NCBI GenBank assembly: GCA_012730105.1
Contig: JAAYBJ010000124.1
Location: 1 to 36,961 of the forward strand
DNA from: Candidatus Hydrogenedentota bacterium
GTDB taxonomy: Bacteria; Hydrogenedentota; Hydrogenedentia; Hydrogenedentales; CAITNO01
Reading direction: 5' to 3'
Length of the DNA stretch: 36,961 bases
This document shows positions 1 through 36,961 of the stretch, piece after piece. The notes below the pieces were generated by a model. That model saw only the letters and a program-made list of their open reading frames with translations, was not told where the DNA came from and searched no databases. Every line of letters starts with the position of its first letter. The stretch's first letter is position 1. A program made the position numbers and the translations under genes.

Positions 1-1
1 C

Positions 2-94
2 TCACTACTGGCCGCCACGCCGCGACGCGGGCCCATCGGAGGGCTGCATCTGGGACCAATACAGAAAGCCTTGCAGGAGGCAAAACTGCTATAG
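2..94 (+). CDS. Possible 3' end of a gene that starts outside the window
   Basis: An open frame runs from the window edge to a TAG at 92-94, giving about 30 residues that end in GPIQKALQEAKLL, an amphipathic helix-like tail. No family can be recognised from so short a piece, and other frames are open over the same stretch, so this is a weak call. If real, it is the C-terminus of a plus-strand gene converging on the porin gene. Confidence 0.28.
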   Translation, partial: SLLAATPRRGPIGGLHLGPIQKALQEAKLL

Positions 95-289
95 CGTAGG
101 CCAGTGTATAGGCAAAACATAAGGGGAAGAAGGGGAAGTTCGTCCAAAACAGCCAAATCGCGCCTGTTTGTGTCTTTTGACAGCCATACCGACTAAAACG
201 GCATGATAGATGATCATCGACTCGAAAAAGTCCATGCCGCGATACCTTTGGGAACGGAGACAGCGCAACCGGCTCCGCGGGAGGCCGCC

Positions 290-1750
290 TTAAAAGTTGA
301 ATTGGAGGCGCGTTTGCAGGCTGTTCACCCGGCCGGAATACAGGTCATGGTCGATTTCTGAAATCACATAGTTCAAAATCAGTCGCACGTTCGGGTTAAG
401 ATACCAATTCAGGCCCAGGGTCCAGTTGTCGGCCTCTCCACCTTTAATCGCGCCGCTGTTTAAATCCAGGCGGGAACGACGCAGCGCCAGCTGCCAGGCC
501 CCCCATCCGCTGGAAGATTTCGGGGAAAAGTTGTGGTGCGGAACAACACGGTCAAAGGTGGCGCTGCTCCTGTTGTAAACGCGATGTTCGCCCGTGAGGA
601 AATAACTGGCTTCCAGGTAGGCTCCGGACAGCACGGGAGAACCGTCGAGGCGGGTTTCAATCCTGTCACGCACATACTCGCCCTGTAATGAAAAGGCTCC
701 GAAGACCCACGCTGCTTCCAGGTTTATCAGGTCTTCCTTGTCGACATTGGCGTCCCGAAGCCGGAAACCCCGGTAAATTTCCGTATTCAGGTAGTTGGAG
801 ACAAGATGGATTTCCGGACGCGTCTGATAACCGATGGATCCGCCATCAGGCAGTCGGCGGCTGTAGGACAGGCCCAGGTGAAGCAACTGACGCCCATCAT
901 CCCGGTACCAGGGCAATCCCGTAATGCGACCGGTATAGGCGTAGCCGTTTGCCGCATCCTGCGGACCGGGAAAGGCCCCGACTTCTTTGAAAGCTCCCAG
1001 CGTCCACCCCAGTCTTTTGTCGAAAAGGGTATTCTGGAGCATGATTCCCAAATTTCGCCCTGGAAGCAACGCCGTCGCCAGATTGCGTTCCATAAATGTC
1101 AAATAATCATCACTGGTCTGCTCATCCAGGCCTGCAGGTTCCCGAAAATGTCCCGCCTTGAAGGTGCCTACAAAAGGTATGTTCCCCATTTGCATCCAGA
1201 CATCCGTAAACTTTCCCGAGCCGTCCCCCGCAAAATCGAATTCCATCCGATAGTCGAAGTGTTCATACATCGTTCCTTGAAGGCGGATGCGCGCGCGGCG
1301 AAACTCTCCGGTATCAAATATTGGACCGAAGCGCCTGGAAAGGGGGCCGTCCTGGTCAACAAACGCATAATCCAGGTGCAGCCGTCCGCCGACCTTCATT
1401 TGGAACGCCCCGTTTCCCGATTCAAAGCAAAGTCCGTTGCGCCATAGGGGTGTCGGCGTATCTGTACCCGTATCAGCCTTTTCTGGCGGCTTGGCGACGG
1501 CAGGCTTCCCGGTCGGCGTTGACATCTTGACGTCGGCAGAGGTATCCGTAGTCGCGCCGGGGGACACCGTTGCCCCTTCCAAGCGGGCTTCCACCTCCGC
1601 GAGACGCCGTTCAAGCTGTTCTATGCGTTCAAGCAGCACCTCTTCACGGGCTGTCAATACGGCCCCGCCATCATCGGCGTGCAGTGGAAACTCGGGAAAC
1701 GCAAGCGCCATTAGGGCAGGCAGGAAAAACAAAAAACGATGATGAATCAT
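290..1750 (-). CDS. Outer-membrane porin of the phosphate-selective OprO/OprP type
   Basis: The 486-residue product forms a beta-barrel channel in the outer membrane. Residues 1-25 are a signal peptide ending near PLHA. Residues about 33-60 are a charged heptad segment (LLERIEQLERRLAEVEARL), the short coiled coil that often precedes OprO/P barrels and mediates trimer or periplasmic contacts. A Thr/Pro-rich linker follows to about residue 100. From about residue 105 to the end there are alternating amphipathic strands typical of the O/P porin family, starting FQMKVGGRLHLDYAFVD. The protein ends LQFNF; a terminal Phe is the usual signal for barrel insertion. The family name does not prove phosphate specificity: in polymer degraders such porins may pass other anions. 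The start is the first ATG (1748-1750) and no clear Shine-Dalgarno site is visible. The gene stands alone, with no transporter or two-component genes beside it. Confidence 0.85.
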   Translation of the reverse strand: MIHHRFLFFLPALMALAFPEFPLHADDGGAVLTAREEVLLERIEQLERRLAEVEARLEGATVSPGATTDTSADVKMSTPTGKPAVAKPPEKADTGTDTPTPLWRNGLCFESGNGAFQMKVGGRLHLDYAFVDQDGPLSRRFGPIFDTGEFRRARIRLQGTMYEHFDYRMEFDFAGDGSGKFTDVWMQMGNIPFVGTFKAGHFREPAGLDEQTSDDYLTFMERNLATALLPGRNLGIMLQNTLFDKRLGWTLGAFKEVGAFPGPQDAANGYAYTGRITGLPWYRDDGRQLLHLGLSYSRRLPDGGSIGYQTRPEIHLVSNYLNTEIYRGFRLRDANVDKEDLINLEAAWVFGAFSLQGEYVRDRIETRLDGSPVLSGAYLEASYFLTGEHRVYNRSSATFDRVVPHHNFSPKSSSGWGAWQLALRRSRLDLNSGAIKGGEADNWTLGLNWYLNPNVRLILNYVISEIDHDLYSGRVNSLQTRLQFNF

Positions 1751-2369
1751 ATTCGAAGGTGACTCGCAATCTTAATCTAAAATTACCAACATAAGAACGA
1801 TTTTCCGTATACAGGTTATGAAACATAGCAGGAAAGGAGAAGGCGCTGTGACTGTACCTTCAGGATTATAAGTAATGGTGGAACAAATCTCAAACTGCAG
1901 ATATTTAATAAATGCTACACCGTAGATCAGTATATCATGATGGTCTGGGTACACAAATTAAGGCCTCGCAGTGTTCGAGTTGCGTAATCGAATACAGTTG
2001 TACCTTTTCGACTTCGAGATGTGAGCACGAGTTACCTGTACGAATACGATAAGGCGATGAATTGCGTGTATAACCCGCGTCAGGCAGTCCGTTTGATAAA
2101 GGGGGACAGCTTTTCCGCACGACCTCGCCTTTTGTTCCTGAAGCGGTCCCCCAGAGAATCCTTCGGATCTGTCGGCAATCCGAAAATGAATAAATATATC
2201 CGTACCTCGTCTTATCGGATGTAGGATAATCGATAGTGCGCCGAATTTCAGGCGTTGCGTTCCCGCTTGGCGGTTGATGCGCCGACAGGGCTCTCCAGAG
2301 AGGCCGGGATCCTGTGGTTTCAGGAAGCCCGTTGATTGGTGTATCATACGGGGCCAGAGAGGGATGTGT
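1751..2369. other. Gene-poor gap between porin and sigma-factor genes
   Basis: About 620 bases lie between divergent genes. The stretch is more AT-rich than its surroundings, especially 1760-1970. The open frames in it overlap on both strands, have no ribosome-binding sites and show no recognisable protein, so I take none as real. It must hold the porin promoter (read leftwards) and the sigma-operon promoter (read rightwards), but I see no convincing -35/-10 pair for either. No repeats or RNA genes are evident. Confidence 0.6.
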
Positions 2370-2960
2370 ATGCCGGATAAACAAAGCGCAACCACAGTTG
2401 AAGATATGGAACTCGTAGCGCTCGCGCGCAAGGGCGACATGAAGGCCTTTGAGTCGCTGGTCCGCCGGTACCGCAACGATGTGTACGCGCTCTGCTTCTA
2501 TTTTACCCACAGCCGTGAGGACGCCTGGGACTTGTCACAGGAAGTGTTCATCAAGGCGTACCGCGCGCTGGGCGGTTTCCGGGGTGAAGCCGGTTTCAAG
2601 ACCTGGCTGCTGCGGATAGCCGCGAACCAGAGCAAGGACCACCTGAAGAAACGCCGGTTGCAGACGACGCCTTATGAGGATGCCTGGCGGCCGCCGGACA
2701 CGGAGGCGGGCCAGACCCCCGGCGAGGCGGCCGAGGCGAAGGAAATCGGCGCGGCCATTGAAGCGGCGGTGAGCCGGCTGCCCGCCAAGCACCGGACGGC
2801 CTTTATTTTACGGGAGTACGAAGGCCTCTCCTACCAGGAGATGGCCGAGGTGATGCACTGCAGCATCGGCACCGTGATGAGCCGGTTGTTTCACGCGCGG
2901 CGGCGGCTACAGCACATGCTGGGCCCGCTGGAACTCATGGAGAATATGCAGGATGTTTAA
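2370..2960 (+). CDS. ECF-type RNA polymerase sigma factor (sigma-70 family)
   Basis: This 196-residue protein directs RNA polymerase to a small regulon. Region 2 spans about residues 26-96 (FESLVRRYRNDVYAL, then DLSQEVFIKAYRAL and FKTWLLRIAANQSKD), binding core enzyme and the -10 element. An acidic linker follows. Region 4 spans about 130-182 with the helix-turn-helix YEGLSYQEMAEVMHCSIGTVMSRLFHARRRL, which reads the -35 element (shown here as ordinary family text, split for clarity: YEGLSYQEMAE and IGTVMSRLFHARRRL). The frame is open back to 2274, but AGAGAGGG at 2356-2363 lies six bases before the ATG at 2370, so I start there. The stop overlaps the next gene's ATG (2953), implying translational coupling. 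The two downstream genes and the GH5 gene at 3897 are probably co-transcribed. Confidence 0.92.
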   Translation: MPDKQSATTVEDMELVALARKGDMKAFESLVRRYRNDVYALCFYFTHSREDAWDLSQEVFIKAYRALGGFRGEAGFKTWLLRIAANQSKDHLKKRRLQTTPYEDAWRPPDTEAGQTPGEAAEAKEIGAAIEAAVSRLPAKHRTAFILREYEGLSYQEMAEVMHCSIGTVMSRLFHARRRLQHMLGPLELMENMQDV

Positions 2961-3402
2961 GAGAAAAAAGATGATGCGAATCGGGGCGCGCCTCGACGGC
3001 GAAACCCGTTACAGCGGCCGGGAAATCCCGGAAACTCATGACGAAAAACTGAAGCAGTATGAATCGGCGTTGTTGCTACAGCGCCGTGGCGCGGCCCGCG
3101 CGGCCCGGGCCCCTGAAATCAGCGACACCCAGTTTGACGCTTTCATGCAGGGCATACGCGAAGGCGTTGCCGAACCCGCCCCCAGGTTCGCGGGTTTGTG
3201 GACAGTGGCCTCAGTGGCGACAGTCACGCTTATCGTAATCATTTCCCTGCTGGCCTTTTTTACCGGTGGTCCCGACCCGGTCCGCGCGACGGAAGTGGAG
3301 TCCGCTTCCACGGAGCTCCAGGGGGTGACCGTCAACTACTATGACAACCCGCAGGGTGTGTCCACCGTAAAGGTAAACATGCCGGAGAACGACTTGTGGT
3401 AA
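2953..3402 (+). CDS. Single-pass membrane protein, putative anti-sigma factor
   Basis: The 149-residue product has a charged N-terminal cytoplasmic half, one transmembrane helix at about residues 81-104 (WTVASVATVTLIVIISLLAF) and a short outer tail of about 45 residues. The segment ISDTQFDAFMQGIREGV (55-71) resembles the helix with which small anti-sigma domains grip ECF sigma factors. No His-x3-Cys-x2-Cys zinc motif of the ZAS class is present. The gene overlaps the sigma gene by eight bases and the next gene by seven. Position and topology make an anti-sigma role likely by family custom, but sequence similarity to a named anti-sigma family cannot be claimed by eye. Confidence 0.7.
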   Translation: MFKRKKMMRIGARLDGETRYSGREIPETHDEKLKQYESALLLQRRGAARAARAPEISDTQFDAFMQGIREGVAEPAPRFAGLWTVASVATVTLIVIISLLAFFTGGPDPVRATEVESASTELQGVTVNYYDNPQGVSTVKVNMPENDLW

Positions 3403-3860
3403 GTGTTCCGGGACTCACGCTGATAGCGCTGCTGCTGGGATGCAGCGCGCCGGGGGCGCAACCGGTATCGCTGCACTACTGGGCGGTTGAGGCGACCGTT
3501 GAAGGGCGTGAAATCCCGTCGTTCGACGCGGGCGCCGCGCCGATCAAGAGCCTGCTGGAGGATCTTAGTTACGACACGTTCCGCACCGTGCTTGAAAAGG
3601 GAGACCACATCGAGCAGGACAGGGACAAGTCCGTGACGCTCAACAGACTTTACGCCATGAATCTGCGTTTTACGGGAACCGACGACACGGATCGGGCGCG
3701 GCTCGTGGTGACGGTTACCCTCGCGCCCCGGGAACTTGGGGGCCTTCCCCGGAAAGTGGTGGAAACCACGCTGCTCCTTGCACCCGGGGGCAAGGCGCGG
3801 GTCTGTGGCCTGCGCTGTGAAAAGGGCGGCGAGATAATCATCGTTTTGTCGCGGTCATGA
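3396..3860 (+). CDS. Small lipoprotein of unknown function in the sigma operon
   Basis: The 154-residue product begins with a lipoprotein signal: hydrophobic residues 5-14, then the lipobox L13-L14-G15-C16, so Cys16 should be lipidated. The mature part is about 139 residues of alternating short strands with charged loops (for example ARLVVTVTLAPREL and GEIIIVLSRS), suggesting a compact beta-rich domain. I do not recognise the family. It starts with GTG at 3396, overlapping the preceding membrane-protein gene, and ends 36 bases before the GH5 gene. An attractive reading, which is inference, is that it acts as an envelope sensor or partner for the anti-sigma protein. Confidence 0.72.
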   Translation: MVSVPGLTLIALLLGCSAPGAQPVSLHYWAVEATVEGREIPSFDAGAAPIKSLLEDLSYDTFRTVLEKGDHIEQDRDKSVTLNRLYAMNLRFTGTDDTDRARLVVTVTLAPRELGGLPRKVVETTLLLAPGGKARVCGLRCEKGGEIIIVLSRS

Positions 3861-3896
3861 GGGGATAAACGACCGACCTTCACCGGGAGACCACCC

Positions 3897-5507
3897 ATGG
3901 GCAGAAACGCGCTATGCTCCTTCTATTTCCTTGGCGGGCTGGCAGTATGCCTGTCCATGCCGGCGCTCGCGCAACGCCCCACCGCGCCCCTGTCCGTGCA
4001 AAACGACAGGATTCTGGATCCTTCGGGGCGCCAGGTCTTTCTCTGGGGCATGAACGTCGGCGAAAAGTCGTCGTCAAACCTCCATCAAAGCTGGCACGGA
4101 CCGGAAGACTTTCACAACCTGCGGCGCTGGGGCATGAACGCCGTGCGCATGATGATTTTCTGGTCCGCCCTGGAACCGGAACCCGGCCGCTATGACGAGA
4201 CCTATCTCGCCTCGGTGGACGAACGCATCGGCTGGGCGCGCGATGCGGGGCTGTATGTCATCCTGGACATGCACCAGGACCTGTGGAGCGCCGCAATCCC
4301 CGGCGGCAACGGCGCGCCGGCGTGGGCCACGCTGGACGGCGGCCAGCCCCATTTCACCATCGGCGACATCTGGAGCGCCGCCTATTATGTCAGTCCGCGG
4401 GTGCACCGCGTCTTCGACAACTTTTGGAATAACACTCCCGGACCGGACGGCACCGGCATCCAGGAGCGCTACGCCCTTGCGTGGCGCCACGTAGCGGCGC
4501 GTTACGCGAACCGGCCGGAAGTGATCGGCTTCGACCTTATGAACGAGCCTTTCCCCGGCTCCATGATTCAGGAGACGGCCGGCCCGCTGCTGGACGCGCT
4601 GCCCGCTCTCCTGCGCGATGTTCCCATGCCGGACAGCCTGCCCCGGTTCATCGACAGCATCACGGAAAACCCGCTTCCGCCTTGGCTGCTGGACGCCCTG
4701 GACGATCCCGGTCGCCATCGCATCGCCCTGGAAACGCTGCGACCGGTCATGGGGCGCTTTGAGCGGGACATGCTGATGCCCACGTACCGGCGCGTACACC
4801 GGGCGATCCGCGAAGTCAATGCCACAGGCATCATTTTTCTCGAACCCTGCGTGTTCGCCAATGTGGGTGTGCCGACCGAAATCGAGGCGCTGTGCGATCC
4901 CGACGGCGTGCGTGATCCGCAGCAGGCCTACCTGCCCCACGCCTACGATATCGTCACGGACACCCCCCTGTCCGGTCAGCCCAGTGAAAACAGGCTGAAC
5001 CTCATTGTCACACAGAAGCGGCGGGACGCGGAACGCCTGGGCATGCCGCTCCTTATTGGCGAGTGGGGCGCCTATTACGGTTCGCCGAAGACCCGGGACG
5101 CTGCCCGGATGATGAACCGGCTGCTCGAGGAAAACGTCTGCGGCGCCTTTTACTGGGAGTACCACCGCCACCTGGAACGCGCGGTCTACTTTGAGGTGCT
5201 CTCGAAACCCGCGCCGCTGCGGCTGGCCGGCGCCCTTGAATCCTTCAGCCTCTCCCCGGGCGCGGGCATCTTCTCCTGTCGCTGGGAAAACACTTCCTCC
5301 ACCGGGGACAGCCTTTTCGCACTACCGGAATCCTGGCCGGAACACGGGCTTGTAATCACCACGGAACCCGCCGGGCTCCGCGCCGTGATTGAACGGGATT
5401 CAAAGGATCCCAAGACCCGGTACGTCACCGTAAGCGCGACGGACGCCGCTGCCACAACGACGCTTACCCTGAGAATTTCTCCGCCTGTCGGGGGTGAAAG
5501 GCCATGA
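3897..5507 (+). CDS. Secreted GH5-family glycosidase, endoglycoceramidase-like
   Basis: The 536-residue protein has a signal peptide (residues 1-25, cleaving near ALAQ) and a GH5 TIM barrel. The start of the barrel has the endoglycoceramidase-style string ILDPSGRQVFLWGMNVGEKS, followed by GMNAVRMMIFWSALEP and VILDMHQDLW. The acid/base Glu217 lies in FDLMNEP and the nucleophile Glu389 in LLIGEWGAYYG. A C-terminal beta-sandwich of about 90 residues follows, as in endoglycoceramidases (GH5_28/29), which cut the bond between oligosaccharide and ceramide. Substrate is inferred from overall pattern; a beta-glucosidase or exo-enzyme of the same subfamilies is possible. GGGAGA lies six bases before the ATG. 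It sits 36 bases behind the sigma/anti-sigma/lipoprotein genes, so its expression may respond to an envelope signal. Confidence 0.83.
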   Translation: MGRNALCSFYFLGGLAVCLSMPALAQRPTAPLSVQNDRILDPSGRQVFLWGMNVGEKSSSNLHQSWHGPEDFHNLRRWGMNAVRMMIFWSALEPEPGRYDETYLASVDERIGWARDAGLYVILDMHQDLWSAAIPGGNGAPAWATLDGGQPHFTIGDIWSAAYYVSPRVHRVFDNFWNNTPGPDGTGIQERYALAWRHVAARYANRPEVIGFDLMNEPFPGSMIQETAGPLLDALPALLRDVPMPDSLPRFIDSITENPLPPWLLDALDDPGRHRIALETLRPVMGRFERDMLMPTYRRVHRAIREVNATGIIFLEPCVFANVGVPTEIEALCDPDGVRDPQQAYLPHAYDIVTDTPLSGQPSENRLNLIVTQKRRDAERLGMPLLIGEWGAYYGSPKTRDAARMMNRLLEENVCGAFYWEYHRHLERAVYFEVLSKPAPLRLAGALESFSLSPGAGIFSCRWENTSSTGDSLFALPESWPEHGLVITTEPAGLRAVIERDSKDPKTRYVTVSATDAAATTTLTLRISPPVGGERP

Positions 5508-5530
5508 TCGTAACGCCGATCCTGTTACTG

Positions 5531-5580
5531 GTCTGACGGAGTCTGACCTTGTCCGACGCTGTCTGACCGGTCTGACATTG
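5531..5580 (-). repeat. GTC-R-GAC tandem array 1 (five units)
   Basis: On the plus strand five heptamers GTCTGAC or GTCCGAC start at 5531, 5541, 5551, 5561 and 5570, so the period is 10, 10, 10 and 9. On the minus strand each reads GTCAGAC or GTCGGAC, the same purine-centred unit seen at 29755, 32018 and 32768. The array begins 14 bases beyond the stop of the minus-strand SpoU gene, and lies 23 bases from the stop of the convergent GH5 gene. Confidence 0.85.
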
Positions 5581-5594
5581 CCGAATATTTCCGC

Positions 5595-6170
5595 TCATGG
5601 CCCGCCAAGGACATCCCCGTCCTCCCGTTGCCACTGGTCCAGAATGCCATACAAGATGATGCCGAAGGCCGTGGCGACATTGATGCTTTTCTTGTACCCG
5701 AACATGGGTATCTGTACCACGGCAGCACAGCGGCGCAGCACCCGTTCATTGACGCCGTTTTCTTCATTACCGAAGACAACCGCCACCGGCCGGGGCCAGT
5801 GAAAGTCCCGATAGTCCGGGGCGCCCTCCACGGTCTCCACCGCCACCACGGGAATGCCCTGCGCATCCAGCGCATCCATGCAGTCCCGGTTGCGTTCATA
5901 ATAGGTCCACGGCACATAGTCAAAAGCGCCCAGGGCCGTTTTTTCGAGTTTCTTGTGGGGTGGATGGGCGGTCATGCCACACAGATGCAGATGGGCCGCG
6001 GCGCCGGCGTCCGCCGTCCTGAAAATGCTGCCCACGTTAAACGCGCTGCGCAGATTGTCCAGCATGACATGGATTGGCCACCGGGAAAGGGCGGCCCGTT
6101 CTTCGCGGGCCTGTCCGGCATACCACGGCTCAAGACCGGGAAGGGGGGTGTTCATCTCCTGTCCGGACAT
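5595..6170 (-). CDS. SpoU/TrmH-family RNA 2'-O-methyltransferase
   Basis: The 191-residue protein is a single SPOUT domain that methylates a ribose 2'-OH in tRNA or rRNA using S-adenosylmethionine. All three family motifs are visible: motif 1 NLRSAFNVGSIFRTAD (39-54), motif 2 AVVFGNEENGVNERVL (130-145) and motif 3 IPMFGYKKSINVATAFGIIL (154-173), the last two forming the trefoil knot that binds the cofactor. There is no N-terminal RNA-binding extension, so it is a minimal member; the target base cannot be told from sequence. Its ATG at 6168-6170 shares one base with the stop of the preceding gene (TAATG), so translation is probably coupled. An internal ATG at residue 6 is a less likely start because AGGAG abuts it directly. 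Confidence 0.9.
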   Translation of the reverse strand: MSGQEMNTPLPGLEPWYAGQAREERAALSRWPIHVMLDNLRSAFNVGSIFRTADAGAAAHLHLCGMTAHPPHKKLEKTALGAFDYVPWTYYERNRDCMDALDAQGIPVVAVETVEGAPDYRDFHWPRPVAVVFGNEENGVNERVLRRCAAVVQIPMFGYKKSINVATAFGIILYGILDQWQREDGDVLGGP

Positions 6171-7618
6171 TATTCAATACTGAGCGTGGACTGCATTTGC
6201 GTGGAGAGCCGTCCGATTTCCGCCTCGTACTCCAGGCGCACCATCGTTTTCAAGGTTTCCTGATCGAGCCCGGCGGCATGCTCCGCAATCAGCGCGTGCA
6301 AGTCCGGGGCGAACCCTGCGCCGCTGAAGGCCTGAGTGTTGGTCAACAGCCCCTGCTGCAGTTCATTCGTTCTGGCCTGCACTTCGCGAAGTCCCCGGGT
6401 GCGGCGCTGCGCCTCTGAAGGAAACTCGTCGCCCACGGCCTTGTAGGCTTCTTCGGACTGCTTGAGCAACGCCACGGCCTCGGCGAAACGGTTCTTGGCC
6501 GCCTCCTCCTCCGCAAGAGATCTCAGGTCTTCCGCCTGTTTCAACTGCGCCTGGTACTGGGCCATCTGTTCATCCCGTTTCTGTATCAGGGCGGCCACCT
6601 CAAGCCGGCGCTTTTCCGCGGTCGGGTGCAGCATGTTAACGGACAGAGCTTTTTCAAAACCGGCCATGGACTCCTCGAGCATCCCTTTCTCCAGTTTTTC
6701 CTCGGCCACTTCGGCGTGATAATTGGCGATTTTTTCAACGACATCGCGCCGTTCGGGCGCGGCCGCGGCGGCCGCCTCATATTCCTTGACGGCCCGTTCC
6801 CGCATGCCCGCGGCATAGAGCATGTCACCGATTTTGGCGCTCATATCGGGGGTGTACTCCGTCAGTTTCCTGTAGTTGACGTCCGCGGCTTCAATTTCAC
6901 TTTCGTTGCCCTTTTCCACGTAATAGGCATAGGCGCTGAGCACATACCGCTGCAGCTGGGCGGCGGAGATGTTTCCCGGAACCGTGCCGGACGTGATGAC
7001 GGTCCACCAGACATCGGCCACGGCATTAACGGAACGGCTGATGTCCCCGGCCAGCCTTGCGGAGGCCGTACCGCGAAATCCCGCGCCACCCTGGTATTCC
7101 CCCGTTATGAGATCGTTGCCCGCGTTGGCCTCCTCCATGGTGCGTTTCAGCCGGTCCATTGATTCCAGCACGCGACGCGGCTCGGGTTTCAGGCTTCCCG
7201 TATCCGCCAGGGGTTCCGCGTCCCTGTAGTACTGGCCTCGCACGGCGGGATCCGCGGTGGCCATGGGCGCGGTAACGCGGCTGACCAGCCTGCCCAGCGC
7301 GCCCAGGCGCCAGGCGAAATAGGCGTCTATGCGCGCGCCCCGGGCCGCGGTAAGGAGGGCCATTTCATTTTCAATCGCCCGGAGGGGATCCACGGCCATG
7401 TCCGGGAACAGTTCTTCCATGGCCATGGGGGAAAGGGAGGCGCCGGCGCGGAGTTCTTCCTGCAGCCTGGTCAGCGGCAGGTTTTCTTCGCGGGAAATCA
7501 GATGCAGCGCCGTATTGACCACCGCCGATTCCACGCGCGGCCCCCATGCGTTCGCCGTCACGGCGCAGCACACCACAAGAGCGCCGGCCACTATATAAAC
7601 GAAGCAGCGTTTTTTCAT
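6170..7618 (-). CDS. Secreted TPR and coiled-coil protein
   Basis: The 482-residue protein has a signal peptide (residues 1-24, ending VTANA) and is otherwise almost all helical. The first half has no repeat that I can align; it starts WGPRVESAVVNTALHLI. From about residue 230 there are degenerate TPR-like hairpins (DVNYRKLTEYTPDMSAKIGDML, ERAVKEYEAAAAAAPERRDV, ESMAGFEKALSVNMLHPTAE are pieces of three). Residues about 335-400 are a Glu/Lys/Gln-rich coiled coil. No catalytic motif is seen. AAGGAAAA lies seven bases before the ATG. It follows the zinc-ribbon/TPR gene with a 27-base gap and overlaps SpoU, suggesting a shared transcript. Probable role is as a periplasmic scaffold; this is inference from the TPR architecture only. 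Confidence 0.8.
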   Translation of the reverse strand: MKKRCFVYIVAGALVVCCAVTANAWGPRVESAVVNTALHLISREENLPLTRLQEELRAGASLSPMAMEELFPDMAVDPLRAIENEMALLTAARGARIDAYFAWRLGALGRLVSRVTAPMATADPAVRGQYYRDAEPLADTGSLKPEPRRVLESMDRLKRTMEEANAGNDLITGEYQGGAGFRGTASARLAGDISRSVNAVADVWWTVITSGTVPGNISAAQLQRYVLSAYAYYVEKGNESEIEAADVNYRKLTEYTPDMSAKIGDMLYAAGMRERAVKEYEAAAAAAPERRDVVEKIANYHAEVAEEKLEKGMLEESMAGFEKALSVNMLHPTAEKRRLEVAALIQKRDEQMAQYQAQLKQAEDLRSLAEEEAAKNRFAEAVALLKQSEEAYKAVGDEFPSEAQRRTRGLREVQARTNELQQGLLTNTQAFSGAGFAPDLHALIAEHAAGLDQETLKTMVRLEYEAEIGRLSTQMQSTLSIE

Positions 7619-7645
7619 GTGTCAGTTTTCCTTGTCCAGATAGGG

Positions 7646-9190
7646 CTACTGCCTGGTTTGACGGATTTGCGCGACCAGGACCTCGATTTCGTTTGCCCGC
7701 ATCCCCTGGGGATCCTTCTTTGCCAGTTCGAGGTAATATTCGAGCTCCTGCAGCCCGGCGTCGATGGAACCGCGGTTGATCAGCAGCAATCCCAGTTCCA
7801 GGCGCGCGGCGGGATAATCGGCCATCATTGAAATGGCGCGGCGGTACGCCTGTTCCGCCTGGCCCACATCGTTCTGAAGCGCGAAAATACGACCCTGGAT
7901 GGTCGCCTGGCGCGCCGTGTTCAGTCCGGACTCACCCGCTTGGCGCGCCATGGCGGTGGCACGGTCTAAAACGCCCTTTTCCATAAAAATTATCGCCATT
8001 TGCAGGGCGGCGGACCCGGCATAGGCGCTCTTGCCGTTCGCGATGCGTTCAAACGAAATGAGCGCCTCGTCGAGCAGTTTATTTTCCTGCAGGCACAAGG
8101 CATGAAAAAATTCCATGCGCGTGTCTTCCGGCAACAGTTTTTTACCTTCCGTTAGCAGCGTGAGCGCCTTGCCGTTCTCGCCTTGCCGCATATAGATCAG
8201 GCCCGCCTGCAGTTTGACTAATCCGGCCAGCTCAGGCGGCAGATCCGCGGCAGCTTCAAGAAGAGGCAAGGCTTCCGTTTCCCGGCCACGCATGAGATGC
8301 GCCATGGCGCGGACAACGGACGTCCCGGCATCTCCCGGGTGGGCCTCCAGGGCCTTGTCCAGGGTAGGCTCGGCGACGTCAAGCGCGTTGTCCAGGACCA
8401 TGGACAGTCCGGGAAGCGCGGGCGCGAGGTTGGCGCCCGTCAGCAGGGCCTCTTGCATGGTGTCCCGGTGGCCTTTATATTCCCCCTCCACTCCCCGCAG
8501 CAGCGCGAACACCTTTATGAGTTCAGCGTCACTCGAGTAGCGCTGGTGTATCGCCGTATCCATCATCGACAGGAGGCGCGGCCTGTTCTCAGATTTCGAA
8601 GCGCGTTCCGAGGCCAACAGGGCAAGAACAAGGGCGTCCCGTTCGCGCATTCCGCCCTGACGCGCAACAGCCTCGAACACTTCCGCCGCGCGTTCATATT
8701 GCTGTCCCTGCCAGCAGATTTTGCCAAGAAGAAATTGGGCTTCTTCGTCTTTCGGCGCCTTTTGCAGATGAACCTGCAACACCTCAATGGCCTCCGTGAG
8801 ATTGCCCGACGCCGCAATACGGCGCGCTTCACCGACAGAATCACGCAACAGGAATATGACCAGCGCGATCAACGCGCCCGCCGCGGCCAAAACAACCAAC
8901 GCGAAGGCGCCGTATGCGAGGACACGCCTGAAGGCGAAACGCCCCGGCTTCGCCTCTTTTTGCTTTTCGTCCGCGATCTTCTGGCCTGTGAGCAGATTTG
9001 TCCCGCACTTGACACAGACGATATCGCCCGGGCCAACACCCGCCCCGCAGGCCGGACAGAGCACGGCTGCTGTTTTTCCCGCGCCGGGCTGCACGGCCCG
9101 ACTCTTGAGCGGACCGCCGCAATGGATGCAGTTGTCTGACGCGGCATCCGCCAGGCCGCCGCAGAAGGGGCACTTGATCATTGTCGCCAC
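7646..9190 (-). CDS. Membrane protein with two zinc ribbons and periplasmic TPRs
   Basis: The 514-residue protein has a double zinc ribbon in the cytoplasm: C7-C10-C21-C24 (CPFC and CIHC) and C45-C48-C59-C62 (CPAC and CVKC). A basic stretch leads into one transmembrane helix at about 91-115. The remaining 400 residues are TPR repeats facing outward, including LTEAIEVLQVHLQKAPKDEE, YERAAEVFEAVAR, ALTLLTEGKKLLPED and QAEQAYRRAISMMADYPAA. Such zinc-ribbon/TM/TPR proteins act as scaffolds, and no enzyme motif is present. I use the GTG at 9188-9190 because AGAAGGG lies eight bases before it; the ATG three codons later is the alternative. The neighbour upstream is a tiny membrane protein with the same kind of zinc ribbon. 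Confidence 0.84.
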   Translation of the reverse strand: MATMIKCPFCGGLADAASDNCIHCGGPLKSRAVQPGAGKTAAVLCPACGAGVGPGDIVCVKCGTNLLTGQKIADEKQKEAKPGRFAFRRVLAYGAFALVVLAAAGALIALVIFLLRDSVGEARRIAASGNLTEAIEVLQVHLQKAPKDEEAQFLLGKICWQGQQYERAAEVFEAVARQGGMRERDALVLALLASERASKSENRPRLLSMMDTAIHQRYSSDAELIKVFALLRGVEGEYKGHRDTMQEALLTGANLAPALPGLSMVLDNALDVAEPTLDKALEAHPGDAGTSVVRAMAHLMRGRETEALPLLEAAADLPPELAGLVKLQAGLIYMRQGENGKALTLLTEGKKLLPEDTRMEFFHALCLQENKLLDEALISFERIANGKSAYAGSAALQMAIIFMEKGVLDRATAMARQAGESGLNTARQATIQGRIFALQNDVGQAEQAYRRAISMMADYPAARLELGLLLINRGSIDAGLQELEYYLELAKKDPQGMRANEIEVLVAQIRQTRQ

Positions 9191-9266
9191 GATAAAATCC
9201 CTTCTTGTGTTCCTTTAGTATATCCGCAAAAAATACCCGTCCGGCGCCCTCGTTGCAGACGCATGC

Positions 9267-9440
9267 CTACAAATCCATGTCATCCGGCAAATGCGCCCCG
9301 CAATGGGCGCATACGTCCCGGGCAACCCAGGTGCGTCGCCTGCAATTGGAGCATTTCGGCCAGAACAAGGATGGTATGCTCATTGCCGCGATCAAAACCA
9401 CTATGCCGCTCATGACCAATAAATAGGACGTGAAAATCAT
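9267..9440 (-). CDS. 57-residue membrane-anchored zinc-ribbon protein
   Basis: This short gene is read from ATG (9438-9440) to TAG (9267-9269). Residues about 4-27 are a hydrophobic helix (YLLVMSGIVVLIAAMSIPSL). It is followed at once by a four-cysteine ribbon, CSNC (30-33) and CAHC (44-47), with the basic stretch RRRTW between. The protein ends in an acidic DDMDL tail. A zinc ribbon directly attached to a transmembrane helix is not expected by chance in a 174-base frame, and the ribbon has the same CxxC spacing style as the next gene downstream. GGAG lies only three bases before the ATG, so initiation is a weak point. The gap to the next gene is 76 bases, so they may share a transcript. Function unknown. 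Confidence 0.72.
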   Translation of the reverse strand: MIFTSYLLVMSGIVVLIAAMSIPSLFWPKCSNCRRRTWVARDVCAHCGAHLPDDMDL

Positions 9441-9564
9441 GGGCTCCGTTTCCGCTAATCAAAAAGGCCGCATTCAGCGAACGTTGTTTAAAGATTATAC
9501 CTGAAAAGGGCGTTAAACAAAGAGATGTTTCTTGCCACCATTGTACCGGACTCATGGCGGCAGC

Positions 9565-10086
9565 CTATTTCTTCCTGCCCAATTTGCCGGAGTCCGGAAG
9601 CCCCAGAAATTGCCTCGGCGTTCCCCAGTCATCATCATCCGCGCCGGTCTTTGATGCGGGCTTGGGTTTATAATAGCGGGATTTATGCTTGTATTGAGGT
9701 TTTAACGGACGGAAACGGTAGATCAGCAGAAGAATGGCCATGAGAAAAACGGCCTCAACCCAGATTACCCACTGCGGCGAATAGATGTCCCACTCCCAGA
9801 AATGAAGCATCGGGGTGGTCCAGTACACATCGTCTTCAGGATCCCGGACCATTTGCATGGAGGAACTGTTTTTAAACCATGCGAAAATAAGTACGTTAAC
9901 ATGCACAAGCGCATGCATGATGCAGGCCGCAACGATGAATTCGAATAGAAAGACAATCAGTGGCACGGAATACCGCCGTGTCAAAACGATAATCACAAGC
10001 AGAATGGGTATGCCCACTATATAGAAAACGGCATATTCCTTCAGGTGGGGAAGAATGGGTCCAAGAAGTTCGGCGTAAAATTCCAT
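9565..10086 (-). CDS. Multi-pass membrane protein of unknown function
   Basis: The 173-residue product has three or four hydrophobic helices: about 18-38 (EYAVFYIVGIPILLVIIVL), 43-66 (VPLIVFLFEFIVAACIMHAL) and 106-130 (PQWVIWVEAVFLMAILLLIY). The loop before the last helix is aromatic (WTTPMLHFWEWDIYSPQW). The C-terminal 40 residues are soluble, basic then acidic (DDDDWGTP), and probably cytoplasmic. I do not recognise the family. The start at 10084-10086 is chosen because GGGAGA lies six bases upstream. The frame extends upstream to a TTG at 10144-10146 that also has a GGGAGG four bases before it, so a product 20 residues longer is possible. It is divergent from the C45 hydrolase gene. Confidence 0.72.
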   Translation of the reverse strand: MEFYAELLGPILPHLKEYAVFYIVGIPILLVIIVLTRRYSVPLIVFLFEFIVAACIMHALVHVNVLIFAWFKNSSSMQMVRDPEDDVYWTTPMLHFWEWDIYSPQWVIWVEAVFLMAILLLIYRFRPLKPQYKHKSRYYKPKPASKTGADDDDWGTPRQFLGLPDSGKLGRKK

Positions 10087-10134
10087 TGAGGCTCTCCCGT
10101 AAATCCTCATCGCTTTTATAACGCACCATACGAT

Positions 10135-10140
10135 ATTATA
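10135..10140 (-). promoter_or_regulatory. Candidate -10 element for the 9565-10086 gene
   Basis: A perfect TATAAT reads on the minus strand 49 bases before the chosen ATG. The hexamer 17 bases further upstream (TTTTTA) matches TTGACA poorly, so the promoter call rests on the -10 only. If translation instead begins at the TTG at 10146, this hexamer would lie in coding sequence and the call would be wrong. Confidence 0.33.
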
Positions 10141-10275
10141 GTACAAGAAACCTCCCGTAAAAACAAAGAGTCTCTTAATAAAAAGTGTCCTGCGGTTTGT
10201 TGGAGCGTGTACATGGGGTATGCCCCGGGACTTTGGGCAGTTTTTTTATTCTCTTCCGCATAAAGGAGTCCTTGA

Positions 10276-11661
10276 ATGATGCGTCTTGTAAAGCGAATTT
10301 TCGTGGTTCTTCTGGGCCTGGTGCTGCTTGCCGGCATCGGGGGGTACATGTGGCTCAACCCGGGCCGGGGCCCCCGTGAACAGGTGGATCCGAACGTCAA
10401 CGGCTGGGTGGAGGAAGTGGACGGGGCCCTGGTCCTGCATCTCAAGGGCACGCCCTACGAGATGGGCTACCAACGCGGCTGGTTCGCGAAAGAAAAGGTG
10501 CAGCTTACGGTGGATCTCTTTGACGGTCTGCTCAAGCAGGCGGAGCAGGAAGTGGGCCTGCCGCGCGTCGCCTCCAACCTGATTCTTGACATCACCTATC
10601 AGTTGTGCGCGCCGTACATCCCCGAACGCTACAAGCGCGAAATGGAGGGCCTGGCCGATGCGAGCGGCTGCGACCTTAAAATCATCCGGCGGGGCCATGT
10701 CATCTCCGTAATCACGGAACGGGGTTGCAGTGCGTTTGCGGTTTGGGGCCGCGCCACCGCCGACGGTTCCCTCTTCCACGGCCGTAATTTTGACTGGATC
10801 ACTTCGGCGGGCCTCGAAGACACGGCCGTGCTCGCCCTCTACGAACCGGAAGGATTGAAACCCTTCGCTTCGGTGGGGTACGCGGGCGTGATAGGGGTGT
10901 ACAGCGGCATGAACATGGAGGGCATCTCCATCAGCCAGATCGGCGCGATTACCGAAGACAAGTCGCTGCGCGGGCTGCCCCTTGAGTTCGTGCTTCGCAG
11001 ACTGCTCGAAGAATGCGGCGACATTGATAACGCGCGGGACATCATGAACAGTGTCAAGCATACGGTGGGATTCAACTACGTTGTCGCGGACGGTGACGCA
11101 CGCACGGCCCGGGCTTTTGAAACAACCGCCCATCACGTGGCAGAATTCGGCCCGAACGACCCGAAGGAAACCGTGGAATATGCCGTGCGGATCGAGGACG
11201 CCGTGTTCCGTTCCGACGAGGCGATGGACCCCGTGGTGCGGAGCCTGCAAAAGTGCGCCAACGCGCCCGGCCTGCCCTATGGCTCCAACTCCTACGACCA
11301 TCGGTACATGGGGATTGTCAAGGGCGTCCAGGAGCATTACGGAAAAATCGACCAGCCGACCGCCCTGGAAATTTTAAAGGCAACCGCCATGGACGATGCC
11401 AACCTGCACGGGGTTCTGGCCAATTCCACCACGCGGGAATTATGGGTGGCCCACGCGGCCAGGGGACAAAACGCGTCCCTGCAGCCTTATGTGCACTTCG
11501 ACCTGAAACGACTCTTCCTGCGGCCCGAGGACCGTCCTCCCCTTGAAACACAGGCCGCCGAGCCCCCCGCGGCGGCTGACGCGACGGAAGAAACCGCGGC
11601 CGAGGCCCCCGAAGATACGGCCGCCCCGGAAGCGGAAACGGCCCCGGACGGCGATTCCTGA
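10276..11661 (+). CDS. Membrane-anchored C45-type autoproteolytic acyltransferase/hydrolase
   Basis: The 461-residue product has a hydrophobic N-terminal helix (7-25) that anchors or exports it. It then shows the pattern of the C45 Ntn-hydrolase family (acyl-CoA:6-aminopenicillanate acyltransferase, choloylglycine-hydrolase clan). GTPYEMGYQRGWFAKE (58-73) is the family's typical early segment. The nucleophile should be Cys151 in ERGCSAFAVWG; self-cleavage between Gly150 and Cys151 would free it. HGRNFDW (168-174) follows, as in the family, then GYAGVIGVYSGMNMEGISIS. Such enzymes hydrolyse or transfer amide-linked acyl groups. The last 50 residues are an Ala/Glu/Pro-rich low-complexity tail not needed for catalysis. 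AAAGGAG lies seven bases before the ATG. It is a single gene between divergent and downstream units. Substrate unknown. Confidence 0.82.
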   Translation: MMRLVKRIFVVLLGLVLLAGIGGYMWLNPGRGPREQVDPNVNGWVEEVDGALVLHLKGTPYEMGYQRGWFAKEKVQLTVDLFDGLLKQAEQEVGLPRVASNLILDITYQLCAPYIPERYKREMEGLADASGCDLKIIRRGHVISVITERGCSAFAVWGRATADGSLFHGRNFDWITSAGLEDTAVLALYEPEGLKPFASVGYAGVIGVYSGMNMEGISISQIGAITEDKSLRGLPLEFVLRRLLEECGDIDNARDIMNSVKHTVGFNYVVADGDARTARAFETTAHHVAEFGPNDPKETVEYAVRIEDAVFRSDEAMDPVVRSLQKCANAPGLPYGSNSYDHRYMGIVKGVQEHYGKIDQPTALEILKATAMDDANLHGVLANSTTRELWVAHAARGQNASLQPYVHFDLKRLFLRPEDRPPLETQAAEPPAAADATEETAAEAPEDTAAPEAETAPDGDS

Positions 11662-11696
11662 CGCCGCGCCAAGAAACCGCATTTTGTGCCGACCGG

Positions 11697-11726
11697 TTGC
11701 CCCGGCGGGCGTTGAATGATTATACT
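11697..11726 (+). promoter_or_regulatory. Candidate sigma-70 promoter for ybaB-fmt-rsmB operon
   Basis: TTGCCC (11697-11702) and TATACT (11721-11726) are 18 bases apart. The -10 matches the consensus at five of six positions and the -35 at its first three. It lies 80 bases before the ybaB start and after the C45 gene's stop, so it is well placed for the housekeeping run. Confidence 0.45.
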
Positions 11727-11805
11727 ATGTCCGGGGCATACAGGCCGACAGGCGTCAACTAACGATCCGCCCTGCCAGCGCAACTTCAAGGTGGAAGGAA
11801 TTTCA

Positions 11806-12135
11806 ATGTTAAAAGGACTCGGTGACCTGGGCAAGATGGGCGGTCTTATCAAGCAGGCCATGGAAATGAAAGGCCGCATTGATGAATTGAAAGGCAAACT
11901 CGGCGACGAGCGTGTTGAGTTCTCCGTGGCGGGAGAGGTGTCCGTCGTTATGAACGGCAACATGGAAATCATCTCCCTGAATATCAATCCCGACCTGCTC
12001 AAGTCGGAAGACCTGGAAACCATCGAGGGCATTATCACCGCCGCCGTCAACGGCGCCATCGAGAAAACCCGGGAAATGGTTAAGACCAAAATGTCGGAAC
12101 TGGCCGGAAACGTGGACATCCCGGGGATATTCTAG
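11806..12135 (+). CDS. ybaB: YbaB/EbfC-family nucleoid-associated protein
   Basis: The 109-residue product matches the YbaB/EbfC fold, a small dimeric DNA-binding protein. It shows the family layout: an N-terminal helix rich in Gly, Met, Lys (LGDLGKMGGLIKQAMEMKGR), a central strand pair (VEFSVAGEVSVVMNGNMEIISLNI, in which VxVxMNG is the usual core) and a C-terminal helix pair (IEGIITAAVNGAIEKTREMV). It starts at the ATG at 11806, with GGAAGGAA about five bases upstream; the frame is open further upstream without support. In many bacteria ybaB sits beside dnaX and recR, whereas here it precedes fmt and overlaps its GTG by one base. It has a conserved length for the family. Confidence 0.88.
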   Translation: MLKGLGDLGKMGGLIKQAMEMKGRIDELKGKLGDERVEFSVAGEVSVVMNGNMEIISLNINPDLLKSEDLETIEGIITAAVNGAIEKTREMVKTKMSELAGNVDIPGIF

Positions 12136-13070
12136 TGCGCATCGTCTACTTCGGCACCCCGTCCCTGGCGGTCCCCACACTAGCCGCGCTGGCGCCGGCC
12201 TGCGATGTGGCGACCGTGGTGACCCAGCCCGACCGGCCCCGGGGACGAAGCGGCAAGCCGGAACCGCCTGAAGTCAAAGTTTGGGCTGTCTCCCATGGTT
12301 TGGCCGTTCACCAGCCGGAAAAGATCCACGACGGCGCTTTTGAAGCCTGGTTGCGCCGGATGCGCCCCGACCTGTGTGTGGTGGCGGCTTACGGCCGCCT
12401 GCTCCGCCAGCCCGTGCTGGACGTTCCCCCCCTTGGCTGGCTCAACCTGCATCCCAGCCTGCTGCCGCGCTGGCGGGGGCCGTCTCCCATACAAACGGCC
12501 ATTCTAGAGGGCGACCGGATGACGGGGGTCACCATCATGCGCATGGTGCTCGAAATGGACGCCGGAAGCATCGTGCTGCAGGAGAGCACGCCTATCGGTC
12601 CGGATGAAACTGCGGGCGAATTGACCGAACGCCTGGCGGCAATGGGCGCGCGGGCCATGCTGAAAGCCGTCGCGATGGTGGAACAAGGCACTGCCCCCGA
12701 AATTCCGCAGGATCCTGCAGGGGTGACTACCAGCGTTTTATTTGAGAAGGGGAACGGCCGGATCCGCTGGTCGGAGCCCGCATCGCACATTCATGACCAG
12801 GTCCGCGCCTGCAACCCGTGGCCTATGGCGCAATGCCTCTTTCGCGGACAGCCGTGTCGCATTCTGAAAACGCAAGTTGTCGAGGGAGACGGGGAAGAGA
12901 TTCCCGGAACGGTGCTCGAGACCCGGAAGGACCGCCTCATTGTTGCCGCCGGACAGGGCCGGCTCGCCGTGCTGCGCCTCCAGTTGCCCGGTAAAAAGGC
13001 GCTGGATGCCGATGCCTTCCTGAGAGGCACCCCCGTGTCGCCGAGGGAACGCTTTGAGGATGCCCCCTGA
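12135..13070 (+). CDS. fmt: Methionyl-tRNA formyltransferase
   Basis: The 311-residue enzyme transfers a formyl group from 10-formyltetrahydrofolate to Met-tRNAfMet for initiation of translation. The N-terminal Rossmann domain opens MRIVYFGTPSLAVPTL. The catalytic centre is visible: Asn104 and His106 in LNLHPSLLPRWRGPSP and Asp142 in EMDAG. The C-terminal domain (from about 205) contains the usual IRWSEPASHIHDQVRACNPWP stretch (shown in part), which binds tRNA. Length is close to the E. coli enzyme. It starts with GTG at 12135, sharing a base with the ybaB stop, and its own stop overlaps rsmB's ATG. Pairing of fmt with rsmB is a widely conserved arrangement. Confidence 0.96.
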   Translation: MRIVYFGTPSLAVPTLAALAPACDVATVVTQPDRPRGRSGKPEPPEVKVWAVSHGLAVHQPEKIHDGAFEAWLRRMRPDLCVVAAYGRLLRQPVLDVPPLGWLNLHPSLLPRWRGPSPIQTAILEGDRMTGVTIMRMVLEMDAGSIVLQESTPIGPDETAGELTERLAAMGARAMLKAVAMVEQGTAPEIPQDPAGVTTSVLFEKGNGRIRWSEPASHIHDQVRACNPWPMAQCLFRGQPCRILKTQVVEGDGEEIPGTVLETRKDRLIVAAGQGRLAVLRLQLPGKKALDADAFLRGTPVSPRERFEDAP

Positions 13071-14404
13071 TGCCGGTAGATATCGTACGAGACAGCGCAG
13101 TGGACATTCTGCTGCGCGTATTGAATGAAGGCCGGCACATCGACGTGATGATTGACCGCAGGCTGAAACGGGGCAAGTATTCTCCCCAGGGCGCCCGGTT
13201 CCTTACCAACCTGGTATACGGGGTGGTGCGGAACAAGCTCCTGTGTGATCACGTGCTGAGCGGCCTGTGCGAACAGCCCCTGGACCAGTTGCCCGACCCC
13301 GTGCTGATGATCCTTCGCATGGGCGTCTTTCAACAGTTTTTTTGCGACAACGTGACCCGTCCCGCCATGGTGCATACCGCGGTGGATCTGGCAAAACGGC
13401 GCAGTCACGCGGGACTGGCGCGCGTGGTCAACGCCGTGCTGCGACGCGTTCCCGATGCTCTCGAAAATGTCGTGCTTCCAGACCGGAGCAAGGACATTAC
13501 GGAATACTTGCGTTTGCGCTACTCCATGCCGCGTTGGATGGTGCGGCTCTGGATTCAATTATATGGAGAGGCGGGCGCGGAACACTTCTGCGCGGCCTGC
13601 GCCGAGCCCGCGCCGATGACCCTTCGTGTCAACACGCGCCTTACCGACAGGGCCGCGTTGGCCGCAACCCTCGAGAAGGCCGGCATTTCCGTCTCCGTAC
13701 CTTGGGACGGACTGGAAGCGCTGCAAGTAAACGGCGGGGGCAACCCCCTGAAAACGCGATGGTTCAAAGAGGGTCATTTCGTGGTGCAGGACCTCGCCTC
13801 CATGCTTCCCGCGCGTTTGGCGGCACCGGAGCCAGGGGAACGCATACTGGACATGTGCGCGGCTCCTGGCGGCAAGGCCACCCATATGGCGGCATTGAGC
13901 GGCGGCCAGGCATGCGTCATTGCACAGGAACGTTTTTTCGGCCGCATCGCAAAAATCAGGGAAAATTGCGCGCGCCTGGCCCTGGACGGCGTGCATCCGG
14001 TATGCGGGGACGCCCTCCAGCCGCCCTTTCAGAACGGCACATTCGACAAAATATTGGTGGATGCCCCCTGCTCGGGACTGGGCACCTTGCGCCGTCACCC
14101 GGAAATCAAGTGGCGCGCCGGGGCCGGTTCGGCCGCTCAACTTGCCGTTGTGCAGTGCGCAATGTTGCGAAAGGCGCTCCAACTTTGTAAAAATGGTGGA
14201 CTAATCATTTATTCGGTATGCACACTGACACCGGAAGAAACCGTGGGCGTGGTTTCGGACATTACCGGGGATGGGGCGTGCGATCCCGAAGACGGCCCGG
14301 AGTTATTCGACACGTGGAAGACAGCGAAGGGACAATATCAAACAAACCCGTCAAACGCGGCTTGGGACGGTTTCTTCTTGACACGTTTTCGGAAACGGTC
14401 ATAA
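13070..14404 (+). CDS. rsmB: 16S rRNA cytosine-967 C5-methyltransferase (RsmB/Sun)
   Basis: The 444-residue enzyme methylates a cytosine of 16S rRNA. Residues 1-130 are the NusB-like RNA-binding domain (VDILLRVLNEGRHID, FLTNLVYGVVRNK). The catalytic domain has the SAM loop ILDMCAAPGGKATHMAAL (259-276). The two active cysteines of m5C methyltransferases are present: Cys334 in DAPCSGLGTLRRHPEIKW and Cys384 in YSVCTLTPEE. The ATG at 13070 overlaps the fmt stop. The last 90 bases overlap the probable start of the PASTA gene. The fmt-rsmB-PASTA-rpe order recalls the Gram-positive run fmt-rsmB-prpC-prkC-rsgA-rpe, with the phosphatase, kinase domain and GTPase absent. Confidence 0.95.
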   Translation: MPVDIVRDSAVDILLRVLNEGRHIDVMIDRRLKRGKYSPQGARFLTNLVYGVVRNKLLCDHVLSGLCEQPLDQLPDPVLMILRMGVFQQFFCDNVTRPAMVHTAVDLAKRRSHAGLARVVNAVLRRVPDALENVVLPDRSKDITEYLRLRYSMPRWMVRLWIQLYGEAGAEHFCAACAEPAPMTLRVNTRLTDRAALAATLEKAGISVSVPWDGLEALQVNGGGNPLKTRWFKEGHFVVQDLASMLPARLAAPEPGERILDMCAAPGGKATHMAALSGGQACVIAQERFFGRIAKIRENCARLALDGVHPVCGDALQPPFQNGTFDKILVDAPCSGLGTLRRHPEIKWRAGAGSAAQLAVVQCAMLRKALQLCKNGGLIIYSVCTLTPEETVGVVSDITGDGACDPEDGPELFDTWKTAKGQYQTNPSNAAWDGFFLTRFRKRS

Positions 14405-15435
14405 GCTTCGTTTATTTTATCCTGCACTTTCTGACCTGGTGCATCCAATGGTCACTGGCGCTGGCTGTTTTTATTTTGGTCATGGCGGGCGCCGGCTACT
14501 ACACCTACAACTTCGCCCTCAAAGGCGGCGGCCATGTCACTGTGCCCAATATTGTAGACCGGCCCGTCACGGAGGCGGCCCTGTTGCTTACAGAACGCAA
14601 CCTGGAACTGGGCCGGCAGGCCCAGGCCGCCCACCCGACCATTCCCGAATATTACGTGATCGCCCAGCGTCCCGCCGCGGGCCGCATCGCCCGGGAGGGA
14701 CGGCGCATAAACGTGGTGGTAAGCCGGGGCCAGGATTACCTGCGTGCGCCGGATCTCGCGGGAAAACCGCTTGACGACGCCCGGCGCGAAATACTGGCGG
14801 CCCGCTTCCGCGTGGGTAGCCTGGCGCGCGTTCCCGCCGACCTGCCCCGGGACGTGGTGATTTCGCAGGACCCGCCCGTGGGCGGGGAACTGCCCGACCA
14901 GGGCGAGATTCACCTGCTCGTCAGCGCCGGTTCCGACCGGCCCAGCGCGCTCATGCCGGACTTGCGCGGCCTGCCCATCAGCGAAATCGAGAAGGCCCTG
15001 GAAAATTTCGACGTTTCCCTTGTCCCCAATGAAGTTGACATTCCGGGCGCGGCGCCCGATGTCGTGCTCGCCCAGACCCCCGCGCCGGACACGCTCATCT
15101 ACCAGAACCAGATTATCACCTATGATTACGTGCCCTCCGAAACCGAGGAGAAGACCGACACCCGCTACGAAGCGACCGTTCGTCATCAGATGTTCTACGA
15201 CTGGTACGGCAGGGAGGTGCGCGTGGACGTGGTGGACCGCATGGGCAACCGGCAGACCGTCTGGTCCAAGATGCCCGAATTTGACGACAACGCCCAAAAG
15301 ACGTATGTTACCGGAACCGCCATCCGGGTGCCGGTCATCTACATATCCGAAGCCAACGTTGAGGTGTATATCGACGGCACCCTGGAGGCTTCCTACCTGT
15401 TGAAGGACGGCAATCCCCCGATCAAAACCAACTGA
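14314..15435 (+). CDS. Membrane protein with three PASTA domains and no kinase domain
   Basis: The product (373 residues from GTG 14314) has a short basic cytoplasmic end, a transmembrane helix at about 40-62 and three PASTA domains at about 75-138, 142-205 and 211-272. Each has the signature (VPNIVDRPVTEAALLL; APDLAGKPLDDARREIL; MPDLRGLPISEIEKAL) and the D/R-PAxG or DPPVG motif. PASTA domains bind muropeptides or beta-lactam-like groups. The last 100 residues form an extra beta-rich domain. In Gram-positive bacteria such domains sit on PrkC/PknB kinases, but here no kinase precedes them. The frame is open to an ATG at 14218, giving an Arg/Gly-rich extension inside rsmB that looks spurious; GGAG 11 bases before the GTG supports 14314, though the spacing is long. 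Confidence 0.82.
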   Translation: MEDSEGTISNKPVKRGLGRFLLDTFSETVISFVYFILHFLTWCIQWSLALAVFILVMAGAGYYTYNFALKGGGHVTVPNIVDRPVTEAALLLTERNLELGRQAQAAHPTIPEYYVIAQRPAAGRIAREGRRINVVVSRGQDYLRAPDLAGKPLDDARREILAARFRVGSLARVPADLPRDVVISQDPPVGGELPDQGEIHLLVSAGSDRPSALMPDLRGLPISEIEKALENFDVSLVPNEVDIPGAAPDVVLAQTPAPDTLIYQNQIITYDYVPSETEEKTDTRYEATVRHQMFYDWYGREVRVDVVDRMGNRQTVWSKMPEFDDNAQKTYVTGTAIRVPVIYISEANVEVYIDGTLEASYLLKDGNPPIKTN

Positions 15436-15476
15436 CGCGGTCCGCCCGCGAATGATATGCAATGGAAGTGCACCTC

Positions 15477-16139
15477 ATGCCCGAACAAAAAATAAAGATA
15501 TCCCCCTCCCTGCTGGCCTGTGATTTCAGCCGCCTTGGAGAGGAAATACGCGCCATCGTCACGGCCGGCGCCGATATGATTCATTGCGACATCATGGACG
15601 GCCATTTTGTGCCCAACATCACCTTCGGCCCGCCCGTGGTGGCCAAGCTGCGCAGCCACTGCAGCGTGCCCCTCGATGTGCACCTGATGATAGAACGGCC
15701 CGAGGATTACGTTGAAAACTTTGTGGACGCCGGCGCCGACATCATTACGTTCCAGGTGGAGGCGACCCGGCATCCCCATCGGCTGATACGGCGCATCCAG
15801 GAACTCGGCTGCAAGGCGGGCATCGTGCTTAACCCGGGCACGCCCGAGACCGCCATCACCTACCTCGCCGACATGGTGGACATGGTGCTGGTCATGAGTG
15901 TCAATCCCGGCTTCGGTGGCCAGGCCTTCATTCCGGAGATGCTGGAAAAGATCGCGAAGATCCGGGCCATGATCGGCGAACGCGATCTCGAGGTGGACGG
16001 CGGCATAGACGAAAACGTGGCGCCCGCCGTCGTAAAAGCGGGCGCCAACGTGCTGGTGGCGGGATCTTACATCTTCAGCCACCACTCCTACCAGGAGGCC
16101 GTCCAGCTGTTGAAGGCCGCCGGAAACGGACGCGACTGA
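15477..16139 (+). CDS. rpe: Ribulose-phosphate 3-epimerase
   Basis: The 220-residue TIM-barrel enzyme interconverts ribulose-5-phosphate and xylulose-5-phosphate in the pentose phosphate pathway. Family motifs are complete: ISPSLLACDFSRLGEE at the N-terminus, the metal/catalytic loop MIHCDIMDGHFVPNITFGP (His36, Asp38), DVHLMIERPEDY, VLVMSVNPGFGGQ and EVDGGIDE (catalytic Asp). I start at the ATG at 15477, with GGAAG eight bases upstream; an ATG five codons earlier has no ribosome-binding site. It lies 41 bases after the PASTA gene and ends six bases from the convergent AGE epimerase gene. The rsmB-PASTA-rpe order matches known synteny and supports the identification. Confidence 0.96.
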   Translation: MPEQKIKISPSLLACDFSRLGEEIRAIVTAGADMIHCDIMDGHFVPNITFGPPVVAKLRSHCSVPLDVHLMIERPEDYVENFVDAGADIITFQVEATRHPHRLIRRIQELGCKAGIVLNPGTPETAITYLADMVDMVLVMSVNPGFGGQAFIPEMLEKIAKIRAMIGERDLEVDGGIDENVAPAVVKAGANVLVAGSYIFSHHSYQEAVQLLKAAGNGRD

Positions 16140-16145
16140 GCTCCG

Positions 16146-17423
16146 TCAATCCTTCAGATTCGCCAGGAGGGCGGTCAGCCGTTTCTCGCTTTGTATGGCC
16201 GCGCGAATGGTGTGATAATTTATCTTCCAGGCGTGGCCCATGTAGTCCCAGAGGCGGTTGTTGTTTTCGTCGAAGAGGGGATACCATTCGCCCACCTCGT
16301 GGTTGATGACGTGGTCCATCACGAAGCGGTGCACGTTTTCATAGGCATCCCAGAATTTCTCATCGCCCAGCACCAGGCAGGCGTCCAGCATGCCGACCAG
16401 CGTTTCCGCCTGCTGCCAGAATTCCTTGTTGCGCTCCCGGGCGGGCCCGTCGTTGGGGCCTTCGCAATACACCCCGCCGCGTTCCCGGTCAATGCCGTAA
16501 CGAACGCAGTGTTCGTACATCATTCGCATTCGTTCCTTATACGGCTCCACGTCCATGCCCAGGATGTCCAAGGCGTGTTTGAGCAGCCAGCAGAACTCGA
16601 CGTTGTGCCCAAAGCTGGTGTTGTTTAACGGACGGCCTTCCTCATCATCCACGTCCCGGTCCGAACCCCACACGTTCTTGAACAGGATGGCGCGCAGGGG
16701 CGTCCAGTCAAAGGCGAACTGGGCGATGCCCGTGCCGTATTCGGGGTGGACCATGCGCTCGAAAATCAGGTCGATAACCCGCTGCGTGTCCGTCTTGTGA
16801 CCGTGATATCCCGTCGCCTCGTACAGGTTGGTGAAGGCTTCCATCAGGTGCATGTGCACGTCGAGCGACTTGCGGTCTCCGCCGTAAACTCCCGGCGCCT
16901 TTGGAGACCAGTCTTCCTCGAAGAATTCCCCGAACCCCCCGTGCTGCAGATCGGCCGCGCGCGTTTTGATGACACTGTAGGTCTGTTCCGCAAGATCCAG
17001 GGCTTCCCGGTCGCCCGATGCCATGGAATATTCGCTGAGCGAGTAAACGGCAAAACTGTGGCCATACATGATTTTTGCCCGGTCCAGGGGCGTGCCATCC
17101 TGCGCGCAGGTCCAGTACCAGCCGCCGTATTTCTTGTCCAGGAAATGGTTGATCAGGAAATCCACGCCCTGGCCCGCGATGTCAAGAAACTTGCCTTCTC
17201 CGAGACCCGCGCGGTGCGCCGAGGAATAGGTATAAATCATGCGTGCCTGACAGAGCATCGTCTTGATGGTTTCACCGGTGGGATTGCCATCCTTGTCCAG
17301 GTAGGTCAGGAATCCGCCGTATTTGGGGTCCACGCCCCGGGTGGTCCAGAATGGCAGCAGTTCATTGAATAGATGGTGCTGTATTTCCTGATGGGCTTTG
17401 GCAACGCGTTCCTTGCTTAACAT
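16146..17423 (-). CDS. AGE-family sugar 2-epimerase (N-acylglucosamine / cellobiose type)
   Basis: The 425-residue (alpha/alpha)6-barrel enzyme epimerises C2 of a sugar. N-terminal IQHHLFNELLPFWTTRGVDP and YGGFLTYLDKDG are typical. The pocket histidines are in SFGHNVEFCWLL and HAWKINYHTIRAA, and DVHMHLMEAFTNLY and KIMYGHSFAVYSL are further family blocks. The GHNVEFCWLL string leans toward cellobiose or mannobiose 2-epimerases, but N-acylglucosamine 2-epimerase, which makes N-acetylmannosamine from N-acetylglucosamine, shares the fold; the sialidases in the region make the sialic-acid route interesting, which is inference. The start is at 17423, where GGGAGGA lies five bases upstream; nine extra codons further upstream have no support. 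It lies 111 bases after the VOC gene on the same strand and may be expressed with it. Confidence 0.88.
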   Translation of the reverse strand: MLSKERVAKAHQEIQHHLFNELLPFWTTRGVDPKYGGFLTYLDKDGNPTGETIKTMLCQARMIYTYSSAHRAGLGEGKFLDIAGQGVDFLINHFLDKKYGGWYWTCAQDGTPLDRAKIMYGHSFAVYSLSEYSMASGDREALDLAEQTYSVIKTRAADLQHGGFGEFFEEDWSPKAPGVYGGDRKSLDVHMHLMEAFTNLYEATGYHGHKTDTQRVIDLIFERMVHPEYGTGIAQFAFDWTPLRAILFKNVWGSDRDVDDEEGRPLNNTSFGHNVEFCWLLKHALDILGMDVEPYKERMRMMYEHCVRYGIDRERGGVYCEGPNDGPARERNKEFWQQAETLVGMLDACLVLGDEKFWDAYENVHRFVMDHVINHEVGEWYPLFDENNNRLWDYMGHAWKINYHTIRAAIQSEKRLTALLANLKD

Positions 17424-17534
17424 GGGGGTCCTCCCGTAATAAGGGCTCATAACTGGGGGTTAATGGAGAAGATCTGCACTTAACGGCACGGCATCCAACA
17501 AAAAATGTACAAGTCCGTACTCTACCATTTATAT

Positions 17535-18119
17535 TCAAGAAGTTTCCAGCGTCCCGCGCAGGTCATCGGCAAGGCGCCGCGCTTCGTCACGGCTCAGTTC
17601 CAGCGTGACCTTGCCGCCGCCCGGATGCGCACAGGTCAGAGCGCAGCCGTCGGCGCGCTTCTCCAACTGCCACCGCGTTCCTTCCGGCAGTTTCGCCTCG
17701 GGAACCATCCAGTATTCGGCGTCGAACTCGGAAATCTGAACCAGCACCCCGAAAGCGTCGCGGGGATGAATAAAGACTTCCTTCCATGTACCGTCGGGAT
17801 ATTCATGCCTGCCGAAATAGGGGATACCGTGCGCGTCCAAGCGCTTGATCATCTCCTCCAGGTCGGCTGTCTGCAGGGTGATGTGATGAAAGCCGCCCGT
17901 ACGTGTCCTGAGGAACCCCTCCAGGAAACTACCCTCGCCCGAAGGCGACAGGAGTTCCAGGCGGGACAGGTCACCCAGTGCCAGGGTCTGCCAGTAAAAC
18001 TTGCGGTCCTTCGCTTCGAAGCGCTTCCCGGGCAGGGCGCCGAGCACGTCCCGGAAAAACGCGAGCGCCCCCTCATGGTTGTTGACCGCAATGGCCACAT
18101 GATCCATACGCATAATCAT
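17535..18119 (-). CDS. VOC-fold (glyoxalase/epimerase superfamily) metalloprotein
   Basis: The 194-residue protein has two beta-alpha-beta-beta-beta modules of the vicinal oxygen chelate fold. Likely metal ligands are His7 (MDHVAIAV), Glu55 (RLELLSP), His79 (GFHHITLQT) and Glu131 (VLVQISE). HHITLQTADLEEMIKRL is the second module's start. The fold includes lactoylglutathione lyases, methylmalonyl-CoA epimerases and many sugar- or keto-acid-processing enzymes; the ligand pattern alone does not choose between them. A 60-residue C-terminal extension follows the second module. GGGAGGA lies seven bases before the ATG at 18119, which fixes the start; a long open frame upstream is spurious. Next downstream is the AGE epimerase. 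Confidence 0.83.
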   Translation of the reverse strand: MIMRMDHVAIAVNNHEGALAFFRDVLGALPGKRFEAKDRKFYWQTLALGDLSRLELLSPSGEGSFLEGFLRTRTGGFHHITLQTADLEEMIKRLDAHGIPYFGRHEYPDGTWKEVFIHPRDAFGVLVQISEFDAEYWMVPEAKLPEGTRWQLEKRADGCALTCAHPGGGKVTLELSRDEARRLADDLRGTLETS

Positions 18120-18489
18120 AAAATTATCCTCCCGTAATGAAACAGCACCGTTGATAATGCGCCAACCGACACTACTGCTGATTATAACCGAAGACGCCCG
18201 TAAACCTTGTTTGTCTGTTTGGCACGAATGCCTTCGAAGACATGTCTGCATATCCTCTCGGCATCGTGTAACAAAGGCTCTTACGCATGCATGGTAATGG
18301 AAATAACGGATACAGTCAAGCGTCACACCTACGCAAAAACTTGACTTGGCTGGCCTGGACGATACGAAACAGGCTTCATGGTATACTTGATTGTTGTCGC
18401 GTCGCGCCTTTCTGCGGAACAGGCCGCGCGCCTGAAGCCTTCATTGATAAGGATTTTCATAATCCCCTGCGGAATAAGGATATGATTTT
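18120..18489. other. Divergent intergenic region, VOC / sulfatase
   Basis: About 370 bases separate two divergently read genes. A perfect minus-strand TATAAT lies at 18181-18186, 62 bases before the VOC start. On the plus strand TTGACT (18341-18346) and TATACT (18382-18387) are present but 35 bases apart, so they do not form one promoter. No repeats, RNA genes or convincing small genes are seen. Confidence 0.5.
18181..18186 (-). promoter_or_regulatory. Candidate -10 element for the VOC-AGE transcript
   Basis: TATAAT on the minus strand lies 62 bases before the VOC start. No good -35 hexamer is found at 16-18 bases, so it may be an activator-dependent site or a chance match. Confidence 0.33.
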
Positions 18490-19887
18490 ATGAAACGGCG
18501 CATATTCTTAGAACGGCTGTTTGAGACCGCCGCTGTCGCACCAATGTTTCCGGCAAGGGGACGAAACTCGTGGAAGGCCGCCGCCACGACCGCTTCCGAA
18601 AGGCCTTCCGAATCTGTGGCGGGGCGTGACATCGGCAAACCCAATCTGATATGGATTTGGTGCGACAATCTGGCCTATGGCGATCTCGGTTGTTACGGGA
18701 ACCAGGCAATCAAGACCCCGGTTATCGACGGCCTGGCCCAATCCGGCACGCGTCTTACCCAGTACTACATTGCCCATACCGTGTGCAGCCCTTCGCGGGC
18801 GGCGTTGCTTACCGGACGGCAGCCGTTCCGCACTGGCATTGTGGACGTGCTCCGGCCGGATAGCCCCACCGGGATGCCGGCTGATGAAATCACGCTGGGA
18901 GACGCGCTGCGCGCGGAAGGGTATGCCACGGCCGCCATCGGCAAGTGGCACCTGGGTGATCGCCGTGAATACCTGCCGTTGCAGCACGGGTTCGACCATT
19001 ATTTCGGGCTGCCCTACAGCATGGACATGCTTCCCACCATCCTGTACCGGGACAATGATATTGTCGAGCGGCTGCCCGGCGACAAGGTGCAGAACATTAC
19101 GGAACGTTTTATTGACGATGCGATTTCCTTTGTAGAGACAAACCGGGATCGGCCTTTCTTCCTCTATTTCAACCATACCCTGCCGCATCCGCCGGTGAAT
19201 CTGCCACAGGACTGTCGCACCCCCGGCCGCTCTATTTACGAAGATGCCATTGAGCATATCGACCGGCAAACCGGGCGGCTCTTGGAGACGCTTGATGCAC
19301 TTGGGTTGTCTGAAAATACGCTTGTTGTTTTCAGCAGTGACAACGGCCCCATGGGCGAGCACGGCGATACGGGGGGCTTGCGCGGCCGCATTCGCGACAG
19401 CTACGAAGGTGGTGTCCGCGTGCCCCTTATCGCGCGCTGGCCCGGCAAAATTCCCGCAGGTGTCGCCGTTGACACCCCGGCCATATCCTATGATACTTTT
19501 CCGACCTTTGTCGGACTCGCCGGGGGGCAACTCGCAGAAGATCGCGTTTATGACGGACAGGATATTTGGCCGCTGCTGTCGGGCAAGGGCGCGTTTGAAC
19601 GGCGTGCTCCGTTTTTCTGGGTGTATCTCGACAACGTGACCGCCATGCGCGACGGGCAATGGAAACTGCATGTTGCCCACCGCGAAAAGGCCTTGGATGC
19701 GCCGGAACTCTATGACTTGGAAGCCGATCCCAAGGAAGCCCACCCTGCAAATGAAGCTCATCCGGAGATCGTAGAACGCATGCTGGCACAAGCGAAAGAT
19801 TTCGAGGCTGAAATTCCCAAGGTCTGGACGCTGCAGTACCCGGTCCGTGACCCGGCAAAGCGGAAAAGCGGGGTGCGGAGAGAATAG
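18490..19887 (+). CDS. Secreted sulfatase (formylglycine-dependent arylsulfatase family)
   Basis: The 465-residue enzyme hydrolyses sulfate esters, probably on a glycan. The activation motif CSPSRAALLTG (99-109) carries Cys99, which must be converted to formylglycine by a maturase not in this window. Other family blocks are GKWHLG (about 152-157), FFLYFNHTLPHPP, VVFSSDNGP and GLRGRIRDSYEGGVRVPLIARWPG (in part). The metal site is odd: the usual Asp-Asp pair at the first strand reads Asp59-Asn60 (WCDNLAYGDLGCYG). The N-terminus, KRRIFLERLF then AAVAPMF, looks like a weak Tat signal. AAGGA lies nine bases before the ATG. The toroid lyase-like gene starts 44 bases after its stop, so the two are likely co-transcribed and may act on one polymer. 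Confidence 0.93.
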   Translation: MKRRIFLERLFETAAVAPMFPARGRNSWKAAATTASERPSESVAGRDIGKPNLIWIWCDNLAYGDLGCYGNQAIKTPVIDGLAQSGTRLTQYYIAHTVCSPSRAALLTGRQPFRTGIVDVLRPDSPTGMPADEITLGDALRAEGYATAAIGKWHLGDRREYLPLQHGFDHYFGLPYSMDMLPTILYRDNDIVERLPGDKVQNITERFIDDAISFVETNRDRPFFLYFNHTLPHPPVNLPQDCRTPGRSIYEDAIEHIDRQTGRLLETLDALGLSENTLVVFSSDNGPMGEHGDTGGLRGRIRDSYEGGVRVPLIARWPGKIPAGVAVDTPAISYDTFPTFVGLAGGQLAEDRVYDGQDIWPLLSGKGAFERRAPFFWVYLDNVTAMRDGQWKLHVAHREKALDAPELYDLEADPKEAHPANEAHPEIVERMLAQAKDFEAEIPKVWTLQYPVRDPAKRKSGVRRE

Positions 19888-19931
19888 GGCCACCCTTGTG
19901 GTGCGTATAAGCGAGAAAGGATATCGCCAGT

Positions 19932-22115
19932 ATGGTTATCGCCCTGCTCATGTCTGCCGCCTTGGCGGTTAATCCAACGCTTCCTGTGGAACCGGATGCC
20001 GGAAACGTCTTTCCAAACTGGTCCGGATTTCACCTGGATGGTAAGGAAGAGGCCGGTACCTGGAATGCGCGGGAGGCCTACCTTAACGACGCGGAGGGCG
20101 TCTGCCGGTTTCTGCTCCGGCATCAGGCACCCGAAGAGGCCCCGAATGCAGGGGCGGTTCTGGACCCTTTTCTCGGACGGGAACATCAGTACACGACCCC
20201 GTACATAGCGTTTGCGGTGGGGGTGCTGCTTCAGGCGGGCCGGGCGCCGGACCTGCTTCCTGTAGGGGTAGCGGCCATGGCATGGGCCACCCGCTGCGTG
20301 GCGGAGGACCGGGTGCCCGAAGCGCACGACGAGTTTTATCTTGCCCCGCTCGCAGAAGCGCTCGATCGCTATGAAGGCTTCGGTCCCAGGGAAAAACTGG
20401 ACTTGTGGCGCGGACGGTTGCAGGCCCCCGTGGAAGAAATTATTGAGGGGTTACGTGCCAAAACAAACAACTGGCGCAGCTATGCCATGAAAGGGGAGTG
20501 GGCATGGTATCGTGTTGGACTGATCGACCGCGCGTCCGCCGTGGCGTTTATCGAAGACGCCTGGCTGCACCGCACGCAGCGGGAACGGATCGTCCTTGAA
20601 ACGCCGCACCTGTATCAGGACTGGAGCAGTGATCCGCAATCCATGGCGGTGGAAGCGGTGGGACGCGGCAACCTCCTGGCGCTGGCTGCCGCCGGGTATG
20701 ACGGACCTTCCGGTGCTGAAATTCGCACGGCCGCCGTATCCGGAACCCGGTCCACTCTGCTTTTTCAGGACCCGACCGGACAGTGCCCGCCCAATGGGCG
20801 CACCGATAACCATGTGTTCAATGACGTCCTTTACCTGTTGGGTTTTGAAGCCCTGGCCTGCATGAAGCAGCAGGAAGAACCGCTGTTCGCCGCGCAGTGC
20901 CGCCGGGCTGCCGCCCTGGCCTATCAGAGCATCCAGTGCTGGAAGCGGACCGAGACGGGGTGGGAGGGGAGTTATTATGTCACGAAAAACCGCACGGACC
21001 CTGCCGAACGCGTCGGCTATCAACCGGCAAGCCAGTATAGCAACTACAATGCCGCCATCGCCTTTCACCTGGCCGAGGCTGGCGAAATTGCCTGCGATGC
21101 GGTGACGCCGACGTCGGCCCCCTGCGAGATAGGCGGTTTTGTAGCGCAGGCCGGTCCGGCCTTCGGTTGTTTCGCGGCGAACGCGGGAGGCCTCCAGGTC
21201 TTCGGCAATCTGCGGGGCGACACGGTGCCCAAATACGGCCTGTTCTGGACGCCTCTCGGCGTGGTGCGCATCGCCCGCGCGGGCTGGGAAAGCCGGCTGG
21301 GCCCGGGCGACGGCGCTATGGATGCCCGTTCGAAGCAGGGCACCAGTTTCGGACCCACCTGGAAGGTCGAGAACAGGTGGAAACGGCTGGCCCCGGAGGC
21401 CACGGACTACCAAGGCCGATTGCAGGTGGACTTCGTGCATCCCCTGCTGGTGCGTTTTTCCATTCTCTATACATCCGTTACCGGTTCCGGCGGCCCGGCA
21501 TTTCGCCACGATTTTACAATTATCCCCATCGGCGTGATGACCCGGCTTGCGTGCCTGAACGACGCCGAGTTCGGGCTAACCCTGCCCATGCTGGTAAACG
21601 ACGGCCATGAACTGCTGGTACACGCGACACGGCGTTATGTGACTACGGCTTATTCGGAGGATGGGGACCAACAATGTTTCATTTCGCTTAACGGTCCCAT
21701 CGAAAAAGAGGAGGGGAAGGTGTTGTCCAGCTATGGGCATCTGCACTCCTACCGGGCAACCACAGCCGGGGAAGAGGTCGCTGTATTCATTTATCCAAGA
21801 AAGAAAGACGAACCCGGCGCCGAAGCGATGTTGAAAAGTTTCGAAGTGACGGAAGACGGCTTCAGCACTGTGCTGGGCAAGGTTGCAGGCGATATGTACC
21901 ATTCAAAAGCACTGACGGGCGGCCGGGCGGACCGGGTCACCGTCGGCACCGGGACGGAAATTCATTTCAGCGAAACCTGCCGCTTCATCATTCAGCACAA
22001 AGAGGGCGCACTGATGACAATAGAAGTAGACCGGCCGGTTACCGTTGAAACGGACGGGCAGATGCATAAGCTTACTGCCTATGCTCCCAAACACGTCTCA
22101 AAAAGGGACTCTTGA
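19932..22115 (+). CDS. Secreted (alpha/alpha)-toroid protein, possible polysaccharide lyase
   Basis: The 727-residue product has a short signal (1-12), a helical region of about residues 45-390 and a beta-rich half from about 395. This layout is that of heparinase-like or alginate-lyase-like polysaccharide lyases. Suggestive sites are NNWRSYAMKGEW (179-190), the NGRTDNHVFND segment with His294, and QPASQYSNYNAAIAFHLAEA. The second half starts near FVAQAGPAFGCFAAN and has regularly spaced strands with WTPLGVVRIARAGWESR. I cannot name a PL family from this and a glycoside hydrolase with the same fold is possible. AAAGGAT lies nine bases before the ATG. It follows the sulfatase closely, so the substrate is probably a sulfated uronic-acid-rich polysaccharide; this is inference. 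Confidence 0.72.
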   Translation: MVIALLMSAALAVNPTLPVEPDAGNVFPNWSGFHLDGKEEAGTWNAREAYLNDAEGVCRFLLRHQAPEEAPNAGAVLDPFLGREHQYTTPYIAFAVGVLLQAGRAPDLLPVGVAAMAWATRCVAEDRVPEAHDEFYLAPLAEALDRYEGFGPREKLDLWRGRLQAPVEEIIEGLRAKTNNWRSYAMKGEWAWYRVGLIDRASAVAFIEDAWLHRTQRERIVLETPHLYQDWSSDPQSMAVEAVGRGNLLALAAAGYDGPSGAEIRTAAVSGTRSTLLFQDPTGQCPPNGRTDNHVFNDVLYLLGFEALACMKQQEEPLFAAQCRRAAALAYQSIQCWKRTETGWEGSYYVTKNRTDPAERVGYQPASQYSNYNAAIAFHLAEAGEIACDAVTPTSAPCEIGGFVAQAGPAFGCFAANAGGLQVFGNLRGDTVPKYGLFWTPLGVVRIARAGWESRLGPGDGAMDARSKQGTSFGPTWKVENRWKRLAPEATDYQGRLQVDFVHPLLVRFSILYTSVTGSGGPAFRHDFTIIPIGVMTRLACLNDAEFGLTLPMLVNDGHELLVHATRRYVTTAYSEDGDQQCFISLNGPIEKEEGKVLSSYGHLHSYRATTAGEEVAVFIYPRKKDEPGAEAMLKSFEVTEDGFSTVLGKVAGDMYHSKALTGGRADRVTVGTGTEIHFSETCRFIIQHKEGALMTIEVDRPVTVETDGQMHKLTAYAPKHVSKRDS

Positions 22116-22153
22116 AGGAGAAGCGTGTCTATGGATATAGACGTGTTAATCCC

Positions 22154-22189
22154 GTCCTACACGTCCTACCGGTCTTACACGTCCTACAT
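22154..22189 (+). repeat. 9-bp tandem array GTCCTAC-NN (four units)
   Basis: GTCCTAC, GTCCTAC, GTCTTAC and GTCCTAC start at 22154, 22163, 22172 and 22181, each followed by two variable bases, so the period is exactly 9. The array starts 38 bases after the stop of the toroid gene. An inverted copy of nine bases (CGGTAGGAC at 22216-22224) lies about 45 bases on. A six-base stem (GTCTAT / ATAGAC, about 22127-22142) precedes the array. It resembles the GTC-R-GAC arrays in style but has a different core and period. Confidence 0.75.
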
Positions 22190-22280
22190 AAGCAATGCAG
22201 TGCTACCCTTAATATCGGTAGGACGGACTGGAAAGCGTTTTTTCCCAGCGCCTACGGTTCTTGGAGGCACAAGGGAAAGT

Positions 22281-24713
22281 TCAGGGTCCGGTTCGGGTCT
22301 GGTCCACATAATACAACTCAAATTCCCAGTCGCCATACCCGGGCGGCAGGTCGAATAAATATACCCGGGCAGTGTAGGCATTCTTGCTTGTGGGTTGTTC
22401 CAGTACGAAAGGATGCATCTCAGGAGAGGTGACATCGTTCAGGAACACGGTAACATTTCTTTCAGGGAGAGAAGCATAAAAAGTCGCTTGTTCGTCCTGG
22501 ATCGCATCGGCAGCGATATGCTCAATGGTAACGGTGTCTTCTTGAATATGTAGGAAGTCCTTTCCGTCAACCCGCCCTTTCCAGTGCAGTACTTTTACGG
22601 CGGCATCTGCATATTGTTCCAGCAGGTCGCGGTCTTGTTCTTGGCGCTTGCGGATGATAGCGGCCGTTTCCAAAGCGTCAGGGGCTTTGGATAGCGTTTT
22701 CAACGCGATGTCCCGGTCGGCGACCAAGGCGTTCGCGTTTCCCAGCAATTGTTCGATGCCGTAGGGCTTATAGTTAAACCCCGGCGCCTTTCTGAACTGT
22801 TCGCTGGTCTCGCGCAGCCGGTTCGTTTCTTCTTTGAGGTATTCTCTGTTTTCCGGGGAAGAAGCATCGGAATAGTCAAAATAGGCATAGCAGGTCTTGA
22901 TGTAGGCGTTGTTGGTTTGGATGAGAAGACGGGTCAGGTTCAGGGCGTCCATGACCTGTGCTGCGGTCTTGGGATTATCGAAGTGCGGCAGCGCTTTTTC
23001 ACCGAGTTCGACCATGCGCACGGCCAGCGCAAGCCCCCGGTCCAAGTGGGCGACAGCGTCGGGAATCTCAGGTTTGGAGGGAACGTAAATGCGTTCCCGC
23101 AGCCAGTCGATGTGGCCTTTACCTTGATCGAGGGCGGGAAAACCATGGACCGGAAAGGTGGTAAGACGCAGGTGCGGCAGCGTATTGCCGCGAATGGACT
23201 CCGCCACGGGCTTGACGTACAGGCCGTGCTTGTACGCCTCACCGGAAAGCAGGATAACTTCTCCCATCAGTTCAGCGGCGTCCTTCCCGAAGTGGATAGC
23301 CGCGAAATCTTCGGCGATGACACGCGGGTCTTCCGCGGGATTCCAGGACATGCGGAACGCCGTGTAGGCCGTCAGCGCATTGGAACTCCAGTCATTGCTT
23401 GTATCGGACCAGAACTGGGCGCCGGCGATATTACTGTTCTGGCCATGCCACAGGCGGTTGAAGCCTTCCTGGAAATACAGGCCCGGAAAAGTGGGAAAGA
23501 CATGCATCCCGCCCGCTTCATGGTAGTTCATGGCGGCCAGCAGCACCAGCATCTTGTGGGGCGTCAGATTGAAGGTCGGATTATAGGGCTGGTAGAACCA
23601 GCGGTCCCCCAAGGTCAGGTACGGCGACACGTACAGGTTCTCCACCGGCACCGCATCCGTGAAGATGCGGCGGTACACCTCCGCGTCCGAATGCTGTTCC
23701 GTGGTGTTGGTCACCCACGTGCGGTGATAGTACAGTTTGCCGAACTCCGCCACAACGACCTGGTGCATTGCCTGTAAAAACACCTGGTACCGTTTTTCCA
23801 GTGGCCAGCCGGACACATCGTGGGGTTCGTGCATGACATCGTAGGGCACCAGCGGTTCGCTTACACGTGTCAATTCCCCGGTGCGCACGCGGACGCCGTC
23901 CAGTTCAGGCAAGGCGTTGAACAGGCGGCGGTACTTGTCCTGAAGCATCCTCCAGAGATTGGGGTCGTCCGGTCTCGGGGAGGCCACGAAACGGTTCAAG
24001 TCCTCGGGGTGATACGAAAATTCATCCACAGAGGCCAGATACTTCATGTGCAGTCCGTGGGCCGTGCCGATGAGCGCTTTCGCGGCTTCACGGTTGGCGA
24101 TGTTAGCACTGCGCAAGGGTTCCTGTTCCCAGGGAACCAGCGTGTTGGCGTCCAGGCCGACGGCCCAGTTCACTGTATAGCGCAATGCTTCGTGCAGAGA
24201 GGCCTCATCAGACCCACCGCCCGCCCGAATAGACAACACGGGTGCGCGGACCACGTTCAGTTCCGGGATGGTCTTGCATACCCGGATGCGGTCCCATAGC
24301 CAATACAAACCATAAATGTCGCCCGCAATGTCGCCTCCCGCGATAATCAGGACCGTTGTACCGTTGGCGCGGCGCAAGGTTGCCATTTCAAAGCCTTGTG
24401 TGCTGGAGACACCTTTCAAAGATGCATTCTGATCGTGGAGTATGGCGTCCACACAGGCATTCCGCCCGGCATTGCCCACTAGAATCCGTTGCTGTTGCGC
24501 AGCCCGGCCTGGTTCGCCCGGAAGTATCTCCATACCGTTTTTCCTTGCGGCATCCTGCAAGTCCACGAGGGCAAGCGCATAGGCCGGGTCGTTGCGGAGT
24601 GCGTCACCGGGAATGATTTCCCATCGAACAGGGTCCGCAAAGGTGACGGACAAAAAGGCGTGAACGGAAAACATGACCAAGGTTACCGTCGTTGGAGTCG
24701 AGTTCATTTTCAT
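22281..24713 (-). CDS. Secreted GH67-like glycosidase (alpha-glucuronidase superfamily)
   Basis: The 810-residue product has a signal peptide (1-26, cleaving near TFADP). Residues 30-150 form the N-terminal alpha/beta domain shared by GH67, GH20 and GH84 enzymes: it ends in IIAGGDIAGDIYGLYWLWDR (123-142), the tell-tale strand-turn-helix. A TIM-barrel-like middle (about 155-520) has many aromatic and acidic residues, for example HMKYLASVDEFSYHPED, ELDGVRVRTGELTRV and GAQFWSDTSNDWSS. A helical region and a final beta domain (about 700-810) follow. The catalytic pair cannot be assigned by eye. Alpha-glucuronidase is the nearest family reading, but a distinct GH with the same domain order is possible. 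The start at 24713 has weak support; the second ATG two codons later has AAGG seven bases upstream. It converges with the sulfatase-lyase pair. Confidence 0.68.
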   Translation of the reverse strand: MKMNSTPTTVTLVMFSVHAFLSVTFADPVRWEIIPGDALRNDPAYALALVDLQDAARKNGMEILPGEPGRAAQQQRILVGNAGRNACVDAILHDQNASLKGVSSTQGFEMATLRRANGTTVLIIAGGDIAGDIYGLYWLWDRIRVCKTIPELNVVRAPVLSIRAGGGSDEASLHEALRYTVNWAVGLDANTLVPWEQEPLRSANIANREAAKALIGTAHGLHMKYLASVDEFSYHPEDLNRFVASPRPDDPNLWRMLQDKYRRLFNALPELDGVRVRTGELTRVSEPLVPYDVMHEPHDVSGWPLEKRYQVFLQAMHQVVVAEFGKLYYHRTWVTNTTEQHSDAEVYRRIFTDAVPVENLYVSPYLTLGDRWFYQPYNPTFNLTPHKMLVLLAAMNYHEAGGMHVFPTFPGLYFQEGFNRLWHGQNSNIAGAQFWSDTSNDWSSNALTAYTAFRMSWNPAEDPRVIAEDFAAIHFGKDAAELMGEVILLSGEAYKHGLYVKPVAESIRGNTLPHLRLTTFPVHGFPALDQGKGHIDWLRERIYVPSKPEIPDAVAHLDRGLALAVRMVELGEKALPHFDNPKTAAQVMDALNLTRLLIQTNNAYIKTCYAYFDYSDASSPENREYLKEETNRLRETSEQFRKAPGFNYKPYGIEQLLGNANALVADRDIALKTLSKAPDALETAAIIRKRQEQDRDLLEQYADAAVKVLHWKGRVDGKDFLHIQEDTVTIEHIAADAIQDEQATFYASLPERNVTVFLNDVTSPEMHPFVLEQPTSKNAYTARVYLFDLPPGYGDWEFELYYVDQTRTGP

Positions 24714-25283
24714 GCCTTAACATCTTTCCGGCGCGGGTACACGGTCATTTACGAGCACGCTGAATTTCATTCACCAAGCGGTGGCTGAGTATATTGTGGC
24801 GCTTTGCATAATACCACATCACGGGAATGCCACAGGCCGAAATAAAGGTTTTGGTACACCAACATGCCGAGCTTGCCTTGCTTGCCTGAAGGTATTATCT
24901 GGAAACGTGCTATAAGAAACACATTGAAATATCAACAACCAAAGTGGAGTTTTCAATGCAGAGACTGCACGTTTGGACAGGGATATCGGGCGGTTTTGTA
25001 AATGAAACGACATCAGAGACGTAAAGGCCCCAAAGGGCTGTAGAATCTCTGATTGGTACGTCCTTTAGGCCCTTTTCATCCTTTCTTTTAGCGGACAATT
25101 CACAGATTACGATAGGACCTTTAGGAATGCCCGGTGACTATGCGGACTGTGGTGGCTGTTGTATACAGTATGATACGCTACAAGAAAAGAAAATATGGTG
25201 TGCAGAAGCGTCACGCGTTAACACTTATTTCCTGTTGAAAGACCATGTGACTTTTTATGTATCAAGGAAAGGTGGATTAAACA
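24714..25283. other. Divergent intergenic region with a hairpin element
   Basis: About 570 bases between the GH67-like and sialidase genes, AT-richer than the genes around it. The most structured part is a nested inverted repeat at 25012-25053, listed separately. The octamer palindrome CCTTTAGG occurs at 25062-25069 and again at 25118-25125. No coding frame in the region has a ribosome-binding site or recognisable product. Promoters for both flanking genes must be here, but no strong -35/-10 pair stands out. Confidence 0.55.
25012..25053. repeat. Nested hairpin element (ATCAGAGA...TCTCTGAT)
   Basis: ATCAGAGA (25012-25019) is matched by TCTCTGAT (25046-25053), and inside these GCCC (25027-25030) pairs with GGGC (25035-25038) around a CAAA loop. 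The element is flanked by the palindrome CCTTTAGG at 25062. It looks like a REP-type intergenic repeat or a structured RNA; only one copy is visible here. Confidence 0.5.
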
Positions 25284-26480
25284 ATGCGCAACTCCTATAA
25301 AGTTCTCTCAGTGTTTTGGATGATGCTGGTGCCGGTAATGCTTACCGCGTACAGCCAGGAAGACAACTGGGCCCCTGTGGACTACGATATCCAACTGGAC
25401 ACAATCCGCTCCGGCTTTGACAAGGAAACGTGCTGGGTTCATCCGCGTGCCGGCACGATTCCCGGCGAGACGCCGATTGTGGTCATGACCATGCAGAAAC
25501 TGCTTCTGAGCGGGTCGGATGTGTTCTATGCCCTCAACGAAATGCGCACGGATGATCTCGGTAAAACCTGGAGCGGTCCCGTAGAACACGACACCCTCAG
25601 CCGGCGGCAGGAAGAAACGATGGTGGCGGTGATCTGTGATTTCACGCCGAAATGGCACGCGGCGACTGGCAAACTCCTCGGCACGGGCCACGTGGCGCGC
25701 TACCAGGGCGACAAACTGGCGGGGGAATATCCAAGACAGACCGCTTACTCCTGGTACGAGCCTGAAACACGCACCTGGGCGTCGTGGCGGACCGTGGAGA
25801 TGCCCGATGACCCGAAGTTTTTCAGTTCCGGCGCGGGTAGCACGCAACGGGTGGACCTGCCGGACGGCGACATCCTGCTGCCCATCTATTTCAGGCCCAA
25901 AGGCACGAAAACGTCCGCCTCGACCGTAATGCGCTGCCGCTTCGACGGCGAGGCCCTCCGCTACATTGCGCACGGCGATGAGATGACGGTGCCCGAACCC
26001 CGGGGCCTGGGCGAGCCCTCTTTGACACTCTTCCAGAACCGCTTTTACCTGACGTTGCGTAATGATGTAAAAGGCTATGTGACCCGGGGAGATGATGGAC
26101 TCCATTTCGAACCGCCCCGGCCCTGGACCTTTGATGACGGCAGCGAACTGGGCAGTTACAATACGCAACAGCATTGGGTTACGCGCAAGGACGCGCTCCT
26201 CCTCGTGTATACCCGGCGCGACCCGGAATATGACCATGTCTTCCGCCACCGCGCCCCACTGCGCATTGCGCGGGTGGACCCCGAACGGTTGTGTGTTATT
26301 CGGGACACGGAACGCATCCTCGTGCCGTCCCGGGGTGCGCGCTTGGGAAACTTCGCCGTAACGGAGGTGAACGACCAGGAAACGTGGGTTACCGTAGCCG
26401 AATGGATGCAGCCCAAAGGGTGTGAGCAATACGGTTCCGACAATGCCGTATATGCCGCGCGCATCCGCTGGCGGGACTGA
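25284..26480 (+). CDS. Secreted sialidase-like six-bladed propeller (A)
   Basis: The 398-residue product has a signal peptide (1-24, ending TAYS). The body is a BNR/sialidase-fold propeller with an Asp-box TDDLGKTW (89-96) and repeated strand patterns (STVMRCRFDGEAL, EPSLTLFQNRFYLTLRND, DALLLVYTRRDPEYDHVFRHR). Exo-alpha-sialidases and other propeller glycosidases share this fold. The arginine triad that binds sialic acid cannot be assigned confidently, so the substrate is open. AAAGGTGG lies about eight bases before the ATG. The C-terminal 20 residues (GCEQYGSDNAVYAARIRWRD) are closely matched by a relic at 27553-27627, upstream of the second sialidase, so the region once held another copy. 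It converges on the EEP gene 23 bases away. Confidence 0.78.
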   Translation: MRNSYKVLSVFWMMLVPVMLTAYSQEDNWAPVDYDIQLDTIRSGFDKETCWVHPRAGTIPGETPIVVMTMQKLLLSGSDVFYALNEMRTDDLGKTWSGPVEHDTLSRRQEETMVAVICDFTPKWHAATGKLLGTGHVARYQGDKLAGEYPRQTAYSWYEPETRTWASWRTVEMPDDPKFFSSGAGSTQRVDLPDGDILLPIYFRPKGTKTSASTVMRCRFDGEALRYIAHGDEMTVPEPRGLGEPSLTLFQNRFYLTLRNDVKGYVTRGDDGLHFEPPRPWTFDDGSELGSYNTQQHWVTRKDALLLVYTRRDPEYDHVFRHRAPLRIARVDPERLCVIRDTERILVPSRGARLGNFAVTEVNDQETWVTVAEWMQPKGCEQYGSDNAVYAARIRWRD

Positions 26481-26503
26481 ACGCTGATACCGTTCCCGTT
26501 CTG

Positions 26504-27379
26504 TCACCCGAATGCGGCGAGCACCGGCAAATGATCGCTTAGCGCGTAAGAGGAAGGATCGTTCGGGTCCGGAATAAAGGGCGGCTTGTCCAGCACCTCG
26601 GCATGTCGTGCTTTTTCGGCCAACTCCGGCGTGGCCCAGATGTAATCGATGCGGCCTCTAGGTCGTATGCTGGGCGCGGTCGGTTGATCGCCGATACCCT
26701 GTCGGGCGCCGATATCTATGAGCCCTGCCTCGACCCATAACTTGTATTCGGGCGCGTCGGGACGATGGTTCAAATCCCCCTGCAACAGCACGGGTCCTGT
26801 TTCACGCAATTTGGTGATCAGTGCGATGATGGCCGCCGCCTCCAGCATCCGTATTTCCTGTTTCTGCGCGTGGAAATGGGCGCTCACAACATGCAACCTG
26901 CCAAAGGGCGTGCTGAGTTCCGCCCGTCCCAGGTGCCGCGTGAACAAGGTCTCATCATGCGCCTTTCCGGCCGATGGACGGTTCTCGCTGGACACAATAT
27001 CGAAGCGCGTGACAATCGCCCCGGGGAAGCCGCCCGGATAGGTCTTGTCCCCTTTCCAACCGCCAGGGAAATAGGCATACCCCATGCCCAAGGATGCGGC
27101 AAAACGTGCCACCAGTTCTTCTGGGGGCGCTTCCTGCAGGGTTACGAGGTCCGGTGCGAAGGCCTTCAGGGCTTCCGCCGTCAATTCGGGGTGCGTGCCG
27201 CGTGAGGCTTCAAGCCGTGAACGTGTCACATCCGTTTCGGGAAAGCCGCGAAAGGCGAGCACGTTGTAGGAGACGGTTCGCAATATTTCTTTTTCTTCGC
27301 CGGCGATTGCCCTCGTCCCCAGTCCCAGCAACCCCGCTCCCGCAAGTTTCAGGAAAAGGCGTCGTTTTATCGTGTTCAT
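26504..27379 (-). CDS. Tat-exported endonuclease/exonuclease/phosphatase-fold enzyme
   Basis: The 291-residue protein starts with a Tat signal: KRRLFLKLAGAGLLGLGTRAIA (in part: RRLFLKLAGAGLLGLG), cleaving near AIA-GEE. The EEP fold (DNase I, sphingomyelinase, inositol-phosphatase clan) is complete: Asn39 in SYNVLAF, Glu83 in DLVTLQEA, His168 in VSAHFHAQ, Asp202 and Asn204 in LLQGDLNHRPD, Asp245 in GRIDYIW and the Asp282-His283 pair in LSDHLPV. These bind metal and cut a phosphodiester or phosphate ester. Export means a nutrient phosphate ester, extracellular DNA or a phospholipid head group is plausible; the sequence does not choose. AGAGGAG lies seven bases before the ATG. It sits antisense between two sialidase genes. 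Confidence 0.88.
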   Translation of the reverse strand: MNTIKRRLFLKLAGAGLLGLGTRAIAGEEKEILRTVSYNVLAFRGFPETDVTRSRLEASRGTHPELTAEALKAFAPDLVTLQEAPPEELVARFAASLGMGYAYFPGGWKGDKTYPGGFPGAIVTRFDIVSSENRPSAGKAHDETLFTRHLGRAELSTPFGRLHVVSAHFHAQKQEIRMLEAAAIIALITKLRETGPVLLQGDLNHRPDAPEYKLWVEAGLIDIGARQGIGDQPTAPSIRPRGRIDYIWATPELAEKARHAEVLDKPPFIPDPNDPSSYALSDHLPVLAAFG

Positions 27380-27462
27380 TGTTTCGCTCCTCTAAAAAAA
27401 CGGCCTCCAGTTATTACGTCGCCTCGCCCGTGGTCCGGTTTAGCGTGGACAGCCCCAGTCCC

Positions 27463-27468
27463 ATTATA
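27463..27468 (-). promoter_or_regulatory. Candidate -10 element for the EEP-fold gene
   Basis: TATAAT reads on the minus strand 84 bases before the ATG at 27379. No clear -35 hexamer accompanies it, so confidence is low. Confidence 0.28.
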
Positions 27469-27552
27469 ATAGGAAGGCTATGCGAAATCTAACGCATGTT
27501 ATGAAACGTACTGGTGCTGTGTAACCGGGAAGTTGTTTTTTTTGTGTTTTTG

Positions 27553-27627
27553 TTGCGGCCCCGGGGTTGCGAACACTACAGGTCCGACAATGCCGCGTAT
27601 GCCGCCCGCATCTGTCGGCGACACTGA
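27553..27627 (+). pseudogene. Relic of the 3' end of a third sialidase gene
   Basis: Read from 27553, the frame gives LRPRGCEHYRSDNAAYAARICRRH followed by TGA (shown here as two parts: LRPRGCEHYRSDN and AAYAARICRRH). Sialidase A ends MQPKGCEQYGSDN and AVYAARIRWRD, then TGA. Fourteen of the last 20 residues agree and the stop falls at the same place. Upstream of about 27550 the similarity fades into a T-rich run, so only a remnant is left. It ends 13 bases before the start codon of sialidase B, which must have been a neighbour of the lost gene. Confidence 0.72.
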
Positions 27628-27640
27628 AACAGGAGGTGTC

Positions 27641-28675
27641 ATGCTGCTGCAACTTGCGCTTTTATTGCTGATGGGCGCGGACAGTTCCGCGCTGGATGTC
27701 ACCGTCGTGAGGACGGTCACCGTCTATGAGGCGGAGGAACACCTGAATTTTCCCTGGGTGTTTCGGGGCCCCGACAGATTTCTGTCCCTGACGTGTTCAA
27801 CAGGCCAACACACGGTTACCGAACGGTCCTTGGCCCTGGTGTCATCGGATGACGGGGAGACGTGGACAAAGCCGGAGCAACCGGCGCCCAACGGCATGGC
27901 AACCCTGCTGCGTGACGGGCACGCCGTCGCGTTAAACTGCTGGGGGCCGGAATCCTTGGAACCCGGAAAGGGCCTTTACCCGGCAACAACCTTCTTCCAT
28001 GCAAACGGGGGACGGGGCGCCGTGAAAAAGGTGGCTGGCCGGATCCACCTGCCGTTCCTGATGAAACCCCACTTCCACCGGAGCCTCGTCGAAATGCCCG
28101 ACGGTGCGCTGCTGGCCACCATCTACGGAACACAGGAGGGGCATGCGAAATACTCGTCTGTGCTTCTGCGCACCGAAGACGGCGGGCTGAACTGGCGGTT
28201 CCTTTCCATCATTGCCCACGCGGAAGATGTCGGCAACGAAGGGTTTTGCGAACCGACCCTGGTGCGGCTTGGAAACGGCGACCTGTACTGCGCCCTGCGC
28301 GTGGGCGGACCCCTTTACACCACCCGGTCCAGCGACAGCGGCGCCACTTGGAGCGCGCCGGCAGTTGTCGCCGATCATGGCGTCAACCCTCACCTGCTCC
28401 TCATGAAAAACGGCGTACTTGTGCTTAGTTTCGGCCGACCCAATTTGGACCTGCTCTTTTCGCCGGACGGCTCCGGCGAGGACTGGGCCTCCGGCCTGAC
28501 CCTGTACCGGGGGCCCGGCTGCGCATACACCGCATTGGCCGAAGCCGATAACGGCGACCTGATGGTCTTTTTCTCGCAATCGGGATTCTGCGGCACCCCC
28601 GGCATCGGCCCCCTCAACATGATCCGGCTCGCGAGGCTGTCCGTCACCAAAGGACCAGACGCCGGTTCCCGCTGA
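27641..28675 (+). CDS. Secreted sialidase-like BNR propeller (B)
   Basis: The 344-residue product starts with a hydrophobic signal (1-12, MLLQLALLLLMG). Three Asp-boxes are clear: SSDDGETW (68-75), TEDGGLNW (178-185) and SSDSGATW (230-237), with a fourth weak one, SPDGSGEDW. These S-x-D-x-G-x-T-W loops mark bladed sialidase/BNR propellers. HRSLVEMPDGALLATIYG and EPTLVRLGNGDLYCALRVGG are typical inner strands. Exo-alpha-sialidase is the best family reading; a propeller with another glycan substrate is possible. AGGAGG lies about four bases before the ATG at 27641; the open frame to 27533 is the sialidase relic in another frame. The NHL gene follows after 52 bases and is probably co-transcribed. 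Confidence 0.82.
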   Translation: MLLQLALLLLMGADSSALDVTVVRTVTVYEAEEHLNFPWVFRGPDRFLSLTCSTGQHTVTERSLALVSSDDGETWTKPEQPAPNGMATLLRDGHAVALNCWGPESLEPGKGLYPATTFFHANGGRGAVKKVAGRIHLPFLMKPHFHRSLVEMPDGALLATIYGTQEGHAKYSSVLLRTEDGGLNWRFLSIIAHAEDVGNEGFCEPTLVRLGNGDLYCALRVGGPLYTTRSSDSGATWSAPAVVADHGVNPHLLLMKNGVLVLSFGRPNLDLLFSPDGSGEDWASGLTLYRGPGCAYTALAEADNGDLMVFFSQSGFCGTPGIGPLNMIRLARLSVTKGPDAGSR

Positions 28676-28727
28676 AAGATGTTCGGATGGTTGTAGTTCC
28701 GCGGGAGAATGTCTTATCATCATTCCC

Positions 28728-29726
28728 ATGAAACATTACACGCCTTCCCTGCACCTGATTGTCCCGGCCATGCTGCTGGCCTCTTTCGCAGCGTTCTCTG
28801 CGTCCGCCCCGCCGGACCCCGTCTACCCGAAGGTCAACCCGGGATACTGGTACGAAGTCGTGCCGGATTGGCCACAAAAACCTGCAGAAATCGAATGGGC
28901 CGCCGTGCCGGCCGTTACCCTAGACGGCGATGGCAATGTCTGGATGTTCAGCCGGAAAGCACCGTCCATACAGGTTTATGCGCCCGATGGCCGGTATCTC
29001 TTTGGTTGGGGGGATATGCCCGGCGCCCATGGACTCAAGATCGACCGCACGGGTTCTGTATGGATCACGGATGTTCACCGCCATGTGGTCGAGGAATACA
29101 CGCGGGAGGGTGAGCTGCTGTTGCGGCTGGGCATTGAAAATGAGGCGGGTACGGACGAAAAACACTTCTTCAGGCCCACCGACATAGCCTTCGCCTCGAA
29201 TGGCGACTTCTTTGTCACGGACGGCTACGGCAATGCGCGGGTGGTGTACTTTTCGAAAGAGGGCGCGTATCTTAACGCCTGGGGCAGCCTGGGCACGGAA
29301 AACGGCCAGTTCAGCATTCCCCACGCCATCGTCATCGATTCAAAGGACCGCCTGTACATCGCCGACCGCAACAACGCCCGTGTGCAGGTCTACAGCACCG
29401 ACGGCACACTGCTCGATTCCTGGAAACACCTGATGGTGCCGTGGGTGCTCTGGATCACGGACAAGGATGAACTCTGGATTTGCGGTTCCACGCCCATGAC
29501 CTGGCCGGGCAATCCCCTGGGATGTCCCCCGAAAGATCAGATCATCGCCAAGTTCAATACAGAGGGAAAAATGTTGGAACTGCATGGGTTCCCGAAGGGC
29601 GGCGACGGAGAGGAAAAGCCCGGTGAATTGAACTGGGTGCACGGCATGGCCGTGGACCCCAGGGGCAACCTGTATCTTGGCGACATCTACGGCAAGCGCC
29701 TGCAGAAATTCCTGCGCCGGCCCTGA
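28728..29726 (+). CDS. Secreted NHL-repeat six-bladed propeller
   Basis: The 332-residue protein has a signal peptide (1-26, ending FSASA) and six NHL-type repeats, visible as GDGNVWMFSR, IDRTGSVWITDVHRHVVEEY, ASNGDFFVTDGYGNARVVYF, IDSKDRLYIADRNNARVQVY, TDKDELWICG and VDPRGNLYLGDIYGKRLQKF. The layout is close to the lyase half of peptidylglycine alpha-amidating enzymes and to 6-bladed propeller binding proteins. A lyase role cannot be claimed, because the zinc-binding histidines were not identified. The ATG at 28728 is not preceded by a well-spaced ribosome-binding site; GGGAGA lies 19 bases away. It is sandwiched between sialidase B and the GH116 gene, with a GTC-R-GAC array directly after its stop. 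Confidence 0.82.
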   Translation: MKHYTPSLHLIVPAMLLASFAAFSASAPPDPVYPKVNPGYWYEVVPDWPQKPAEIEWAAVPAVTLDGDGNVWMFSRKAPSIQVYAPDGRYLFGWGDMPGAHGLKIDRTGSVWITDVHRHVVEEYTREGELLLRLGIENEAGTDEKHFFRPTDIAFASNGDFFVTDGYGNARVVYFSKEGAYLNAWGSLGTENGQFSIPHAIVIDSKDRLYIADRNNARVQVYSTDGTLLDSWKHLMVPWVLWITDKDELWICGSTPMTWPGNPLGCPPKDQIIAKFNTEGKMLELHGFPKGGDGEEKPGELNWVHGMAVDPRGNLYLGDIYGKRLQKFLRRP

Positions 29727-29754
29727 GTTAAAGAGGCTGAGGAAGTCAGCCTTT

Positions 29755-29784
29755 GTCGGACACTGTCAGACCAAGTTGGACAAC
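29755..29784 (+). repeat. GTC-R-GAC tandem array 2 (three units)
   Basis: GTCGGAC, GTCAGAC and GTTGGAC start at 29755, 29765 and 29775, so the period is 10. It starts 28 bases after the stop of the NHL gene and ends 34 bases before the GH116 ATG. The third unit differs at one base of the core. Confidence 0.8.
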
Positions 29785-29818
29785 AAATAATGCACCACCA
29801 TGCAAAAGGAAAACTTTA

Positions 29819-31999
29819 ATGACACTTTTTAGCCTTCATTTCCTGCTCGCCGCATTAACGGCCAACCCGATGTTTGATGCTTCGGCCGATGCCGGGGCAC
29901 TCCAATGTTTTGCCGTAGAAGGACTTAACACGCCCGCCTGCGGCACCGTCTATGGCGCGGGTGTGCTGGTGGAGGGCGGCATGCCGCTGGGCGGCATCGG
30001 CACGGGCTATGTCTGCTTCGACCCAGAGGGCCGGTTGGGGAAATGCTCTATCTTTAACCACTATCCCGCGCCCATGGTGTTGGGAAAGCCCTTTCTGTCT
30101 CTGACCACGGAAGAAAAGACCTATTCGGTCGCCACACCCCTGGACGGTGTCGGGGACGCCAAGGCGGTACATTATTTCGGCCATTTCCCTGTCGCGGAGG
30201 CACGCTATGAATTGGATGTGCCGCTGCGCGTGGAAGTCAGGGCCTACAGTCCTTTCCTCCCCGGCGACGCCGCGGAATCAAACACCCCTGCCGCGGTTTT
30301 TGAAGTATTCGTGACCAATCTGGCCGATGCCGCTCGTTCCGTCACGCTGTCCTTTTCACCGGAAGGGTTCCCCGGCGGGGAGGCGACCCCATTTGCCGAA
30401 GGCGTCTGGCAGGGCATACAGCTGACGCACGCGCCGTTACAGCGTCTGCCCGAATGGATCCGGCACACCTGGGCAGTCGCCGTTGAAGGCGGCGTGGTGG
30501 AAAACACGGAAACGGGCATTCGCGCTTCAGCCACGTTGGACATGGCGCCGGGGGAACGCAAAAGCGCGACATTCATTCTTGCTTGGCACCAGCCCTGGCT
30601 GCGGGAAAGCTCCGGGCGCGTGGAGAAACATTTCTATGCCGGCCGGTTTGAAGACGCGCGCGCTGTCGCTATGCGCGCGTCGGAACGCCGTGAGGACTGG
30701 CTGCGTCGTATCTTGTCCTATCAAAGCGCCTTGTATGGTGAAGACCTGCCGGACTGGATGAAAGAAACGCTCATTACCGCGCCTTACGCGCTGACTAAGA
30801 ATTCTCTGTGGATCGCCCGCCAGCGTCCCGACGACTGGTGGGGCGACGAGGGGCTGTTCCTGGTAAACGAGAGTTTTTCGACCTGTTCCATCACCGAAAC
30901 CATGCCATGCCGCTTTTTCGGCCACTGGCCCGCCTTGTTCTTTTTCCCTGAACTGGAATTGACGACCCTCAAGGCCATCCGCCACTTCCAACTGCGCGGC
31001 GGGGAACCGCCCTTCTGCCTGGGGCTTGCCTTCGGCATCCGCGACGCCCGCTATCACTGCCAGCACACCTGCGGCGCGGGCGAGTATGCCCAGATAATTT
31101 ACCGCTATTACCTGCGCACGGGCGACAAGGCCTTCTTTGATGACTTCTATGATTCCGCGCGGGATTCCGTCAATTTTATGATGTCACTGGACAAAGACGG
31201 CGATGGCCTGGTGGAGGACCACGTCCATGCCATCCCGGGCGAAACCTTTCCGGCCAACAACCCCATGGATAACTGGCCCTGGTACGGCGCAAGCAGTTAC
31301 ACCGCCGGCAAGGGGCTGGGCGCCCTCGTGTGCGGCATTAAGATGGCCGATCTGGCCGGAGATGAAGCCCAGGCGGCGCAATGGCGGGACACGCTCACGC
31401 GCGGACAGCGGGCCTATGAGGACAAGTTGTGGACCGGTTCCTATTACCGCGTCTACAACGACCCTGCCACGGGTCGCGTCAACGACGCGTGTCCCGCGAT
31501 GCAGCTGAGCGGTGTCTGGTCCACCCGTGTGCTCGGCCTGCCCGACGCGTTGCCCGAGGATCACATTCAAAAAGCCCTGGACACCATCCTGAAACTCAAC
31601 GTACCCGCATCCCCCTATGGCATGGTGAACGGGGTGTATCCCGACGGGCGGCTCTGCGAGGAAGGGGGCGGCTCCGGCATTCCGGACACGATGTGGTCCC
31701 GGGACATTTTCATTCAATGCAACGCCACCGCCGCCATGGTCTACCTCTATTACGACCGCGCTGAAGATGGTTCCGCCGCCGCCCGGGGCATGGTCGACAC
31801 TATCTTCCGTGGACCCCATGCCATGCCCTGGGCGCAGCCCTGCGGCCTCAGTTCAAAAACCGGCGGCACTTGCCACGGTCATGACTATTATGACCACATG
31901 GTGGTCTGGAGTTACCCGCTGGCCTTCGCCGGACAGGACATCGCCGGGGGGTGCGCCCCAGGTGGCGTCATCGACCGGCTGCTTAAGGCAGCGAGGTAA
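29819..31999 (+). CDS. Secreted GH116-family beta-glucosidase / glucosylceramidase-like enzyme
   Basis: The 726-residue protein has a signal peptide (1-16) and the two domains of GH116 (human GBA2 family). The N-terminal beta-sandwich begins with the hallmark GMPLGGIGTGYVCFDPEGR (about 54-72). The catalytic (alpha/alpha)6 barrel starts near YALTKNSLWIARQRP. Family blocks are FSTCSITETMPCRFFGHWPA, LFFFPELELTTLKAIRHFQ, DGLVEDHVHAIPGE, NWPWYGASSYTAGKGL and YGMVNGVYPDGR. The acidic residues in the ITET and WYGASSYT blocks are candidates for catalysis, but I do not assign them firmly. GH116 enzymes release beta-linked glucose or other sugars; bacterial ones take varied beta-glycosides. AAAGGAAA lies six bases before the ATG at 29819; an upstream open frame crosses a repeat array. 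Arrays flank the gene on both sides. Confidence 0.86.
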   Translation: MTLFSLHFLLAALTANPMFDASADAGALQCFAVEGLNTPACGTVYGAGVLVEGGMPLGGIGTGYVCFDPEGRLGKCSIFNHYPAPMVLGKPFLSLTTEEKTYSVATPLDGVGDAKAVHYFGHFPVAEARYELDVPLRVEVRAYSPFLPGDAAESNTPAAVFEVFVTNLADAARSVTLSFSPEGFPGGEATPFAEGVWQGIQLTHAPLQRLPEWIRHTWAVAVEGGVVENTETGIRASATLDMAPGERKSATFILAWHQPWLRESSGRVEKHFYAGRFEDARAVAMRASERREDWLRRILSYQSALYGEDLPDWMKETLITAPYALTKNSLWIARQRPDDWWGDEGLFLVNESFSTCSITETMPCRFFGHWPALFFFPELELTTLKAIRHFQLRGGEPPFCLGLAFGIRDARYHCQHTCGAGEYAQIIYRYYLRTGDKAFFDDFYDSARDSVNFMMSLDKDGDGLVEDHVHAIPGETFPANNPMDNWPWYGASSYTAGKGLGALVCGIKMADLAGDEAQAAQWRDTLTRGQRAYEDKLWTGSYYRVYNDPATGRVNDACPAMQLSGVWSTRVLGLPDALPEDHIQKALDTILKLNVPASPYGMVNGVYPDGRLCEEGGGSGIPDTMWSRDIFIQCNATAAMVYLYYDRAEDGSAAARGMVDTIFRGPHAMPWAQPCGLSSKTGGTCHGHDYYDHMVVWSYPLAFAGQDIAGGCAPGGVIDRLLKAAR

Positions 32000-32017
32000 G
32001 TTTCCGGCAAGGCGTTT

Positions 32018-32077
32018 GTCGGACTCCGTCAGACAGGGTCGGACAAGGTCGGACGAGGTCGGACAGGGTCGGACGAA
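32018..32077 (+). repeat. GTC-R-GAC tandem array 3 (six units)
   Basis: Six consecutive units start at 32018, 32028, 32038, 32048, 32058 and 32068 with an exact period of 10: GTCGGAC five times and GTCAGAC once, with three variable bases between. It starts 18 bases after the GH116 stop. The four-helix-bundle gene's promoter is 40 bases further on. Confidence 0.9.
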
Positions 32078-32119
32078 AAGCATGGGCGTGGCGGTAACAG
32101 TTACAGATGCACCATGTTG

Positions 32120-32148
32120 TTGTAGGATCTGTTATTTTTGGTTATACT
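32120..32148 (+). promoter_or_regulatory. Candidate sigma-70 promoter for the four-helix-bundle gene
   Basis: TTGTAG (32120-32125) and TATACT (32143-32148) are 17 bases apart. The -10 agrees with the consensus at five of six bases. Transcription would start near 32155, about 12 bases before the ATG at 32167. Its presence means the gene does not depend on the upstream GH116 transcript. Confidence 0.5.
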
Positions 32149-32166
32149 GTGATTCATGGAGGGTTC

Positions 32167-32865
32167 ATGACACGGGACGACACGCCTTTTATGCCCCATG
32201 GCGGGTACCGCAAGTTGCGGAGCTATACCGTGGCCCAGGCGGTATATGACGCAACGGTGGTGTTTTGCCGCCGCTTTTATGCCCATGACAAGCGGATGAC
32301 AGACCAGATGGTTCAGGCGGCACGAAGTGGGGTGCGCAACATCAGCGAGGGCAGCGGCGCAGCGGCAACATCACGCAAGGCGGAAATGAAATTGACAAAC
32401 GTGGCGCTGGCTAGCCTGAACGATGAACTGATCCCTGACTTTGAGAGTTATCTGCTGCAGCAGGGGTTACGCGTCTGGCCAAAAGAGTCCAGGGAGGCGC
32501 GTGTTGTCCGGGAGCGCCTGCAGCATGATCGCATCGAGAATCTGCCCCCGCCTCCGCGGGGCGGAGTGCGGCTGACGGGCTTGGCGGACCTGGCGGATTT
32601 CGTGGGCAAAGCCGACGCTGAAATTGCGGCCAATACCCTGCTCTGTGCCACGCATCAGGCCTGCTACCTGCTCCGTCGCCAAGTGAAAAGCCAAGGCCGT
32701 ACCTTTGTGGAGGAGGGCGGTTTCTCGGAGAACCTGTATAAGAAACGGCTTCAGGCGCGCGGGCAGGGTCGGACGAAGTCGGACCACGTCGGACAGGGTC
32801 GGACAGCGTCAGACAGGGTCGGACAGCGTCAGACGAAATCGGACAAGAAGGATGACGTTCCCTGA
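32167..32865 (+). CDS. Four-helix-bundle protein (23S rRNA intervening-sequence protein family) with suffix domain
   Basis: The 232-residue protein begins with a four-helix bundle of the 23S rRNA IVS-protein/Avd-like family: YRKLRSYTVAQAVYDATVVF (14-33), DQMVQAARSGVRNISEGSG (46-64) and AEMKLTNVALASLNDELIPD (72-91). The NISEGSG string and the spacing fit that family. Residues about 92-195 form a second, less known helical suffix region. From residue 199 the protein is a low-complexity tail GQGRTKSDHV, GQGRTASDRV, GQRQTKSDKK, a 10-residue repeat that is the translation of array 4 (period 10 bases, 30-base super-period). The ATG at 32167 follows GGAGGG by three bases; an ATG at 32191 is the alternative. 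Family members bind nucleic acid, including Avd of diversity-generating retroelements; a role with the repeats is inference. Confidence 0.8.
   Translation: MTRDDTPFMPHGGYRKLRSYTVAQAVYDATVVFCRRFYAHDKRMTDQMVQAARSGVRNISEGSGAAATSRKAEMKLTNVALASLNDELIPDFESYLLQQGLRVWPKESREARVVRERLQHDRIENLPPPPRGGVRLTGLADLADFVGKADAEIAANTLLCATHQACYLLRRQVKSQGRTFVEEGGFSENLYKKRLQARGQGRTKSDHVGQGRTASDRVGQRQTKSDKKDDVP
32768..32847 (+). repeat. GTC-R-GAC tandem array 4 (eight units), inside a gene's 3' end
   Basis: Eight units start at 32768 and every ten bases to 32838: GTCGGAC five times, GTCAGAC twice and a final ATCGGAC. The array is in open frame with no stop in the 32167-32865 gene and gives its C-terminal repeats. With array 3 it brackets that gene. 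Confidence 0.9.
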
Positions 32866-32917
32866 CCACGGACACCAGCGAATACGGCACAGAGAACCTG
32901 ATCATCGCACCAATGAA

Positions 32918-32946
32918 CGGGCCGCCACGGGATTCGTGGCGGCCCG
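32918..32946. terminator. Strong hairpin between convergent genes
   Basis: CGGGCCGCCAC (32918-32928) pairs perfectly with GTGGCGGCCCG (32936-32946) around a seven-base loop. It lies 52 bases after the four-helix-bundle stop and 31 bases beyond the end of the convergent 950-residue gene, so it can serve both. There is no run of T on either side, so a rho-independent role is not certain. Confidence 0.6.
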
Positions 32947-32977
32947 CAGTCTTCTGCGCGAGGCGGCAGGACAATCG

Positions 32978-35830
32978 TCAGGACCGTTTGCGCCGCGCCA
33001 GCAATCCCAGTGCGCCTCCAGCCGCAGCCAGTACGATCAGGCCGAGCATACCCATAGCCGGGATTTCTTCCACCACCGTTACCTGCGCTTCAAACACCTG
33101 GACGGCCTTGGCGCCGTCATCATAGGTGCAGGAATACAGGCCGGAATCACTCGTTGTCAGCAGCGCGATCTGCAAGGTGCGCGCATTGGCGCCAATGATG
33201 CGGCCGCCGTTCGAGAGTGGGACGCCATCTTTTGTCCATGCATAGGTGGAACTGGCGGCAACAGGGCATGGCACGCACAGGCACAAATCGCTGCCGATCT
33301 CATAATCGCCGCCCAAGGGTCTCGGACAGCCTTCCGGATTTTCAATGCATGCTTCTTCGCCTTCAGTTGGCAGTTCGCCTTCGACGGGCAGTTCACCCTC
33401 ACCTTCAACCGGCGGTTCGCCTTCGGCGGGGGGCTCGCCTTCGACGGGCGGTTCACCTTCGCCTTCGACAGGCGGTTCCCCCTCGCCTTCGATCGGCGGC
33501 TCACCCTCGCCTTCGACGGGCGGTTCGCCTTCACCTTCAATGGGCCCTTCATAAAGCGCTAGGTCTTCACCCGGTTCAGGCACGACGTCGGCGGGCACCA
33601 CCGCCAGCGCGGCGTCCAGGGCGTTCAAGTTGTCATTCATGGCTTGCAGGCCCAGCGTGGCAGCAAAAATGAGCACATCCGCGACACCGTCCGGAGCTCC
33701 TTGCCACGGCACCATCCCATCCGGCACAAGTATGTCCGCGGGGTCGGCGGGGGGATTCCCAAAATTCGGGATAATCTGCGCCACGGAAAACAGGGGCAGG
33801 CCGCTCTTGTCCACAAAGAGCGCATCCAGATCGTTATCCGCGGGAATTCCCAGGAAGCCGCTGGATCCATTGACAAGTAGACCGTCGGAAGCCAACGCAA
33901 CGCGGAAAAACCCGGTTCCGTCCGGGGTCAAAATATCCGCAGCCGTGGCGCCCGCCATGGCCAGGGAAGGGGACCCCTTGGCCAGCGAAAAGAACAAATC
34001 GCCAGGCTGCAAATATTGGCTTGGAAGTAGATTCAGCCTGTCAATCAAAGGCGCGCGAAGGTCAAGCCCGTTCAGGTCATCATTGGGCGCGAGCACCAGG
34101 AGTCCCAGTTCCGACTCATCGGCCGCCAGCGCATTGGAACCCATATTGCCGGAGGACGTGACGAAGATGTCGCCGAAGGCTTCCGGCAGTTGTGTTACCG
34201 GCTGCCCGCAGGTGGCCGTACCCACGGCAACCTCGTTACTGACGGCCGTGCCGGGCATTCCCTGTGTGGGCCAATCAACGGAGAAATGCCAGAAAATAGG
34301 ACGCATCAGACTATCGTACAAGCCGTCTTCAATGATGGCTACGGCAATATCGCTGGTAGGATAGGAAAAGGCGTCAATGTCGTCCATCGACTGCAAACCG
34401 AGCAGCCGATGCCGCAGCCGCATCAGGTTGGTGCAGCCGCCCGCCTTGTAAACATCGTTACGCGGGTCGCTATCGCCGTCCAGGGGACTGTTGATATCCG
34501 TTCCCGGAAGGCCAATGCCGGTCATCTTTACCGAGAGGTTGATCCCCTGCTCTGTTTCTCCTTCAGGCTCGCCTTCACCCTCCGGTTCGCCCTCCGGTTC
34601 CCCTTCGATGGGAGGCTCGCCTTCTCCCTCTCCGGGGGTCTCGCCCTCCCATGGCTGTTCACCTTCACCCTCTACCGGCGGTTCTCCTTCGGGAAACTGG
34701 ACATCCAGGCAAACGTGGCAGATGTCGCCTTCTATCACCACATTCGTGCCCATGACATCAATGGAGACCCATTCCGGGTTAAAGTCTATAATTTGAAACA
34801 GGACCGTTTGGGTTACGGGTTCCGTTAAATCCTGGCCCACGAAAATGGGTTCCCGGACAATCCAGTCTGCTTCGTCTTCCGGGGAAATCGGGGGAATCGG
34901 CGGTACCCCGGTGCCGGGAGGGTAGTCCGGTGAACTATAATTGATGGCCACGGTGGCATCGGCACCTACGTCCGTGGGCGTGATGTTGAAGGTTACCATG
35001 ACGTTTTTTGCGCGCGTCAGGTCCAGTACCCCATCATAATACCATTCATTCCACCATTCCGTGTTCGGGTAGTAGTAAAAGGTGCCTCCATCATGGCCGG
35101 TGCCGCCGCCCTCGATCATCCAGCCTGTGGCATCAAAGGTGATGTTGAATACATCACAATGGTCCCAGCCGTCTTCTCCCTGGTGCGCCCTTACGGTGCC
35201 TGTAGTTACCCCTGAATACCCAGAAAGGGGGCTTCCGGGGGCGCCTGTAAATTCGATTCTATAGGTTATATCAAAAAAGCTGTCCACATTCCATCGGCCG
35301 TCAGGCAATTGCGTAAGTGTGGTGTGACCCGGAGAGGGCAAGCCGAATTCATTACCCGCGCTTAGCTCCAGTAAATCAAAATCGGGGTCGCCCATCAAGG
35401 TACCCGAAAGTTGCTGGAGTTCACACGGGAAAGATTGTATCTTTTCCCCGGGGATACGGGGCGCCAAGTTCATGACCAGGGAAACGGGAAACATAATGTC
35501 GCGCGAATATCCGGTCAAGGCGCCTGTACCCGTCATCTGAAGACGCATGTCGGCAGTACACGTAATGACCTCGCCGCCCAGGGGACCGCCGATTTCGACA
35601 AATACGTCGAAGAAACTTTCCACCCAGAAGTCGGATTCAAGGGTCGTGCCCGGCGGCAGGCCATCAATAATGTCCAGCGTGCCGCCTTCGTTCACATAAG
35701 GACAGTTCGCCGGCAGGCTCACGGTCCCTCCTCCATTGTCCGGCGCCACGCAGCGCTCGGCCCCCGCCATAGGCGCCAGGCAGAGGGCTGCTGCAATGAG
35801 TATGACTTTAACCTCTAGTGCTGCCTTCAT
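32978..35830 (-). CDS. Large secreted PEGEG-linker protein with Ig-like domain and IPTL-type C-terminal anchor
   Basis: The 950-residue product has a signal peptide (1-24, ending MAGA). Domain order is: N-terminal beta-rich region 25-370, PEGEG-repeat linker about 377-428, a middle domain about 430-755 with Asp-rich turns (APNDDLNGLDL, IPADNDLDALFVDK, PDGVADVLIFAATLG), second PEGEG linker about 759-827, Ig-like domain about 830-915 (STYAWTKDGVPLSNGGRI, DSGLYSC), then a C-terminal tail: IPAMGMLGLIVLAAAGGALG and ARRKRS. The motif-TM-basic cluster resembles the IPTL-CTERM sorting signal. The start at 35828-35830 is supported by AAGGAG seven bases upstream; an in-frame ATG at 36028 with GGAGGAG would add 66 residues. 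No catalytic motif is seen, so a binding or surface role is likely. Confidence 0.8.
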   Translation of the reverse strand: MKAALEVKVILIAAALCLAPMAGAERCVAPDNGGGTVSLPANCPYVNEGGTLDIIDGLPPGTTLESDFWVESFFDVFVEIGGPLGGEVITCTADMRLQMTGTGALTGYSRDIMFPVSLVMNLAPRIPGEKIQSFPCELQQLSGTLMGDPDFDLLELSAGNEFGLPSPGHTTLTQLPDGRWNVDSFFDITYRIEFTGAPGSPLSGYSGVTTGTVRAHQGEDGWDHCDVFNITFDATGWMIEGGGTGHDGGTFYYYPNTEWWNEWYYDGVLDLTRAKNVMVTFNITPTDVGADATVAINYSSPDYPPGTGVPPIPPISPEDEADWIVREPIFVGQDLTEPVTQTVLFQIIDFNPEWVSIDVMGTNVVIEGDICHVCLDVQFPEGEPPVEGEGEQPWEGETPGEGEGEPPIEGEPEGEPEGEGEPEGETEQGINLSVKMTGIGLPGTDINSPLDGDSDPRNDVYKAGGCTNLMRLRHRLLGLQSMDDIDAFSYPTSDIAVAIIEDGLYDSLMRPIFWHFSVDWPTQGMPGTAVSNEVAVGTATCGQPVTQLPEAFGDIFVTSSGNMGSNALAADESELGLLVLAPNDDLNGLDLRAPLIDRLNLLPSQYLQPGDLFFSLAKGSPSLAMAGATAADILTPDGTGFFRVALASDGLLVNGSSGFLGIPADNDLDALFVDKSGLPLFSVAQIIPNFGNPPADPADILVPDGMVPWQGAPDGVADVLIFAATLGLQAMNDNLNALDAALAVVPADVVPEPGEDLALYEGPIEGEGEPPVEGEGEPPIEGEGEPPVEGEGEPPVEGEPPAEGEPPVEGEGELPVEGELPTEGEEACIENPEGCPRPLGGDYEIGSDLCLCVPCPVAASSTYAWTKDGVPLSNGGRIIGANARTLQIALLTTSDSGLYSCTYDDGAKAVQVFEAQVTVVEEIPAMGMLGLIVLAAAGGALGLLARRKRS

Positions 35831-36211
35831 TGTTCTACTCCTTCTTAATTTACCCTGTAAATTCATCGGTTTAAATGCCGTTCCCATCAAACTATTTTTT
35901 CTGCACAACACAGGCTTTTTTCGCACTGGTCTATGCTCCTTCTGGTGTGTATTGCTTCCCGCTGAAAGATATTCCTTCCCCCTTGAATCCTCACCTCCCG
36001 CGCCTGAAACGCGTATGCTCGCCGTCATGACAACTCCTCCGCCCGGTTCGCAGCCCTGAAATAGATTCTCTTTTGCCGGGCGATCTTCTTCTCTACGGCT
36101 TCCGGCTCTTCCCCTGCCCCGCATCACACCGAACCCATCAGACGACTATTGTCCCTTATATTTACGCATACTACGCATAATGAATTCATGTTCATCAAAC
36201 TGCATGTTAAC

Positions 36212-36240
36212 AGTGTATTTTAAATGTCTCATAAAGTCAA
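36212..36240 (-). promoter_or_regulatory. Candidate sigma-70 promoter for the 950-residue protein gene
   Basis: On the minus strand TTGACT (36235-36240) and TACACT (36212-36217) are 17 bases apart, with five and four of six consensus matches. Transcription would start near 36205. The leader to the 35830 start codon would be about 375 bases, or about 175 to the 36028 start. The TACGCAT direct repeat and ATGAATTCAT palindrome lie just downstream and could be operator sites. Confidence 0.45.
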
Positions 36241-36384
36241 GATATTTCTTTTTATTTTTAGAATACAGGTTTTTTTTATTATAATTTATATAATATATTT
36301 ACTTTATTTTCATTGCCTGAAATGCGTAAGTATTGGATGCCTACCATTAAGAACTGGAAGCCACCTGAATGCCGGAATTCTATC

Positions 36385-36445
36385 GGAGTACAAACTTCAG
36401 TTTGTAAGGTATGCGCACGACGCTGCAACCTGAAGGTTGAACTCC
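36385..36445. repeat. Palindromic element with three-way-junction potential
   Basis: GGAGT (36385-36389) pairs with ACTCC (36441-36445). Between them are two tight hairpins, each with a two-base loop: ACAAACT/AGTTTGT (36390-36405) and CAACCT/AGGTTG (36426-36439). A third weak stem GCG/CGC (36413-36423) is possible. The layout, two similar palindromes held by an outer stem, is that of a dispersed REP-like element. Confidence 0.6.
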
Positions 36446-36468
36446 AAAACCTCTACCCTCAAAATACG

Positions 36469-36498
36469 CGGGGCCGGGATCATAGGACCCCGGCCCCG
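36469..36498 (-). terminator. Rho-independent-like terminator of the PEGEG gene
   Basis: On the minus strand, 24 bases after the stop at 36522, a ten-base-pair GC stem (CGGGGCCGGG and CCCGGCCCCG) encloses a ten-base loop and is followed by TATTTT. This fits a terminator for the gene to its right; on the plus strand no T-run follows. Confidence 0.6.
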
Positions 36499-36521
36499 GT
36501 TTACATTCGTCGCTTATATGG

Positions 36522-36961
36522 TTAACGCTTGGAAAATCCGAGCACAACCAACAGGCTTATACTAATCAGTAACCAGTCGCCAAAGACGCGTTCGAGCATA
36601 TCGACGGCCTTGTCATTGTTTTCACAGCTGCCACAGCCGCCACAGCAACCTTCGGGTTCACCTTCGGCAGGCGCTTCACCTTCACCTTCGACGGGCACTT
36701 CACCTTCGCCTTCGGTTTCACCTTCGGCAGGCGTTTCGCCTTCGATTTCGCCTTCAACCGGCACTTCACCTTCACCTTCGGCGGGCGCTTCGCCTTCGGG
36801 TTCACCTTCGACAGGCACTTCGCCCTCGCCTTCGACAGGCACTTCGCCTTCGCCTTCGACGGGAAGTTCGCCTTCACCTTCAATAGGCGCTTCGCCTTCG
36901 ACCGGTACTTCACCTTCACCCTCGGCGGGCACTTCGCCTTCGATTTCGCCTTCAACCGGTA
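36522..36961 (-). CDS. C-terminal part of a secreted PEGEG-repeat protein with a Cys-rich anchor tail (partial)
   Basis: The gene runs off the window edge, and about 145 codons are visible. The first 100 or so residues are Pro/Val-Glu-Gly-Glu low complexity (VPVEGEGE, APAEGEGE, TPAEGETEGE), the same style as the linkers of the 950-residue protein. Then come a cysteine-rich turn (GCCGGCGSCENN), about ten residues, a transmembrane helix (DWLLISISLLVVLGF) and the basic end SKR. A Cys-motif, helix and basic end form a three-part C-terminal anchor that differs from the IPTL-type tail of its neighbour. It recalls MYXO-CTERM-like tails only in outline. The N-terminal, functional part is not in the window. 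Its terminator is at 36469-36498. Confidence 0.75.
   Translation of the reverse strand, partial: PVEGEIEGEVPAEGEGEVPVEGEAPIEGEGELPVEGEGEVPVEGEGEVPVEGEPEGEAPAEGEGEVPVEGEIEGETPAEGETEGEGEVPVEGEGEAPAEGEPEGCCGGCGSCENNDKAVDMLERVFGDWLLISISLLVVLGFSKR

What the first reader, a model, noticed from the sequence alone, without database searches (positions are those of the whole stretch)
32018..32847. Four-helix-bundle gene bracketed by the repeat arrays and ending in one
The IVS-type four-helix protein gene has its own promoter (32120-32148) and sits between arrays of six and eight units. The second array is translated as the protein's C-terminal repeats, without a stop in eight units. This looks like a self-contained unit: a nucleic-acid-binding protein plus its repeat. 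Members of the same protein family sit in 23S rRNA intervening sequences and as Avd in diversity-generating retroelements, so an array-binding or array-spreading role is reasonable. It would be a simple protein and DNA-repeat system that I cannot match to a described one.
Basis: partly seen in the sequence, partly recalled or inferred. Interest (0 to 1): 0.75.

Follow-up and report, generated by a model that had tools for sequence, protein, structure and literature searches.

The report
Four-helix protein with matching DNA-repeat arrays
A small helical protein of the little-understood S23 family sits between short repeat arrays in bacteria of many phyla, and each branch of the protein family has its own matching repeat word scattered through the genome, which points to an undescribed protein-plus-repeat system.

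Summary
The gene (32167-32865, 232 aa) lies between a 6-unit and an 8-unit array of GTCRGAC+NNN (10-bp period), and the second array is read in frame. The claimed promoter is weak. The protein is a 23S-IVP/S23-type four-helix bundle carrying the 'suffix' domain TIGR04258; I call it FHS.

It is one case of a general system. 160 of 185 distinct FHS genes carry 9- or 10-bp arrays within 500 bp or inside the gene (shuffled: 4 of 185). At least nine repeat words occur, and the word follows the protein's tree, not the host (20 changes against 77.8 expected). In 42 FHS-bearing genomes of the phylum arrays are abundant (median 69.5 hits, against 1 in 26 genomes without). They are intergenic, mostly share no flanking sequence, and often form inverted pairs in one order. 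In the coding linker, synonymous codons are fixed to keep the DNA word.

The most likely reading is that each FHS recognises its own array, in a REP/RAYT-like system built on a non-transposase. Recognition is strongly implied; active spreading is inferred. A DGR-like reverse-transcriptase mechanism is disfavoured. I found no description in the papers searched. FHS genes also sit inside type I-C CRISPR and type I restriction operons.

The parts
32018..32077 (+). Upstream array: six units GTCRGAC+NNN, 10-bp period, non-coding
32142..32163 (+). Weak -10-like TATACT near 32142-32148 and Shine-Dalgarno-like GGAGGG at 32158-32163 in front of ATG 32167
   Evidence: sequence; consensus scan found no promoter
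32167..32865 (+). FHS gene: four-helix bundle (PF05635/TIGR02436) with suffix domain TIGR04258, 232 aa
   Evidence: predicted structure, mean pLDDT 90.3; nearest solved folds 2gsc and 2rld
32218..32460 (+). Helices 1-3 of the bundle (residues 18-98), with the family's most conserved motif DQMVQAARSG..NI.EG
32617..32760 (+). TIGR04258 'suffix' (residues 151-198): helix 151-183, probably the fourth helix of the bundle, plus helix 186-205. The region before it is where relatives carry their coding arrays
32768..32847 (+). Downstream array: eight units of the same word, translated as a low-confidence C-terminal tail
29755..29781 (+). Short array of the same word in front of the upstream gene (GTCGGAC, GTCAGAC, GTTGGAC; 10-bp period)
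5531..5576 (-). Dispersed array of the same word, five units, no FHS gene
22154..22188 (+). Array of a different word (GTCCTAC/GTCTTAC, 9-bp period, four units)

Best explanation
The locus is one member of a protein-plus-repeat system. FHS is an S23-type four-helix bundle protein (its solved relatives form a five-fold ring) that recognises a specific 6-7-bp word repeated once per 9-10 bp, roughly one turn of DNA. The word is symmetric in itself (GTCnGAC, CnGATCnG, CTATAG) or is made symmetric by pairing an array with its inverted copy. Each FHS lineage has its own word, found around or inside its own gene and dispersed through intergenic DNA. I think the most likely overall role is that of a selfish repeat family, working like REP/RAYT: FHS binds its arrays, probably as dsDNA or as the hairpin they can form, and promotes their amplification and establishment at new intergenic sites through host replication or repair, because neither a nuclease domain nor a reverse transcriptase is part of it. 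Shown: anatomy, cognate pairing on the tree, co-occurrence, intergenic dispersal mostly without shared flanks, DNA-level constraint. Inferred: physical binding, the bound form of nucleic acid, and active spreading.
For: Arrays within 500 bp of or inside 160 of 185 distinct FHS genes; shuffles 4 of 185; density 1.19/kb near against 0.085/kb beyond 1.5 kb. Word class follows the four-helix-domain tree with the linker left out: 20 changes against 77.8 shuffled, 0 of 200 as low; one clade (99% support) with the window protein spans several phyla, all GTCnGAC. The eight paralogs of the window's genome sit with eight different words. Of 79 dispersed GTCY 9-bp arrays in that genome, 68 fall in four words owned by a paralog there. 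Phylum-wide, array hits are median 69.5 with protein and 1 without, Mann-Whitney p=4e-7. Word-specific tests: GTCCGTG arrays in 11/11 genomes with that protein class and 12/57 others (p=9e-7); GTCAAT in 3/3 and 2/65 (p=2e-4). Synonymous sites fixed in the coding array: Tyr TAT 85:4 in the linker, 100:87 elsewhere; Arg AGG 36/39 against 59/501, also in genes where no array had been called. Inverted pairs in one order 24:3. Dispersed arrays inside long ORFs 3/28, random 74%. No shared flanks except the GTCCTTT class. 22 of 76 members add a topoisomerase-type DNA-binding zinc ribbon.
Against: No binding or mobility was observed; all evidence is comparative. No DNA-cutting or DNA-copying domain is present. 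Arrays persist in some genomes without a detectable cognate protein. One class (GTCCTTT) is carried at many sites by an ordinary MITE with terminal inverted repeats, so not all dispersal is due to FHS. In CRISPR and restriction operons FHS mostly has only short internal arrays, which fits an operon-bound role less selfish than proposed.
Confidence: 0.55

Rival explanations
1. FHS is a sequence-specific regulator or nucleoid-organising protein. The arrays are its operators: those at its own gene autoregulate it, the dispersed ones serve the host. Nothing is selfish and nothing spreads actively.
For: Arrays are intergenic and DNA-constrained; 9-10-bp phasing suits side-by-side binding on one face of DNA. 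FHS genes are built into type I-C CRISPR and type I restriction operons.
Against: Arrays inside the coding region between helices 3 and 4, up to eight paralogs with different words in one genome, close relatives in other phyla and strongly varying array number between genomes fit a mobile repeat family better. Dispersed arrays show no preference for upstream (divergent) regions.
Confidence: 0.27
2. The arrays are passive: microsatellite slippage, or cargo of ordinary MITEs, with the FHS gene merely lying among them.
For: The GTCCTTT class is carried by a MITE of about 165 bp with 16-bp terminal inverted repeats CCTAAAAACGGCAGTT and apparent 5-bp target duplications.
Against: Spacer bases vary while the core word is fixed, and adjacent units are no more alike than distant ones (21% and 24% identical), unlike slippage. 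Other classes share no flanks. Word and protein tree match across phyla. Synonymous codons are fixed.
Confidence: 0.08
3. A DGR-like retro-mechanism: FHS acts like Avd as partner of a reverse transcriptase that copies the arrays.
For: Same protein superfamily as Avd, from general knowledge.
Against: Only 30 of 68 phylum genomes have RVT_1. Array-rich FHS genomes such as G014 (96% complete), G003, G031, G040, G058 and G064 have none. No RT among recurrent neighbours.
Confidence: 0.03
4. FHS is an accessory of defence operons, and arrays elsewhere are relics of, or control sites for, that job.
For: About a quarter of the 80 cross-phylum loci have FHS next to type I-C cas genes (mostly between cas7 and cas4) or type I restriction genes (often between hsdS and hsdR, with overlapping ends). 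IVP proteins in cas loci were noted before (PMC3936711).
Against: Most FHS loci, including this window, have no defence genes adjacent. The array-rich genomes carry mainly stand-alone FHS genes.
Confidence: 0.07

Closest known systems
REP elements / REPINs with RAYT (REP-associated tyrosine transposases; PMC2817692, PMC3116915)
   Same: Gene flanked by its own repeats; repeats dispersed, extragenic, palindromic or in inverted pairs; abundance correlates with the cognate gene; several gene-repeat families per genome
   Different: FHS is an all-helical S23-type protein with no HUH/tyrosine transposase domain; repeats are 9-10-bp periodic arrays, not 20-40-bp palindromes with a GTAG head; arrays also lie inside the coding region
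23S rRNA intervening sequences and their S23/IVP protein (Coxiella, Leptospira; PMC4990558)
   Same: Same protein superfamily (PF05635), solved members form a homopentameric ring; ORF flanked by inverted complementary sequence; suspected selfish element of unknown function
   Different: FHS is not in rRNA; it has the suffix domain, a long linker with coding arrays, often a zinc ribbon, and sequence-specific dispersed arrays
Avd of diversity-generating retroelements
   Same: Four-helix bundle of the same superfamily, nucleic-acid partner (general knowledge)
   Different: No adjacent or genome-wide obligate reverse transcriptase, no template/variable repeat pair
TIGR04258 '4helix_suffix' family (NCBIfam)
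   Same: All 76 aligned members match it and TIGR02436
   Different: A family name only; no link to cognate arrays was found in the papers searched
23S_rRNA_IVP genes in CRISPR loci (PMC3936711, PMC10910872)
   Same: Related proteins noted in cas loci, often with Cas4
   Different: Array association and word specificity not mentioned in the passages read

Membership tests
S23 / 23S rRNA IVP four-helix bundle (PF05635, TIGR02436) | Sequence match to the family models | tested here: met
   TIGR02436 26.2 bits, above cut-off 24; PF05635 E=6.9e-5 but 23.5 bits, below cut-off 33.8; all 76 relatives match both at E<=0.001
S23 / 23S rRNA IVP four-helix bundle (PF05635, TIGR02436) | Same fold as solved S23 proteins | tested here: met
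   2gsc is top Foldseek hit (prob 1.00, TM 0.81 on the target), 2rld next; E-values only about 0.3-1
23S rRNA intervening sequence (IVS) | Lies inside a 23S rRNA gene | tested here: not met
   The window locus lies between protein-coding genes; loci inspected in detail likewise
TIGR04258 four helix bundle suffix | Match above curated cut-off | tested here: met
   65.1 bits, cut-off 40
REP/RAYT system | HUH Y1 (tyrosine) transposase encoded between the repeats | tested here: not met
   No such domain in FHS; predicted all-helical fold
REP/RAYT system | Repeats flank the gene and are dispersed extragenically with abundance tied to the gene | tested here: met
REP/RAYT system | Repeat unit of 20-40 bp palindrome with conserved GTAG-type head | tested here: not met
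   Units are 6-7-bp words at 9-10-bp period
Diversity-generating retroelement (Avd) | Reverse transcriptase in the element or genome | tested here: not met
   RVT_1 absent from many array-rich FHS genomes; none among recurrent neighbours
MITE / classical transposon | Terminal inverted repeats and target duplications around the arrays | tested here: inconclusive
   Met for the GTCCTTT class; no shared flanks for the other classes tested
CRISPR array | Repeats of about 23-47 nt with unique spacers of similar length | tested here: not met
   Unit is 9-10 bp with 2-3 free bases

The most novel reading that the evidence does not exclude
A new class of bacterial selfish repeat system: a ring-forming four-helix protein with changeable sequence specificity maintains and multiplies its own short-period DNA arrays without a transposase or reverse transcriptase, moves between phyla, and has been captured by CRISPR and restriction operons. 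S23 proteins of rRNA intervening sequences would be its relatives.
Probability: 0.4. Interest if true: 0.95.

Novelty: categorically new. Interest (0 to 1): 0.85.

Why it matters
The S23/IVP proteins have had solved structures since 2006 and no known function (PMC4990558). Here the DNA names a ligand: dozens of protein lineages each paired with a readable word, in many phyla. That makes the function directly testable and offers a natural set of protein-word pairs for working out how a four-helix bundle reads sequence. If the arrays spread, it would be a repeat system without a transposase; if not, it would be a large new family of array-binding proteins, some inside CRISPR-Cas and restriction operons.

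Tried and rejected
The full 37-kb window as a DNA query was over the limit.

A clean empty site for the FHS element was not obtained. In G008 and G009 the same upstream gene is followed by only a two-unit GTCGGAC array and no FHS, and in G005 and G006 by neither, but downstream genes differ.

Slippage alone: rejected. Reverse-transcriptase partner: rejected. 'MITE cargo' as a general explanation: holds for one class only. Strand or promoter preference of dispersed arrays: none found. Viruses as the main carriers: only one viral contig with a relative.

Papers on 'four helix bundle suffix' and TIGR04258: none found. Curator notes of the NCBIfam entry could not be read here, so a remark there about repeats cannot be excluded. 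Not tested: whether S23/IVP proteins without the suffix domain also have arrays.

Full report
1. What is there. The window holds a gene at 32167-32865 (232 aa), preceded by six and followed by eight units of GTCRGAC+NNN at an exact 10-bp period; the last array is in frame with the protein. GTCRGAC is over-represented in the window (23 against 9.0, 0 of 100 shuffles as high). Three-unit arrays occur 28 times (about 12 places) in the genome, the reversed control never. An open frame through eight units is expected from the unit's composition.

2. The protein. It matches TIGR02436 (four helix bundle) and, strongly, TIGR04258 (four helix bundle suffix), and weakly PF05635 (23S rRNA IVP). A predicted structure from 76 aligned relatives has mean pLDDT 90.3, with helices at 18-37, 42-65, 70-98, 139-148, 151-183 and 186-205 and a low-confidence repeat tail. 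The nearest solved folds are the S23 proteins 2gsc and 2rld. From the aligned length I infer that the 'suffix' supplies the fourth helix of the bundle, so the variable linker lies between helices 3 and 4. 22 of 76 members add a C-terminal topoisomerase-type DNA-binding zinc ribbon and 12 match the GRF zinc-ribbon model. I call the family FHS.

3. Paralogs and their words. The genome has eight paralogs, and each lies with a different word: GTCRGAC (10 bp), CnGATCnG, GTCCAC, GTCCAT, GTCCTAT, GTCCTTT, GTCAAT, TCCCAT (mostly 9 bp). Arrays lie upstream, inside the gene (linker or C-terminus) and downstream.

4. Generality. From public genomes and the phylum of the window's genome I assembled 185 distinct FHS genes. 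160 have arrays inside or within 500 bp; shuffled sequence gives 4. Density is 1.19/kb near the gene, 0.085/kb beyond 1.5 kb and 0.014/kb shuffled; 306 of 343 arrays have period 9 and 28 have period 10. Of 25 genes without a call, 18 have a conserved linker (typically NRSYxTYxTY) whose codons keep the DNA word.

5. Word and protein belong together. On a tree of the four-helix part only, the nine word classes need 20 changes; shuffled labels need 77.8 on average, and none of 200 is as low. The clade of the window protein (99% support) contains GTCnGAC loci from the window's phylum and from records labelled Verrucomicrobia, Planctomycetota and Lentisphaerae. The tree has few columns and many weak forks, and common descent of gene plus flanks could by itself cluster labels. 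What speaks for selection is that the words persist at 40-50% protein identity and that synonymous positions are held. In the linker, Tyr is TAT 85:4 against 100:87 elsewhere in the same genes (p=5e-14) and Arg is AGG in 36 of 39 against 59 of 501 (p=7e-27). Restricted to genes with no array called: 49:4 against 64:54, and 22/25 against 46/300.

6. Dispersed arrays. GTCY 9-bp arrays give 102 hits (79 places) in the genome, the reversed control 2. 68 of the 79 places fall in four words each owned by a paralog; eight GTCCTRC places have no identified owner. Across 68 genomes, those with TIGR04258 have median 69.5 hits and those without have 1 (p=4e-7; Fisher odds ratio 13.6). Word-specific tests agree: GTCCGTG 11/11 against 12/57, GTCAAT 3/3 against 2/65. 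The exact GTCRGAC 10-bp arrays occur in five genomes, four of which lack a detectable same-class protein. Dispersed arrays avoid long ORFs (3/28 against 74% of random positions, p=4e-12). Non-palindromic words tend to come as inverted pairs, GGAC side first, then GTCC side (24:3 at FHS loci); twelve dispersed pairs that I read off the lists all have this order.

7. How they may spread. Except for GTCCTTT, dispersed arrays of one class share no flanking sequence. GTCCTTT pairs are carried by a MITE of about 165 bp with CCTAAAAACGGCAGTT ends; flanking bases look like 5-bp target duplications in several copies (my reading of the alignment). Spacer bases vary and adjacent units are no more alike than distant ones, which speaks against simple slippage. 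Reverse transcriptase is absent from many array-rich genomes. At the window locus, the homologous upstream gene in two same-genus genomes is followed by a two-unit GTCGGAC array and no FHS gene, and in two other genomes of the family by neither. So array size and presence of the gene differ between relatives, although no clean empty site was obtained.

8. Defence operons. In 10-odd loci each, FHS lies with type I-C cas genes, mostly between cas7 and cas4, or with type I restriction genes, several times between hsdS and hsdR with overlapping ends. In the window's genome the GATC paralog sits next to hsdM, and that hsdM carries an in-frame array. IVP proteins in cas loci were reported before (PMC3936711; PMC10910872).

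9. Interpretation. Shown by comparison: cognate protein-word pairing, DNA-level constraint, genome-wide co-occurrence, intergenic dispersal, inverted-pair geometry. Inferred: binding, the ring as the binding form (S23p is a homopentamer, PMC4990558), and spreading. The closest functional analogue is REP/RAYT (PMC2817692, PMC3116915), but the transposase and the REP repeat architecture are absent, so it is not a member. The novelty rating rests on the lack of any described system with this pairing in the papers searched; an unpublished or subscription-only description, or a curator's note, cannot be excluded.

Noticed in passing
L149, L281, L282, L284-L287, L289 (window's own genome): MITE family of about 165 bp with 16-bp terminal inverted repeats CCTAAAAACGGCAGTT and apparent 5-bp target duplications, carrying a GTCCTTT inverted array pair; roughly 20 or more copies, several at contig ends.
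   Followed up: partly
L051, L064, L067, L070, L073, L079, L105, L114: FHS genes between cas7 and cas4 of type I-C CRISPR-Cas operons; position conserved across unrelated genomes.
   Followed up: partly
L061, L063, L069, L083, L088, L111: FHS genes inside type I restriction-modification operons, often between hsdS and hsdR with overlapping ends.
   Followed up: partly
L002 2-1300 (- strand): An hsdM gene carries an in-frame GATCGG-type array (translated RGDRSDRSHRSDPSDP) in a loop that solved homologs lack.
   Followed up: partly
window 22154-22188 and L272: The GTCCTAC array sits exactly where 91% identity to a same-genus genome ends; that genome lacks the next 2.1 kb and has only a degenerate array there.
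   Followed up: partly
genome G018 (phylum set): 34 GTCAAT and 16 GTCRGAC array hits but only a contig-end fragment of an FHS gene; a lost or unassembled owner is likely.
   Followed up: no
window's genome, eight GTCCTRC array places (e.g. C52:5739, C217:24649): Arrays of a word for which no FHS paralog was identified; a missing or fragmentary paralog is predicted.
   Followed up: no
window 32978-36127 and 36522-36961 (- strand): Proteins with long degenerate GEGEPPVEGE repeats, related to many stretches elsewhere in the genome.
   Followed up: no
L331: Single viral contig (IMG/VR) encoding an FHS relative, 46% identity.
   Followed up: no
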